Source of the DNA: Chloroflexota bacterium
GTDB lineage: Bacteria; Chloroflexota; Anaerolineae; Anaerolineales; Villigracilaceae
DNA length: 64,000 nt
Reading direction: 5' to 3'
Assembly: GCA_016234555.1 (NCBI GenBank)
Contig: JACRBJ010000004.1
Coordinates: 22,567 to 86,566 of the forward strand
How positions within the stretch are numbered: position 1 is the stretch's first letter; each line of letters begins with the position of its first letter. Positions 1 to 64,000 of this stretch are shown one piece after another. The translations under genes and the position numbers were made by a program. The notes under the pieces were generated by a model. It worked only from the letters and a program-made list of their open reading frames with translations. It made no database searches and was not told the DNA's origin.

Positions 1-1
1 G

Positions 2-3000
2 TTTGACGACAAGACTCTTGCCATTTTCAGCTTTGACCCGTTTATCCAGCAATTCGGGGAGGAATTTTACAACGCCGCCGCAAAACAAAGGGAACTTCAG
101 GGGACCATCGAGATTCAGTTGCTGCATGAAACCATCGCCCAACTGGGCAGTATTAACACCCACACCGAACGGACAGCCATCGCTGTTGAACAAACCGCTG
201 CCGCCGCCGATGAAATCAGCGACCTGACGGAAAGACTCTTGTTGGGTCAGGCAAAGATGACCGAGCTAAGCGCGGCAATGGAGCAGGTCGCCACAAAAGG
301 CTTTGAACAGGTTTTTGTCCTGCTCGAAAAAATGCTCATGGCATTGAGCAAATCTGGTTTCGGAATCACCATCAACGATGTCAACAACGGCAACGTCATT
401 ATCGGGGACAGCAATCGGTTGGAAAACAACGTCAACAGGAACACGCTCGAAGAATTGCAAGTGGAGATCAACCGCTTGCGCCAGAACGTCATCAGCCAGG
501 AACCCAGCCCGGAGACCCTGCAGGTGATCGAGAAACGCTACCGCCAGCACATCATCACCTGGTTCGAGCACCTGACCTTTCAGGGCATGATGCGCACCGC
601 ACAGGCAATCTCCCTGCCTTTGGAGGATGTGTACGTGGAATTAAGGGCGGTGGGCGAAGTGCCAGAAGCCGCAGATACTTTCAGCGTGGAAGAACGGCGC
701 TTGTTGCTTGAAGTCAAGGATGAGGACGAAGGCGCAAAACAGGAACTCCTGCGCCACATGGACACGCTGCGGCGTGAACGCTGGAGCCGCACCACAACCG
801 TCGAGCGGAAATCCATTTCGGAAACGCTATTCAAGCAAGACCAGCGTGCTTTTGTAATTCTGGGAGACCCAGGCAGTGGAAAAAGCACCCTGCTGCATTT
901 TCTTGCGCTGGTGTACGCACGCGGAGCCGAGGCGATTCAACAGAAATTGAAAGCGCCCATGCAGGAAGTGAACCGCCTGCCCATCTTCGTGCCGCTTGCC
1001 GCATTTGACGATATGCTCAGAACACACCCTGGCTTGACCCTGCTGGAATTCCTGCCTATTTATTTTGACCGCCGCAGGTTGATTCCCGGGCTTGCGCCGC
1101 TCTTCCAGCGCGCACTTGAAAGCGGGAATGCGCTGGTTTTGTTTGACGGGCTTGACGAAGTGCTGGACGCCACCACCCGGCGCTACGTGGCAAACCAGGT
1201 GACCGCCATGATGAACGAGTACGCGCCGCGCGGCGTGCGTTTTGCAATGACTAGTCGTTTTGTTGGTTATCGCGAAGCGCCCATCAGCGGGGACGTGCCG
1301 CACCTAAGCGTGCTGGACTTCGGCACGGAAGAGATCAAGACCTTCGTGCATCAATGGTCGCACACCTATGAGACCTGGGTGCAGGGCGGAAAAGAAAGCT
1401 TGGAATCCACCCGTGCCGCACATCAACTGGAAAAAGACCTGCTGGAAGATGTGAACAGCATTTCAAGCGTGCGCCGACTGGCTGCCAACCCGTTGATGCT
1501 GACCATGCTGGCTTTGCTGCGCAGGCAGGTTGGGAAACTGCCCCATCGCCGCATCGAGCTGTACAAGCGTTACATGGACACGATGATAGATAACTGGGTG
1601 GAAGCGCGCACGGCTGGCGAACGGGAACATGCCATCAAGATCAGCGACCCGCACCAGGCAGAGAGCTTGCTCATCCCGCTGGCATACTGGCTGCAAAGCT
1701 CACAACCGAGCGGAACGGCATCGAAAGCCGTGATCCAAAACGCGCTGACTGACATCTGCCTACGTGAAGAAGGTTTTGACTCCGACAGCGTGCCTCGACT
1801 AAAACGCAAGGAAGCCGAAGAGCATGCCCGCAAGTTTTTGTTGGAAATGCGTAATATGAGCGGGCTGATCGTGGAACGCGGCAACGATGCCTTTGGCTTC
1901 TTGCACCTGACTTTTCAGGAATATTTTGCAGGGCGCGCGCTGGCGCAAATGAAAGCGGAAGACCGTTGGGACGCAATATCGCCCCACCTGCACGACCCGC
2001 GCTGGCGCGAGCCGATTTTGCTGTGCGCAGGACAGCTTGGCATTGTGGAAAAAAGGCGCGCCGATGTCAGCGATTTTGTGCGGAATATTTTCCAACATGA
2101 AGACTCGACAGAAAAAGACCTGCACCGTAACCTGTTGCTGGTTTTATCCATTGCCGGGGATGATGTGAACCTTGAGCCCGCCCTGATCCATGAACTTGCG
2201 AATCAGGCTGTAGAATGTTTGCCTACCAAAGTGTATACCTTTGCAAATGAACTCATCAATAAATTGGGGCAACTGGTTGCGAATGACACCGCGAAAGCGG
2301 AAATTTGCTTTTCAAAAATTTGGGATGAGCAGGATAGCCAACTGCACACTGCCGCGATCAAAGCTTTGGAAACCCATCTGGGAAATGCAGCCATTCGCGA
2401 GCAAATCCTCATATGCCTCGACGATGAGAATTGGCAGGTGCGTATCTCTGCAGTCAGCGCGCTTGCAACCCTCATCGCTCCCGACCAGGTAGTCCGCGAC
2501 AAAATCCTCAAATGCCTCGATGATGATGAGAATTGGCAGGTGCGTACCTCTGCAGTCAGCGCGCTCTTGCCACTCATCACCTCCGACCAGGAAGTTCACG
2601 ATCAAATCCTTAAATGCTTTGACGATGAAAACGAGTATATGCGCAGGTCCGTAGTAAACACGCTCGAACCCCTTGTTGCCTCCGACCAGGTAGTCCGCGA
2701 GCAAATCCTCAAATGTCTCGACGATCCAAATGAATTAGTACGCAATGCCGCAGTCAGCGCACTCACAACCCTCGTCGCCTCCGATCAAGAAATCCGCGAC
2801 CAAATCCTCAAACGCCTTGAAGATCCAGGTTCAGATGTGTATAGTGCCGCAGTCAACGCGCTCATAACCCTCGTTGCCTCCGATCAAGAAATCCGCGACC
2901 AAATCCTCAAACGCCTCGACGACCAAAATGAATGGGTACGCAGATCCGTAGTCAGTGCGCTTGCGCCCCTCGTCGCCTCCGACACAGAAGTCCGCGACCA

Positions 3001-5092
3001 AATCCTCAAATGCCTCGACGACCAAAATGAATGGGTGCGCAGATCCGTAGTCAGTGCGCTTGCGCCCCTCGTCGCCTCCGACACAGAAGTCCGCGACCAA
3101 ATCCTTAAACGCCTCGACGACCAAAATGAATGGGTGCGTAGTGCTGCAGTCAGCGCGCTCGCGGCCCTTGTCGCCTCTGATAAGGTAGTTCTTGATAGAC
3201 TTGAAATTCAAGCGACAGAAGGAGATTGGCAGATCAGAAAATCAACAGTGGAGGCATTGGCTCAATCCTTACATCATCCGCGACTCGTTGCGCCTATTAC
3301 CGAAATACTTGACAACTCCCTAAATATATTGTTAGTTGAAAAGGAAAACCCCTTTATAAGAGAAGCCATCCCTGCGCTGAAACATCTTATTGCCTCCGAT
3401 CAGGAAGTCCGCGCTCAAATCCTCAAATGCCTCAACAATCCAGATTCAGGTGTTCGCAGTGCCGCAGTCAGCGCACTCGCATCCCTCGTCGCCTCCGACA
3501 CAGAAGTCCGCGACCAAATCCTCAAATGCCTCGACGATGAAAGCGAGTACGTGCGCCGTTCGGTATCCAGCGCGCTCGCGCCCCTTGCCGCCTCCGATCA
3601 AGAAGTCCGCGCTCAAATCCTCAAACGCCTTGATGATCCAGATTCAGATGTTCGTAGTGCCGCAGTCAGCGCGCTCGCGCCCCTTGCCGCCTCCGATCAA
3701 GAAGTCCGCGCCCAAATCCTCAAACGCCTTGATGATCCAGATTCAGATGTTCGTAGTGCCGCAGTCAGTGCGTTTGCGCCCCTTGCCGCCTCCGATCAAG
3801 AAGTCCGCGCTCAAATCCTCAAATGCCTTGATGATCCAGATTCAGATGTTCGTAGTGCCGCAGTCAGCGCACTACTTTCTCTTGGTGTCACCGAACAAGA
3901 ACTGGAGAGACTGATGGAAGGAAATTGGCGAATCAGTGCAGCATGGCTGGAGTTCCTAGCCAACATATATTATTTGCAATTGAAAGTGCCTGCCACCAAA
4001 TTACCGGAAGCATCATCTGATATCCTCCGTTTCCTCAAACAGCTTAATGATGAAAATGAGGATGTACAAAGGTTTTTGTTTGGTTTTCTCGCTAGTCTCG
4101 CCACCTCCGATCAAGAAGTCCGCGCTCAAATCCTCAAACGCCTCGACAAAGAAAATTGGGATGTGCGCAGTTCCGCAGTCAACGCTCTCGCAACCTTCAT
4201 CGCTCCCGGTCAGGAAGTTCATGATCAACCCTTCAAACGACTCGATAGTAAAATTGCAAACTTACGTCTTTTTGTATTCAGTACGCTCGCTTCCCTCGCT
4301 GCCACGGATGCGGAAGTCCGCGAGCAAACCCTCAAACACCTCGACAATGAAAACGAAAACGTGCGCAGTTCCGCAGTCAGTGCGCTCGCGCCCCTCGCCA
4401 CCTCCGACAAGGAAGTCCGCGACCAAATCCTCAAACATCTCGTTGATCAAAACGGCAGTGTAAGGAGAATTGCGTTTGAAACCTTGTATTCATCTGCATC
4501 GGAATATAAAACTATCACTTTGGATGAGATAAGAGATTTTTTATTATCTGAATTCTCTGATGTAAGCCTTATTGGAATTAGTGAAGTAAACAGAAATAGA
4601 AACCAGGAAATGAGAAAACACCTTGCCGGTCATTTGACAAAGGAGTATTTATTACCCTTATTGAAAAACCCCAGTTGGAAAATCCGCTTGGAAGCGACCT
4701 TGCTTTTGCTGAACAGATACCCCCATCCCCACCAGGAGATCATTGACCGAATCCTGAAATGTATGGATGACAAACGCGGATTGGAAAGTTTTCCCGCTCG
4801 CCTGTCTGCCGCCTCATACCTGATCAACAGGGATGCATACAGCGCTCATGCAATTCAAGTCTGCCTCGATGCGTTAAAATATGGCACGGGCAAGTGGGAT
4901 TACCTGCCAGAGAGTGGTGAGATTCGTAAGCAAGCCGCGCTCATCCTCGGTACGTTGGAGCCAGTCCGTTACGACCAAAGGGTCTACGATCAACTGTATA
5001 AATCCATGACATCAGATGAAGATGCTAAAGTACGCGATACAGCCTATGGCACACTGGTCAAATTGGCGCGGGCGAAGGAGTTTAAGCAATGA
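2..5092 (+). CDS. NACHT-domain NTPase with C-terminal HEAT-repeat array (NLR/STAND-like), 5'-truncated by window edge
   Basis: P-loop VILGDPGSGKSTLLHFLAL, Walker-B-like NALVLFDGLDEV, sensor-like MTSR; then many ~33-aa HEAT units (e.g. VRDQILKCLDDQNEWVRRSVVSALAPLVASDTE). The frame is open from base 2 (FDDKTLAIFSFDPFIQQF...) before the listed TTG at 119. Confidence 0.88.
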   Translation, partial: FDDKTLAIFSFDPFIQQFGEEFYNAAAKQRELQGTIEIQLLHETIAQLGSINTHTERTAIAVEQTAAAADEISDLTERLLLGQAKMTELSAAMEQVATKGFEQVFVLLEKMLMALSKSGFGITINDVNNGNVIIGDSNRLENNVNRNTLEELQVEINRLRQNVISQEPSPETLQVIEKRYRQHIITWFEHLTFQGMMRTAQAISLPLEDVYVELRAVGEVPEAADTFSVEERRLLLEVKDEDEGAKQELLRHMDTLRRERWSRTTTVERKSISETLFKQDQRAFVILGDPGSGKSTLLHFLALVYARGAEAIQQKLKAPMQEVNRLPIFVPLAAFDDMLRTHPGLTLLEFLPIYFDRRRLIPGLAPLFQRALESGNALVLFDGLDEVLDATTRRYVANQVTAMMNEYAPRGVRFAMTSRFVGYREAPISGDVPHLSVLDFGTEEIKTFVHQWSHTYETWVQGGKESLESTRAAHQLEKDLLEDVNSISSVRRLAANPLMLTMLALLRRQVGKLPHRRIELYKRYMDTMIDNWVEARTAGEREHAIKISDPHQAESLLIPLAYWLQSSQPSGTASKAVIQNALTDICLREEGFDSDSVPRLKRKEAEEHARKFLLEMRNMSGLIVERGNDAFGFLHLTFQEYFAGRALAQMKAEDRWDAISPHLHDPRWREPILLCAGQLGIVEKRRADVSDFVRNIFQHEDSTEKDLHRNLLLVLSIAGDDVNLEPALIHELANQAVECLPTKVYTFANELINKLGQLVANDTAKAEICFSKIWDEQDSQLHTAAIKALETHLGNAAIREQILICLDDENWQVRISAVSALATLIAPDQVVRDKILKCLDDDENWQVRTSAVSALLPLITSDQEVHDQILKCFDDENEYMRRSVVNTLEPLVASDQVVREQILKCLDDPNELVRNAAVSALTTLVASDQEIRDQILKRLEDPGSDVYSAAVNALITLVASDQEIRDQILKRLDDQNEWVRRSVVSALAPLVASDTEVRDQILKCLDDQNEWVRRSVVSALAPLVASDTEVRDQILKRLDDQNEWVRSAAVSALAALVASDKVVLDRLEIQATEGDWQIRKSTVEALAQSLHHPRLVAPITEILDNSLNILLVEKENPFIREAIPALKHLIASDQEVRAQILKCLNNPDSGVRSAAVSALASLVASDTEVRDQILKCLDDESEYVRRSVSSALAPLAASDQEVRAQILKRLDDPDSDVRSAAVSALAPLAASDQEVRAQILKRLDDPDSDVRSAAVSAFAPLAASDQEVRAQILKCLDDPDSDVRSAAVSALLSLGVTEQELERLMEGNWRISAAWLEFLANIYYLQLKVPATKLPEASSDILRFLKQLNDENEDVQRFLFGFLASLATSDQEVRAQILKRLDKENWDVRSSAVNALATFIAPGQEVHDQPFKRLDSKIANLRLFVFSTLASLAATDAEVREQTLKHLDNENENVRSSAVSALAPLATSDKEVRDQILKHLVDQNGSVRRIAFETLYSSASEYKTITLDEIRDFLLSEFSDVSLIGISEVNRNRNQEMRKHLAGHLTKEYLLPLLKNPSWKIRLEATLLLLNRYPHPHQEIIDRILKCMDDKRGLESFPARLSAASYLINRDAYSAHAIQVCLDALKYGTGKWDYLPESGEIRKQAALILGTLEPVRYDQRVYDQLYKSMTSDEDAKVRDTAYGTLVKLARAKEFKQ
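2390..4460 (+). repeat. Tandem 99-bp (33-aa) HEAT-coding repeats, some units near-identical in DNA
   Basis: Units 2912-3010 and 3011-3109 differ at 3 of 99 positions by eye; 3602-3700 and 3701-3799 differ at 4 of 99. Confidence 0.9.
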
Positions 5093-5131
5093 AAAAAGAC
5101 TTCCGAAGCGCTTGCGCGAGACTTCGGAAGT
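5093..5131 (-). terminator. Intrinsic terminator for the minus-strand gene 5138-5968
   Basis: 10-bp stem acttccgaag/cttcggaagt; on the minus strand it is followed by a T-tract (complement of gaaaaaag). Confidence 0.7.
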
Positions 5132-5137
5132 TTGGTA

Positions 5138-5968
5138 TTACGGTGTTGTCGGTGTTGGAGTTTCCGTCGGCGTGGGGGCGTCTGTGGGAACCTCGATAGT
5201 GGGTGTTGGGGTGTATGTGGCTGTAACCACAATGACAACCGGCGTCACGGTAGGTGTATAGGTCCTGGTTGGCGTATTGCTGATTGTACCGGTAGGTGTC
5301 GGGGTGACTGAGCCGGTGGCGGTGGCGCTGTTCTTGATTACCACGGTCAACTCATCTCCAAATTGTTGTCCCTTGTCGTTGGTCAGCTTCCACCTGCCGG
5401 TGATCGTCCCAGCGGCGGAGGAGGAAGTGAGCACGACCGAAATATCCACAGATTCACCCGGGTTCACCGCTTTGTTGATCGGGGTCGACTTTCCGCCGAG
5501 GCTGTCACCGGAGACGAAGGTGAGTTGGTAGGTTGCTGTCCAGGCGCAGGTGCCGGTGTTGGAAACCTTCCAGGTCTTGGTGAAGGATTGCCCGGCGGCG
5601 ACAACAGTCCCATCGGGGATGGTCACATCGCTGACGTAAACGGCGTTGTCACAGACGGAGACAGATCCCGCTGTCGGCTTGAGGGTCGGCAGTTGAAGCG
5701 GGGTCTGCTGGGCGGTTGGGCTGAGGAGCGGCGGCAGGGTGGGACTCGGCAGGCTTGTCGCGGGAGTCGGTGTCGCCACGAAGGTCCCAGATTGAAGGGT
5801 TTGTTGGGCGGCAACCGTCGCGGCGGCATTGGTGTAGATCGCCTCCACTTCGACGACGGGGTCTTCCGCCTTGCCTCCGCTAAAGGAAAGCATGAGCAGC
5901 GTAAATCCGCCGAAGACGAGGACCGCAACGCCTGCCCACATCAAAATTGTTCTTGTTTTCGTATCCAT
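5138..5968 (-). CDS. Membrane-anchored protein with NBR1-type Ig-like domain and Thr/Pro-rich linkers
   Basis: N-terminal TM; SFTKTWKVSNTGTCAWTATYQLTFVSGDSLGG...VNPGESVDISVVLTSSSAAGTITGRWKLTNDKGQQFG matches the NBR1 central-domain pattern. Confidence 0.75.
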   Translation of the reverse strand: MDTKTRTILMWAGVAVLVFGGFTLLMLSFSGGKAEDPVVEVEAIYTNAAATVAAQQTLQSGTFVATPTPATSLPSPTLPPLLSPTAQQTPLQLPTLKPTAGSVSVCDNAVYVSDVTIPDGTVVAAGQSFTKTWKVSNTGTCAWTATYQLTFVSGDSLGGKSTPINKAVNPGESVDISVVLTSSSAAGTITGRWKLTNDKGQQFGDELTVVIKNSATATGSVTPTPTGTISNTPTRTYTPTVTPVVIVVTATYTPTPTIEVPTDAPTPTETPTPTTP

Positions 5969-6131
5969 TCTTTGTATTTTCTCCTTGTACAGGGCGGGAA
6001 TTATAGTGGAAAGGGAATATCATGCAGGAATCGATTCGCCTACGAATACCCTACCCTGCGTAAATTTATACCATGACTCGCCAATTTGCTGAATCGCTGA
6101 TTCGCTGAATCCTTTGGAGTAAAATCAACTC

Positions 6132-7220
6132 ATGCTTATTTATGACCTCGACCTCCCCGCACTTGCCGAACTGCTAAAATCCTGGGACGAGCCTGCCTAC
6201 CGCGCAAAGCAAATCTGGCAGGGACTTTACCAGCATCTTTACAACTCACCCGACCAGTTCACAAACCTGTCCAAACCCCTGCGCGAGCGAATGACGGCGG
6301 AATTCAACTTCTCTCCTTTCAAAATCAAAACCTATCTCGACTCGTCGGACGGCTTCACGCGCAAAACGCTGTTTGAACTTCCCGATGGGAATTTGATCGA
6401 AGCCGTGCTGATGCGCTATGGCGATCCCGCTGACGACCCACAAATGTCGACCTCTGAAACGAACCGACGCGGCGCGAAGAATCGCCGCACGCTTTGCATT
6501 TCCACGCAGGCGGGCTGCGCCATGGGATGCGTCTTCTGCGCGACAGGTCAAATGGGCTTCAAGCGGAATCTGTCCAGCGGCGAGATCGTGGCGCAGGTCA
6601 TGTACTACGCCCAAATGCTCAAGGCGGCGGATGAAGTTGTCAGCAATGTGGTGTTCATGGGCATGGGAGAACCCTTCCACAACTACGAGAACGTCATGGC
6701 TGCCATTGATCGACTCAACGACCCCGATGGATTCAAATTCGGCGCGCGGCGTTTTACCATCTCGACGGTTGGTCTTGTCCCCCAGATTCGGCGCTTCGCC
6801 GACGAAGGACGTCAGGTGAACCTTGCCATCTCTCTCCATGCCGCAACCGATGTGGAACGCCTCGCCATCATGCCGGTCAACAAAAAATACAACATCGAGG
6901 AAGTCATCGAGGCCTGCAAGTATTACGTCGAAAAGACCCATCGCCGCGTGACCTTCGAGTGGGCGCTCATCAACGGAGTTAACGACTCACCCGAAGTGGC
7001 TCGGCAACTTGCGGCGCGGCTCAAAGGGATGCTTTGCCACGTCAACGCAATCCCCCTCAACCCCACCAACGGCTACAGCGGCGCAGCAACCGACCGTCAG
7101 CGGGCGGCAATTTTCAAGGAGATGTTGGAGCAGGCTGGGGTCGGGTGCACGATCCGCATGAGGCGCGGAGTGGACATCCAGGCGGGATGCGGTCAACTGG
7201 CTGGGAGTTTGCTCTTGTGA
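6132..7220 (+). CDS. rlmN: 23S rRNA (adenine-C2)-methyltransferase RlmN (radical SAM)
   Basis: CISTQAGCAMGCVFCATGQMGFKRNL, VVFMGMGEPFHNYENV, RRFTISTVGLVP, C-terminal MRRGVDIQAGCGQL. Confidence 0.95.
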   Translation: MLIYDLDLPALAELLKSWDEPAYRAKQIWQGLYQHLYNSPDQFTNLSKPLRERMTAEFNFSPFKIKTYLDSSDGFTRKTLFELPDGNLIEAVLMRYGDPADDPQMSTSETNRRGAKNRRTLCISTQAGCAMGCVFCATGQMGFKRNLSSGEIVAQVMYYAQMLKAADEVVSNVVFMGMGEPFHNYENVMAAIDRLNDPDGFKFGARRFTISTVGLVPQIRRFADEGRQVNLAISLHAATDVERLAIMPVNKKYNIEEVIEACKYYVEKTHRRVTFEWALINGVNDSPEVARQLAARLKGMLCHVNAIPLNPTNGYSGAATDRQRAAIFKEMLEQAGVGCTIRMRRGVDIQAGCGQLAGSLLL

Positions 7221-7321
7221 TTTTGACGGCAAGTTGCCGGACTCCAGAATAATAAACTGGCTACGCGCAAATCAAGCAAATGAAGATTTTTGTCTCCACG
7301 GGCGTTAATACTACAAAAGGA

Positions 7322-7882
7322 ATGGGCACAGCCGAAACGTCACAGGTGATCGAGAAATGTCTTGCCGGGGATGAGCAGGCAATTGAACGGTTTGTGTCCG
7401 CGCACAAAACGGACGTGTTCAGGCTGGCTCTGTCCATCGTGCAGGATGTCACCACAGCCAACGAAATCGCCCAGGAGACGTTCATCGCCGCGCTTAAGTC
7501 GCTGCGCACCTATCGGGAGAAATCCTCGCTCAAGGCATGGCTCTACACCATCGCGCTCAACACCAGCCGCAGTCATTTGCGAAGGCAAAGGGCGCTCGAC
7601 AAACTACGGACGACATTGACCTCGATCCTGCGCGCGGATTCGCAGAGACAGTCCACGCCTGAGGATGCGATCATCCAAAGTGAGAAGGAAAAAGCCATCT
7701 GGAAGGCGCTCAACGGACTGGACGAAAAACATCGCACGGTGATGGTGTTGAGATATTTTCAAGAACTGACTGTGGCGGAGATCGCCGAAATCCTGTCCAT
7801 CAGCGAAGGGACGATCCACTCCCGCCTGCACACCGCCCGCGACAGGCTGCGAAACGCGCTGATGTCGCTTCATGGAGAATAG
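7322..7882 (+). CDS. ECF-type RNA polymerase sigma factor
   Basis: Region 2 FRLALSIVQDVTTANEIAQETFIAALKSL; region 4 KHRTVMVLRYFQELTVAEIAEILSISEGTIHSRLHTARDRL. Confidence 0.9.
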   Translation: MGTAETSQVIEKCLAGDEQAIERFVSAHKTDVFRLALSIVQDVTTANEIAQETFIAALKSLRTYREKSSLKAWLYTIALNTSRSHLRRQRALDKLRTTLTSILRADSQRQSTPEDAIIQSEKEKAIWKALNGLDEKHRTVMVLRYFQELTVAEIAEILSISEGTIHSRLHTARDRLRNALMSLHGE

Positions 7883-7888
7883 AACGAG

Positions 7889-8527
7889 ATGCAAATTTCA
7901 CATGCGGAAGCCCACACGTTAATTCAACAATCCTTCGACGATTCGCTGCCGCGGGAAGAGGAAAACGCGCTGACCGTTCACCTGCAAACCTGTCCCGAAT
8001 GCAGTTCCTACCGGGACGAACTCAGGGATGTGGAATACACCCTGCGCTCCACGATGAACAAGCATTGGGGACTTACTCCCGTCCTAAGCATGGACGTCGT
8101 CACCGGGAAGGTCAACTCACACGGCAGGCTGGGACTACAACTGGCGACGATCAGCCTGACAGTCATGCTGGTCGTGGTCAGCGCGTGGCGGTTGATAAAC
8201 TCAAACATCACCCCGGCAAACTTAACGCCGCCACAAGTATCGCCCATCCCAACCCCTTCGACGCAAATGACCAGCACCCGCGCCCTTGCCTCGAACTGTG
8301 AGGAGATCGCGTACACTGTACGGGAGGGAGATACGCTGGCAGGCATCGCCGCCATGTTTTCCACCTCCGTCGAAACCATTGCGGATTGGAACAACCTTCA
8401 GTCTGACCTGCTCAAAGCCGGCAGTGAAATCACAGTTCCCGTTTGTTTCACTCCATCGGCTACCGCCCATCCCGCAACTTTTACGGTGACATTCTCCCCT
8501 GCCCCACTCACAGCGTCGTCACCTTGA
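7889..8527 (+). CDS. Anti-sigma factor with N-terminal zinc-finger-like motif, one TM and extracytoplasmic LysM
   Basis: HLQTCPECSSYRDEL; TM LATISLTVMLVVVSAW; LysM YTVREGDTLAGIAAMFSTSVETIADWNNLQSDLLKAGSEITVPV; directly follows the sigma gene. Confidence 0.8.
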   Translation: MQISHAEAHTLIQQSFDDSLPREEENALTVHLQTCPECSSYRDELRDVEYTLRSTMNKHWGLTPVLSMDVVTGKVNSHGRLGLQLATISLTVMLVVVSAWRLINSNITPANLTPPQVSPIPTPSTQMTSTRALASNCEEIAYTVREGDTLAGIAAMFSTSVETIADWNNLQSDLLKAGSEITVPVCFTPSATAHPATFTVTFSPAPLTASSP

Positions 8528-8660
8528 AATCAAATTGTCATAGTGCCTACGCGCAAGGTTGAAATTATCCTGTTATAATCGCGCTCATATCGCACTAAAC
8601 ATTTGAGCATATCATTACGTTTTGTGTAATACTTCATTTCCACGTATCAGGTGAACCCAA

Positions 8661-11600
8661 ATGGATTCAAAACAAAACTGGCTTGAACGACCCATCCATC
8701 CCGCCTTTCCCAAACTGACCTATGAGATCGCGATCTTCGCGGCGGTCATCCTGTTTGCAATCATCACACGCTTTTACATGCTCGAGGCGCGCGTCATGAG
8801 TCACGACGAAAGTTTGCACACATACTTCTCGTGGCTGCTCTATCGCGGGCAGGGCTACGAACATTCGCCCATGATGCACGGACCGCTCCAGTTCCATATG
8901 GTGGCGCTCACTTACTTTTTGTTTGGCTCAAACGATTTCACGTCTCGCATACCAGCAGCGCTGTTTAGCATCGCCATTGTTTGGATGGTCTGGTATTGGC
9001 GCAGATACCTCGGCAAGTGGGGTGCGCTGATCGCAGGTTTCCTGCTGGTCATTTCGCCGTACATGCTTTATTACGGGCGCTATGTCCGCAACGAATCTTT
9101 TGTTGGTTTATCCGGCATCATCATGTTGTATGCCATGCTTCGGCATCTCGAAGTCGGCGGCAAAAAATATCTGCTGATGCTCGCCGCCGCGCTTGCCCTG
9201 CACTACCTGACAAAGGAAACATCCTTTATTTATACAGCCCAGGCGCTGCTCTTCCTGGCGATTTATTTCATCGCCCAAGTCACACGCCGCCCGTGGAAGG
9301 ATTCAGAAAAGGATTACCGTTCCTTCATTATCGCGCTTGGGGTTGCCGTTCTGTTTGCAGGACTCGCCGTCGGGTATGGACTTTATATCCGTGATACCGC
9401 CACTCCCGCCGGCGCTGAGACCGCCATGCCGAGCAACCCGTTGGGCGAATCACCCCTCGCCCAACCCACAGGGGATTCTTTTCCCATCATTCTGGCTGTC
9501 CTCGCTGTGGCAGCGCTGGTGGCGCTGGTCTTCGCCGCAGTCTTTCTCGTCTCCGGCTACACTTGGGAAAAGATCCGCAACGAGCGCTCGTTCGACCTGC
9601 TCATGGTCTGCGGGACGATTGTGTTGCCGCAGTTATCCCCTCTCCTGGTCGCCTTGTGGAACGCAGCAGGCGCCGAGTTTGGATGGACGAAAGTTGTCAT
9701 CCCCACCACCGCATCCGAGGTGATCGGCTTGACAGGGCACGACATATTAATCACTGCAATATGTCTGGCTATCGTGTCCATCCTCGCCGCCGTGGCTGGC
9801 TGGCTCTGGAACAGGGAAAAATGGTGGCAGACCGCACTGGTTTTCTGGACGCCTTTCACCATTTTTTATACGACCGTCTTCACGAAAGGCGCCGGCTTCT
9901 TCACCGGCATCATCGGCTCGCTCGGCTACTGGATCGTGCAACAGGATGTACAGCGCGGCAGCCAGCCCTGGTATTTCTACGTGCTGATCCAGATTCCGAT
10001 CTATGAATTCCTCCCCGCCCTGGGTTTGATCCTCGCCATCATCCTTGGTCTGCGCCGAAAGCCCGCCCCCAATCCCAAACCCAAGGGCAGGGATGAAATC
10101 CTCGACCTGTTGAACGAATCAGAGATCGAGGAATCCGAAGAGAAGAATTTTCCCAATACCTTCAGCCTGCTGGTGTGGTGGAGTATTAGCAGCGTGATCG
10201 TGTTCACATATGCAGGCGAAAGAATGCCCTGGCTGACCCTTCACATGGCGTGGCCCATGATCCTGATCACAGGCTGGGCTCTGGGACGAATCATCGATAC
10301 AACCGACCTGTCGAGGTGGAAGGAACAGCTCGTTCCGCTCACGCTCGCCGCAGTCGCCATATTCATCGTCAGCGTGACGGGAACGATCCTCGCGTTGAAC
10401 GGACCCATCCCCCCGTTCCAGGGAAAGGAACTGGCGCAACTACAAGCCACCAGCACCTTCCTCCTGCCGCTTTTTGCAGCCATCTTTAGCGCAGTGGGCG
10501 TGGTCTATCTCTTCCGCGAGTGGACGTTCCAGCAGGTCCGGCATGTATTCGCACTGGTCTTCTTTGCGCTCCTCGCCGTGTTGACCGCGCGCGCCGCATT
10601 CCGCGCCTCGTACATCACCTACGACCAGGCGACAGAATACCTCGTCTATGCTCATGGGGCATCGGGCATCAAGGAAGTCATCGCACAGGCGGCTGAAATC
10701 TCGGAGCGCACCACGGGCGGCTTGGGAGTCCCGCTTGCCTACGACGCCAGCGCGCCCGATACGGGCGTCTCCTGGCCCTTCGTCTGGTACCTGCGCGACT
10801 TCACCCAGCAAACCTCCTTCGACCAGCCCACCCGCTCCCTGCGCGACTCGATGGTCGTCATCGTGGACGAAAAGAACTTCGACAAGATCGAGCCCGCGCT
10901 CGGTCCCGGCTTCTACCGCATGGACTACATCCGCATGTGGTGGCCCATGCAGGATTATTTCAGTCTTTCCTACGAGCGCGGAAAAAGCACACTGAGCATC
11001 GACCCGTCATTTGCCGCCGTGCTGGACACGGAACAGGTGGACAATTCCCTGCGGGAAACGTTCCAAAGCCAGAACCAGTTTCTGTCGTCAAAAGCAAAAA
11101 TCAAAGTGGAACAACCCGGCAAAAAGTGGAAGATCGAGGATTCGGGAATTGAGTATGAAGTTCAAAACGAGGGGCAGACGATCAACGCTTATTTCTACGG
11201 ACCTTTTCCGGAGGACTATGCATGTAAGGGGTTGTTGAGCGTATACAAATTGAACAAAGCGAGGGATTACACCCCCCTGTGCGAGGCGTTCACCAACGAC
11301 GCAGTCCGCGCAGGCATTATCCAAATCTGGCTCAATCGTGATTACACAAAATACGCCGAAGCCAAGGGGCGCGCGGACCTGACTCTCACCACCTGGAATC
11401 CCGCAGATAAGATGCGGTTGTATATCAGTCAGGATGTTGCAGCGAAAATCTGGAATTACGGCATCGCGCCGGCGGTCGTCCAGCCAGTCGAAGACCCAAC
11501 GGAGAAAAAATACGTCCCGCTCGCAGCTGACATTGTTCTGGATGTCTCGATGGAAAATCCGCTTGGGCTGAATGCGCCGCGTTCGCTTGCCTTTGCGAAG

Positions 11601-12410
11601 GACGGCACCATGTACGTGGCGGATTCGCGCAACCATCGTGTTATACACATGGATATCGCCGGAAACGTCCTGCAGGAATGGGGGAGCTTCGCTGACGGCG
11701 TCGGCACACCCATTGGCGACGGAACCTTCAACGAACCCTGGGGGATTGCCATCGCGCCCGACGGTTCGGTCTATGTGACAGACACCTGGAATCATCGCGT
11801 CGAGAAATTCACGGCGGAAGGAAAATTCATCACCGCCTGGGGAACCTTCGGACAGGGCGAAACACCCGAATCCTTCTACGGTCCGCGCGGACTGGCGGTG
11901 GACTCCGAGGGACGGGTTTACATCACAGACACCGGAAACAAGCGAATCGCGGTGTTCGACGCAAACGGTAATTTCATCACCGACTTTGGTTCCGCCGGCT
12001 TCGAGCCGGGACAGTTCGACGAACCTGTGGGTATCACTGTTGACAGGGAGGGAACCGTCTACGTGGCGGACACGTGGAACAGGCGCATCCAAACCTTTGT
12101 GCCAGTCGAAAGCGAAGGACAGTTGTCTTTTGTCCCCAAGAAGCAATGGGACGTGTACGGTTGGGTTGGGCAGTCGCTGGACAACAAGCCTTTCATCGCG
12201 GTGAACGATGCCCTGCACGTGTTCATCTCAGACCCCGACGGCTACCGCATCATGGAGTTCGATCCGAACGGAGAGCTTGTCCGCGTGTGGGATGACATCG
12301 AAACCGAAAGCAGTCTTGGAATCCCATCGGGCATCACAATCGACGGCGAGGGGCATGTCTGGGTGACGGACAGTTTGAACAACCGCGTCAGGCGATACAC
12401 CCTGCCGTAA
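8661..12410 (+). CDS. Multi-TM GT-C/Agl23-like (TIGR03663-type) glycosyltransferase fused to C-terminal NHL-repeat beta-propeller
   Basis: N-terminal SHDESLHTYFSWLLYRGQGYEHSPMMHGPLQFH and many TMs; C-terminal repeats such as NEPWGIAIAPDGSVYVTDTWNHRVEKFTAEGKFITAWG. Confidence 0.85.
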   Translation: MDSKQNWLERPIHPAFPKLTYEIAIFAAVILFAIITRFYMLEARVMSHDESLHTYFSWLLYRGQGYEHSPMMHGPLQFHMVALTYFLFGSNDFTSRIPAALFSIAIVWMVWYWRRYLGKWGALIAGFLLVISPYMLYYGRYVRNESFVGLSGIIMLYAMLRHLEVGGKKYLLMLAAALALHYLTKETSFIYTAQALLFLAIYFIAQVTRRPWKDSEKDYRSFIIALGVAVLFAGLAVGYGLYIRDTATPAGAETAMPSNPLGESPLAQPTGDSFPIILAVLAVAALVALVFAAVFLVSGYTWEKIRNERSFDLLMVCGTIVLPQLSPLLVALWNAAGAEFGWTKVVIPTTASEVIGLTGHDILITAICLAIVSILAAVAGWLWNREKWWQTALVFWTPFTIFYTTVFTKGAGFFTGIIGSLGYWIVQQDVQRGSQPWYFYVLIQIPIYEFLPALGLILAIILGLRRKPAPNPKPKGRDEILDLLNESEIEESEEKNFPNTFSLLVWWSISSVIVFTYAGERMPWLTLHMAWPMILITGWALGRIIDTTDLSRWKEQLVPLTLAAVAIFIVSVTGTILALNGPIPPFQGKELAQLQATSTFLLPLFAAIFSAVGVVYLFREWTFQQVRHVFALVFFALLAVLTARAAFRASYITYDQATEYLVYAHGASGIKEVIAQAAEISERTTGGLGVPLAYDASAPDTGVSWPFVWYLRDFTQQTSFDQPTRSLRDSMVVIVDEKNFDKIEPALGPGFYRMDYIRMWWPMQDYFSLSYERGKSTLSIDPSFAAVLDTEQVDNSLRETFQSQNQFLSSKAKIKVEQPGKKWKIEDSGIEYEVQNEGQTINAYFYGPFPEDYACKGLLSVYKLNKARDYTPLCEAFTNDAVRAGIIQIWLNRDYTKYAEAKGRADLTLTTWNPADKMRLYISQDVAAKIWNYGIAPAVVQPVEDPTEKKYVPLAADIVLDVSMENPLGLNAPRSLAFAKDGTMYVADSRNHRVIHMDIAGNVLQEWGSFADGVGTPIGDGTFNEPWGIAIAPDGSVYVTDTWNHRVEKFTAEGKFITAWGTFGQGETPESFYGPRGLAVDSEGRVYITDTGNKRIAVFDANGNFITDFGSAGFEPGQFDEPVGITVDREGTVYVADTWNRRIQTFVPVESEGQLSFVPKKQWDVYGWVGQSLDNKPFIAVNDALHVFISDPDGYRIMEFDPNGELVRVWDDIETESSLGIPSGITIDGEGHVWVTDSLNNRVRRYTLP

Positions 12411-12439
12411 TAACATTCCCTTCTTCGCAAGCATACCAG

Positions 12440-12476
12440 GAACGCAAAGGACAGCAGCCTTTGCGTTCTTTATTTT
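12440..12476 (+). terminator. Rho-independent terminator
   Basis: gaacgcaaagg-acagcag-cctttgcgttc followed by tttatttt. Confidence 0.85.
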
Positions 12477-12546
12477 CAGCGGAAAACCATAGATACAAGT
12501 CACAGCGCAAGCGTGACCTACATCGGGTGTGGATGATTTTTCATGG

Positions 12547-12555
12547 TGGTATAAT
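12547..12555 (+). promoter_or_regulatory. Extended -10 promoter element upstream of sucC
   Basis: TGGTATAAT, about 40 bp upstream of the sucC ATG. Confidence 0.55.
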
Positions 12556-12593
12556 GACGTTGTCGTCAAAAAATTTTCCCCCGAGGGAGACTA

Positions 12594-13733
<1,140 letters not shown>

Positions 13734-13736
13734 GCC

Positions 13737-14600
13737 ATGAGCATCCTGGTAGATAAAAACACACGATTACTGGTTCAAGGCGTTACGGGGAACGAAGGTC
13801 TGTTCCATACCACCCAGATGGTTGCTTATGGTACAAACGTTGTCGGCGGCGTGACCCCCGGCAAAGGCGGCGAGTGGGTTCTGGATGGGAAAGTCCCCGT
13901 CTTTGATTCGGTCAAGACCGCCAAAGAGGCGACGGACGCCAACGCGACGGTCATCTTTGTCCCTGCCCGTTTTGCGGCGGACGCCATGCTCGAAGCTGCG
14001 GATGCCGGTATCCCGCTTGTCATCTGTATCACCGAAGGTGTGGCGGTGCAGGATATGATGCGCGTCCGCAACTACCTCGACCAGAAGAAGGTGCGTCTCG
14101 TCGGTCCGAACTGCCCCGGTCTGCTGACCCCCGGCGAGGCCAAGGTCGGCATCATTCCCGGCAACATCGCCATCCCCGGCAATGTGGGCGTGGTCTCCCG
14201 CTCCGGCACACTGACCTACGAAGTGCTTTACGCGATGAAGAACCTCGGCATGGGAGCGTCCACCTGCGTGGGCATCGGCGGTGACCCGGTCAACGGGACC
14301 AACTTCCTCGACGTGCTGGAGATGTTCGAGCACGACCCGAAGACCGAGAAAGTCATTATGATCGGCGAGATCGGCGGCAACGAAGAGGAAAAGGCGGCGG
14401 AATACATCCGCACCACCATGACCAAGCCGGTAGCATCGTTCATCGCGGGGCAGACCGCTCCTCCCGGAAAGCGCATGGGACATGCCGGTGCGATCATCGA
14501 AGCCGGCGCCGGCACCGCCGCAGACAAGATCAAGGCGTTGACAGCCGCCGGCGTGAAGGTCGCCAAACACCCGGAAGAAATCCCGACGCTGTTGCAATAA
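13737..14600 (+). CDS. sucD: Succinyl-CoA ligase alpha subunit
   Basis: [57 protein letters not shown]. Confidence 0.95.
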
Positions 14601-14608
14601 CATTCTTT

Positions 14609-14655
14609 GTAGGGGCGGGGTTATCCCGCCCTGGGCGAGGAAACCTCGCCCCTAC
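14609..14655. repeat. REP-like palindromic GC-rich intergenic repeat
   Basis: gtaggggcg...cgcccctac enclosing ggcggggttatcccgcc and gggcgaggaaacctcgccc. Confidence 0.6.
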
Positions 14656-14660
14656 CATAC

Positions 14661-14693
14661 AAAAACATAGAGCCGCCCATGTGGGCGGCTCTA
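14661..14693 (-). terminator. Intrinsic terminator of the minus-strand acpP
   Basis: 12-bp stem tagagccgccca/tgggcggctcta; minus-strand 3' flank is tgtttttg. Confidence 0.75.
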
Positions 14694-14713
14694 CAGTTAT
14701 AATCTGGTTGGAA

Positions 14714-14962
14714 TTATTTCTTGTGGTCGTCAATATATTTGACGGCTTCACCGATCGTGGTGATTTTCTGGGCGTCCTCGTCGGAGATCTCGGCGCCGAA
14801 TTTGTCTTCGAAAGCCATGATCAATTCAACGAGATCGAGGGAATCGGCTTCGAGGTCTTCGCGGAAACGAGCCTCGGGTGTGATCTTCGCCTCATCCGCG
14901 CCGAGCAAATCCTTTACGATGGCAGTGAGTTCGGTATATGTGTCAGACATGACAGCCTCCAT
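14714..14962 (-). CDS. acpP: Acyl carrier protein
   Basis: [43 protein letters not shown]; canonical DSL phosphopantetheine site. Confidence 0.95.
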
Positions 14963-15048
14963 TTTTTGGTTTTGACTGGCTTATTGTAATCGGTCTGGAA
15001 ACCGTGTCAAGCCAGCGTTTTATATATCACAGTCAGGAACACTCCCCC

Positions 15049-16086
15049 ATGTCAAAAGTTGCGCCAATAGACCAGAGAAAATCAGACCACATCAGAATCA
15101 ACCTGGAACAGGATGTCCGCTCGGCGTTGACCAGCGGGCTCGAGAAGTATCACTTCGTCCACGAGGCGCTGCCTGAACTCGACCTGAATCAGGTGAACCC
15201 AAGCCTCAAGTTGTTCGGCAAACGATTAGCCGCTCCCATCCTGATCAGTTCGATGACGGGCGGGACGGAGGAGGCTGGCGAGATCAACCAGCGGCTGGCG
15301 GAGGCGGCGCAGGAAGTCGGCGTGGCGATGGGAGTCGGCAGTCAACGCGCGGCGCTCGAACATCCCGAACAAACTCTCACCTTTTCCATCACACGCAAGG
15401 TCGCGCCTGACATTTTGCTCTTCGCCAACCTCGGCGCGGTGCAATTGAATTATGGCTTCGGCATCGATGAATGCCGCAAAGCCGTGGACATGATCCAGGC
15501 CGACGCGCTGATTCTGCATCTCAACCCGTTGCAGGAAGCCGTGCAGGATGCGGGCGACACAAACTTTGCAGGCTTGGCAAAGAAGATCGAGGAAATTTGC
15601 AAAAAATTGGAAGTGCCTGTGATCGCCAAGGAAGTTGGTTGGGGCATCTCCGAACGGACAGCCAAACTGCTCGCCGATTGCGGCGTCTCTGCCATTGACG
15701 TGGCAGGCGCGGGCGGCACAAGCTGGTCCCAAGTGGAGATGCACCGCGCCCCCGACGAATTCACCCGTCAACTCGCCGCAACGTTCGTCGGATGGGGCAT
15801 CCCCACTGCAGATTCAATCCTCAACGTTAAGAACGCCGTCTCCGATATGACGGTCTTCGCCAGCGGCGGACTCAAAGACGGGCTCGACATCGCCAAATCT
15901 ATTGCCCTCGGCGCGACATTGGGAGGCATGGCAGGTCAATTCCTCAAAGCCGCGGCGGTTTCAACTGAGAAAGCCGTTGAGATGATGAAACTTACGAAGC
16001 GGCAGATCGAGGTCACGATGTTTGCATCGGGAGTTAAAACGTTGGAAGGTTTAAAGGTTGGGCGGTTGGAGAAAGCGTACAAGTAA
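15049..16086 (+). CDS. fni: Type 2 isopentenyl-diphosphate delta-isomerase
   Basis: [85 protein letters not shown]. Confidence 0.92.
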
Positions 16087-16101
16087 ACAGGCAGGCAAGT
16101 A

Positions 16102-16491
16102 GTGCAGAAAAATCCTCGAATAGGGATGTTGTTCTCTCTGGTCTTCTGTGCGTTTTTTACCCTTTGGGCTTGCTCGGGCGAACAAGCTGATGCTTTTCCA
16201 CCACCCAGCACTTCCACCCCGGCAAGCTTTAATCTGAACATCCCTCAAAAAGCGCTTTGGAGAAATTATCTGTTCGTTTCCGCCGAAGTGACTGATGAAG
16301 CAAGCTGCCGGCTGACCTACATCCCGCCATCGGGAAATAAAAAAATAATGGATGTGACCGCGGACTCAAGCGGGTTGTGTGAGTGGCAATGGAAGATCGA
16401 GGAGACGGATGGAAAAGGCAACGCGAGGCTGATCTTCACCATCGACGGGGTGAGCGAAACGCATTTCATCGAAGTCCGTTCGAGTTTCTAG
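16102..16491 (+). CDS. Small secreted lipoprotein of unknown function
   Basis: Signal/lipobox-like LVFCAFFTLWACSGEQ; start codon uncertain (GTG 16102 or internal ATG 16126). Confidence 0.6.
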   Translation: MQKNPRIGMLFSLVFCAFFTLWACSGEQADAFPPPSTSTPASFNLNIPQKALWRNYLFVSAEVTDEASCRLTYIPPSGNKKIMDVTADSSGLCEWQWKIEETDGKGNARLIFTIDGVSETHFIEVRSSF

Positions 16492-16511
16492 CTGTATAAT
16501 TACCCAAATAT

Positions 16512-17759
16512 ATGTCCTGGCTGCAACATCAATTCCCCATTCGACGAACCGTCCGCAAGACGATTTTATTTTGTCTGTTTGCTCTGACAGCGTGTCAGCC
16601 CGCTTCGCCGCGGGTCATTACAATTCTCGACGGGGGACAGACTCATCGCGTGGAAGCCAGCGGCGGGACAGTGGATTCGATTTTGAAGGAGGCGGGCATC
16701 CAGCTTGGAACAAATGACAGCGTGCTGGTGGACGGCGCCGTCACGCCAATCGACCAATCCATCCCAGCGGATGCACTGACGATTCAAATCCGCCGTGCAG
16801 TGACTTTGACTCTCGTGAAGCCAGACGGCGGGCAGACCATCGAAACGTCCGCGCTGACGGTGGGAGAGGCGCTCGACGAAGCGGGCTTTACCCCGCCGCA
16901 GGGCGACCTGCTCGACCCGTCCGCAGAAACAGCCATCGTCCAGCCGTTGACCGTGACCGTGATCCCCGCCCGCGAGTTAACCATCTTCGTCAGTGGCAAG
17001 GCGTTGACCGTCCGCTCGGCGGCAAAAACCGTCGGGGAGGTTTTAGCTGAGGCTGGAGTCCCACTCGTCGGGTTGGACATCAGCTCCCCGCCGGAAAGCG
17101 AAGCGCCGCCAGCCGACGGTCAAATCCGCGTGGTGCAAATCCGCGAGAGTTTCGAGATCACGCTGGAGCCGATTCCCTTCGAAGAGGAAGTGACCTACTC
17201 CCCTGACGTGCCGTTTGGCGAGTCGGAAACGATCCAGCCCGGCGTGGAGGGCATCGCGATGATTCGCGAGAAAATCCGCTACGAGGATGGCGCAGAGGTC
17301 AGCCGCACAAGGGAGGAAAGGACAACCCTGCGCGAACCGCAAACTCGCATCGTGCAGGGCGGCGAAAAGATCGTGCTTGCACCCGTGGGCGGGAATATCC
17401 CCTACGATTACTGGTATGCGACGGAGATGTATGCTTCGGTGTATTCGCCCTGCGAGAGCGGCACGGGAGGCTGTTCGTACGGGACTGCAAGCGGTGCGCA
17501 CGCAGGCTATGGCATCGTGGCGGTGGATTATTCGATTTACAGTTACCTTGCCGGGATGAAGGTTTACATCCCCGGCTACGGCGTGGCGACCATCGGCGAC
17601 ACGGGCGGCGGACCGATCATCGAGAGCGTCTTCGGCGTACCGCGCACCAAATGGATCGACCTGGGTTTCAACGACGGCGAGATCGTGGACATGACGGGCT
17701 GGGTGACGGTATATTTCCTCGCGCCCGCACCGGCGGAGATACCCTATTTTCTGAAATAA
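16512..17759 (+). CDS. G5/DUF348-type repeat and 3D-domain cell-wall protein (YabE/Rpf-like architecture)
   Basis: Three DUF348-like repeats (ITILDGGQTHRVEASGGTVDSILKEAGI...), G5-like segment, C-terminal 3D-like GIVAVDYSIYSYLAGMKVYIPGYGVATIGDTGG. Confidence 0.8.
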   Translation: MSWLQHQFPIRRTVRKTILFCLFALTACQPASPRVITILDGGQTHRVEASGGTVDSILKEAGIQLGTNDSVLVDGAVTPIDQSIPADALTIQIRRAVTLTLVKPDGGQTIETSALTVGEALDEAGFTPPQGDLLDPSAETAIVQPLTVTVIPARELTIFVSGKALTVRSAAKTVGEVLAEAGVPLVGLDISSPPESEAPPADGQIRVVQIRESFEITLEPIPFEEEVTYSPDVPFGESETIQPGVEGIAMIREKIRYEDGAEVSRTREERTTLREPQTRIVQGGEKIVLAPVGGNIPYDYWYATEMYASVYSPCESGTGGCSYGTASGAHAGYGIVAVDYSIYSYLAGMKVYIPGYGVATIGDTGGGPIIESVFGVPRTKWIDLGFNDGEIVDMTGWVTVYFLAPAPAEIPYFLK

Positions 17760-17814
17760 CCCCAGACCATAAAGGTTTTGAAAGCCTTTAGAGGCTGTCT
17801 GAAAACCTGTTTTA

Positions 17815-17879
17815 ACCACAGATAAACACGGATAAACACTGATTCAAAAAATCCTTTTCATCTGTGTTTATCTGCGGTG
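17815..17879. repeat. Imperfect inverted intergenic repeat (ACCACAGATAAACAC type)
   Basis: accacagataaacac...gtgtttatctgcggt arms with one mismatch. Confidence 0.65.
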
Positions 17880-17927
17880 AATTTTCGACCTTTCGGACAA
17901 TCTCTTGGATTCTCCTGGAATGAGATC

Positions 17928-19076
17928 ATGACCAAAACACAAAAAAGAGTTATCGCTGTTCTTTCTTTCATTGCGACCGCGCTGGTGATGTCAGCCGGGT
18001 TTTACGTTTGGAGCAATTACCGGGCTTTTGCCACCAAGCCGCTCGGTCCCGCGCTGCCGCAAATTGCCACACAAACCCTGCCGGCGACGTGGACCGCCGC
18101 GCCGGTCACACCACCGGTTGCGGGAGCAAACACGCTCGCGCCGACCATTAGCTTCCCGACGAACACACCCGCGCCCCTGTGCGGCGGACCCGCCGTCATG
18201 AACATCCTCGCCATCGGGCAGGACCAGCGCTCGAACAACTATCAATACGGATTGGGCGATGTAGTGCGCGTGGTGCGTGTGGACTTCGCCACCCCCAGAG
18301 TGACCGTACTGGAGTTTCCGCGCGACCTGTGGGTGGAAATCCCCTACATCTCCGACAACCTGGACGGTCTCGACCACGGCAAGTTGAATCAAGCCTATCT
18401 GTACGGTCAGCCCGGCGACGGTTTCGCCTATTGGGACGACCCAAGCCAGGGTCCCGGCTTGCTGTCGTTAACGCTCAACCTCAACTTCGGCGTCAATGTC
18501 GACCATTACCTCGCCGTCAACATGCGCACCTTCGAGGATGTGGTCAACGCTATCGGCGGGATCACGCTTGAAGTGCCAGATATCGAAACCGCGCACAACA
18601 CAGGTCTGCCCATCGGCAGGCATCATCTCGGCGGCTCCGAGGCGCTCAAAGTGGCGCGCAACCGCGAGGAAGGCATGTTCGAGCGCGTCAGCAACCAGAA
18701 CCTTGTCCTGTGCGCGATGCGGGATAAAGTCCTCAGCCCAAATACCATCACGAAGATTCCCGAACTGATCCAGTCGTTTCAGGACAACGTGCAGACCGAC
18801 TTCACGCCCGAACAACTCAGCCAGCTGGCATGTCTCGGCGCTCAACTGCCGACGGAGAACATCGCTTTCGCCAGCTTCCCCGAAGAACTCTTCACTGAAA
18901 TCCGCATCTACGAAGACCCTGCCTACCCCAAGGGGCTGCTGATCTTCGACGCGGATTTCGATGTCCTGCGCAGTTACGTGACGCTTTTCCAGGCTGGCGC
19001 GTGGCCCGAGCTTTCCACCTCAACCACAACAACGGAGACGGAAGAGGAGACATCCTCAACCTCGTTTTGCCCATGA
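17928..19076 (+). CDS. LytR-CpsA-Psr (LCP) family protein
   Basis: NILAIGQDQR...VRVDFATPRVTVLEFPRDLWVEIPYI...KLNQAYLYG...GITLEVPD; N-terminal TM. Confidence 0.88.
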   Translation: MTKTQKRVIAVLSFIATALVMSAGFYVWSNYRAFATKPLGPALPQIATQTLPATWTAAPVTPPVAGANTLAPTISFPTNTPAPLCGGPAVMNILAIGQDQRSNNYQYGLGDVVRVVRVDFATPRVTVLEFPRDLWVEIPYISDNLDGLDHGKLNQAYLYGQPGDGFAYWDDPSQGPGLLSLTLNLNFGVNVDHYLAVNMRTFEDVVNAIGGITLEVPDIETAHNTGLPIGRHHLGGSEALKVARNREEGMFERVSNQNLVLCAMRDKVLSPNTITKIPELIQSFQDNVQTDFTPEQLSQLACLGAQLPTENIAFASFPEELFTEIRIYEDPAYPKGLLIFDADFDVLRSYVTLFQAGAWPELSTSTTTTETEEETSSTSFCP

Positions 19077-19915
19077 AGGATTTTTCCGCGATTCCTCCGC
19101 TGGATGCCCATGCCGTGCTCAGGCGGTTTGGTTTGCGCGCCGATAAAAGTCTGGGACAGAATTTTTTGCAGGATGCCGAGGCGCTGGAACGAATCGCGCT
19201 GGCGGCGGAGATTCAGGCGGACGACACCGTGCTGGAGATTGGTCCCGGCTTGGGGAGCCTGACCCGCTACTTGGCGGTTTCTGCCCGCGAAGTGGTCGCC
19301 CTCGAACTCGACCCGGAGCTGATTCCCCCACTGCGGGCTGTGCTTGCACCGCATCCGAACGTGCATGTGGTTCAGGGTGACATCTTGAAGACGGCTGTCT
19401 CGGAGCTGGTCGGCAGGCAAGATTATCTGGTAGTTGCAAACATCCCCTATTACATCACGTCCGCGATCATGCGCCACCTGTTGGAAGGGACTCCCAAACC
19501 GCGCCGCATCGTACTGACCATCCAAAAGGAAGTGGCAGAGCGCATCTGCGCCGGAGCTGGGGATTTGAGTCTGCTGGCGTTGAGCGTGCAGGTGTACGGC
19601 AAGCCGTCGATTGCGGCGGTGATTCCAGCCACGGCGTTTCATCCCGCGCCCAAAGTTGATTCCGCCATCCTGCGGGTTGATATTTACCCGCAACCGTTGA
19701 TTCCGCGAGAAACGCTCCCAACCTTCTTCAAACTCACCAAGGCTGGTTTCAGCCAAAAGCGCAAGACCCTGCGCAACTCGCTTTCGTCAGGACTGCACAT
19801 CAAAACCCAGGAAGCTGAGTCGCTGCTAAAGTCCACTGGCATAGACCCAATGCGCCGCGCAGAGACTCTGTCCATCGAGGAATGGGGAGGGCTGTGCGAG
19901 GAGTGGGAAAAGTGA
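19073..19915 (+). CDS. rsmA: 16S rRNA (adenine1518/1519-N6)-dimethyltransferase
   Basis: GLRADKSLGQNFLQDAEALERI; VLEIGPGLGSLTRYLA; VVANIPYYITSAIMRHLLE. ATGA overlap with the upstream LCP gene. Confidence 0.95.
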   Translation: MKDFSAIPPLDAHAVLRRFGLRADKSLGQNFLQDAEALERIALAAEIQADDTVLEIGPGLGSLTRYLAVSAREVVALELDPELIPPLRAVLAPHPNVHVVQGDILKTAVSELVGRQDYLVVANIPYYITSAIMRHLLEGTPKPRRIVLTIQKEVAERICAGAGDLSLLALSVQVYGKPSIAAVIPATAFHPAPKVDSAILRVDIYPQPLIPRETLPTFFKLTKAGFSQKRKTLRNSLSSGLHIKTQEAESLLKSTGIDPMRRAETLSIEEWGGLCEEWEK

Positions 19916-20388
19916 CGAACACTTTGAGCAGCACATCAATTAAGCCGCGAACACGGCGAATACTCATAGTTTTCTCGTTGATTATTCTTTGCCTGCCCAT
20001 TATCTACTGTTGCGGACTGCCATACATAACCGGGCAGGCATGCGTGGATTTCATGAGCGGACAGGTGCCGCCAAAAGCAGAGGACATCTTTTTTCAGAAG
20101 GTACTCGAAGCTGTTGCAAACGAAGATTATCAATGGCTCGCCACCGTGACCACAGATAATGCGCTGCTGGAATTGAAGGAACTCCGTCCCAAATTGAGTA
20201 ATAAATATGAAGTTGTTTGGGGAGATGACCTGGCAGGCGAATATGAACGAACCCTGATGTTTGACAACGGCACAAAGGTATTTTTAGTGTTTTGGGGTTC
20301 CTGGCCAAACTGTCCAGACTTCAATGTGACAGAAGAAGAGACATTTGAGAACTTGGAGCTAATCTCCATTGAAGAACAAGTGGATTAG
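19912..20388 (+). CDS. Hypothetical single-TM protein
   Basis: GTGA overlap with the rsmA stop; TM ILIVFSLIILCLPIIYCCGLPYI. Confidence 0.55.
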   Translation: MTNTLSSTSIKPRTRRILIVFSLIILCLPIIYCCGLPYITGQACVDFMSGQVPPKAEDIFFQKVLEAVANEDYQWLATVTTDNALLELKELRPKLSNKYEVVWGDDLAGEYERTLMFDNGTKVFLVFWGSWPNCPDFNVTEEETFENLELISIEEQVD

Positions 20389-20412
20389 ATAAGGTCAAAA
20401 AAGGTATCGACA

Positions 20413-20976
20413 ATGACATTGAAATTGCCCCACATCTTGTTCGCATCGGCAACTGCTTTGAGTATTATCGTTTTACCAGCATGTAACACAGCAACACCAA
20501 TTCCCATACCATCCTCGCCCAAAAGAATAATTCGCACCCCAACGTATCCATCCGGCAACGTGAGTGATTTTAAATACAAAGAAAGCGACTGCACAGACAC
20601 AACATATGGCATGACGTTGTGCCTTAATGGCAAGGCTTATAAATCTGCCCGTGAATTAGATACGCTTCTGTTGGAATTAGACAGTCAATTTCCAAGCGGG
20701 GCATGGGAAAAAGCACTAAGCAGCATAATACTGCCTCAGGAAGAATGGGAGGACATGAAAAAGCCTTATTGCACGTTTGCATCTCAAGAATCTATCGGTG
20801 GCGCCATGTACAGCAATGAGATTACCAGTTGTATTCTTGAGCAGAACAAAAAGCGCGCCGAGACTCTTATGTGGGCGGTATGCCTCGAAGCCAATTTTTC
20901 AAAATGTCCGTCCAGGAAAGCAGGCAGTGAATTATTTGCTATAACAGCCGCACCAAACACAACTCCCGCTCCATAA
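20413..20976 (+). CDS. Hypothetical lipoprotein
   Basis: Signal/lipobox ALSIIVLPACNTATPIP. Confidence 0.55.
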   Translation: MTLKLPHILFASATALSIIVLPACNTATPIPIPSSPKRIIRTPTYPSGNVSDFKYKESDCTDTTYGMTLCLNGKAYKSARELDTLLLELDSQFPSGAWEKALSSIILPQEEWEDMKKPYCTFASQESIGGAMYSNEITSCILEQNKKRAETLMWAVCLEANFSKCPSRKAGSELFAITAAPNTTPAP

Positions 20977-21017
20977 AACGGAAGGCGGGATTACTTCCAC
21001 GGCGTGGCAACGAGATT

Positions 21018-21058
21018 TCTCAGGTGACAGTCATCTCCGAGATGACTGTCACCTGAGA
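21018..21058. repeat. Perfect 20-bp-arm palindrome (GGTGACAGTCA family, copy 1)
   Basis: tctcaggtgacagtcatctc-c-gagatgactgtcacctgaga. Confidence 0.85.
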
Positions 21059-21118
21059 CTTTCCACGAGGTCAGGGTCGCGGGGTCTCATCGAGCGAAAT
21101 ATCACCAAAGGAAGTCCC

Positions 21119-21943
21119 ATGAACAAAAAGAGAGATATAAAATACCATCTGACGCTTATCACCGCAACGACCACGCTGCTTCTATCGTTGTTCAGTCTCG
21201 CATTTCAAGACATCTATACGGCAAGAATAAATCGGATAACAGAATATGAATTGATGGGGCAGGATGTTGTGACGGCAGCGATTTCCGCCGTTTTTCTCTG
21301 CGTCATCCTGTTCAAGGATTACCAAAGGATAAAAACCAAAATCATCTGGCTTGGTTGTCTTCTGTATTTGTTTTACATCTACGCCTATTTTAGTTTTGGC
21401 GGGGTGTCGAGCGTCTTTTATTTGTTGTATGTTGCAATCACAGGCTTGACGTTATTTCTCTTCCTTTTCATTCTGGTCGACATCATCAAAAACGACCAAC
21501 TCCCCAACGTAGCCGAAAATTATCCCCGAAAAGCAATATCGGTATTCTTCTTTATCAGTATCCTGCTGATAACCGTTATTGAAATTCAGGAACTGGTTTT
21601 GAAAACAATAATCCTAAACGAACAACTGAATCCCTTCCTCGTCTTTTATGTGCTCGATCTGGCGATAATCTTTCCCTCGATTATGATAACCTCGGTTCTA
21701 AACCTGAGGAGAACAGGCTGGGGTTATTTGTTCAGCGGCGTAGCCTTGATAAAAATTGCGACCATTCTGCCCGCGGTGGTTTTCAACGACATTTTTCATC
21801 GGCTGTATACAGGGAGTTTCCTGGACCTGTCTTTCGATATTATCGCATCGATAATCACCCTGATAGCCTCGATTCTTCTAATTATGTACATGAACAGGGT
21901 CGACGATAAAAGCATTGCCACGCATCCACAAAACGAAAGGTAA
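21119..21943 (+). CDS. Hypothetical multi-TM protein
   Basis: Several hydrophobic helices; no recognised family motif. Confidence 0.6.
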   Translation: MNKKRDIKYHLTLITATTTLLLSLFSLAFQDIYTARINRITEYELMGQDVVTAAISAVFLCVILFKDYQRIKTKIIWLGCLLYLFYIYAYFSFGGVSSVFYLLYVAITGLTLFLFLFILVDIIKNDQLPNVAENYPRKAISVFFFISILLITVIEIQELVLKTIILNEQLNPFLVFYVLDLAIIFPSIMITSVLNLRRTGWGYLFSGVALIKIATILPAVVFNDIFHRLYTGSFLDLSFDIIASIITLIASILLIMYMNRVDDKSIATHPQNER

Positions 21944-21953
21944 CAGGCAGATC

Positions 21954-22328
21954 ATGAAATCAACCCCGCAGACTGCCACATCAAATATGAACGAATTCAA
22001 AATGGCAAGCGCATTTCTAATTGTGGGCGGAGTCATTATCCTCGGCCTGTTTGGCTTTTTCGCAATCACCCGGGAAATCATCCCGCAAGATTCTTTGGCG
22101 GTCGGCGGGTACGGACTGGTCGGTGTTTTCGCGATCCTCTCAGGCATCGGCTTGTGGCAGTTGAAACGCTGGGGGATATACTTCTACCTCCTTTTCTTCG
22201 TCCTCAGGAGCATTCTTCGATTTCCCGACATCAAAGGGGACGCATATGAAATTCTCCGTTTTGCGTTCTGGGCTGTGGTCTGGCTTCTTCTTGGCTGGTA
22301 CATGTGGAAAAGGCTCAACGAGACCTGA
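21954..22328 (+). CDS. Hypothetical multi-TM protein
   Basis: Hydrophobic ASAFLIVGGVIILGLFGFFAI, GVFAILSGIGLWQL, ILRFAFWAVVWLLLGWYMW. Confidence 0.55.
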   Translation: MKSTPQTATSNMNEFKMASAFLIVGGVIILGLFGFFAITREIIPQDSLAVGGYGLVGVFAILSGIGLWQLKRWGIYFYLLFFVLRSILRFPDIKGDAYEILRFAFWAVVWLLLGWYMWKRLNET

Positions 22329-22603
22329 CACCTAATTTTTGTTCAAAATACCCTGCAAGTCATTGGGGATTGGCTGGTTGAAAACCTTTTGGTTTAAAAA
22401 ATCCGTGCGCATCCGTGAAATCCGTGGCAAGGTTTTGGGTAAACCCAAGTTGCAAGCAATGAGTTGTAGCCCAATTTGGGCAAAATTTAGGAGTCAGGCC
22501 TGGACGTGATGATAAAAATAAGTACCTTCCTCGTTAATCCAAAAATCATATTTGCTGATAGAATAACGGCGCAGGTATCACACGCAAGGATGCTCACTCG
22601 TTC

Positions 22604-23803
22604 ATGAAATATAATTTCCCCCTTTTCTGGCGTTCGCTCTACCGCTCCTTCTTCGACTCCAAAAACACCACCGCCCGTCTTACAAAAAAACGCATCATCT
22701 TCCTGACGCTCTTCGTCATCGTTTGGATTCCCGGAATGCTCGTCCACTGGTTTTTCTTCTGGCTGGACGACATCCTCTTCCCCGAATATAAAAACCAACC
22801 CATCGAGAAGCCGTTGTTCATCCTCGGCAATCTTCGCAGCGGATCGACCTTTCTCCACCGCCTGCTCTCACGTGATTCAACGACCTTCACCAGCCTGACC
22901 ACGTGGGATATCTACCTGACTCCCTCGGTCACGCAGAAGAAGATCACGCAGTTCGTGGCGCAGCTCGACAACAAATATTTCGGCAGGGCGCTTCATCGCC
23001 TGCTCTACAAATTCGACGCCGCCACCCTCGGCAAGATCAAGATACACCCCATCTCCTTCTTCCAGCCCGAAGAGGACGAGAACATCCACCTGCTGATCTG
23101 GGACGGTTACTTCGTCACCTTCCTCTTCCCCTTCATGGACGAGATGCCGAACTACCAGCATTTCGACGAGGCGCTCAGCCCCGAACACAAGCGCCGCATC
23201 ATGACCTTTTACAAGTCCATGCTCCAGCGGCACATGTACGCCACAGGGAAAAAATATTTTGTGGCGAAGAACCCCGCGTTCAGCGCGAAGATCGAAACGC
23301 TGCGGGAATTCTTCCCCGACGCCCGCATCATCTACCTCGCCCGCAACCCGCTCGACATGCTGCCCTCCACCGTTTCGTGGATCAACTACGCGCGGCGGCA
23401 ATTCACCGAACCTGAACCTGGATACCATTACATCGAGGAAATTTTGGATTTGACCCAACACTGGTATCGTCACCCGCTCAACTATCTGGATGCCAACCCC
23501 TCGCCCCGACATCTGATCCTGAAATACGACGACCTGATCCAACGCCCTGAGTCGGTCATCCGCGCGTTCTACGAGCAGTTCGGCTATCCCGACAAACCCG
23601 GTCTGCCCATCATCATCGACCAGGCGGTCAAGGAGACGCTCACCTTCACCAGCGACCACAACTACTCCTACGAGAAGATGGGATTCTCCCGCGAACAGAT
23701 CGTCCAAATGTACGCCGACATCTTCCAGCGTTTCGACTTCGAAACCCGTGAGCCGTTCGTTGAAAGAGAAAAAGTGGAAGTGGAGAGGGTGAAAAGGCAA
23801 TAA
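22604..23803 (+). CDS. Sulfotransferase family protein
   Basis: LFILGNLRSGSTFLHRLLSRD (5'-PSB loop-like) and DARIIYLARNPLDMLPSTVSW (3'-PB-like). Confidence 0.82.
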   Translation: MKYNFPLFWRSLYRSFFDSKNTTARLTKKRIIFLTLFVIVWIPGMLVHWFFFWLDDILFPEYKNQPIEKPLFILGNLRSGSTFLHRLLSRDSTTFTSLTTWDIYLTPSVTQKKITQFVAQLDNKYFGRALHRLLYKFDAATLGKIKIHPISFFQPEEDENIHLLIWDGYFVTFLFPFMDEMPNYQHFDEALSPEHKRRIMTFYKSMLQRHMYATGKKYFVAKNPAFSAKIETLREFFPDARIIYLARNPLDMLPSTVSWINYARRQFTEPEPGYHYIEEILDLTQHWYRHPLNYLDANPSPRHLILKYDDLIQRPESVIRAFYEQFGYPDKPGLPIIIDQAVKETLTFTSDHNYSYEKMGFSREQIVQMYADIFQRFDFETREPFVEREKVEVERVKRQ

Positions 23804-23807
23804 ACCC

Positions 23808-23845
23808 AAGTGACAGTCACCTGCGAGGTGACTGTCACTTTTTAT
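23808..23845 (+). terminator. Palindrome (GGTGACAGTCA family, copy 2), probable terminator of the sulfotransferase gene
   Basis: aagtgacagtcacct-gcg-aggtgactgtcactt then ttta. Confidence 0.7.
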
Positions 23846-25242
23846 GGAAAATACTGCTTCAACATCTCCCCCGCTATTTGACCATACATGCCGTTCGGGT
23901 CTGCGGTTTGGACCTGGATTAACGTTTCATAGGCGGCGGCGCGATTCCCCTGCGTGAGGTAGGTCATAGCCAGATGAATCTGCGCGGACAAGTGGTACGG
24001 GAAGCGTTTGGACACGTCCACTAGGGTTTGCTCGGCGTTGGCGTAACGCCCCGAAGCAAGATAGGACCAGCCCAACGCATCCAGCGCGGACGGGTCATCG
24101 GGGGAAATCTCCACGGCTTTTTGGGCGGCAGGCAGACCAATCTCATCCAGGTACACATTGTTCGCGGCGCAAAAGACAGCCAGCAAAGCCCAGTAGGTGG
24201 ATTCGTTCGGCGCGAGTTCCGTTGCGCGTTTATAGGACTCCAGCGCGGAAGTCAAGTCGCCTCGTTTGACGTACGCCTCCCCCAGCCCCGCCTGCCATGC
24301 GGGATTATCCGGCTCGGAACCGGCGGCGAGCAGGTACTCAGCCAGCATCTGCGGATATTTTCCCTGCCGGTTCCAATACAAGGCGCGCAAGCCACGCACG
24401 ACGACGGAAGTATGGTCGAGCCGAACAGCTTTGTCCAGTTCGGCCAGCCCGTCTCCGCCCACGTGCTGTTTCGCTTCTCCGAGCCATGCCCAGGCTTCGG
24501 CATTTTCCCCGTCGAGAGAAATAGCTTTCTCGAATGCCGCAATGGACAAATCCCATTCCTGCACCAGCCCGAGGGCGCGACCATTTGTCACCATCTGCTG
24601 CGAGGCGTCAGGCTGGGTGGCGGACAAGTTCAAGGCGGAGCGCAAGGTCTGGACAGCGGGATCAAATTGCGGGTCGAGAGAGGAAGCAAACATCAAATGT
24701 GTGAGCGCCTGTTCGGGTTCCAACACGGTCGATAGTAGTCCAAGTCGATAGTAACTGTAAACATCCCCCTCCCCTGTCTCCAATTGAAGTTGTTTATCCA
24801 ACGCATCCTTTTCGGCCGCCCAATCCTTCCGCTGACGGTAAATCAGCCCAAGCACTTTATAGGTAAATGGCATGGGGCGAATCCGCAGGCTTTCTTCGAG
24901 TGCGACGGCGGAGGCGGAAAAATCGCCAAGCATGAAGCGGGAATATCCAAGAAACATCCACCCCTCCGCGGAAAGCGCCGGCGTCCGTTCGAGAAGGTCG
25001 ATGGCTTTTTGGGTGTCACCGCTTTTGACAGCGGCAATGCCACCCTGTTCCCACAAGTCATCGCGCCAAAACAGGAGCTGCGCGGCTCTTTCATAAGATT
25101 CGACAGAGGCTGCGTAATTCTGCGCAGCAAAACTGGCTTCTGCGCGGTTCAGCGCCGTATACCCAACCAACATTGCGGGAACAAGAAAAGCCGCGGACAA
25201 GGCGAGGAGCACAAGCGGGACGGTGATTCTTTTATTGGTCAT
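23842..25242 (-). CDS. TPR-repeat protein
   Basis: Repeated TPR units (AEAWAWLGEAKQHVGGDGLAELDKAVRLDH; PAWQAGLGEAYVKRGDLTSALESYKRATELAP); N-terminal TM. Confidence 0.82.
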   Translation of the reverse strand: MTNKRITVPLVLLALSAAFLVPAMLVGYTALNRAEASFAAQNYAASVESYERAAQLLFWRDDLWEQGGIAAVKSGDTQKAIDLLERTPALSAEGWMFLGYSRFMLGDFSASAVALEESLRIRPMPFTYKVLGLIYRQRKDWAAEKDALDKQLQLETGEGDVYSYYRLGLLSTVLEPEQALTHLMFASSLDPQFDPAVQTLRSALNLSATQPDASQQMVTNGRALGLVQEWDLSIAAFEKAISLDGENAEAWAWLGEAKQHVGGDGLAELDKAVRLDHTSVVVRGLRALYWNRQGKYPQMLAEYLLAAGSEPDNPAWQAGLGEAYVKRGDLTSALESYKRATELAPNESTYWALLAVFCAANNVYLDEIGLPAAQKAVEISPDDPSALDALGWSYLASGRYANAEQTLVDVSKRFPYHLSAQIHLAMTYLTQGNRAAAYETLIQVQTADPNGMYGQIAGEMLKQYFP

Positions 25243-25299
25243 TGTAATGGTAATTATACGTGAGTTACGCCATATTTTTTTTGAACTGGAAGTATAATA

Positions 25300-27654
25300 A
25301 TGCCGATGAGCGCATTCACCAGCCTAATCTTCACTCAGTTAACCATCCCGCCGGGAAACCTAATCTACTACACGGTCATGGCATTTGCCGTTGCAAGCGC
25401 GCTCCAGTCGGCTTTCAACCACTGGCGCGTGAGCGAATTTCCCCAGGCGCGGAGGGCATTTGTGGGGCTTGGCATCCTGCTTGCGGCGCAGGTGGGCATG
25501 CACGTGATCGCCGGTCTCGGCTGGCAGAAACTGGTCGAGCCCACGGCTGTTATGCCGCCGCTCGACCGCGCCTACATCCTCTTTGGAATCATCTGGATCA
25601 CATGGCTGTATGCCTTCCCCGAACCCAACCGAACGGCGGATGTGGCGGCAGGCGGATTAAGCTTCCTGGTCATTATTCTGTTCGGGCTAAGCCTGTTCAC
25701 CTGGCAGCCCCAAATCGGGTTCGTCAGCTACAACCAGACGAACGATGACTGGGTCTGGCAGATCGGCTCGATGCTCACCGCGCTGACGGGGATCATCATC
25801 CTGTTCGTCCGCAAGCCCGACGGCATGTGGAATGGTATCATCATACTCGCGCTTGGATTTGCCGGTCACGCGGGGCATTTGCTCTTCCCGGTGGACGGAT
25901 ATTACTCTGGCATTGTACGGCTTGGGTATATGGTGGCATATCCGATCCTGCTTACCCTGCCGCAGAGATTTGCAATCCCCGCGTCGACACCCAAGGTGGT
26001 TGTCACCCCGCCCGCGCACCCATCCGCAAAAAGGGCGGATGCGAACGTGGGAATGCCCGAACGCAGGCGATACAGCACCGACCCGAAGACCTTCCATGCC
26101 ATGCTGGCTCTCGCGGCGGAGACAAACCCCAAAAAAGTGAGCCAGGCGATCACCCGCGCCATCGCGCAAACCATGCTCTCCGACCTGTGCTTCATGATCC
26201 AACTGTCGGATAACAAAAACCAGCTGCAGATCGCCGGCGGATATGACCTGATACGCGAGGACCTCCTCGATGGAGGCTCGCTGAACAAGAGCGCAATTCC
26301 GATGCTGGCAAATTCGCTCCAGCGCGGACGTCCCCTGCGGATGCCTGCCAGCAGCACCTCTGCCGACGTGAAAGGCTTGGGCGACATCCTCGGGCTGACC
26401 AACCCGGGTCACCTGTTGTGCGTGCCGATCCTGACGCCGGAGAAGGAACCCCTCGGCGGCGTGCTTTTGCTCTCGCCGTATTCAGACCGCACATGGACAG
26501 CGGAAGACCAGGCTTATCTCTCGAATATTGCGGCTGCACTGGTACCGATCATCAAGCGGAGCCAGACCTCGAATCAACTCGAGGCGCAAAGCGAACAGAC
26601 ACGCGCGAAAATAACCGACCTGGAATTTCACATCGCCGAGCTTACCCGTCAACTGGAAGCTGCCCGCGAGGAAGGTGCAAAAGGCGGCGGCGTCGAAATG
26701 GCGTCCCTGCTTGCGGCGCAGGAGGAATCACAGCGCATCATCGAACAGCTTCAGGTCGAAAACGCTGAACTGCGCACGGGCAGGAACATTCAATCTACAG
26801 CCTCCACCACACAGATGGAAGTGGAATTGAAGGCAAGTTTACAGGAACTGGCTCGTTTGCAGAATCAGCTCGCCGACGCGAACATGAAAGTGCATGAACT
26901 GGAAAAAGGTCATGTGGTCGCAAAAAGCACCGAGCAGGCGGAAGTGGTGGCCTCCATCGCGCAGGAACTGCGACAGCCACTCTCGTCCATTGTCGGCTAC
27001 ACCGACCTGCTGCTTGGGGAATCCGTCGGCATCCTCGGCACGTTGCAGCGCAAGTTCGTGGAGCGGATCAAAGCCTCGACGGAGCGCATCAACAGCCTGA
27101 CCGACGACATGATCCAAATTACCACCCTGGAAACCGAATTGAACGACCTCAAATTCGAGGCGGTGGACCTGAACGTGGTCATCGACAACGCCATGTCCTA
27201 CACCAGCGCCCAGGTACGCGAGAAGAACATCTCGATGCACCTCGACCTGCCCAAGAAACTGGCTCCCGTCCAGGCTGACCGCGAGGCGCTGCAACAGATC
27301 CTGATTCACCTGCTACAAAATGCGGGGGCGGCGACGCCCTTCGAAGGCACGATCAGGCTCAACGTCCAGACCAGGAATGAAGAGGATAGGGAGTTCATCC
27401 TCATCCAGGTCACGGACACCGGCGGCGGCATACCATCGAACGACCTACCCCGCGTTTTCACCCGGCTCTACCGCGCCGACAACGTCCTCATTCAGGGCGT
27501 CGGCGATACGGGGGTGGGGCTTTCCATCGCAAAGTCCCTCACCGAAGCGCATCATGGGCGCATTTGGGTCGAAAGCGAGCAGGGGGTCGGCTCCAAGTTT
27601 AGCGTGTTGCTGCCCATCACCGGCGGCGTTGAAAAGAACAGGGGAAGGAAATAA
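25300..27654 (+). CDS. Membrane sensor histidine kinase with GAF-like and coiled-coil regions
   Basis: N-terminal TMs; HisKA-like region AQELRQPLSSIVGYTDLLLGESVG (Arg at the usual His-Glu position); HATPase LIHLLQNAGAATP, ILIQVTDTGGGIPSNDLPRVFTRLYR, GVGLSIAKSLTEAHHGRIWVES. Confidence 0.85.
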   Translation: MPMSAFTSLIFTQLTIPPGNLIYYTVMAFAVASALQSAFNHWRVSEFPQARRAFVGLGILLAAQVGMHVIAGLGWQKLVEPTAVMPPLDRAYILFGIIWITWLYAFPEPNRTADVAAGGLSFLVIILFGLSLFTWQPQIGFVSYNQTNDDWVWQIGSMLTALTGIIILFVRKPDGMWNGIIILALGFAGHAGHLLFPVDGYYSGIVRLGYMVAYPILLTLPQRFAIPASTPKVVVTPPAHPSAKRADANVGMPERRRYSTDPKTFHAMLALAAETNPKKVSQAITRAIAQTMLSDLCFMIQLSDNKNQLQIAGGYDLIREDLLDGGSLNKSAIPMLANSLQRGRPLRMPASSTSADVKGLGDILGLTNPGHLLCVPILTPEKEPLGGVLLLSPYSDRTWTAEDQAYLSNIAAALVPIIKRSQTSNQLEAQSEQTRAKITDLEFHIAELTRQLEAAREEGAKGGGVEMASLLAAQEESQRIIEQLQVENAELRTGRNIQSTASTTQMEVELKASLQELARLQNQLADANMKVHELEKGHVVAKSTEQAEVVASIAQELRQPLSSIVGYTDLLLGESVGILGTLQRKFVERIKASTERINSLTDDMIQITTLETELNDLKFEAVDLNVVIDNAMSYTSAQVREKNISMHLDLPKKLAPVQADREALQQILIHLLQNAGAATPFEGTIRLNVQTRNEEDREFILIQVTDTGGGIPSNDLPRVFTRLYRADNVLIQGVGDTGVGLSIAKSLTEAHHGRIWVESEQGVGSKFSVLLPITGGVEKNRGRK

Positions 27655-28475
27655 TGCGAAGTTTGCGCGGCTTGGGCAACGCGCTGGCGGTGGCTGTGAT
27701 CTCGATTGGGCTGATGCTCGGCGCGCTGTCCATCTCGCTGGTGGAATTTGTGCAGCAGGAGACGCCGCCCACAGCTGGGAACTCGATCCCGTCGCCGCTC
27801 CCGCTGACAGTTACCAACACCCTGCCTCCAACGTTGACACCAACCATCGGGCTTGAGTCGCCAACCCCCAGCATCACCCCCACACCCACCATCACATTCA
27901 CACCGCCCGCCTCCTGTCCGCCCCCGTTTGGCTGGGGACAAATTTTCATCCAAGCGGGTGAGACCCTTGATGGCATTGCCATCCGTTATCGCACCAGCAG
28001 GGACGAACTGCGCCGCGCCAACTGCCTGTTGACCGACGCCCTGGTGGCTGGGACGGTTTTGTACGTTCCACCTGTGGCGCCCAACACGCCGGTGGCATGT
28101 AATCCCGGCGCTGTCGGTTGGTCAAGGACTTACACGGTCAGACCCGGCGATACGATCTACTCCATTGCAACCAATCATTACACAACCGCCACGCTGTTGA
28201 AGAATGTGAACTGTCACGCCAGCGACCTGATCTATACGGGAGAAATCCTCTGGGTGCCGAACGTTGCCACCCGCACACCGTATCCCACACCCATGCCCGG
28301 CAGCACGGTCACGCCCTATCCCACCGACCCGTTAACCGAGACCGCCCTGCCGTTCACCATCACAGTCCTGCCCTTCACCGCCACCTTCGAGCCAACCAGC
28401 ACGCCTGTGCCCCCCACACCAACAGCCATCCCCACGTACACGGCAAGCCCAACCCCATTCCCCACACCGCAATGA
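27654..28475 (+). CDS. Membrane-anchored protein with two LysM domains
   Basis: IQAGETLDGIAIRYRTSRDELRRANCL...VLYVPP and YTVRPGDTIYSIATNHYTTATLLKNVNC...ILWVPN; start overlaps the upstream kinase stop. Confidence 0.8.
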   Translation: MRSLRGLGNALAVAVISIGLMLGALSISLVEFVQQETPPTAGNSIPSPLPLTVTNTLPPTLTPTIGLESPTPSITPTPTITFTPPASCPPPFGWGQIFIQAGETLDGIAIRYRTSRDELRRANCLLTDALVAGTVLYVPPVAPNTPVACNPGAVGWSRTYTVRPGDTIYSIATNHYTTATLLKNVNCHASDLIYTGEILWVPNVATRTPYPTPMPGSTVTPYPTDPLTETALPFTITVLPFTATFEPTSTPVPPTPTAIPTYTASPTPFPTPQ

Positions 28476-28494
28476 CGTAAGTTAAAATCAACAG

Positions 28495-28546
28495 GACCCT
28501 AAAGGTTATAAATCAGGTATAACTGAGGCAGAAAACCTTTAGGGTC
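28495..28546. repeat. Palindrome family GACCCTAAAGGTT/AACCTTTAGGGTC (copy 1)
   Basis: 13-bp arms gaccctaaaggtt (28495-28507) and aacctttagggtc (28534-28546). Confidence 0.75.
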
Positions 28547-28557
28547 TTTGCTTTGAA

Positions 28558-30066
28558 ATGAAAACATTCCATCCCTACACCATCTCATTCCTTGTTTTCG
28601 TCTCCGCAGTCATTTTTTATGGTTGCAGCACCGTGTCGCAGGAGGCGGTTCCCCCGCCGCCGTTCATCCTCATCACATCCGCCCCAAACCCATCCCCGAC
28701 ACCCACACCGTTTCAACCGTCCCAATACACACCGACAGAGCCTTCGCTGTTGTCGTACAGCCTGAACACGCCCACACCCCAAATCCTCCCCACTGAAACG
28801 CCATCCCCCACGCCACTCCCACCAATCGATCCAACCGCCACAGCGGACATCAACCAGTTATTCCCGACGGTTGCCGCGCCACCCGTGGCGGAATCCGTCG
28901 CGGTTGCGCCAACCGCCCTTCCGCCGCTCACCGATAACGAAACCATCAACTTCCTGCTCATCGGCTCGGACAAACGCCCCGGCTCGTCGTATCGTACCGA
29001 CACGCTGGTCATCGCCATCGTTTGGCTCAAGGAAGGGCAGGTCTCGCTCATTTCCATCCCCCGCGACCTGTGGATTTACATCCCCACCGTTGGGATGCAG
29101 CGCATCAACACCGCCTACCAGAGCGGAGAGATCACCGGCTACACGGGCGGCGGACCGGGCTTGCTGAAGGACACCATCGCCTACAATCTCGGCATCCGCA
29201 TCGACCACACTGCCATGGTCGAGTTCGACGGCTTCCGCCGCATCGTGGATACCCTCGGCGGCGTGGAAGTGCCCGTGGCGTGTGCCTACACAGACTGGCG
29301 TTTGATCGATCCCTCGTACGACCCATACAACGAGAACAACTGGTGGCTGTACACCGTCGGACCGGGACAGGTTCACATGGACGGCGACCTGGCGCTCTGG
29401 TACGCGCGTTCGCGCTCCAAGTCCAACGATTTCGACCGCGGACGCCGCCAGCAGGAAACCCTGCGCGCCATTTTCGCCAAAGCCCTGCAAACCGACACGT
29501 TCAGCAAAATTCCGCAGCTTTACAACGATTTTTCCAGCACGGTCATCACGGACGCGGGGCTTGGCGACCTGTTGTTGATGGCTCCCTATGCAGTCAATTT
29601 CACCAACGCCAATATTCGCGGCTACTACATCCGCCCGCCCTACGTCAGCTCGTGGATGACTCCCGGCGGCGCGGCGGTGCTGCTGCCCAACGAAGCGGAA
29701 CTGGGACAAATGCTGGTCGAAGCCACCACGCTCTCGACCTCGGCAGTGGAGCGCCAGACCATTAACGTGGACGTGCAAAACGGCACCAGCATCGACTCGC
29801 TGGATGCGCTCGCCGCTTCGCGCCTCAACTATGCGGGATACCAGACGATACTTTCGAATTCCGACCGCCGCGATTATGCCTCATCCATGATCATCGACTT
29901 CACCCCCGGCCAGGACCCAAACCAGCGGCAGACCATCATCTCCGCCCTCAACCTGTATTCCGCAAATGTCATTTCCATGCCCGGCGCCAGCGACCAGGTC
30001 CAATACCGCGTCGTCCTCGGCTACGACTACGACCCGTGCTTCCAGCCGCAGGATTTGTCACATTAG
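28558..30066 (+). CDS. LCP family protein with Pro/Thr-rich linker
   Basis: FLLIGSDKRPGSSYRTDTLVIAIVWLKEGQVSLISIPRDLWIYIPTVGMQRINTAY; WYARSRSKSNDFDRGRRQQETL. Confidence 0.9.
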   Translation: MKTFHPYTISFLVFVSAVIFYGCSTVSQEAVPPPPFILITSAPNPSPTPTPFQPSQYTPTEPSLLSYSLNTPTPQILPTETPSPTPLPPIDPTATADINQLFPTVAAPPVAESVAVAPTALPPLTDNETINFLLIGSDKRPGSSYRTDTLVIAIVWLKEGQVSLISIPRDLWIYIPTVGMQRINTAYQSGEITGYTGGGPGLLKDTIAYNLGIRIDHTAMVEFDGFRRIVDTLGGVEVPVACAYTDWRLIDPSYDPYNENNWWLYTVGPGQVHMDGDLALWYARSRSKSNDFDRGRRQQETLRAIFAKALQTDTFSKIPQLYNDFSSTVITDAGLGDLLLMAPYAVNFTNANIRGYYIRPPYVSSWMTPGGAAVLLPNEAELGQMLVEATTLSTSAVERQTINVDVQNGTSIDSLDALAASRLNYAGYQTILSNSDRRDYASSMIIDFTPGQDPNQRQTIISALNLYSANVISMPGASDQVQYRVVLGYDYDPCFQPQDLSH

Positions 30067-30081
30067 TAATTGCTACCCGCC

Positions 30082-31587
30082 TTATCTCAAATACATCCAG
30101 TTCAACTCGCGGAGTCTGCCCGCCTGCCAGTCGTTGATGTCTTCGTCCTTCATGCGCCATGACCAGTTGCCGCCCAGCCTGCTGGGGAAGTTCATGCGGG
30201 CTTCGCCGCCGCAACTTAACACGTCCTGCATGGGGGTGACGGCAATATCAGCAACCGAAGCCCACACGGCGCGGATCAAATCCCAGGCGAAGTCGCTCCC
30301 GTCTACCCGCAGGTAGCGCTGGGCAAACTCTCTCTCATGTTGGGGAGCGGAGGCAAACCAGCCCATCGCCGTGTCGTTATCATGAGTGCCGGTGTATGCC
30401 ACACAGTTGGGGATATAGTTGTGCGGCAGGAAGGGATTGTCTGGTCCCGAAAAACCAAACTGCAAGACCCTCATGCCGGGTAGTTCAAAGGCGGCAAGCA
30501 ACTCGAGCACATCGGGTGTGACCAATCCCAAGTCTTCGGCGATGAAGGGCAAGCCCATGCCGGGGGTGATCAAACCGTTGCCGAGGTCCTGGTCAATGGC
30601 GTGGAACAAATCTGCGCCGGGACCGGGGACCCAGCGTCCAAACTGGGCAGTCGGGTGGTCGGCGGGGATTTCGTAGTAACCGGCAAAGCCTCGAAAGTGG
30701 TCGAAGCGCAGGATGTCGAAAATCTTCAGCGAAGCGCGGACGCGCGAAATCCACCAGGCATAGCCGTCCTTCTTGTGGACTTCCCAATTGTAGAGCGGAT
30801 TGCCCCACAACTGTCCGTGCTCGGAAAAAATGTCGGGCGGGACTCCAGCCACGACGGTTGGATTGCCAGCCTTGTCCATGAAAAACAAGTCGGGGCGCGC
30901 CCAAACGTCCGCCGAGTCGTTGGCGACGAAGATGGGGATGTCGCCGATGATCTGGATGCCGCGCTCGTTGGCATACTTCCGCAGCCTGTCCCACTGACGG
31001 AAGAAGAGGAATTGATAAAAGGCATGGCGCTGGACGCTTTCGGCAAGTTCCATTTGCGCCTTCCGCAGGGCGGTCTTTTTGCGGGAGCGAAGAGGCTCGT
31101 CCCAGCCGTTCCACGCGCCGCCGCCGTTGGCTTCCTTCAACGCCATGAAGAGGGTGTAATCGTCGAGCCAGGAGGCGTTTTCGGCGCAGAAGTAATCGAA
31201 GGAGGCGCGCAAGTTCTCGGGGGAAGCCTGAAAGGCGTCAAAGGCTTTTTGTAACAGAGCCAGCTTGCGGGGAATCAGTTGACCGAAATCCACGTGGGAG
31301 GCGGGCAAATCCCGCAGCGAGTCCAAGTCCGCCTGAGTCAGCAATCCATCGGCAAGCAGGTCATCGGGACTGAGCAGGTATGGATTCCCAGCGAAGGCGG
31401 AAAAACATTGGTAGGGCGAATCGCCGTAGCCGGTTGGTCCAAGCGGAAGCACCTGCCAGAGTTTGCAGCCGGTCGAGGAAAGCCAGTCGACAAAACGATA
31501 CGCCTGCGGGCCGAGGTCGCCAATGCCATAGGGACCCGGCAGGCTGGAGGGATGAAGCAGAATACCAGAGGAGCGTTTGAAGGTCAT
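30082..31587 (-). CDS. malQ: 4-alpha-glucanotransferase
   Basis: RSSGILLHPSSLPGPYGIGDLGPQAYRFVDWL; GDIPIFVANDSADVW; YTGTHDNDTAMGWF. Start ATG 31587 overlaps the glgA stop. Confidence 0.93.
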   Translation of the reverse strand: MTFKRSSGILLHPSSLPGPYGIGDLGPQAYRFVDWLSSTGCKLWQVLPLGPTGYGDSPYQCFSAFAGNPYLLSPDDLLADGLLTQADLDSLRDLPASHVDFGQLIPRKLALLQKAFDAFQASPENLRASFDYFCAENASWLDDYTLFMALKEANGGGAWNGWDEPLRSRKKTALRKAQMELAESVQRHAFYQFLFFRQWDRLRKYANERGIQIIGDIPIFVANDSADVWARPDLFFMDKAGNPTVVAGVPPDIFSEHGQLWGNPLYNWEVHKKDGYAWWISRVRASLKIFDILRFDHFRGFAGYYEIPADHPTAQFGRWVPGPGADLFHAIDQDLGNGLITPGMGLPFIAEDLGLVTPDVLELLAAFELPGMRVLQFGFSGPDNPFLPHNYIPNCVAYTGTHDNDTAMGWFASAPQHEREFAQRYLRVDGSDFAWDLIRAVWASVADIAVTPMQDVLSCGGEARMNFPSRLGGNWSWRMKDEDINDWQAGRLRELNWMYLR

Positions 31588-33011
31588 GCTTTTTTGATGA
31601 GGGATCGATAGAGTTCGAGATATTTTCTCGCGGAGTTTTCCCAGGAGAAATCCTGAGCCATGCCCGCGCACTGAATCTCCCGCCATTTCGCGCGTTCGGC
31701 AAACACCTTGATCGCAGATTTGATCGCGGCAGCCAGCGCCATGTGATGCGCTTTTTCAAAGACAAAACCTGTGACGCCGTGTTTGACCGTGTCGTTCAGT
31801 CCGCCTGCGGCGCGGACAATCGGCACACAGCCGTAGCGCATGGAAATCATTTGCGAAAGTCCGCAAGGTTCATAACGCGACGGCATGAGGAACATGTCGG
31901 AACCGGCGTAGATTTGACGCGCAAGCCCGGCATCGTAGCGGGTTTCCACTTTGACCCGGTCCGGGAGCGCCTCCTGCAATTTGAGAGCCTCCGCCTCGAG
32001 TTTCGGGTCCCCCGTCCCCAGAATGACCGCTTGCCATTTGGATTTTTTCATCATCTTCAATGCGGCGAAGATCATATCGATGCCTTTTTGCACGTCCATG
32101 CGTGAGACGGTTGCCAGCAGCGGAGTTTCGGGGTCGTGCGGCAGACCAAGCCTCTCCTGCAATAACCTTTTGTTGACCGCTCGTTTATCGAGCGAATCCA
32201 CACTGAAGTTTGCGCCGAGGGCAACATCGACAGCGGGGTCGAACGAGGCGGTGTCCAAACCGTTAAGGATGCCGCTGACCGCGTCGCCGCGGGAGAGCAA
32301 AAACTCATTGAGTCCGCAACCGTATTCGGGTGTGAGAATTTCCCTGCCATAGGTTGGCGATACAGCGACGATTGCATCCGAAGCCCAAAGTCCCAAAGGC
32401 AGGGGCATAACACGCGCCCATTCGGGCAGGTCGGTTTGGGCGAGTTTCAAGCCATACTTTTCGATGATCGCGCTGGCGTCGGGTCCCATGAACGGAAGAT
32501 TGTGCAGGGTGATGACCGTTGCCACATGACGGGAACCTTCCTCCCAGCGTTTGGTGAGCGCGCCGTACATGCTCAAGGCCGTGTGCCAGTCGTTGCCGTG
32601 AATCACATCCGGTTGCCAGTTGATGCGGTTGGCTAATTCAAGCGCCGCCAGGGAAAAGAAGGCGTACTTTTCCGCGTCAAGCGCTGAATTCAGCGAATAG
32701 ACTGAACCGTTCGCGCGGATTGGCTCGCCGCCGATCAGGTAGACAGGCATCCCGTTCAGGACGGTTTCGGATACTTCGACCTGAATCTCAACGCCGTCCC
32801 GCAGGAGCGAAAACATGCCCACAGGCTTCAAGCTATCCGCCTTGACCGCGGGATGGTGCGGCAACACAAGTCGTACATCGAGTTTCAAATCTTCGCTGGA
32901 AAGAGCACGCAGGCCGCGCGGCAGTGAGCCAGCCACGTCGCCCAATCCGCCCACCTTGATGAAAGGTTCAGCTTCGGCTGCAAGAAATAGGATGTTGATT
33001 GTTTGGGGCAT
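31584..33011 (-). CDS. glgA: Glycogen synthase (ADP-glucose)
   Basis: FLAAEAEPFIKVGGLGDVAGSLPRGL; DVIHGNDWHTAL; MPSRYEPCGLSQMISMRYGCVPIVRAAGGLNDTV. Confidence 0.95.
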   Translation of the reverse strand: MPQTINILFLAAEAEPFIKVGGLGDVAGSLPRGLRALSSEDLKLDVRLVLPHHPAVKADSLKPVGMFSLLRDGVEIQVEVSETVLNGMPVYLIGGEPIRANGSVYSLNSALDAEKYAFFSLAALELANRINWQPDVIHGNDWHTALSMYGALTKRWEEGSRHVATVITLHNLPFMGPDASAIIEKYGLKLAQTDLPEWARVMPLPLGLWASDAIVAVSPTYGREILTPEYGCGLNEFLLSRGDAVSGILNGLDTASFDPAVDVALGANFSVDSLDKRAVNKRLLQERLGLPHDPETPLLATVSRMDVQKGIDMIFAALKMMKKSKWQAVILGTGDPKLEAEALKLQEALPDRVKVETRYDAGLARQIYAGSDMFLMPSRYEPCGLSQMISMRYGCVPIVRAAGGLNDTVKHGVTGFVFEKAHHMALAAAIKSAIKVFAERAKWREIQCAGMAQDFSWENSARKYLELYRSLIKKA

Positions 33012-33220
33012 GGGCGCTATTTTACATCAAAACGCCCCTGCCAACAGCAGGAGGTTGAAGAAAAAATTATATCCTTCGGCAAGTATTCTCGTGACTTTAT
33101 ACGGTGTCGGGCGGATACCCGTTCATGTAAAATCCCGGCTACAAACGTCCCGAAGGATTCTGCGCTTCAAGCTTGTCTCCAATCAAACCTGCGGGACGAT
33201 ACAAAAACACAGGAGAAAAC

Positions 33221-33643
33221 ATGAATCCACAATTGCTCGCCCTGCTTACCGCCGCAGCCTGGGGCATCGGCGGCTACTTTGAAAAGAAGGGGTTGCACCT
33301 CGGCGGACTGTCGCCGCAAATGGGAATCACCATCCGCACGGCGGTGGCGCTGGTTGTGCTGGGCATCGTCTCTTTTCCGCAGTGGAAGACCGTGCCGCAG
33401 GCGGGTCCGAAAGCCCTGCTGATGATGGTCATCGGCGGGGGAATCGTCGCCGGCTCCATTGGGATGCTGTGCTACTATGCCGCGATCAAAGGCGCGCCGC
33501 TCAACATGGTCATGCCGATTGCGTTCACCTCCCCCTTCTTCGGCGTGTTGATGGGAATCATCTTCGGCGGCGAACCGTTGACATGGAAAACCGCCATCGG
33601 CGCCCTGCTGACCCTGGCGGGCATCATCACCCTGACGATCTAA
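33221..33643 (+). CDS. Half-size EamA/DMT family transporter
   Basis: Single EamA-like unit of ~140 aa with TMs, e.g. AAIKGAPLNMVMPIAFTSPFFGVLMGIIFGGEPLTWKTAIGALLTLAGIITL. Confidence 0.75.
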   Translation: MNPQLLALLTAAAWGIGGYFEKKGLHLGGLSPQMGITIRTAVALVVLGIVSFPQWKTVPQAGPKALLMMVIGGGIVAGSIGMLCYYAAIKGAPLNMVMPIAFTSPFFGVLMGIIFGGEPLTWKTAIGALLTLAGIITLTI

Positions 33644-33656
33644 TTCCGCCTTTGAA

Positions 33657-33705
33657 TTGACCTCTTGCAAAAGTATTTTCCCTTCCAGCTTTCGCAAGAG
33701 GTCAA
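33657..33705. repeat. Hairpin/MITE-like inverted repeat whose arms match the right-edge IS end
   Basis: ttgacctcttgcaaaag / ctttcgcaagaggtcaa, 17-bp arms with one mismatch; ctcttgcaaaagta is also found at about 63869. Confidence 0.5.
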
Positions 33706-33843
33706 ATAAAAAAACGGGGGCAAAAGTACAGGAAAAAGAAGCCATTCTTACACGTTTCGGTTACATCCGTCACAAATAACCTGTTTGGGTAACAGGCTGC
33801 TGATGCAGATCGGGCAATAGGGGCGAATCATCTGTACAAATGC

Positions 33844-33884
33844 TCCATTGGGGGAATGGAAAGAAAAATTCATTTCCATAAAAT
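33844..33884 (+). promoter_or_regulatory. Putative activator-type promoter: CCATT-N5-AATGG plus TAAAAT
   Basis: tccattgggggaatgg (33844-33859), 19 bp, TAAAAT (33879-33884); upstream of the 33938 permease/amt gene run. Confidence 0.5.
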
Positions 33885-33937
33885 AAGCCGAAATCTTTCG
33901 ATTACCGACCCGGAGAGAAAAGGCGACCATAACCATC

Positions 33938-35242
33938 ATGGCAATCACCATCATTGTTTTTGTGCTGGCATATATTGCGATAGCAAGCGAGAAATTCCCG
34001 CGTCATTGGGTGGCGCTTCTGGGCGGCTCCCTGCTGATCCTGTTCGGTGTGCTCAGCCCCAACGAAGCGCTATCCTATATCAGTTGGGAAACATTGGGAT
34101 TGGTGGCGGGAATGTTCACGCTGGTCGCAATCCTTGTCCAGGCGGGATTCTTCACCTGGCTGGCGATGACCTCCCTGCGCAAGGTCAATTATCACCCGGT
34201 ACCTTTATTCATCATCCTGATCCTGCTGGCGGCGTTTCTGGCGGCATTCATGGACAGTATTACGGTGATGCTCTTCCTCGCGGCATTGACGTTGCAACTC
34301 TGCACATTGCTCAACATCGATCCGATTCCACTCGTGATTGCGGAAGTTTGCGCAGCCAACACCGGCGGCGCGGCAACGCTGGTTGGCGACCCTCCCAACG
34401 TTATTTTGGGAACAACACTGGGCTTCAATTTTTCGGATTTTGTCGCCAACACGGGTCCAATTGCCATTCTCGGCGCCCTGATATTGACGACTTACTTTTA
34501 CCTGGCAAATCGCAAGGCATTGAAGAACGCCCACGTTGCCCTGACACCTGAAATGATCGAAAAGATCGACGAACTCCACAGCGAGCCATTGCACGTCCAC
34601 CTGACCCGCGTGGGGTTGACCGGCTTCATCATGGCTGTAGTCCTGTTGATTTTCCACATTCCCTTGAGCGGCTTGACCGGGCTTCCCATCAATGCGGCTG
34701 TGTCGGCTTTGATCCCCGCCGGCGTCGCCATGATCGCCCTGCGGGATGATCAGCGCAAGAAGATATTGATCGGCGTCGACGGCGAGAGCATTCTGTTCTT
34801 TGCGGGTCTGTTCGTAATGATCGGCGGGTTGGAGAAGGTCCACCTCTTCGAAACGCTTGCGGAAGCGCTGGCGCTGGCGACTGCGTCCAACTCGAACAAC
34901 CTGATCCTCGCCCTGCATTGGGGACCGGGTCTCGCAAGCGGGATTCTGGACAACGTGCCACTCGCCCTGGCAATGACCTTCGTCCTCAAAGACCTGGCAG
35001 CCATCCCCGGTACCCCTCCGCTGTCCATGATGGTCTGGTCGCTGGCAATGGGCGTGGATGTTGGCGGCAACCTGACGCCAATCGGCGCTTCAGCCAACGT
35101 GGTGTCGTACTCCTACATGGAACACAACCACGGAGCCATCGGCTGGAAACGCTGGCTGATGTTGGCTGTCCCGCCCACCATCATCGTAATGATTATTGCC
35201 TCCATCATATTGCTCTACAAGAATCAAACTGGCTGGTATTAA
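33938..35242 (+). CDS. SLC13/ArsB-NhaD-like (ion transporter superfamily) permease
   Basis: ~11 TMs; AFMDSITVMLFLAALTLQL; NTGGAATLVGDPPNVILGT; GVDVGGNLTPIGASANVVS. Confidence 0.82.
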   Translation: MAITIIVFVLAYIAIASEKFPRHWVALLGGSLLILFGVLSPNEALSYISWETLGLVAGMFTLVAILVQAGFFTWLAMTSLRKVNYHPVPLFIILILLAAFLAAFMDSITVMLFLAALTLQLCTLLNIDPIPLVIAEVCAANTGGAATLVGDPPNVILGTTLGFNFSDFVANTGPIAILGALILTTYFYLANRKALKNAHVALTPEMIEKIDELHSEPLHVHLTRVGLTGFIMAVVLLIFHIPLSGLTGLPINAAVSALIPAGVAMIALRDDQRKKILIGVDGESILFFAGLFVMIGGLEKVHLFETLAEALALATASNSNNLILALHWGPGLASGILDNVPLALAMTFVLKDLAAIPGTPPLSMMVWSLAMGVDVGGNLTPIGASANVVSYSYMEHNHGAIGWKRWLMLAVPPTIIVMIIASIILLYKNQTGWY

Positions 35243-35252
35243 GGAGAAAAAC

Positions 35253-35723
35253 ATGATCATACTCTCTTACATCGGTTACATCATGATCGCACTGCTCTTG
35301 ATGAGCATGGTTGCAAAAGCCCGTCCGAAGGTCAAGGAACCCGCTCCCGGCAAGGCATTGAAAAGCATCCCCATGGGATTGCCGTCGCGCTTTCTACTGC
35401 ACCGCTCAACCCTGTTCGCCCTGTTGACAGGCATCGTGTTCGGCGTGGTTGCTGGCTGGCTCCCATTGAGCATGGCTGGAATCATCTGCGCAGTCGCAAT
35501 CATCACCCTGCTGCTGCCGATGCGCTGCACATTCACAACAAAAGGCGTTTCTGTGGGCGAAGGAGTTTTTTATCCGTGGAAGGACTTTTCGGGCTTCATC
35601 GCCAAAGGGTCGAGGCTTAAACTTGACCACCCCTCTTTATTTGGACGACTCACATTGTTCATCAAGCCCACTGAAATGAGCAACGTGTTGAAATACGTTG
35701 AGCTATACGTCGGAACAAAATAA
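35253..35723 (+). CDS. Hypothetical small membrane protein
   Basis: Two to three TMs; RBS aaggag upstream of ATG 35253. Confidence 0.55.
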   Translation: MIILSYIGYIMIALLLMSMVAKARPKVKEPAPGKALKSIPMGLPSRFLLHRSTLFALLTGIVFGVVAGWLPLSMAGIICAVAIITLLLPMRCTFTTKGVSVGEGVFYPWKDFSGFIAKGSRLKLDHPSLFGRLTLFIKPTEMSNVLKYVELYVGTK

Positions 35724-35752
35724 AAAAATCAGACAAAGGAGAATTGAAAAAA

Positions 35753-37357
35753 ATGAAAGCCATTAATAGAAAAAAGAAGTGGACGTTTATTTTCCCGTTA
35801 TTGGTTGTGACTCTTGCTTTCGTATTCGCCACGCCGGCGTTTGCGCAGGACGCAGAACCTCCAACAGCAGACCAGGTTAATGACATTGCACTGGGGCTTA
35901 ATATCTTCTGGATGCTCATTGGTGGCTTCCTGGTCTTCTTCATGCAGGCCGGGTTCGCACTGGTGGAAACGGGCTTCACCCGCAACAAAAACGTCACCCA
36001 CACCATGATGATGAACATGATGGTCTTCTGTATCGGCGCAGTTGGCTATTGGTTGACAGGCTTCGCCTTCCAGTTCGGCGGCGTCAACGCGGCGTATCCC
36101 GAAGTGGCTCGCGCAGGTGTGATTGCAGGCGAATGGGCGCACTCCCCCATCACCCTCGGCGATTGGACTGGTTTGCTCGCCTCGCCGTTGATTCGCATCG
36201 GTCAGTTCGGCATCCTCGGCGGAAGCGGCTTCATGCTGGCGGGTCTGGGAACGAACGCCGGCATTCTCTCCTTCTTCCTCTTCCAGATGGTCTTCATGGA
36301 TACAGCCGCCACCATCCCGACCGGCTCGATGGCTGAACGCTTGAAGTTCGTCGGTTTCGTTGTGATGGGACTGTGGGTCAGCATGTTCATCTACCCGCTG
36401 GTTGCTGGGTGGATCTGGGGCGGCGGCTGGTTGCAGAACCTGGGGCGCATCGCCGGTTTGGGCAACGGTGCAGTGGATTTCGCTGGTTCCGGCCCCGTAC
36501 ACATGATCGGTGGTGTCGTGGGTTTGGCTGGCGCCATCGTGCTTGGTCCACGCATCGGTAAGTTCAATAAAGACGGTTCGGCAAATACCATCCCCGGCCA
36601 CAATATCACGATTGGCGTTCTCGGAACGATCATTCTGTTCTTCGGCTGGTTTGGCTTCAACCCCGGTTCCTCGCTTGGCTTCCTGGGCGGCTTCCGTAAC
36701 CTTGCCGTAATCGCTGCCGTCAACACGCTTTTGGCGGGCGCGGCTGGCGGTTGTGCCGCAATGACTTACATGTGGCTGTTCGGACCTTCCAAAAAGCCAG
36801 ATGCCGGCATGTCGGTCAACGGCGTCCTGGCTGGACTGGTTGCCATTACTGCTCCCTGCGCCTTCGTTGATCCGTGGGCGGCTGTCGTGATTGGTCTCAT
36901 TGCCGGCGTGCTGGTCATTCTGGCATCGGGCGCGCTCGAAAAATTCAAGGTTGACGACCCCGTTGGCGCGGTCCCCGTTCACATGGTCAACGGTGCGTGG
37001 GGTGTGCTTGCAGTAGGTATCTTTGCCAATGGCAACCCCGATACCGCCGCATGGAATGGCGTCGAAAGCGCCGTGACTGGTCTGCTTTACGGCGGCTCCA
37101 CCCAGATTTTGGCTCAACTTACCGAAGTTGTCAGTATATTTGTGGTTGTCTTCGGATTGTCATGGGTCTTCTTCAAGGCAATGAACGCGCTCAAGCTAAT
37201 GCGCGTTTCCCGCGAAGATGAACTCAAAGGTCTCGATATGCCTGAAATGGGCTCGCTGGCATATCCGCCCGACTGGGAAGCTCCAAAAGACCTCGGTCTG
37301 CCCGAAACAGGTTCGCTGGCCTATTCTGCCAATCGGGGAGCTGCAAGCGCGGACTAA
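35753..37357 (+). CDS. amt: Ammonium transporter
   Basis: FMQAGFALVETGFTRNKNVTHTMMMNMM; GGVVGLAGAIVLGPRIGKF; FGWFGFNPGSSLGF; VPVHMVNGAWGVLAVGIF. Confidence 0.95.
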   Translation: MKAINRKKKWTFIFPLLVVTLAFVFATPAFAQDAEPPTADQVNDIALGLNIFWMLIGGFLVFFMQAGFALVETGFTRNKNVTHTMMMNMMVFCIGAVGYWLTGFAFQFGGVNAAYPEVARAGVIAGEWAHSPITLGDWTGLLASPLIRIGQFGILGGSGFMLAGLGTNAGILSFFLFQMVFMDTAATIPTGSMAERLKFVGFVVMGLWVSMFIYPLVAGWIWGGGWLQNLGRIAGLGNGAVDFAGSGPVHMIGGVVGLAGAIVLGPRIGKFNKDGSANTIPGHNITIGVLGTIILFFGWFGFNPGSSLGFLGGFRNLAVIAAVNTLLAGAAGGCAAMTYMWLFGPSKKPDAGMSVNGVLAGLVAITAPCAFVDPWAAVVIGLIAGVLVILASGALEKFKVDDPVGAVPVHMVNGAWGVLAVGIFANGNPDTAAWNGVESAVTGLLYGGSTQILAQLTEVVSIFVVVFGLSWVFFKAMNALKLMRVSREDELKGLDMPEMGSLAYPPDWEAPKDLGLPETGSLAYSANRGAASAD

Positions 37358-37447
37358 TCCCCTGCAAATAATTTTTCACATATATTCCGGTTCCGGAGGC
37401 GCGGGTTTCGCCGCCCTCCGGAACCTGCCGCTGATTGAAAATCCGCC

Positions 37448-37687
37448 ATGCATGAAACTACTTCGAACATTTCCCCGCCCGCATTGATCTACCTCGGAAT
37501 GGGGCTGATGATTGCCCGCATCCAGTTGGACGGCGTCAGCACCCGCGGCTTCACCTGGCTGCAATGGCTTCAATACCTGATGGACGCCGCCCGGATCGTC
37601 ATGCTCTGGCCCCTTGTGTTGTTCATCGAAAAATTCGAGTCCTGGTTGAAATCAGATTCCAGCAATGAGGTAAAGCATGACCGCTGA
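37448..37687 (+). CDS. Hypothetical small protein
   Basis: 79-aa ORF between amt and the APC permease; overlaps the next start. Confidence 0.4.
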   Translation: MHETTSNISPPALIYLGMGLMIARIQLDGVSTRGFTWLQWLQYLMDAARIVMLWPLVLFIEKFESWLKSDSSNEVKHDR

Positions 37688-39137
37688 AACCAATTCCAAA
37701 CCGGTTCGCAAAACGCTCGGACTGACCGGCATCACCATCAACGCCATGGCGCTGACCGCTCCCGGCGCGTTTCTGTGGTTCCTCTATCAAGCTCAGGTTG
37801 CAGCCAGTTTCGACGGCGCAGCAGACATTTGGGCTGGTGTTCTACTGGCTTTGCTGTCCGCCATGCTTACCGCACTCTCATTTGGAGAACTTGCCCGCCG
37901 CTACCCCGAAGCGGGTTTCCGCAGCGCTTACCACTTCGCTGACCGTTTCTTTGCCAATCAAAGGTACGCCCCTCGCGGAGCGATGGCGCGCCTAGCGAAA
38001 TTTGTAACGGGTTGGGCGGCGCATCTTTATTACTGGATTTATCCCGGCGTCATGGTCGCCTTCATGGGCGTCCTTGCCGACTATCTTCTGCACTACCTTG
38101 GCTACCAGCCGACTGTGTATGGGGAAGCCCTGTTGGCGACATCCTTTGCCACATTCATTGGCTTTCTGGCGCTGCGTGGAATCACCGGAACAACCACAAG
38201 CAGCGTAGTGCTGAATACCATCCAACTGACAGCGCTGGTTATTTTTTCCATCCTGGCAATTGTCTTTCGCCTTGTCAACCCCGCTGAGTTTTCCCCAGCC
38301 GAATGGACTTATCCATCTGCGGCGTCGGTGCTGTTTCCACGCAGTTGGAATGGCGTTCTGTTCCAGGCGGCGCTGGCAATGATCCTGATGGTGGGCTTCG
38401 AGTCGTCCACAACACTGGCAGCCTCAGCCACCAACGCAAAACGGGACATCCCGCGCGGCACAATTCTGGCGCTGGTCATTCAGGGCGCGTTTGCCTATCT
38501 GGCGGGATACTTCGCGACCGGCTTTGCCCTCAACGCGCAACTCGATGCGATGAATTCCCCCGCACCCATCGGCGACCTGGCGCTTCAAATTGGCGATCTT
38601 CTCCTGCATGGATACGGCGCCACATTGATGCTGTTCATTGGTTTTACGGTGACAGTTGCCCTGCTCGGCGGGACCCTGACCGCCGTGAATAACGGCGTCC
38701 GTATTAGTTTCGCCATGGCACTGGACGAAGAGATGCCGGACTTGCTGGGTTTTTTGCATCCCAAATACGCTACACCATATAACACGGTGATCCTGCTCAG
38801 CGTTGTTTCAGCAATCATCGGCGCAGCGGGTATCATCGGCGGATTGCCTGTCCTGATGGGAATTATCCTGGCATCCAACATGGGGGCATTCCTGCTGTAT
38901 GCCCTGTTGTGCCTGCTGACCATCGCCACCTTTATCGGAGATTCCTCTTTCAATATCCTTCACCATCTTTTTCTGCCGCTCATCGGGCTGGCGGTCAACT
39001 TGGGAATCGTGATTGTCGCAATAAATATCGGTCTGAACTCTGGAGGTATCGTTACGCAAGCCTGCATGATTGCATTGGGCATTGCGGCTGCGTGGTTCGT
39101 AGTAAGCATAATATATTATTTTGTAAAACGAAAATGA
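37677..39137 (+). CDS. APC-superfamily amino acid permease
   Basis: GLTGITINAMALTAPGAFLWFLYQ; ALSFGELARRYPEAGFRSAYHFADRFF; 12-TM pattern. Confidence 0.85.
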   Translation: MTAETNSKPVRKTLGLTGITINAMALTAPGAFLWFLYQAQVAASFDGAADIWAGVLLALLSAMLTALSFGELARRYPEAGFRSAYHFADRFFANQRYAPRGAMARLAKFVTGWAAHLYYWIYPGVMVAFMGVLADYLLHYLGYQPTVYGEALLATSFATFIGFLALRGITGTTTSSVVLNTIQLTALVIFSILAIVFRLVNPAEFSPAEWTYPSAASVLFPRSWNGVLFQAALAMILMVGFESSTTLAASATNAKRDIPRGTILALVIQGAFAYLAGYFATGFALNAQLDAMNSPAPIGDLALQIGDLLLHGYGATLMLFIGFTVTVALLGGTLTAVNNGVRISFAMALDEEMPDLLGFLHPKYATPYNTVILLSVVSAIIGAAGIIGGLPVLMGIILASNMGAFLLYALLCLLTIATFIGDSSFNILHHLFLPLIGLAVNLGIVIVAINIGLNSGGIVTQACMIALGIAAAWFVVSIIYYFVKRK

Positions 39138-39144
39138 CCCTCCC

Positions 39145-39999
39145 ATGCAGGTCAAGCTAAAAAAACAGGTCGCTTTGAAAAAATATTTTCCCGAAATCGA
39201 AAGCAGCGGACTGAGTGTCGTGGGACCAGTTCGCGAGGATAACCAGGATGCAATCCACCTGACCCAGGGGGAGCAACCGGACGCATCGGGCTGGCTTTTC
39301 GCGGTTGCCGACGGCATGGGAGGTTATGCCCATGGCGGAGTAGCCAGCCTGCTAGCAATTCAATCTTTTTCCAGCATGCTGCAATCGGGAAATGGCTCTT
39401 CGATATCAAAAGCCCTGGAGAAAAGCGTGGAGGCTGCCAACCTGCGGGTTTATCAACATGCACAGCGGTCAAATGTGGGTCGCATGGGCACAACCCTGAC
39501 GGCTGCCTACGTTTCGGGCAACATGCTGCACCTGGCGCATGTCGGAGACAGCCGCGCATACCTTATCCGTAACGGGCAAGCCACCTGCCTGACCACCGAT
39601 CATACGATGGTGGGAGACATGGTGCGCGCAAAGATACTTTCTCCCGATAAAATCCGCACGCACGCGCAACGCTCGATACTAACCAAAGCCATCGGCATCG
39701 GATTATTCGTCCAGCCAGACATCATCCAGAAAAAGCTTGTGGAAGATGACCGTCTGATCCTGTGTTCCGACGGCGTCTGGTCGGTGATCGACGACCATGA
39801 ATTCGCCCAAGTATCCGGCAGAGACGCCCCAGCGGGTATGATTAGCCGGCACCTGATCGACCTCGCCCTGCAGCATGAGACGGACGATAATGCGTCTGTA
39901 GTGGTCCTACATTTAAAGAAACTGGGCTCAGTCTCCGTGGGACACGAATCCCAACAAGAGGGCAATTGGTTTCAAAATCTGAGGAAATTTCTATCATGA
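39145..39999 (+). CDS. PP2C-family Ser/Thr protein phosphatase
   Basis: VREDNQDAI, FAVADGMGGYAHGGVAS, MGTTLTAAYV, LAHVGDSRAYLIRNG, LILCSDGVWSVIDD, DDNASVVVL. Confidence 0.93.
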   Translation: MQVKLKKQVALKKYFPEIESSGLSVVGPVREDNQDAIHLTQGEQPDASGWLFAVADGMGGYAHGGVASLLAIQSFSSMLQSGNGSSISKALEKSVEAANLRVYQHAQRSNVGRMGTTLTAAYVSGNMLHLAHVGDSRAYLIRNGQATCLTTDHTMVGDMVRAKILSPDKIRTHAQRSILTKAIGIGLFVQPDIIQKKLVEDDRLILCSDGVWSVIDDHEFAQVSGRDAPAGMISRHLIDLALQHETDDNASVVVLHLKKLGSVSVGHESQQEGNWFQNLRKFLS

Positions 40000-40997
40000 G
40001 TGCCTATGCTATAATTAACGGTAAGATGCTGCAAATCGGGGATCAGTTCGAAAACTATCAAATTCAGGCACACATGGCCCAGGGCGGTATGAGCGATATT
40101 TATCGGGCATTCGACCTGGTACACCACCGTGAGGTGGTAATTAAGATTCCAGACCAGTCCATGCTTGGCGACCCGGCCCAGTTCGAGCGCTTTCAGAGGG
40201 AAATGGAAGTGATGAGCCTACTTGACCATCCAGCCATTTTGAAAGGACTGGGATCGGGAAAGTACAACCGCATCCCCTACCTGGTAACGGAATACGTCAA
40301 CGGGCAATCGCTCCGCTCCCTGACCGAAGCCTCTGGACCGCTGCCGCCCGAACAGGTCGTTCCCCTGATTCGGAAAATTGCCGACGGCATGGCTTACTGC
40401 CATAAAAACGAAGTAATCCACCGTGACCTGAAACCGGAAAATATCCTGATCACCGCCGACGGACAGCCGGTCATCATGGACTTTGGGCTGGCGCTCACCA
40501 AGGGGTCGCACCGCGTCACATACTCGAACCTGAGCGCCACAATGGGCACACCCGATTACATGGCTCCGGAGCAGATCGAAGGTCAACGCGGCGACCAGCG
40601 CACCGACATTTACGCGCTGGGCGTGATGATGTATGAACTGCTCGCCGGGACCGTGCCTTTTACCGGCGACAACAACATGGCAATCATGGCGCAGCATTTG
40701 AACGGTACAGCCCCGCGCCTCGACCGCATCAACCCGTCCATCACCACCCAACTGGCTGCGATTGTCGCAACCTGCCTCGCCCGCAACCCGGACGACCGCT
40801 ACGCAAATATGACTGACCTGATTCAGGCTCTCGACAATCCAAAGGATATCGATTTGACCATTTTAGAAAAATCGAACACCTCTTCCAGACAATTCCTGTC
40901 TTTGACACAAATACAGGTTATCAAAGGGGTGTTGATTGCGATAGGGATCATGGGCGGGCTGGTTTTGCTCGCCCTGGGACTGCAATATCTTCGTTGA
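39996..40997 (+). CDS. Ser/Thr protein kinase, C-terminal TM
   Basis: MAQGGMSDIYRAFD, VVIKIP, VIHRDLKPENILI, IMDFGLAL, GTPDYMAPEQIEG; C-terminal TM. ATGA overlap with PP2C. Confidence 0.95.
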   Translation: MSAYAIINGKMLQIGDQFENYQIQAHMAQGGMSDIYRAFDLVHHREVVIKIPDQSMLGDPAQFERFQREMEVMSLLDHPAILKGLGSGKYNRIPYLVTEYVNGQSLRSLTEASGPLPPEQVVPLIRKIADGMAYCHKNEVIHRDLKPENILITADGQPVIMDFGLALTKGSHRVTYSNLSATMGTPDYMAPEQIEGQRGDQRTDIYALGVMMYELLAGTVPFTGDNNMAIMAQHLNGTAPRLDRINPSITTQLAAIVATCLARNPDDRYANMTDLIQALDNPKDIDLTILEKSNTSSRQFLSLTQIQVIKGVLIAIGIMGGLVLLALGLQYLR

Positions 40998-41035
40998 CGA
41001 GACATCCTTCATATAGCGACATGGAAAGGGCAACC

Positions 41036-42376
41036 ATGAATGATTCAGCAAACACCGCCGCCGACATCCTGGCACGCACGGAACAGAACCACATCAAGTT
41101 TATCGACCTGCAATTTACCGACGTTGTGGGCGTGGTCAAAAACGTCACGATCCCGGCGCACGAACTGCCGGCGGCTCTCGAAAATGGGATTTGGTTCGAC
41201 GGTTCCTCCATCGAGGGGTTTGCCCGCGTGGCGGAAAGCGACATGCACCTGCGCCCCGACCCAACCACCTTTGCGATCATCCCCTGGCTCTCCGGCGAGG
41301 ACGCCACCGCCCGCCTGATCTGCGACGTTTTCACGCCCGACGGTCAGCCGTTTTCCGGGGACCCGCGCGCGATCCTGCGACGGGCAATCGGCGAAGCCGC
41401 CGACATGGGATTTAAATTCAACACCGGTCCCGAACTTGAATTTTTCCTCCTCAAGCCAAACGCCAACGGAGGGTTGATTCCGCCTACCCCGCACGACAGC
41501 GCCAGCTATTTCGACGCGCCTTCGGATATGTCCGCCGGGCTGCGGCGTCAGATGACGAATACGCTCGAGGCGCTTGGTCTACAAGTGGAAGCCCTGCACC
41601 ATGAAGGGGCACACGGTCAACAGGAGATCGACTTCCGGTATTCAGATGCCCTCACCACCGCCGACAGCGCGGTCACATTGCGTGTGGCATTGAAGGTGAT
41701 TGCCCAGCAAAACGGACTGTACTGCACCTTCCTGCCCAAACCCATCCGCGGCATTAATGGCAGCGGGATGCACGTTCATCAGAGTCTCATCTATGCTGCC
41801 AACGGCAGGAACGCCTTCTCCGACCCTGGCGACGCACACGGGCTTTCCAAAATCGCCAAGCATTTCATAGCCGGACAACTGACTCACGCGCGGGGAATGT
41901 GCGCCATTCTGGCTCCGCTGGTAAATTCCTACAAACGTTTGGTTGCCGGTTACGAGGCGCCGGTTTACATCAGTTGGGCGCGGATCAACCGCTCCGCCCT
42001 CATCCGCGTGCCTCGCGCCTCAGAGAGCGATTCCACCCGTCTTGAACTGCGCTGTCCCGACCCAAGCTGTAATCCCTACCTCGCCTTCGCCGTCATGTTG
42101 GCTGCCGGGTTGGATGGAATCCGCCGCGAATTGCCCGTTCCCGAAGCAACGGAAGAGAACATCTATCTGCTGGACAAACCAAGCTATTCTTCAAAAGATA
42201 TTTTGCCGACATCCTTGAACCAGGCTCTCAAGGCACTAGAAGAGGACGAAGTCATCCGTGACGCGCTTGGGGCGCACACCCACGAGGTCTTCATCAGCGC
42301 CAAGCGGCTTGAATGGGAAGATTACCGGCTCGAAGTAACCAACTGGGAACTCGAAAAGTATTTGCCAAACTATTAG
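41036..42376 (+). CDS. glnA: Glutamine synthetase type I, alpha-like (no adenylylation Tyr motif seen)
   Basis: IWFDGSSIEGFARVAESDMHLRPD; GPELEFFLL; NGSGMHVHQSL; the region equivalent to the adenylylation loop reads ENIYLLDKPSYSS. Confidence 0.93.
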   Translation: MNDSANTAADILARTEQNHIKFIDLQFTDVVGVVKNVTIPAHELPAALENGIWFDGSSIEGFARVAESDMHLRPDPTTFAIIPWLSGEDATARLICDVFTPDGQPFSGDPRAILRRAIGEAADMGFKFNTGPELEFFLLKPNANGGLIPPTPHDSASYFDAPSDMSAGLRRQMTNTLEALGLQVEALHHEGAHGQQEIDFRYSDALTTADSAVTLRVALKVIAQQNGLYCTFLPKPIRGINGSGMHVHQSLIYAANGRNAFSDPGDAHGLSKIAKHFIAGQLTHARGMCAILAPLVNSYKRLVAGYEAPVYISWARINRSALIRVPRASESDSTRLELRCPDPSCNPYLAFAVMLAAGLDGIRRELPVPEATEENIYLLDKPSYSSKDILPTSLNQALKALEEDEVIRDALGAHTHEVFISAKRLEWEDYRLEVTNWELEKYLPNY

Positions 42377-42421
42377 GTCTCCGCTCGATACTGGGCGCTT
42401 CGGGTTGATTCCCCGATATTA

Positions 42422-42463
42422 CCCATTTAGGGAATGGATAAGTTCTTCATCCCCATCTACAAT
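42422..42463 (+). promoter_or_regulatory. Putative promoter for intergenic RNA: CCATT-N5-AATGG plus TACAAT
   Basis: cccatttagggaatgg (42422-42437), 20 bp, TACAAT (42458-42463). Confidence 0.45.
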
Positions 42464-42469
42464 ACATCA

Positions 42470-42590
42470 ACGATTGGACATCGGGTTGAATCAGTCTTCT
42501 TCCTGGGCTGTTTTATCTCTCTCCTTGTTATGTCCCCTTGCAAGGGAAAGCTATGGCGGCTGGAAAAATCCCAGCCGCCATAGCTTTTTA
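42470..42590 (+). ncRNA. Candidate ~120-nt small RNA ending in an intrinsic terminator
   Basis: Promoter-like element upstream, no convincing ORF, strong 17-bp-stem hairpin plus T-rich tail at the end. CU-rich segment 42517-42527 is complementary to the glnA-2 SD region. Confidence 0.35.
42547..42590. terminator. Bidirectional intrinsic terminator between convergent genes
   Basis: aaagctatggcggctgg-aaaaatc-ccagccgccatagcttt followed by tta. Confidence 0.85.
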
Positions 42591-45500
42591 TCAGCTTTCC
42601 CTGCCCAACAAACGGTTATTGATCTCCTGCACATCGGCGATATAACGAGCCAGGTCGTCGCGCAGGTGCTCCACGTCCAGTTCGTAGCGCAGGCGGCGGG
42701 CGAGGAAGATAAACTCTTCCGTGCCAAAGGGCGGGATGGTCACATCCTTGGCGTTGCCGCGCACGACCCGCAGCGAGTCGATCAGCCAGCGCAGGAAGGT
42801 ATGCGCTTTCCGCAGGCGGGTGTAATCCTCGTCAGAGAGTATTCCCGCAACATGCAGGGCAGACATGGCGTCACGCAGATTGGTCAGCCGCAGGGCGGGA
42901 TTCTGCGCTCCGTGATTGATCTGCAATCCCTGAATAAGGTATTCGATATCCACCAGCCCGCCCGGACTGAATTTTGCGTTGAACGTGCCGCCCGTTACCA
43001 GGTGACGAACTTGTCGCTCGCGCATGGCTCGCATGGCAGTCACGTCGAAAGGTCCGCTCTCGTAAGCATACAGATCGCGCAGTTTGCATAGTTCTTCGCC
43101 AAGTTGGACATCGCCCGCAATGGGTCGAAGCTTGATCAACGCCTGCCGCTCGTACGCCCAAGCCGCGCCGTCGGGCGCATAATAACGGCGGAACGAATCC
43201 AGTGAGACAGCCATGCTGCCCGCCTTGCCGTACGGTCGCAGTTGAAGGTCGATTTGGAAGATACCCTCCTGGCGCGACTGCATGGCGTTTAGCACAGACC
43301 GAACCAGTTGCTCGAAATATTCAGCGGTACTCACAACCTGCCTGCCGTTCGTCTGTCCGTCCCCCGAATAGACAAACATCAACTCAATGTCGGACGCAAA
43401 ACCCAACTCGCGTCCGCCGCATTTTCCCAGGGCAAGGAGCGACATCCCGCAAGGCTGACCGTCCGCCAAAAGCGGATCGCCATGAACAACTCGCAGTTCT
43501 GATTCGCAGCGTGTGAGGGCGGCGCGTAAGGTCGTTTCGGCAAGGTCGGTCAACTCGACGGCGAATTCATCGAATTCCCTTGTCAGCCCGAGGATGTGGC
43601 GCATGTCGATGCGGAAAAGCTCGCGGTCCTTGAAGGCGTTCAGCGTCCCATGCCAGTCGGGATACTGTATCTCGCCGACCATGTTGACTTCGAGCGCGCG
43701 GGCAAGTTCGCTCTCCAGCTGCGGCTTTGGCTTGGACGTGGCAAGGGCATCCATATCCTTTACAACGGGAAAGAGGTTGGCGTACTGCATCCGCAGGAAA
43801 TCCTCCCACAGGAAATTGCTGACACCAAGCAAACGTGCCAATCCGTTCAGCACATCGGGGTTTTCGATGGATGCGACTTCATCGGGCCAGTTGGGACGCT
43901 GAAACAACTGGACAAGAAATTCACGAAAGTGCAGCAACGCGGTGGACGGGTTGGGTGAATGTGGGAGAAGGTGAGTGAAGTGTTTGATCAGAACAACGGC
44001 AGTGCGCAGTTCACGCTGTTTTTCTGGTGACGTAATTTTGCCGCCGTTCTCATCGGTAACATGCAGAATGTCCTGCGCACGCGTGCCAATGGACTGAACG
44101 ATCATACGTGCGATATAGGTGCGAGTTAGTGCGAGCGCATTGGTAAATTCATACAAAAAGCCAAAGGTGTCGGGTGTATCAATTCTTAGGATAGTATGCC
44201 GCTCATCGGCATTGTTGTCAATCTCGATGCTGATTGGCAACAGGGGCGACAGCTTGCTGGACACGTTCTGGTAAGCCTGTCCCACGCGGACAGCCAGCTC
44301 ACCGCGAGCTTCGCGCCGCTGTCCGCTGCGCATCATCCGCAAGAGATGGTGAAGGTCTTTTGTGTAGGACTCCCAGATCGAATGGTCAGGCGGTTCGGGC
44401 AGCATCGTTTTCACGGTGAAGACGTCCACGATCTTGCGGCGGGTATCAGGCTCGGGCGTGGACGAGGCTCTTCGACGCGGTGGCAACTGTCGGGTTGGGT
44501 CGAAGCGGAAGGTCTGAGGGCGGGATTCCGCTGGGGAGTCCGCCAAAGGCTCGTAGGTGAATGCGTTCCCATCCACGATGTTAAATCCAAAAACGAAGAA
44601 GAGACCGCAGATGATGGAAAGCTCGCCCGGATAATCGTAGCCGACAACGGTGACCCGCCACGTATTTTTGCTGACAGGTTTCGCTTCGACAATGGCAGGC
44701 GTTTGTTCGTTGATGCCGCGCGCGAGGTCGGCGTGAGATTGGATTTCGTCATCGGAGAATGAATCCACATAATCAGCGCTGAGGCGTGCGATGTGTTGGA
44801 TGACCTGGGGCTTTGGCTCATTGACCGGCTCGTTTCCCACGTGCCGCAAATAAATTGCGCGGATGGCTTTGCGATGCTCGTCGTAGCGGAGAGTCAACGC
44901 GTCCGTGTTTGCAAAGCCCAGCCGCCTGGCAAGCAGCGCAAGCGAATCCGGGTCGGAGGGAATGGTATAGGTTTGCTGGTAGTGCATCACCTGGATGTAA
45001 TGCTCGATGGTTCGCATCAATGTATAACCGTCGGCAAGGATGCGTACCTCCTCGTTGGTGAGCAGATGAAAATGTGCGAGTTGCGGCAGGATCTTGAGCG
45101 TGGTACGACCGCGCAAATCGGGATATTGGTTGCCATAAGCAAGTTGAAGATATTGGACGACGAACTCCACGTCGCGGATGGAGCCTTCGCCCAATTTCAC
45201 CTCACCCCAATCGCGCCCCTTTTGTTGAAGCACCTGCTCGGTGCGCTGCTTCATCGAGAAGACGCTGGCGCGGACCTCCTCCGGCGCATGACTAAAAATA
45301 TAAGGCTCGACGGACGCAATCAGTTTTTTGCCCATTGCCAAATCCCCGGCAATGGGACGTGCCTTGAGAAGCGCCTGTTTTTCCCACAGGCGGGCATGTT
45401 GCTGGATGTATTGAAGATAGCCGTCGGGAGTGGCGACCAGAAATCCATCACGCCCCCACGGACGAAGGCGCATGTCCACACGATAGAGAAAACCTTCGGA

Positions 45501-46178
45501 CGTGACTCCACCGATGTTTTCTATCAACCGTTCGCCAAGCTTGAGCTTTTCCATGGGGTCGCGTGCGGCGACGAACAGCAGGTCGATATCGGAACTGTAG
45601 TTGAGTTCCTCCGCGCCATGTTTGCCCAAAGCAATGACCACAAAATCGTTTGCGCTGATTCCGCTTTGCTGGCTGGCAAGGTCGAGACAGGCACGCACAA
45701 GTCCGCTGGCGAGTTTGGAGAGTTGCCGCGTGACGGTCCTCAGATCATACAGGGCAAGCAGGTCACAGGCGCCGATACGCAGAAGTTCGCTGCGCTGGTA
45801 ACGGCGCAACGCATCGAGATGTTGATCGGCATTTACCTCATTGGCTATTTTCGACGCTTCCGCGTGGATCGTCGCCGTGCTTTTCCGCTGGGTCAATGAT
45901 TTGCGGTTGAGAAGCAGGTGGACGTTGCTCGGGTTGCGCAAAATGATCTCGGTTAGGAACTGGCTGCCCGAAAAGATAGTGACCAGGTTTTCGATCACGC
46001 GCGGATTCTTCACCAGCGCAGGCAGCAATGCCTCATCCGCGCTTTCGAGGAGTCGCTCCAGATAGACCAGTGACCGTTCCGGGTCGGCGGCGGACGCAAG
46101 CGCGGTTTTCAAGTGCGGCTCGACCGCTTCGAATGAACTCCCAAAGTGCTTTGCGATGCTGCGCAAATTTTTGCCCAT
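42591..46178 (-). CDS. GlnE-like glutamine synthetase adenylyltransferase with ACT-like domains inserted between two nucleotidyltransferase modules
   Basis: NT-1 GKHGAEELNYSSDIDLLFV; NT-2 GKCGGRELGFASDIELMFVYSG; between them WRVTVVGYDYPGELSIICGLFFVFGFNIVDG and RIDTPDTFGFLYEFTNALALTRTYIARMIVQSIGTRAQDILHVTDENG (GlnD-type ACT signatures). Confidence 0.82.
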   Translation of the reverse strand: MGKNLRSIAKHFGSSFEAVEPHLKTALASAADPERSLVYLERLLESADEALLPALVKNPRVIENLVTIFSGSQFLTEIILRNPSNVHLLLNRKSLTQRKSTATIHAEASKIANEVNADQHLDALRRYQRSELLRIGACDLLALYDLRTVTRQLSKLASGLVRACLDLASQQSGISANDFVVIALGKHGAEELNYSSDIDLLFVAARDPMEKLKLGERLIENIGGVTSEGFLYRVDMRLRPWGRDGFLVATPDGYLQYIQQHARLWEKQALLKARPIAGDLAMGKKLIASVEPYIFSHAPEEVRASVFSMKQRTEQVLQQKGRDWGEVKLGEGSIRDVEFVVQYLQLAYGNQYPDLRGRTTLKILPQLAHFHLLTNEEVRILADGYTLMRTIEHYIQVMHYQQTYTIPSDPDSLALLARRLGFANTDALTLRYDEHRKAIRAIYLRHVGNEPVNEPKPQVIQHIARLSADYVDSFSDDEIQSHADLARGINEQTPAIVEAKPVSKNTWRVTVVGYDYPGELSIICGLFFVFGFNIVDGNAFTYEPLADSPAESRPQTFRFDPTRQLPPRRRASSTPEPDTRRKIVDVFTVKTMLPEPPDHSIWESYTKDLHHLLRMMRSGQRREARGELAVRVGQAYQNVSSKLSPLLPISIEIDNNADERHTILRIDTPDTFGFLYEFTNALALTRTYIARMIVQSIGTRAQDILHVTDENGGKITSPEKQRELRTAVVLIKHFTHLLPHSPNPSTALLHFREFLVQLFQRPNWPDEVASIENPDVLNGLARLLGVSNFLWEDFLRMQYANLFPVVKDMDALATSKPKPQLESELARALEVNMVGEIQYPDWHGTLNAFKDRELFRIDMRHILGLTREFDEFAVELTDLAETTLRAALTRCESELRVVHGDPLLADGQPCGMSLLALGKCGGRELGFASDIELMFVYSGDGQTNGRQVVSTAEYFEQLVRSVLNAMQSRQEGIFQIDLQLRPYGKAGSMAVSLDSFRRYYAPDGAAWAYERQALIKLRPIAGDVQLGEELCKLRDLYAYESGPFDVTAMRAMRERQVRHLVTGGTFNAKFSPGGLVDIEYLIQGLQINHGAQNPALRLTNLRDAMSALHVAGILSDEDYTRLRKAHTFLRWLIDSLRVVRGNAKDVTIPPFGTEEFIFLARRLRYELDVEHLRDDLARYIADVQEINNRLLGRES

Positions 46179-46222
46179 GAAAATGATTATAACCTTTAGA
46201 CATTCAAAGGGCGGAAATATGC

Positions 46223-46264
46223 TCCATTTGGGTAATAGACGGGTACCCCCCGCGCAACTAAAAT
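46223..46264 (+). promoter_or_regulatory. Putative promoter of glnA-2: CCATT-N5-AATaG plus TAAAAT
   Basis: tccatttgggtaatag (46223-46238), 20 bp, TAAAAT (46259-46264). Confidence 0.55.
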
Positions 46265-46315
46265 CACCCGCGAAATTATTCAACAAATATAAGTCAAGAT
46301 CAAGGAGATAGAAAA

Positions 46316-47728
46316 ATGGCAAAGACTGTTGCTGAAGTTCTTAAAATGGGAAAAAACGTAAAGATGGTGGACTTGCGTTTCATTGACATGCCGGGCACCT
46401 GGCAGCATTTCACGATGCCTGTACATCGTCTCGATGAAGGCTTTTTCAAGGAAGGCATCCCGTTCGACGGCTCATCCATCCGCGGTTTTCAGGAAATCCA
46501 CGAATCGGACATGCTTCTCATTCCCGATCCCGAGACCGCTTTTATCGACCCGGTCGCAAACATCCCCACGCTGGTGTTAACCTGCGATGTGTATGACCCA
46601 ATCACAGTCCAACCTTACCTGCGCGATCCGCGCTTTGTCGCCAAAAAGGCTGAAGCCTACCTCAAGCAGACCGGCATCGCCGACACGGTCTTCATCGGAC
46701 CCGAAGCCGAGTTCTTTATCTTCGACAACGTGCGTTACTCCAGCAACACCAATGAAGCCTTCTATCACATCGATAGCGACGAAGGCTGGTGGAACAGCGG
46801 ACGCGCCGACCGCCCCAACTTCGGCGGACAGATTTCACCCAAGCGTGGCTATTTCCCGGTTCCCCCCACCGACACGTTGCAGGACGTCCGCAGCGAGATC
46901 GTTATGGCGCTCGAAGAAGCCGGCGTTCCCATGGAAATCCATCACCATGAAGTGGCAACTGCCGGTCAGACGGAATTGGGCATGCGCTTCAACACTCTGA
47001 CCCGCATGGCGGATCAGCTCCTGATCTACAAGTACATCGCCAAGAACGTCGCCCGCAAGAACGGCAAGACCGTGACCTTCATGCCAAAACCCCTGTTTGG
47101 CGACAATGGATCCGGTATGCACTGCCACTCCTCCCTCTGGAAAGGCGACACCAATGTCTTCTATGATGCGGCTGGTTATGCTGGCCTGTCACAAGCTGCA
47201 AAATACTACATCGGCGGTTTGCTCAAGCATGCTCCCGCGCTGCTCGCCTTGACCTCCCCCACCACCAACTCCTTCCGCCGCCTCGTCCCCGGCTACGAAG
47301 CACCCGTCAACCTCGCCTACTCACAGCGCAACCGCTCCGCCATCTGCCGCATCCCGGTCACAAAGAGTTCCAAAGCCAAGCGTGTTGAATTCCGCGCCCC
47401 GGACGCCTCCAGCAACCCGTACCTGTGCTTCTCCGCGATTTTGATGGCTGGTCTCGACGGTATCCTGAACCGCATCGACCCCGGCGACCCGGCTGACAAG
47501 GACCTCTACGAACTCCCCGCCGAAGAGGCGAAACTCATCAAGCAGGTCCCCGACTCCCTCGGCGCAGTGTTAAACGCCCTCGAAGCCGACCACGACTTCC
47601 TGCTCAAAGGCGACGTGTTCACCACCGACTTCCTCGAATCCTACATCGCCTACAAGCGCCAGGTGGAGCTCGACCCCATCCGCCTGCGCCCGACACCCTA
47701 CGAGTTTACCCTCTACTTCGATTGCTAA
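46316..47728 (+). CDS. glnA: Glutamine synthetase type I, beta-like with conserved adenylylation-site motif
   Basis: [79 protein letters not shown] (Tyr codon 47507-47509). Confidence 0.97.
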
Positions 47729-47757
47729 CCCGCTCCACTGGATTGGCTCCTGATTCG

Positions 47758-47808
47758 CTGACAGTTGGATGCACGTCACCAGACTTGTATCCAGCTGTCA
47801 GTTTTTTT
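47758..47808 (+). terminator. Intrinsic terminator of glnA-2
   Basis: ctgacagttggat...atccagctgtcag then ttttttt. Confidence 0.85.
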
Positions 47809-47816
47809 CCCGCCGC

Positions 47817-48449
47817 ATGATCACCCTCTTCTTTTCCTCCTTTGCACTGGGAATCGCCTTCTGCGCCCCGCCCGGCATCATCACTGCCGAAACCATCCGT
47901 CGCGGCGCGGCTCGTGGATTCATGCCCGCCCTGTCGGTCCAACTCGGCTCATTGGTCGGCGACACCACCTGGGCAACCATCGCGCTGACAGGCATGGCGC
48001 TCCTCGTCCAAAACAACGTCGCAAAGGTCGCGCTCAGCATACTTGGGATTTTTCTGCTGCTCAAACTGGCTTGGGAGGCATTAAAGGATGCCCGTCACGG
48101 CAGGGAATTGAACGCGTCGACAACTGCTTCGCACCGTGGTGACTTCGCCAGCGGCGCAATGCTCTCGCTCAGCAACCCATTCAACATCGTCTTCTGGGCG
48201 GGACTTGGCACGTCCGTCTTTGCGGCAATTCCCGGTGGACCGGAGCCGATTCATTTTTTCACGTTTTTCAGCGGCTTCCTCGGTAGCGCATTGCTTTGGT
48301 GCTTCGTGGTGGCTGGACTGGTGGCATGGGGCAGGCAATGGATGACGGGTAATTTCTTTCGCTGGTTGAACGTGGCGTGCAGTCTGATATTGGCATATTT
48401 CGCTTTTCAACTCCTCGTTCAAACCATACAAAGTCTGATCCAAGCATGA
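47817..48449 (+). CDS. LysE family translocator
   Basis: LGIAFCAPPGIITAETIRRGAARGFMPALSVQLGSLVGD; SLSNPFNIVFWAGLG. Start after the terminator. Confidence 0.83.
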   Translation: MITLFFSSFALGIAFCAPPGIITAETIRRGAARGFMPALSVQLGSLVGDTTWATIALTGMALLVQNNVAKVALSILGIFLLLKLAWEALKDARHGRELNASTTASHRGDFASGAMLSLSNPFNIVFWAGLGTSVFAAIPGGPEPIHFFTFFSGFLGSALLWCFVVAGLVAWGRQWMTGNFFRWLNVACSLILAYFAFQLLVQTIQSLIQA

Positions 48450-50716
48450 GCGCCAACCCATCCCTGCAACAGAATTCGTTCCGTCATGAAGTACAATCGG
48501 AGAACGAATCAACCTTTAATGTGGATTTGGATTTTCGCTCCATGGCAAAACCCTTCCCCTTTTCATCCGAAGAGATCAACCCGCGCCTGCTGGAGGCTCT
48601 CGCCAGTCTCAACCAGATTGGGACAGCCATCAACCAGATCGGCACCAGCGGAACAGAAGATCAGGCGGCAAGCCTGCAATTGATCGTCGAAAGCGCCATC
48701 CGCGTCATCCCCGGCTTTTCCGCTTCGATCTACACCTACAACCCTGCAAAGGACACTTTCGAGGTCGAGTCCCGTGTAGCTGCCTATGCGGAAGGTCATG
48801 AACTCGATGGAAATATCAATCCCGTCAAGGATATTCCACGCCCCAACGGATTCGGAATGCGCGCCATCCAGCGCCGGTTCAGGACCATTTCGTACGAAGA
48901 GACCGACATGCAGATCCACCCATATCAGGCGGAGTTGGGAGTAAAGGTCATCGCCTGCTTTCCTCTGATCGTGGCTGAGGAGGCGCTTGGCGTCCTCTAT
49001 ATTTACCTTTATGAAGACCGCCATCTCTCGCAGTTCGAAGAATTGATGCTCCATAATTTTGTGAACCCGGCGGCAATGGCGATCTATCACTCGCGTCACA
49101 TGGCTGGCATCAAGCGCAACCTGATTCAAAAGGAAAACGAGTTGAACCGCTTGCGGGACGCGGGCATGCTCATTTCATCCCGCCTGCGCCTCGAAGAGAC
49201 TTTGGCATCCATCCTCGAACTTGCCCTTGAACTGACCAACGCCCAATACGGCATCTTCCGCCTGCTGGACAAGAGCGGGGAATCTCTGGTGACAAAGGCA
49301 GTCAGTTCCGTCCATCTGGAACGCCCGCTGGTCGAGACGTTACCCATTAACGGAAAAAGCGTGATGGCGCACGTGGCGCGCACGCGCCAGCCGTTGTTGA
49401 TCCGCGACTTGCACGACAAGGACTGGGCAGACCTGTACTACCCGCTGGACTCAAAACTGGAGATGCGCTCCGAGTTATGCGTGCCACTCATCAACGCCAG
49501 CGGACGGCTGGAGGGCGTGCTGAATCTGGAAAGCCCCAACGCAAACGGCTTCTCGGAAGACGACAGCCACATGCTGCAATCCCTGGCGACCTACGCCGTC
49601 ACCGCCATTCAGGAGGCGCGACTGCTGGATGCCCTTCAGGAAGCGGCACAACTGCTGATTTCACAGCCAAGCCACAAGGTGCTGGATCAGCTTTGCGTAA
49701 TGGCAAACGACCTGCTCAACACATCATCCAGCGCCATCTGGCTAAAAAATGAAAACGGCGAATTGCACATTGTCTCCTCCAACGGCGAAGTGCAGCAATC
49801 GCAATATCTGGCGAAGGAAAATAATCTTCCGAACGCGCTGGTATTGTCATTGCCGCCGGGTTCAGGGTCGGAAAGGCTGGGGATGTTTGGGGTCTTCCAC
49901 CCGGAAGCGGGCAGCGGAAGAAGCGTCAAATCCGAATGGGACAAGAAAGTCCTCGCGTGCCTTGCCAATTTTGCAGTGCTCGCCGTGCAGAACGCATCCC
50001 ATCAACAGGCGCTTCGCACCTCGCAGGAACAACACCTGATCGCCGAGACATTCGCCGCGGTTGGAGATATTTCCGCGAACCTGCTCCACAAGATGAACAA
50101 CAAGGTCGGCATCATTCCCGTGCGCGTGCAGGCAATCCAGGACAAATACCAGAGCCTGCTTCAAAACGACGCCTATCTCACAAAGAGTTTGAAGGAAATC
50201 GAGAAGGGGGCGACCTCCGCCATGCAGATCGTCCAGGAAAACCTTTCACACCTGCGCCCCATCCGCATGGAACGGGTCCAGGTGGCGCCGCGCGTCATGG
50301 ACGCGATCCATGCCATCCACATGCCGTCCGAGATTCAAATCAACATCGAAGGGCTGGAAGGTCTGCCGATGGTCCATGCGGGCGGACAGAGTTTGGTATT
50401 CGTATTCCGCAACCTGATCGAGAATTCGCTGGACGCCATGCAGGGCAAGGGCGTCATTCAGATTCACGGCAAGAGCCTGCCGAAGTACGTGGAAATTTCC
50501 CTGCACGACACGGGACCGGGCATCCCGCCCGAGTTGCACGAGGAAATTTTCGAATTGGAACACTCCAGCAAAATGCACCCGGGCAAAATGGGATTCGGCT
50601 TGTGGTGGGTCAAGACTTTGATGACCCGTCTCGGGGGCACAGTGACGGTGGACAGCGACGGGCAGCATGGGACGACCTTCACCCTGCGCCTGCCCATTGC
50701 CGAGGAGGAAGCATGA
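48446..50716 (+). CDS. GAF-domain sensor histidine kinase (soluble)
   Basis: Two GAF-like regions; H-box-like NLLHKMNNKVGIIPVRVQ; HATPase FVFRNLIENSLDAMQGKG, HDTGPGIPPELHEEIFE, GFGLWWVKTLMTRLGGTVTV. Confidence 0.85.
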   Translation: MSANPSLQQNSFRHEVQSENESTFNVDLDFRSMAKPFPFSSEEINPRLLEALASLNQIGTAINQIGTSGTEDQAASLQLIVESAIRVIPGFSASIYTYNPAKDTFEVESRVAAYAEGHELDGNINPVKDIPRPNGFGMRAIQRRFRTISYEETDMQIHPYQAELGVKVIACFPLIVAEEALGVLYIYLYEDRHLSQFEELMLHNFVNPAAMAIYHSRHMAGIKRNLIQKENELNRLRDAGMLISSRLRLEETLASILELALELTNAQYGIFRLLDKSGESLVTKAVSSVHLERPLVETLPINGKSVMAHVARTRQPLLIRDLHDKDWADLYYPLDSKLEMRSELCVPLINASGRLEGVLNLESPNANGFSEDDSHMLQSLATYAVTAIQEARLLDALQEAAQLLISQPSHKVLDQLCVMANDLLNTSSSAIWLKNENGELHIVSSNGEVQQSQYLAKENNLPNALVLSLPPGSGSERLGMFGVFHPEAGSGRSVKSEWDKKVLACLANFAVLAVQNASHQQALRTSQEQHLIAETFAAVGDISANLLHKMNNKVGIIPVRVQAIQDKYQSLLQNDAYLTKSLKEIEKGATSAMQIVQENLSHLRPIRMERVQVAPRVMDAIHAIHMPSEIQINIEGLEGLPMVHAGGQSLVFVFRNLIENSLDAMQGKGVIQIHGKSLPKYVEISLHDTGPGIPPELHEEIFELEHSSKMHPGKMGFGLWWVKTLMTRLGGTVTVDSDGQHGTTFTLRLPIAEEEA

Positions 50717-51795
50717 CCTTTCGCGCGCTGATCGTCGAAGACGACTCCTCCTGGCAGCAAATCCTGAACGAGATTCTTGCCGACCACGGGCTGGAGGTTG
50801 ACCTTGCCACCGATTTCAACGAAGCCGTGACCGCGCTCAAGGAACGTCCGCACCGGCTGGCGGTGGTGGACCTTTCGCTTTCCCCAAACGACCACAACAA
50901 CTACGACGGTTTGCGCGTGCTGGACAACATACGCAAGCTCGACCCAAACTGCCGCGCCATTTTGCTGACAGGCTTCGCCACCGTTGAGCTTGCCGTCACG
51001 GCGCTCACAGACTACGGCGCATTCACCTTTTTACGCAAGGAAAGTTTTCAGCGCAGTCAGTTCAGGGAAATCGTCAACCGCATCCTCGTCAGCGCGCCGC
51101 AGGCTGAAACTTCGAAGCCCGCGCAGGCACCCGCATTTTCCTCGCGGGATGCGCTGTACGCCCCGGTAAAACTTGCCCCAAAAGTCCTCATCGTGGATGA
51201 TGATGCCGGCTGGCGCAGTATTCTCGAAGACTTGTTGAGCGAAGCGGGCTTCCAGCCATCCACCAGCAGCAGCTTTGGCGAAGCTCTGGCGTCGCTGCGA
51301 CGTGAAAAATTCTCGCTTGCCGTGGTGGACCTGTCGCTCAAGGAAGTCTCCGCAAACTCCGCCCCCGACGAACAAAACTTAACCGGCTATCAACTCTTGA
51401 AGATCGCGCAGGAAAACCACATCCCGACCATCGTGGTGAGCGGGCTTTCCGAGCCTGAGGAAATCCAGCGCATCTACAAGGAGCATGGCATCTCGGCTTA
51501 CATCGAAAAGCAAACCTTCAACCGCGCCACCTTCAAGCGCATCCTTGCGGAAACAAAAACCGACGTCGAGACCGTCGACGAATTAAGCGTGCTGACAGAT
51601 CGCGAGCGCGAAGTCCTCGACTTGCTGGCGCAGGGTTTGACCAACAAGGAAATCGCCGAGCAATTGTTCATCACCACCAACACGGTAAAGAGACACCTCA
51701 AGGCGGTATTTGAAAAGCTGGACGTACACACCCGCTCCGCTGCCACCGCCAAAGTTGCCGGGGATATCAAGTACAAGTCCCCCCTGCGCGATTGA
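50713..51795 (+). CDS. Response regulator with tandem receiver domains and LuxR-type HTH
   Basis: REC1 RALIVEDDSSWQQILNEIL...LAVVDLSL; REC2 KVLIVDDDAGWRSILEDLL...LAVVDLSL; HTH LTDREREVLDLLAQGLTNKEIAEQLFITTNTVKRHLKAVFEKLDVHTRSAA. Confidence 0.9.
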   Translation: MTFRALIVEDDSSWQQILNEILADHGLEVDLATDFNEAVTALKERPHRLAVVDLSLSPNDHNNYDGLRVLDNIRKLDPNCRAILLTGFATVELAVTALTDYGAFTFLRKESFQRSQFREIVNRILVSAPQAETSKPAQAPAFSSRDALYAPVKLAPKVLIVDDDAGWRSILEDLLSEAGFQPSTSSSFGEALASLRREKFSLAVVDLSLKEVSANSAPDEQNLTGYQLLKIAQENHIPTIVVSGLSEPEEIQRIYKEHGISAYIEKQTFNRATFKRILAETKTDVETVDELSVLTDREREVLDLLAQGLTNKEIAEQLFITTNTVKRHLKAVFEKLDVHTRSAATAKVAGDIKYKSPLRD

Positions 51796-51796
51796 C

Positions 51797-52660
51797 TTAC
51801 TTGATTACCCCATACATTTGATCTGGCTTGAGAACTTGCGGGAAGCACTCCCGCAGCGCAATCCGAGCCTCGTAGCACAGGTGACAGGCATCCGCGTAGG
51901 CGTCAACATGAGGGAGGTTGTACTCTGTCACCAGCGCAACTGGTCCACCCGCGAGCAGGGGTCCGCAAATCGGGTGGGCATCCGCATCGTAGTTTTCGCA
52001 AATCTCCCTGAGCGGAGTCTCGAACAGGTTGCCAATCACAACGCCCTGGCAGATGTGGATGTTGCCCAGCGGATCAAGGTGGACGCGACCAGGCTCGCGC
52101 AAATCCTCATGCGGACAACGGTCAAAACCATCCCACGGATGGTTGGTCGCTCTTTCAGTGAGCTTTTTCGCCGCCCGACCTCGATACATCACCGACGACT
52201 CTCCTTTGGCTTCGGGCTGGTCGATGCTAATCATGCCCGTCGGGATATGCAGCCACTTCGCTGCAACCATAGCATTCTGCGGACATTCGCCCAAACATTC
52301 ACTACAGTGGAACAGGTCGCTACTGACGGTAAGGTCTGAGAGCCTCCCTGCAAACGGGCGCAACCACTCCTCGGCATCCGCAACAGAATTTGCCCAATAG
52401 GCGTTGGAGACGATACCGACGGAAAAGCCGATGTCCGCTGCTCTACGAACCGCCTTGACCAAGATGGCATAAAACAAAAACGGCTCGCCGCCTTCAAAAT
52501 AAATCGAAGTAACGCCCGCATCCTTCGCCTGCCCCAGGATGTTTTCAATCTGCTCGAATGTGAGCGTGCCTGTCTGCCACGGGCTGCCCCACACAAAGCA
52601 GTGGTCGCACTCGTACGTGCATTGGCAGGTCAGAAGAATGTGCAAGCCTTCGAGTTTCAT
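51797..52660 (-). CDS. Radical SAM protein
   Basis: ILLTCQCTYECDHCFVWG (CxxxCxxC), SIYFEGGEPFLFY; later Cys-rich segment CSECLGECP. Confidence 0.82.
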   Translation of the reverse strand: MKLEGLHILLTCQCTYECDHCFVWGSPWQTGTLTFEQIENILGQAKDAGVTSIYFEGGEPFLFYAILVKAVRRAADIGFSVGIVSNAYWANSVADAEEWLRPFAGRLSDLTVSSDLFHCSECLGECPQNAMVAAKWLHIPTGMISIDQPEAKGESSVMYRGRAAKKLTERATNHPWDGFDRCPHEDLREPGRVHLDPLGNIHICQGVVIGNLFETPLREICENYDADAHPICGPLLAGGPVALVTEYNLPHVDAYADACHLCYEARIALRECFPQVLKPDQMYGVIK

Positions 52661-52767
52661 TTTGGTCTCCTTGTTCCTGTTTAAATGTACGAAAATCAAG
52701 GATATGAGTCACGGGTCAAAAATCACCTTGCGGACTATAATAAAGTAACCCATTTCTGGAGGTCATT

Positions 52768-53394
52768 GTGTCAAACGTTTTTCCATCCAAACACCCGCTC
52801 GTCGCCCACAAACTGTCGCGTCTGCGCGGAAAAGACATCGAACCAAAAAAATTTCGCGAACTGGTTCGCGAAATTGCCGCGCTTCTGGCTTACGAAGCCA
52901 CCGCCGACCTGCTCGTCATGCCGCGGGAAGTTGAAACTCCGCTCGCAAAAACCATGGGAGTGGAATTACAAGAGAAAATCGGGCTCATCCCCATTCTGCG
53001 CGCTGGATTGGGAATGGTCGAAGGCATTTGGGAACTGATGCCCGTCGCGGAAGTCTGGCATATCGGGCTGTACCGCGATGAGCGCACCCTGCGCCCCGTG
53101 GAGTATTACAACAAGCTGCCGCTCGAGCAAACCGTTTCTGTTTGTCTGATTCTCGACCCGATGCTGGCAACAGGCGGTTCCGCCGTGGCAACAGCGGACA
53201 TACTCAAACGCTGGGGTGTGAAGAAGATCAAATTCGTCGGGCTGATCGGCGCGCCCGAAGGCATTCAAGCCATGCAAACGGCGCATCCCGACATCCCCAT
53301 TCACCTTGCTGCCATCGACGACCATCTCAACGAGAAAGGTTATATCGTCCCAGGGCTTGGCGACGCAGGAGACAGACAGTTTGGGACGGGATAG
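52768..53394 (+). CDS. upp: Uracil phosphoribosyltransferase
   Basis: [80 protein letters not shown]. Confidence 0.96.
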
Positions 53395-53447
53395 TTCAGT
53401 AATCAGTCGTCAGTAAACAGTGGTCAGTGGTCAGTGAGGCGAGAACC

Positions 53448-54293
53448 ATGGTGACGGGAAAGATCGAAATCGAAGGTTGTCAAATCGCATACATAGAGGC
53501 GGGTTCGGATTCGAATCCGCCTGTTTTGCTTCTGCATGGGATTATGTGTCACGGTGGAGTGTGGAAACGAACAATGGAAATACTCCAGCGGGATTTTCAT
53601 TGCATTGCCATTGACCATCTGGGGTTTGGGGACAGTGACAAGCCAGGGAGTGCAGATTACTCCATTCAAAGACAAGCCAAGCGCGCTCTGAAGGTCGCCG
53701 ACCATTTTGGCTTCGACAGGTTCATCGTCATTGGGCATTCGATGGGCGGACAGATCGCCACCCACCTCGCAGCCAGTCTTGCGCCGCAGCGTGTGAGGAA
53801 ACTCATCAGTGTGGATGGCGTGGTGACGGGAGAACTCTCAGCCGTTGTGCAAAATTTCAAACGGCTCCTGATCGTTGTAGGGCAATATACCCCGTCAATC
53901 TACCGATTAATGGGGGCGCTCTGCAAATCGAAAACCTTCGCCTGTTGGGCGTACAACCATTGGTTTTACAAACCCGAAGAATTGCCTTTCGGCGACTGGG
54001 AAGCAGACAGGTATTACGCTACGGACCCAAGTGTTGCCCATTCCACCGCCAAGGCGTGGAAATCGCTCAACGCCACAGACCTCACGCCGCTATTGAAAAA
54101 CATCACCGCACCCACGCTGGTCATTTTTGGAAATCAGGATGGGACTGTGCCAGTCGAACAGGCTCACCTTTTCAAAGAGCAATTGCCCGCCGCAGAGCTT
54201 GTGTTGATCGATCAATGCGGACACTTCCCGATGTATGAAAAGTTCGACAAGTATATTGCTCCGCTTCAAAAGTTTTTGACACAAGGAGGCTGA
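53448..54293 (+). CDS. Alpha/beta hydrolase
   Basis: PPVLLLHGIMCHGGVWKRTME; FIVIGHSMGGQIATHLAASL; CGHFPMYEKFDKY. Confidence 0.88.
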   Translation: MVTGKIEIEGCQIAYIEAGSDSNPPVLLLHGIMCHGGVWKRTMEILQRDFHCIAIDHLGFGDSDKPGSADYSIQRQAKRALKVADHFGFDRFIVIGHSMGGQIATHLAASLAPQRVRKLISVDGVVTGELSAVVQNFKRLLIVVGQYTPSIYRLMGALCKSKTFACWAYNHWFYKPEELPFGDWEADRYYATDPSVAHSTAKAWKSLNATDLTPLLKNITAPTLVIFGNQDGTVPVEQAHLFKEQLPAAELVLIDQCGHFPMYEKFDKYIAPLQKFLTQGG

Positions 54294-54295
54294 TT

Positions 54296-54844
54296 ATGGA
54301 AGCCTGGATTTTCGTGCTTGGGTCTGCGCTCATCATCTACATTTCGCGCAAGTCGCTTGGTTCGCCGCAATCACATGGGTTTTACCGCTTCCTCGCGTGG
54401 GAATGTATTCTGGGCTTGTTCCTGCTCAACGTGATGTTTTGGCTAGTCGAGCCGCTGGCGTGGAATCAGCTCATTTCATGGATTCTATTATTTGGGTCGC
54501 TGATTCCGCTTGGCTTCGGCGTCCATTTCCTGCAGACACAGGGCAGGCAGGCTGAACAACGCGAAGGCGATCCAACCCTGTACGGCTTCGAGAAGACCAC
54601 CAATCTCGTGACCAGCGGAATCTACAAATACATCCGCCACCCGTTATACTGCTCGCTTCTGTTGCTGACTTGGGGTATCTTCTTCAAACACATCTCGCTG
54701 ACAGTTGCCACGCTCGCCGTCACCGCAACGATCTTTCTTGTCTTCACCGCCAAAGCGGACGAAGCCGAATGTACCCGCTTCTTCGGCAGTCAATATCAGG
54801 ATTACATGAAGCGGTCGAGGATGTTCATTCCGTATATTTTCTAA
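54296..54844 (+). CDS. Isoprenylcysteine carboxyl methyltransferase-like membrane methyltransferase
   Basis: TTNLVTSGIYKYIRHPLYCSLLLLTWGIFF...EAECTRFFGSQYQDYMKRSRMFIPYIF. Confidence 0.75.
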   Translation: MEAWIFVLGSALIIYISRKSLGSPQSHGFYRFLAWECILGLFLLNVMFWLVEPLAWNQLISWILLFGSLIPLGFGVHFLQTQGRQAEQREGDPTLYGFEKTTNLVTSGIYKYIRHPLYCSLLLLTWGIFFKHISLTVATLAVTATIFLVFTAKADEAECTRFFGSQYQDYMKRSRMFIPYIF

Positions 54845-54850
54845 AATTCA

Positions 54851-54881
54851 GACCCTAAAGGTTTGGGAAACCTTTAGGGTC
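54851..54881. repeat. Palindrome family GACCCTAAAGGTTT/AAACCTTTAGGGTC (copy 2)
   Basis: 14-bp perfect arms with ggg loop. Confidence 0.8.
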
Positions 54882-54898
54882 TTCGTTGCAAAGATCTT

Positions 54899-55945
54899 AT
54901 GAAATCTATGCTCCTGCGGGAGATCACCCAACTCCCACAAAATCCGACCCCGCTGACTTTTAGCGAAATCCCCGAGCCGACTCCTGCCGCTGGCGAGGTC
55001 TTGCTGCGTGTGACGGCGTGCGGAGTCTGTCACACCGAACTGGATGAGATCGAAGGGCGTACACTTCCGCCTCGTTTGCCTGTGGTGTTGGGGCATCAGG
55101 TGGTGGGAACTATTCTGGAATCCGACAGCTTGCTGTCGAAGACCCAGCGGCAAGCCGCTGGACTCCAGAGTGGTCAACGCGTGGGCGTGGCGTGGATTGC
55201 GTCCGCTTGCGGCGAGTGTGACTTCTGTAAAAGCGGACAGGAGAATCTTTGTCCGCAGTTCAAGGCGACGGGACGCGATGTGGACGGCGGCTATGCCGAG
55301 TACATGAAAGTCCGCGCGGATTTCGTCCACCCGATTCCTGATTCGTTTTCTGATAGTGAAGCCGCCCCGCTGCTTTGCGCTGGCGCAATCGGCTATCGCT
55401 CGCTGCGGTTGAGCAATTTACAGGACGGACAGTCGCTGGGGTTAATGGGCTTCGGTGGGTCGAACCATCTGGTGTTGAAACTGGCAAAACACAAGTTTCC
55501 CAACGCGAAGATTTTCGTTTTCAGTCGAAGCGCAAAGGAACGTGAGTTCGCCCTTTCGTTGGGAGCGGCTTGGGCGGGCGGCATTGACCAGAGTCCGCCT
55601 GAAGTGTTGGATTCGGTCATCGACACCACACCAGTTTGGGGCACGGTCAGCGAAGCGCTCAAGCGGGTTCGACCAGGCGGCAGGGTGGTCATCAACGCCA
55701 TTCGCAAGGAAGAGTCCGACAAGTCCATCCTCAGCCAGTTGGATTATCCCTCGCAGTTATGGATGGAAAAGGAAATCAAGTCGGTCGCCAACGTGACCCG
55801 CGCCGACGTGCGCGAGTTTTTGCAGCTGGCAGCGGAGGCGAACATCAAGCCCGAATTTCAGGAGTATGAATTGAAAGATGCCAATCAGGCATTGCTCGAA
55901 ATGAAGCAAGGAAAAATTCATGGATCAAAAGTTTTGAGAATCTAA
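54899..55945 (+). CDS. Zinc-dependent alcohol dehydrogenase
   Basis: VTACGVCHTELDEIEGRTLPPRLPVVLGHQVVG; WIASACGECDFCKSGQENLCPQFKATG. Confidence 0.9.
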   Translation: MKSMLLREITQLPQNPTPLTFSEIPEPTPAAGEVLLRVTACGVCHTELDEIEGRTLPPRLPVVLGHQVVGTILESDSLLSKTQRQAAGLQSGQRVGVAWIASACGECDFCKSGQENLCPQFKATGRDVDGGYAEYMKVRADFVHPIPDSFSDSEAAPLLCAGAIGYRSLRLSNLQDGQSLGLMGFGGSNHLVLKLAKHKFPNAKIFVFSRSAKEREFALSLGAAWAGGIDQSPPEVLDSVIDTTPVWGTVSEALKRVRPGGRVVINAIRKEESDKSILSQLDYPSQLWMEKEIKSVANVTRADVREFLQLAAEANIKPEFQEYELKDANQALLEMKQGKIHGSKVLRI

Positions 55946-55973
55946 TTCGTCCTTCGATTACGCTCAGGACGAA
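55946..55973. repeat. REP-like short palindrome (TTCGTCCT...AGGACGAA)
   Basis: 8-bp arms 55946-55953 / 55966-55973 in an intergenic gap. Confidence 0.5.
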
Positions 55974-56002
55974 GATTGCGATCAACGAGAAAAAAGGAAA
56001 AC

Positions 56003-57691
56003 ATGGAAAAGAAAAGCGTGTACGATCTGAAGTCTGTCAAATTGCCCTATCTTTCGGGCGGACTGTTGAAACTGTTTGCTTCGTTGTTGGAGGGCCCGTT
56101 GGGTGGGTTGTTGATTCCCAGCCTGTTGGAGAGCGCGGGCATCGCATGGATGCGAAAGCAGGTCATCGACGAAGCGCCCACGCACCACCCGTTTTATCAC
56201 GCGGGTGAGCTTGCCACAAAAGATGCGGCAGTGCCAGCGAAGGAATTGCCACGCGCGGCAGCAGTGGAGTCTCGCGGATTCCATTTTGCAACCGTGTTCG
56301 ATTATGCCAAAGCATACCGCGACGACAAGATCACGCCCGAAGAAGTGGCGGCAAAATTGCTGGATGCCATCGAAGCCAGCAACAACGCCACACCTCCTCT
56401 GCGGGCTGTGATTTTCTGTGACCGCGAAGATGTGATGCGACAGACGCGTGAAGCCACGCAGAGAATCAAGGCGGGCAAGCCGCTCAGCATTTTCGACGGC
56501 GTTCCTGTGGCAGTCAAAGATGAACTCGACATGACGCCCTACCCAACAAAGGTTGGCACGTCGTTTTTGGGTCAGTCGCCAGCAACCGAGGATGCAACCG
56601 TCGTGGCGCGAATGCGGGCGGCTGGAGCGTTGCTGGTCGGCAAGACCAACATGCACGAGATCGGCATCAACGTGACGGGGTTGAATCCGCATCACGGCAC
56701 GGCGCGCAACCCGTACAACGTCAATCACTACACGGGCGGAAGTTCCAGCGGCTCGGCGGCGGCTGTCGCGGCGGGACTGGTCCCCGTCGCCATCGGCGCG
56801 GACGGCGGTGGCTCGATCCGCATCCCCGCTTCGTTCTGCGGCATCTTCGGAATCAAATCCACTTTCGGGCGGGTCAGTGAACTCGGCGCGGCTCCGCTGT
56901 GCTGGAGCGTCGCCCACGTCGGTCCGCTGGCGGCGACTGCCACCGACATGGCGCTTGCCTATGGCGTGATAGCTGGTCCCGACCTGCGCGACCCGAACTC
57001 GCTTCATCAACCCCTGCCCACGCTCGAAGGCTGGGACAAAGCCGACTTGCGCGGAATCAAACTTGGGGTCTACAAGGAGTGGTTTCAGCACGCCGACCCG
57101 GAAGTGGTCACGGCTTGCGAAGTCATGCTCAAACGTTTTACCGACATGGGCGCGGAAATCCGCGAGGTGGTCATCCCCGACCTGGAATTGAACCGCGTCG
57201 CACACACCGTCACCATCGTCAGCGAGATGGTGCAGGCGATGAGCTACACCTATCCCGAACATCACCGCGAACACGGGCTGGATGTCCGCATCAACCTCGC
57301 GCTGGGACGCGCCTTCAACGCGAGAGATTATTTGCTGGCACAACGTGTCCGCACGCGGATTATCCGCAACTTTGAGAATGCGCTCAAAGATGTGGACATG
57401 ATTCTGACTCCCACCACCGCCATCGCCTCGCCAGAGATCAAGAAGGGCGCTCTGCCCGACGGCGACTCCGACCTCTCGGTGACGGTGGAGATCATGCGCT
57501 TCGTCACCACTGGCAACCTGACAGGTCTGCCCGCCATCTCTTTCCCGGTTGGCTACACGACAAAAGGTCTCCCCATCGGGATGCAAGCCATCGGGCGTCC
57601 CTGGCAGGAAAATGTCCTGCTGAGGCTGGCGGTCAACGCGGAACAGGCGGTTGAAAGGAAAGAGCCCCAAGTATATTTCAAGGTTTTGTAA
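56003..57691 (+). CDS. Amidase (amidase-signature family)
   Basis: [81 protein letters not shown]. Confidence 0.95.
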
Positions 57692-57697
57692 GCGTCT

Positions 57698-57740
57698 AAA
57701 ACCTCGGATGTCTGCGAGACATCCGAGGTTTTTTTATTTT
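57698..57740 (+). terminator. Rho-independent terminator of the amidase gene
   Basis: aaaacctcggatgtct-gcg-agacatccgaggtttt then tttatttt. Confidence 0.88.
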
Positions 57741-57757
57741 AGAGATAGGAGAATCCC

Positions 57758-58168
57758 ATGGCTGAATTGAAGACCAAACTCAACGACGCGAGCGTGATCG
57801 ATTTCCTGAACGGCATCAAGGATAAGGGAAAACGGGCGGACAGTTTCGAGATTTTGAAGATGATGGGGCAAGTCACCAAACAGGAGCCAAAGATGTGGGG
57901 ATCGAGCATCGTCGGCTTTGGGGAGTATCACTACAAATACAAAAGCGGGCGCGAAGGTGACTGGTTCGTCACAGGCTTTTCACCACGCAAACAGAATTTG
58001 ACGTTGTACGTGATGGGAGGTTTCACTCCGCACACCGACCTGCTGAAAAAACTTGGCAAGTACAAGACAGGTGTCGGGTGTTTGTACATCAACAAATTGG
58101 CAGATGTGGACGTCAAAGTTTTGAAGGAATTGCTTAAGCAGTCGGTCAAGGCGGCAAAGCAACCCTAA
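57758..58168 (+). CDS. DUF1801-type protein
   Basis: MWGSSIVGFGEYHYKYKSGREGDWFVTGFSPRKQNLTLYVMGGF...GKYKTGVGCLYINKLADVD. Confidence 0.8.
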   Translation: MAELKTKLNDASVIDFLNGIKDKGKRADSFEILKMMGQVTKQEPKMWGSSIVGFGEYHYKYKSGREGDWFVTGFSPRKQNLTLYVMGGFTPHTDLLKKLGKYKTGVGCLYINKLADVDVKVLKELLKQSVKAAKQP

Positions 58169-58257
58169 CCCACTCTTGTACGATGTGGGAAGAATGGTGG
58201 AGTTGAATTCAGACAAACAAGGCCTATAATGCGGATATTACCTTAGAGGAGAGCCGT

Positions 58258-58860
58258 ATGCTTGCAAAAAATAGGAACACTTTACTATCGGTACTTTTCA
58301 TCAGCCTCGCGGCGCTTGCCTGCAACCTGCCGTCGGGGGCGACAGCGACCGAGCCGCCATCCACAATGGACACGGAGACGCCCACGCCCACATTCACAAG
58401 TGGCGCGCCCGTCTCCGAGACGCCGACACCAACCGCACAGAGCGTTGAAACCTGCAAACCCACTGTCACGACGAACACGAATGCCAATGTCCGCAGTGGA
58501 CCGGGGCAGGCTTACAACATCATCGGCAACATCCCGCAGGGCGGCACAGCCACGGTGGCGGGAAAGAATTTCGACGGGACATGGTGGTATATCGAATTTG
58601 CGGGTGGCGACAGCGGACACGCCTGGATCGCTGGTTCTGTCACAGTGGCAACCTGCATCCCCGACACACTTCCGTCCATTACGGCGCCGCCAACTCCGAC
58701 TGTGCCGACTCCCACCCCCACAAGCACGCCCACTCCAACCTTTACCCCGACTCCAACTGCTACCAGCGGCGGAATCATCATCGTTCCACCCATATTCATA
58801 TTACCAACCCCGACGCCAACACTCCTCATCATATTCCCAATATTTACCATAGGTCCATAA
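58258..58860 (+). CDS. Lipoprotein with bacterial SH3 domain and Pro/Thr-rich tail
   Basis: Lipobox LAALACN; NANVRSGPGQAYNIIGNIPQGGTATVAGKNFDGTWWYIEF. Confidence 0.8.
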   Translation: MLAKNRNTLLSVLFISLAALACNLPSGATATEPPSTMDTETPTPTFTSGAPVSETPTPTAQSVETCKPTVTTNTNANVRSGPGQAYNIIGNIPQGGTATVAGKNFDGTWWYIEFAGGDSGHAWIAGSVTVATCIPDTLPSITAPPTPTVPTPTPTSTPTPTFTPTPTATSGGIIIVPPIFILPTPTPTLLIIFPIFTIGP

Positions 58861-58872
58861 ACCGGCATGATG

Positions 58873-58910
58873 AATCAAAAATCCCGGCGCACATGTCGGG
58901 ATTTTTGATT
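58873..58910. terminator. Bidirectional terminator between convergent genes
   Basis: aatcaaaaatcccg...cgggatttttgatt. Confidence 0.85.
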
Positions 58911-58920
58911 TAATAGCCAA

Positions 58921-60288
58921 TTAGATATTGGATGGATTCACCAGATCATGAATCCATCGCTTCGACCTGTATCGCCATCCGCTGACGAAGGCTTTCGCCA
59001 ATTCCTCGAGCATGACCATTAAATAGACCAGATACACGGGAAGATGCAGCACGAACGCGCCGACGTATGCGGCAGGGACGCCAATCAACCAGATGGAACA
59101 GATTTCCATCAAGAGGGCAAAGCGGGTGTCGCCGCCTGCGCGCAATGCGCCGATGAAAATCGAAAAGTTGAACATACGAATCCACAAGGTTCCAGCCATG
59201 ACCGTCAACAGCCAACGGACGTTGTTGGCTCCGCCTGGGGAAAGTTCATACAAACCGACAACTGCACCGCGCAAGAGGAAAATTACCGCCCCGGCACTGA
59301 GCGCAAAAAACACACCAAGAATAACGACGCGCCGAACGATCTCGTAGGCTTCGTCCTTCTGCCCTGCGCCAATGCGATTCCCCACCAGCACCGAGCAGGC
59401 GTTCCCAAGTCCGATGAAAACGACAAAGCCGAGCTCCTCAATCGTCGCATTGACATTGATCGCGGCAATCGCATCCGTGCCGATGTGGGCATAGATCGCG
59501 TTGTAGGTGGTAATTCCCAGCGACCAGAATAATTCATTGGCAACGGCGGGCAAAGCGGTTTTAAGTACACGCCAAAAGAAAGACATGTCGAAGGAGAAAA
59601 ATGTCAACGGGTTGGCGGCGAGCGGAGTCTTCTGAGCGTAGATCAGGACGAGAAGCAGGACCAGCTCCAGGGTCCAGCCAGCGGCAGTGCCGATTGCCGC
59701 GCCGCGGACTCCGAGAGCGGGAAGTCCCGCAATGCCGAAGATCAATCCATATCCCAAAACCGTTTTGAAAACCAGCGCTGCAACTGTCGCAATGACCGTC
59801 ATCCGAATGAGTTGAATACTGCGCAGAACAGCGATGTAGGCGGTAGCAATGGCAATCGGAATATAGATAAAACCGACAATGCGGAGATAGCTGCTGCCAA
59901 GTCCGATGACTTCGGAGTCATTGGCATAAAAGCCAAGCGCGGTCTCAGGAATCAGTAAAGCGATAAGCGTAAAAATTGAAGCAACGAATATGGAAACGAT
60001 GAGACTCATCCCCAACACTTTGCGGATGGGCTCGATTTCCCGCTTGCCCCAATATTGGGCGGTGAAAATCGCCATACCACTGGTTGTACCAAAGAGAATG
60101 AGAATCAGCACAAAGAAAATCTGGTTTGCCAATCCCATCGCAGCAATGGCTGTCTCACCCAACTGACCAACCATGATAACGTCGATCATGTTAAGCGAGG
60201 CGCTGAGCAATTGCTGGAAGGAAATCGGAATTGCAATGACCAGCAATTCGCGCAGAAAGGAACGGTCACGAAGGAAGGAAAGGTTCAT
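58921..60288 (-). CDS. MATE family efflux transporter
   Basis: LLVIAIPISFQQLLSASLNMIDVIMVGQLGETAIAAMGLANQIFF; 12-TM pattern. Confidence 0.92.
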   Translation of the reverse strand: MNLSFLRDRSFLRELLVIAIPISFQQLLSASLNMIDVIMVGQLGETAIAAMGLANQIFFVLILILFGTTSGMAIFTAQYWGKREIEPIRKVLGMSLIVSIFVASIFTLIALLIPETALGFYANDSEVIGLGSSYLRIVGFIYIPIAIATAYIAVLRSIQLIRMTVIATVAALVFKTVLGYGLIFGIAGLPALGVRGAAIGTAAGWTLELVLLLVLIYAQKTPLAANPLTFFSFDMSFFWRVLKTALPAVANELFWSLGITTYNAIYAHIGTDAIAAINVNATIEELGFVVFIGLGNACSVLVGNRIGAGQKDEAYEIVRRVVILGVFFALSAGAVIFLLRGAVVGLYELSPGGANNVRWLLTVMAGTLWIRMFNFSIFIGALRAGGDTRFALLMEICSIWLIGVPAAYVGAFVLHLPVYLVYLMVMLEELAKAFVSGWRYRSKRWIHDLVNPSNI

Positions 60289-60303
60289 GGGGAAGGATGA
60301 AAA

Positions 60304-60339
60304 AGTCGTTGAACGTTCAATATCAAACGTTCAACGACT
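60304..60339. repeat. 14-bp inverted repeat in the gap 5' of the MATE gene and 3' of the GT2 gene
   Basis: agtcgttgaacgtt...aacgttcaacgact. Confidence 0.6.
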
Positions 60340-60362
60340 GACGGCTGATAATTGACGATTGA

Positions 60363-61295
60363 CTACTGCTCTTCGGGCGCGTCGCGGACGATGTACAACG
60401 GTCTGCCTTTGGCTTCGTCGTACAAACGCCCAACGTATTCACCGAGAATACCCAGTGAAATCAATTGCACGCCGCCGAGGAACAAAACAGAGATAAGCGT
60501 GGTGGTTTGACCTTCAAAGAAGTGGGAACCCACCAGGCGCAAGGCGGCGACGAAGGGGATTGCCAAAATGGCGACACCGGCGGAAGCAAACCCGAAATAA
60601 GTCGCCACCTGCAAGGGGAAATATGAAAAGCCTGTGATGGCGTTCACGGCAAGCTTGAGCATCTTGCGGAAGGGATACTTGGTCACACCAGCCACTCGGG
60701 CGGCGCGCTTGTATGTGACACCGATCTGCTTGAACCCCACCCATGCCGACATGCCGCGCGGAAAGCGATGCCGTTCCCGCATCTGTTTTAGCACATCCAC
60801 CACCTTGCGGTCCATCAGGCGAAAGTCCCCCGTATCCACAGGGATTTTGACATCGGTAATGCTGTAGATCAGGCGATAGAACATGGCGGCTGTGAATTTC
60901 TTGAACCAGCTTTCGCCTTCGCGCTCGCCGCGGACGGCATAGACCACCTCGTAGCCTTCCTTCCACTTCTTCGCCAGTTCGAGAATCACTTCGGGCGGAT
61001 CCTGCAAATCGGCGTCGATGATGACAATGGCATCGCCGCGTGCGTAATCCCAGCCGGCAGTGATGGCAACCTGATGCCCAAAGTTGCGGGCAAAGACGAC
61101 GGGGCGGACAGCTTTATCCTTCTGTGCCAGCTCGCGGATTTTGTCGGTCGAGCCGTCCGTCGAGCCGTCGTCCACGAGAACCAATTCCCAGGACTCGCCG
61201 GACGTATCCATAACTTCCTTCACCCGGCGGTAAAGTTCGGGGATGTTGTCGATTTCGTTGTAAATCGGGGCAATGATCGAATAGGTAATCTTCAT
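60363..61295 (-). CDS. Glycosyltransferase family 2 (GtrB/DPM1-like, two C-terminal TMs)
   Basis: [62 protein letters not shown]. Start ATG 61295. Confidence 0.92.
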
Positions 61296-61312
61296 GAGTC
61301 TGCTTCCATTTT

Positions 61313-62461
61313 TCAGGGACTGGGGGCGTCTTTTTTTACTTCGATGGTTTCTTCTGTTGTCTTGTCCGGAATGGCTTCCTGCTCGACGACATCCTCCGCG
61401 AAGGGAGACAACCCCAACACGCGCCGGCGCAGATATTCCATGATGACCGCAACCGAGGCCATCACAGGCACGACCAATAACGCGCCCATGATGCCCTCCA
61501 GGATGGTAGCAATCATGATTGCGATGAAAATAAGCGCTTCGTTCATCCGCAGGCTGCGTCCCATGATGATCGGGCGCAGGAAGAAATTCTTGAGGTTGAT
61601 CAATACCAGGTATGTGACCGCCACGATTCCAGCAACCCAAAAATTGGAGAGCGGAATCCAGCTGGAACCTTCGAGCAATGCCACGCCAAAAGCCAGTGCT
61701 ACAGCAAGAAAGGGGCCGACATCTGGAACGAGGGTAAACAACCCGGCAATCACGCCAAGGACCAGGGAGCCGGGGATGCCGATAATCGCCCAGGCAATGG
61801 TAAACACGGTCCCCACCACCAGCATCAACACGATCTGTCCGCGCAGGTACGCCATCCAGACATTTCGCAGGCGTTTGTACAGCTCGCGTATCTCCCAGCG
61901 ATATTCCTGCGGCGCGAACGATGTCAGCCAGTCCCTCATGCGGGGCCATTCGCTCATGAACAGATGCACGCTGACAAGAATTACCAAAAACCACAGGACA
62001 TTGATCGAGGTTGTTTCCAGCAACGCCAGGGCTTCCTCGGGAAGCGGCGTGAGAATCGATTCCTGCAAATGACGGAAGCTCTCACCCACCTGCTCGAAAT
62101 GGAACACCATGCCGCCGAACTGCTTGGGCTGAATCAGCCAATCTCCGATCTGATTCGAAAGGTCCAGCAGATCGCTCGCCACGAGTTTGATCTCGTCGAA
62201 GAAGATTGGAGTCAACGAGGCGGGCACGCCCACCAGCACGATCAGTGCGGAGAAATAGACAATGTTCACAGCCGCCCTGCGGGAGAGTTTGGTGTTCTGA
62301 GTCAACAGGGTCACTACAGGACTGATCAAATATGCGGCAAACGCGGAAATGACCAGCATTTTTACCGCCTCGCGCGCATAAATCAGCATGGCAATTATGG
62401 CAATAAAAATGATGCTTCCCGTTATGTAACGGGAGGGGAGACTCCATTGACTGTCTTTCAT
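61313..62461 (-). CDS. AI-2E family transporter
   Basis: ~8 TMs; [79 protein letters not shown]. Confidence 0.88.
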
Positions 62462-63726
62462 AGAATCTTTTTTACAGCCTCCAAAGTCGGCTCGATAATG
62501 GGGGCGGGCTGGACAGCCTGCATTGCCGCACGGACATCCTTGAGGCCGCTGCCAGTATTCAACACCAGCACCGGGTCCTCGCCTTTGACCAATCCCAGGC
62601 TTGCCGCCTTGACCAGCCCGGCATAAGCGGTTGCCCCAGCAGGTTCAGCGAACACTCCCATTTTACCCAGTTCGGCAATCGCCTGGATAATCTCTCCATC
62701 GGAGACGGTGATGTATGTGCCAGTCGTCTCCCTTGCAGCGCGCACCGCCCGCACCCCGTCACGAGGCAGGTCAACAGAGATACTGTCCGCAATGGTTGTG
62801 GCAGAGACGGGGGTAATGGTCTCAGTGTTGTCGTAAAAGGCATTGGCAATGGCTGCCGAACCTTCCGCCTGCACCCCAATGATGCGCGGCATGGTCGGAA
62901 TCCACCCCAACGCAAGCAAATCCTTGAAGCCTTTGTGAATGCCGGAGATGATGTTTCCATCGCCGACCGAGACAAAAATGGACAGGGGGGAATGATTATC
63001 CAGCGGACTGTCCTTCTTGTGCCAGTCGCGGTGCGTTGCCAGCCACCACTCCCAAATTTCAAAAGCGGCGGTCTTCTTTCCTTCGAGCGTAAATGGGTTG
63101 TATCCGGTGTTGCGGCAATACCAGCCAAATTCATCCGCCGCCTTGACCGTCAGGTCGAAGGCGTCATCGTAGGTACCGTCCACCAGGATGACCTTTGCGC
63201 CGAAGACAAGCAGTTGCGCCACCTTAGCCTGTGGAGCGGATTTGGGCGCGAAGATGACAGCTTTCTGCCCCACCGCAGCGGACATCCCCGCCAGAGCCGC
63301 GCCCGCGTTGCCGGTGGAGGCAGTGACCACCACCTCGGCTTTGACCTCCCGCGCGCGAGTCACCACCACGGCACTGGCACGGTCTTTGAACGAGGCTGTC
63401 GGGTTGCGCGATTCATCCTTCAGCCAGAGGTGTTTGAGACCCAGTTTATCCGCCAGTCTCGGCAGGGAAAAGACAGGCGTCCAGCCGGCGGCGTGCATGG
63501 GCGTGGAATCACCCGCGGGTTCGTTGACCGTCAACAACGGCAGGTATCGCCAAAGCGAAGCCTCAGTGCGTGAGGTGATATCCTCAGGGTGAAACTTTCT
63601 TTTGATGAAGTCATAATCCGGGATGACATCGAGATTACCGCCATCCTTTGGGCAGGTGTAAGTAACCTGTCCGGGCAGGTATTCGTTCCCACAGAGCGAG
63701 CAACGATAGCCAGTGAATTTGTTCAT
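62458..63726 (-). CDS. thrC: Threonine synthase
   Basis: YRCSLCGNEYLPGQ; LWLKDESRNPTASFKDRASAVVVTRARE; TASTGNAGAALAGMSAAVGQKAVIFAP. Confidence 0.92.
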   Translation of the reverse strand: MNKFTGYRCSLCGNEYLPGQVTYTCPKDGGNLDVIPDYDFIKRKFHPEDITSRTEASLWRYLPLLTVNEPAGDSTPMHAAGWTPVFSLPRLADKLGLKHLWLKDESRNPTASFKDRASAVVVTRAREVKAEVVVTASTGNAGAALAGMSAAVGQKAVIFAPKSAPQAKVAQLLVFGAKVILVDGTYDDAFDLTVKAADEFGWYCRNTGYNPFTLEGKKTAAFEIWEWWLATHRDWHKKDSPLDNHSPLSIFVSVGDGNIISGIHKGFKDLLALGWIPTMPRIIGVQAEGSAAIANAFYDNTETITPVSATTIADSISVDLPRDGVRAVRAARETTGTYITVSDGEIIQAIAELGKMGVFAEPAGATAYAGLVKAASLGLVKGEDPVLVLNTGSGLKDVRAAMQAVQPAPIIEPTLEAVKKIL

Positions 63727-63883
63727 GAAGTCCTCTTCTCCACTTGATTTTACCCGATATGCAAGCAGGCACAACAGGGTGATTTTCGGGAGTTCCCACA
63801 GCAAGGGAGGGACAAAAGAGTGTCGCCGCAAAATCCCTCAAAAAGCCAATGAAGCATTACAATAGATCTCTTGCAAAAGTAGG

Positions 63884-64000
63884 CTAGTAAGCAGTTTTGA
63901 GCTCCATGTTACAGATGGCAGCGATCAGGTTAAAACGTAACCCAAAACGTTTGCGACGATTTCGATAACGTTCGCTCAAAATGCGAAAGATTTTCAAGCG
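63884..64000 (-). mobile_element. C-terminal fragment of IS5-family-like transposase, truncated by window edge
   Basis: Minus-strand translation RLKIFRILSERYRNRRKRFGLRFNLIAAICNMELKTAY*; probable terminal sequence gatctcttgcaaaagtagg at about 63865-63883. Confidence 0.7.

Follow-up and report, generated by a model that had tools for sequence, protein, structure and literature searches.

What kind of receptor is encoded by the gene that the left edge of this stretch of DNA cuts, and does its repeat array record recent diversification? The window, the whole 64,000 nucleotide stretch that was analysed (G000:C41:22567-86566), begins inside the gene, and window positions 2-5092 (forward strand) match its final 5,091 nt (the 3′ 94%) without a difference. 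A single open frame runs across these positions and is 5′-truncated at the window edge. The complete gene spans G000:C41:22241-27658 (L002:8242-13659) and encodes 1,805 amino acids, of which the C-terminal 1,696 fall in the window. Its first 327 nt precede window position 2, the initiator ATG being at L002:8242 (G000:C41:22241).

The product is a tripartite NNH2-NACHT-HEAT protein. Its NACHT NTPase domain (positions 851-1363, forward strand, as are all features of this gene) matches Pfam family PF05729 with 32.7 bits (cut-off 26.7) and has intact Walker motifs, the Walker A P-loop GDPGSGKST (863-889, residues 397-405), evident in the sequence and in the alignment with relatives, and the Walker B LVLFDGLDE (1133-1159, residues 487-495), whose DGLDE is invariant in that alignment. 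The best PDB matches of the NACHT model in a Foldseek search are NLRP3, NLRC4 and NOD2 (E from 1e-10 to 1e-8). The HEAT array (2390-4510; HEAT_2, Pfam E 6e-68) consists of 17 regular 33 amino acid units, which are 99 nt long except for unit 2 (102 nt), with two degenerate spacers of about two HEAT-like units each lying within it (spacer 1, 3185-3403; spacer 2, 3899-4114). It is followed by an irregular HEAT-like C-terminal cap (4511-5089) that is recognisable in the closest homolog (G095, below). In the AlphaFold2 model the array forms a regular two-helix superhelix; pLDDT is about 80-91 for most of the regular units as far as unit 13 and falls beyond it (70.6 overall). The protein was initially described as NLR-like, with a NACHT P-loop and Walker B followed by a long HEAT superhelix, and that description holds. 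Three NLR-type features are present, namely an intact NACHT, C-terminal superstructure-forming repeats and an N-terminal domain of effector or adaptor type.

The last of these is the missing N-terminus, which lies mostly in the contig sequence upstream of the window, where it had been proposed to look for an effector domain. It is an NNH2 helical domain (PF22734; Pfam E 2e-10, 41.1 bits, cut-off 27) at residues 10-159, mostly upstream of the window, with its end part at positions 2-151. The N-terminus of NNH2 might be comparable to the membrane-perforating heads of fungal HeLo proteins and plant CC-NLRs, a likeness that we take as a lead only; its hydrophobic-moment values are unremarkable, a PDB profile search with NNH2 returned no credible relative, and no paper describing the domain was found in the literature searched. 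Two long helices (38-352; residues 122-189 and 195-226) are predicted with low confidence to form a coil between NNH2 and NACHT (AlphaFold2 pLDDT mostly 32-72); the model of NNH2 itself is of equally low confidence, and no conclusion here depends on either. A short beta-type motif, GFGITINDVNNGNVIIGDSN, lies at 356-415 (residues 228-247) and has a pattern like pre-NTPase motifs in other STAND proteins of the sampled genomes. Several different STAND architectures have, ahead of the NTPase, a motif that roughly follows I-x-I-x-G-x-V-x-x-S-x-I-I-x-G-D-x-N; besides the window site it is found before NB-ARC in two proteins discussed below (L151 and L173) and at the N-termini of NACHT-FGE paralogs (e.g., L005). 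This motif resembles a beta-arch and may be an amyloid signalling motif, a class that has been described (PMC8086366).

The surroundings of the gene are those of an insertion between housekeeping genes. On the upstream side are the genes of trigger factor, of ClpP and of a HAD phosphatase, and downstream lie a convergent gene for an N_BRCA1_IG domain protein (5138-5968, reverse strand), part of a common HAD-Ig-RlmN gene order, and a gene for an RlmN-type radical-SAM methyltransferase (6132-7220, forward strand). In the close congeners G044, G045 and G049 the site is empty, with a terminator-like inverted repeat behind HAD and the Ig gene next; here an A run and a similar inverted repeat (5090-5137) abut the stop codon of the NACHT-HEAT gene and form the right edge of the insertion. 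Of 63 HAD loci sampled from named assemblies of Anaerolineales/Chloroflexota, the ClpP-HAD pair is retained in 57 and 51 bridge HAD to RlmN, and none of these 51 related contigs has a homolog of the window protein between the two genes. The GC content at third codon positions (GC3) is 0.58 in the NACHT-HEAT gene versus 0.70-0.71 in five neighbors. These observations support a lineage-specific, horizontally acquired insertion. Housekeeping neighbors had been named as evidence against a conflict receptor; the neighbors are indeed housekeeping genes, but because they flank an insertion they do not refute that reading. Contamination (7.74% for the genome) is unlikely for this contig, as its ClpP and HAD are 98.5% and 90% identical, respectively, to those of G045 and stand in the same gene order. 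Dispersed intergenic sequences of the form CAGTAATCAG...CAGT occur 23 times in the genome, whereas the reversed pattern, used as a control, has no match; they include copies at L002:8167-8191, which abuts the left side of the insertion, and at window positions 53396-53436. Elsewhere on the contig, upstream of the window, a tyrosine recombinase gene (PF00589) overlaps an HNH-like gene that PADLOC matches weakly to PDC-M01B (L003:5779-7169).

The slot between HAD and RlmN (in the window, from its edge to 6131) carries other STAND receptors in three of the 51 bridging contigs, each from another Anaerolineales genome. They are a TIR-NB-ARC-TPR protein (L143:7508-10042), a TIR-TRADD-N-NB-ARC-TPR protein (L173:7290-10151) and a beta-motif-NB-ARC-TPR protein whose gene adjoins a histidine kinase gene (L151:7180-9537). 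Since their NB-ARC-TPR cores are alike, the three may go back to one event with exchanged N-termini and are not to be taken as three independent counts. The slot's contents suggest that it is a chromosomal hot spot for STAND receptors, which is guilt by location and not proof. In contigs where RlmN was not found downstream of HAD, genes read as integrase-like tyrosine recombinases (L137:8663-9610 and L161:7459-8547) lie close behind HAD/Ig, and in one such contig transposase-like frames (L154:8043-10791) lie close behind the HAD or Ig gene; if these assignments are right, they suggest a recombination-prone site behind the HAD/Ig gene.

Full orthologs of the protein were not found in the genome-contig collection, in viral contigs, in 56 congeners or, at E 1e-80, in 400 genomes of the phylum, nor on plasmids, where the best match has about 30% identity over 59%. 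The closest homolog, from another family of the same order (G095; L069:6583-11838), is 45% identical in NACHT and has the same NACHT-HEAT-cap layout, in which 17 regular units can be recognised, but its N-terminus differs and lacks NNH2. NNH2 itself exceeds its cut-off in four of the 400 phylum genomes, and among 101 relatives it is found only in the genome of the window, once. A paralog with a beta-motif-NACHT-FGE-like layout (G000:C75:115539-116711; L070:4099-6744) has counterparts in most congeners, unlike the species-specific window gene.

The initial annotation took the HEAT array to be recently homogenised, citing adjacent units identical at 96/99 and 95/99 positions by eye. Exact counts give the same values, for units 6 and 7 (2888-3085; 96/99 nt, dS 0.04, two replacements) and units 11 and 12 (3602-3799; 95/99 nt, dS 0.13, one replacement), which are recent tandem duplicates. 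They are also the sole young pairs, the only two of all 136 unit pairs with at least 85% amino acid identity; the median pair matches at 70/99 nt and 19/33 amino acids (dS 0.68, dN 0.27, dN/dS 0.38), so recent homogenisation does not extend across the array. Neighboring units are nonetheless more alike (74.4/99) than under shuffles of their order (permutation p = 0.0005), as is expected from tandem duplication of units. Assembly artefact or stutter is an unlikely source of the duplicates, as the copies differ by 3 and 4 nt and the flanks are syntenic with relatives. The dS values of the young pairs are far below that of ClpP to the nearest sampled relative (0.65), and these unit duplications are thus lineage-specific. 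HAD and RlmN were left out of this dS comparison, as indels shifted their ungapped alignments out of frame. In the G095 homolog the units are diverged (median 12/33, best pair 62/99 nt), and the units of the window protein match them at a median of only 10/33, their best partners sitting within their own array; this greater likeness within the array (19/33) fits turnover within the lineage. The share of 99-nt windows with a twin of at least 94/99 is 0.18 here and 0.00 in G095, where an array of similar length lacks internal homogenisation, so that unit turnover is not constant in the family. Two STAND proteins with an NNH2 head from another genome of the phylum (G182; L125:3994-8934 and L126:2691-7025) reach 0.58 and 0.44, respectively; they have strongly homogenised arrays of 96-99-nt units, of unassigned type in L125 and TPR in L126, and, within them, 99-nt windows identical at 99/99 positions. 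All this fits a sensor array that grows by local duplication of units, in a known kind of bacterial NLR-like protein whose repeat-turnover signal is modest, and not a wholesale homogenised array.

Whether this turnover is adaptive is a separate matter. Replacements across the array concentrate at unit positions 13, 15, 16, 19, 20, 26, 27 and 29, and one face of helix B (positions 16/19/20/23/26/27) has a mean pN of 0.41 versus 0.24 overall (permutation p = 0.0014, or 0.010 within helix B), p values that are optimistic since the face was picked after the variability was known. Such one-sided variation would match the expected ligand face, although the conserved core of any HEAT protein would add to the signal. 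Variability is enriched on a face of helix B, but overall dN/dS is below 1: pairwise dN/dS exceeds 1 in only two pairs, and per-position pN is mostly below pS. By these pairwise and per-position estimates, positive selection on the repeats is not borne out, and of the proposed diversification by unit duplication the two young duplications remain, but not array-wide homogenisation or positive selection. The clustering of differences at the QNEW/PDSD/ESEY and RR/SA positions is seen across the whole array but not in the near-identical pairs, which differ elsewhere, at positions 2, 9 and 17 (units 6/7) and 4, 23 and 25 (units 11/12), none of them a QNEW/PDSD or RR/SA position. Diversification by a diversity-generating retroelement is ruled out, as the genome has no RVT_1 (reverse transcriptase) match. 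The young pairs could also have arisen neutrally, by slippage during replication of a long 99-nt repeat and without any adaptive diversification, an explanation that is compatible with a defence function, does not exclude a receptor and is quite possible, if on the doubtful side. In that case the identity of the units would carry no information on what the gene does. It would account for the low median dN/dS, for young pairs whose 3 and 4 differences are mostly synonymous or at conserved framework positions, and for the persistence of a similar-length array without homogenisation in G095; it does not readily account for the enrichment of replacements on one helix-B face (a face chosen post hoc), for the strongly homogenised arrays of two other NNH2-headed STAND proteins, or for the fungal NLR precedents.

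It seems reasonably probable that the gene encodes a horizontally acquired conflict receptor of the NACHT clade of STAND proteins (bacterial NLR-type). The HEAT superhelix would then be the sensor, with the concave-type face of helix B as its likely ligand surface. The array itself grew by tandem duplications of single 99-nt units, mostly old and two of them young, and the copies then diverged while selection was purifying overall. In a scheme drawn from the named protein families, ligand bound along the concave HEAT face would release the NACHT domain, an ATP-dependent switch that would bind ATP and then oligomerise upon sensing, and the clustered NNH2 heads might act on a host target or membrane or recruit another protein. 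A partner with the same head is unlikely, since NNH2 is found only once in the genome. The putative antiphage role and rapid diversification that were initially proposed go beyond what the analysis supports. No known effector enzyme is fused to the protein or encoded next to the gene, and there is no defence island, neither the recombinase of the contig nor any of eight further proteins of the window having a PADLOC match. No named NACHT system in PADLOC matches the whole protein (its matches cover the repeats and 40 residues at the P-loop), and NCBIfam EruA reaches 24.6 bits against a cut-off of 1000 and aligns mainly around the P-loop.

Some bacterial STAND proteins are regulators. A recently acquired STAND-type signalling or transcriptional regulator or scaffold (MalT-like STAND proteins being an example) with no conflict role would share this architecture, and the lack of a recognised effector enzyme, the position of a single gene between housekeeping genes and the histidine kinase beside one slot-mate (L151) would agree with it. 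Such a regulator is nevertheless rather unlikely given that Pfam recognises no DNA-binding or enzymatic output domain in the protein, that its distribution is patchy, that two of the slot-mates are TIR-headed receptors, and that repeat units turn over. The named relatives are Anaerolineales, which are often filamentous. A kin or self/non-self (incompatibility) receptor acting between filaments or in multicellular aggregates, with the same switch and a cellular ligand rather than a phage, has parallels in fungal NLRs of related architecture (PMC12222747; PMC4986451) but is improbable, as a cellular ligand is unsupported and the searches yielded no other strain carrying the gene for an allelic comparison.

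Should the defence reading of the conflict receptor be right, a little-studied phylum would contribute a NACHT receptor that senses through HEAT repeats and has an uncharacterised helical head. The gradient of repeat turnover, from none in G095 through partial here to strong in G182, lets sensor diversification in bacterial NLRs be studied, and the HAD-RlmN slot is a simple genomic handle for further receptors in Anaerolineales. What goes beyond the initial annotation is chiefly the recovered N-terminus, the evidence for an insertion, the receptors that relatives carry in the slot and the homogenisation gradient in NNH2-headed proteins. More tentatively, the NNH2-headed STAND proteins of Chloroflexota might form a receptor group with HEAT or TPR sensors and repeated unit turnover as in fungal NLRs, for which, together with TIR-headed receptors, the HAD-RlmN gap would be an exchange site.

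Among known systems, the bacterial NACHT-module (bNACHT) proteins that act against phages (Kibby et al. 2023) end in SNaCT or NCH1 domains, some with a nuclease, in the members outlined in PMC12169576. The window protein is like them in being the product of a single gene with a central NACHT, an N-terminal effector or adaptor region and a helical C-terminal region, and differs, by that outline, in its NNH2 and 17-unit HEAT array and in matching no named NACHT system as a whole. The fungal HNWD/het-d/het-e NLRs have arrays more than 80-85% identical throughout, positive selection and length polymorphism (PMC12222747; PMC4986451). NACHT with superstructure repeats, tandem unit duplication and variable residues on one face are shared with them, whereas the identity and selection that mark fungal high-internal-conservation NLRs are absent here (2 of 136 pairs at 85% or above; dN/dS 0.38). 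The prokaryotic highly repetitive WD40 proteins (PMC5587647) are likewise bacterial repeat arrays in which low dS points to young duplications, but the present repeats are HEAT rather than WD40 and, in an informal comparison, are moderately repetitive at most by that paper's thresholds. The closest solved sequences to the array are the designed HEAT-like alphaRep binders (6ft5, 6fsq and others; E 7e-28), which form a regular consensus HEAT-like superhelix; they are artificial and lack an NTPase, and the likeness is of fold only. Within the phylum, L125, L126 and L127 share the NNH2 head and a STAND NTPase; L127 differs in ending in an FGE-sulfatase domain, while L125 and L126 also share the beta-type motif and have arrays of helical repeats whose units measure about 96-99 nt, though their arrays are not HEAT (that of L126 is TPR) and are far more homogenised than that of the window protein.
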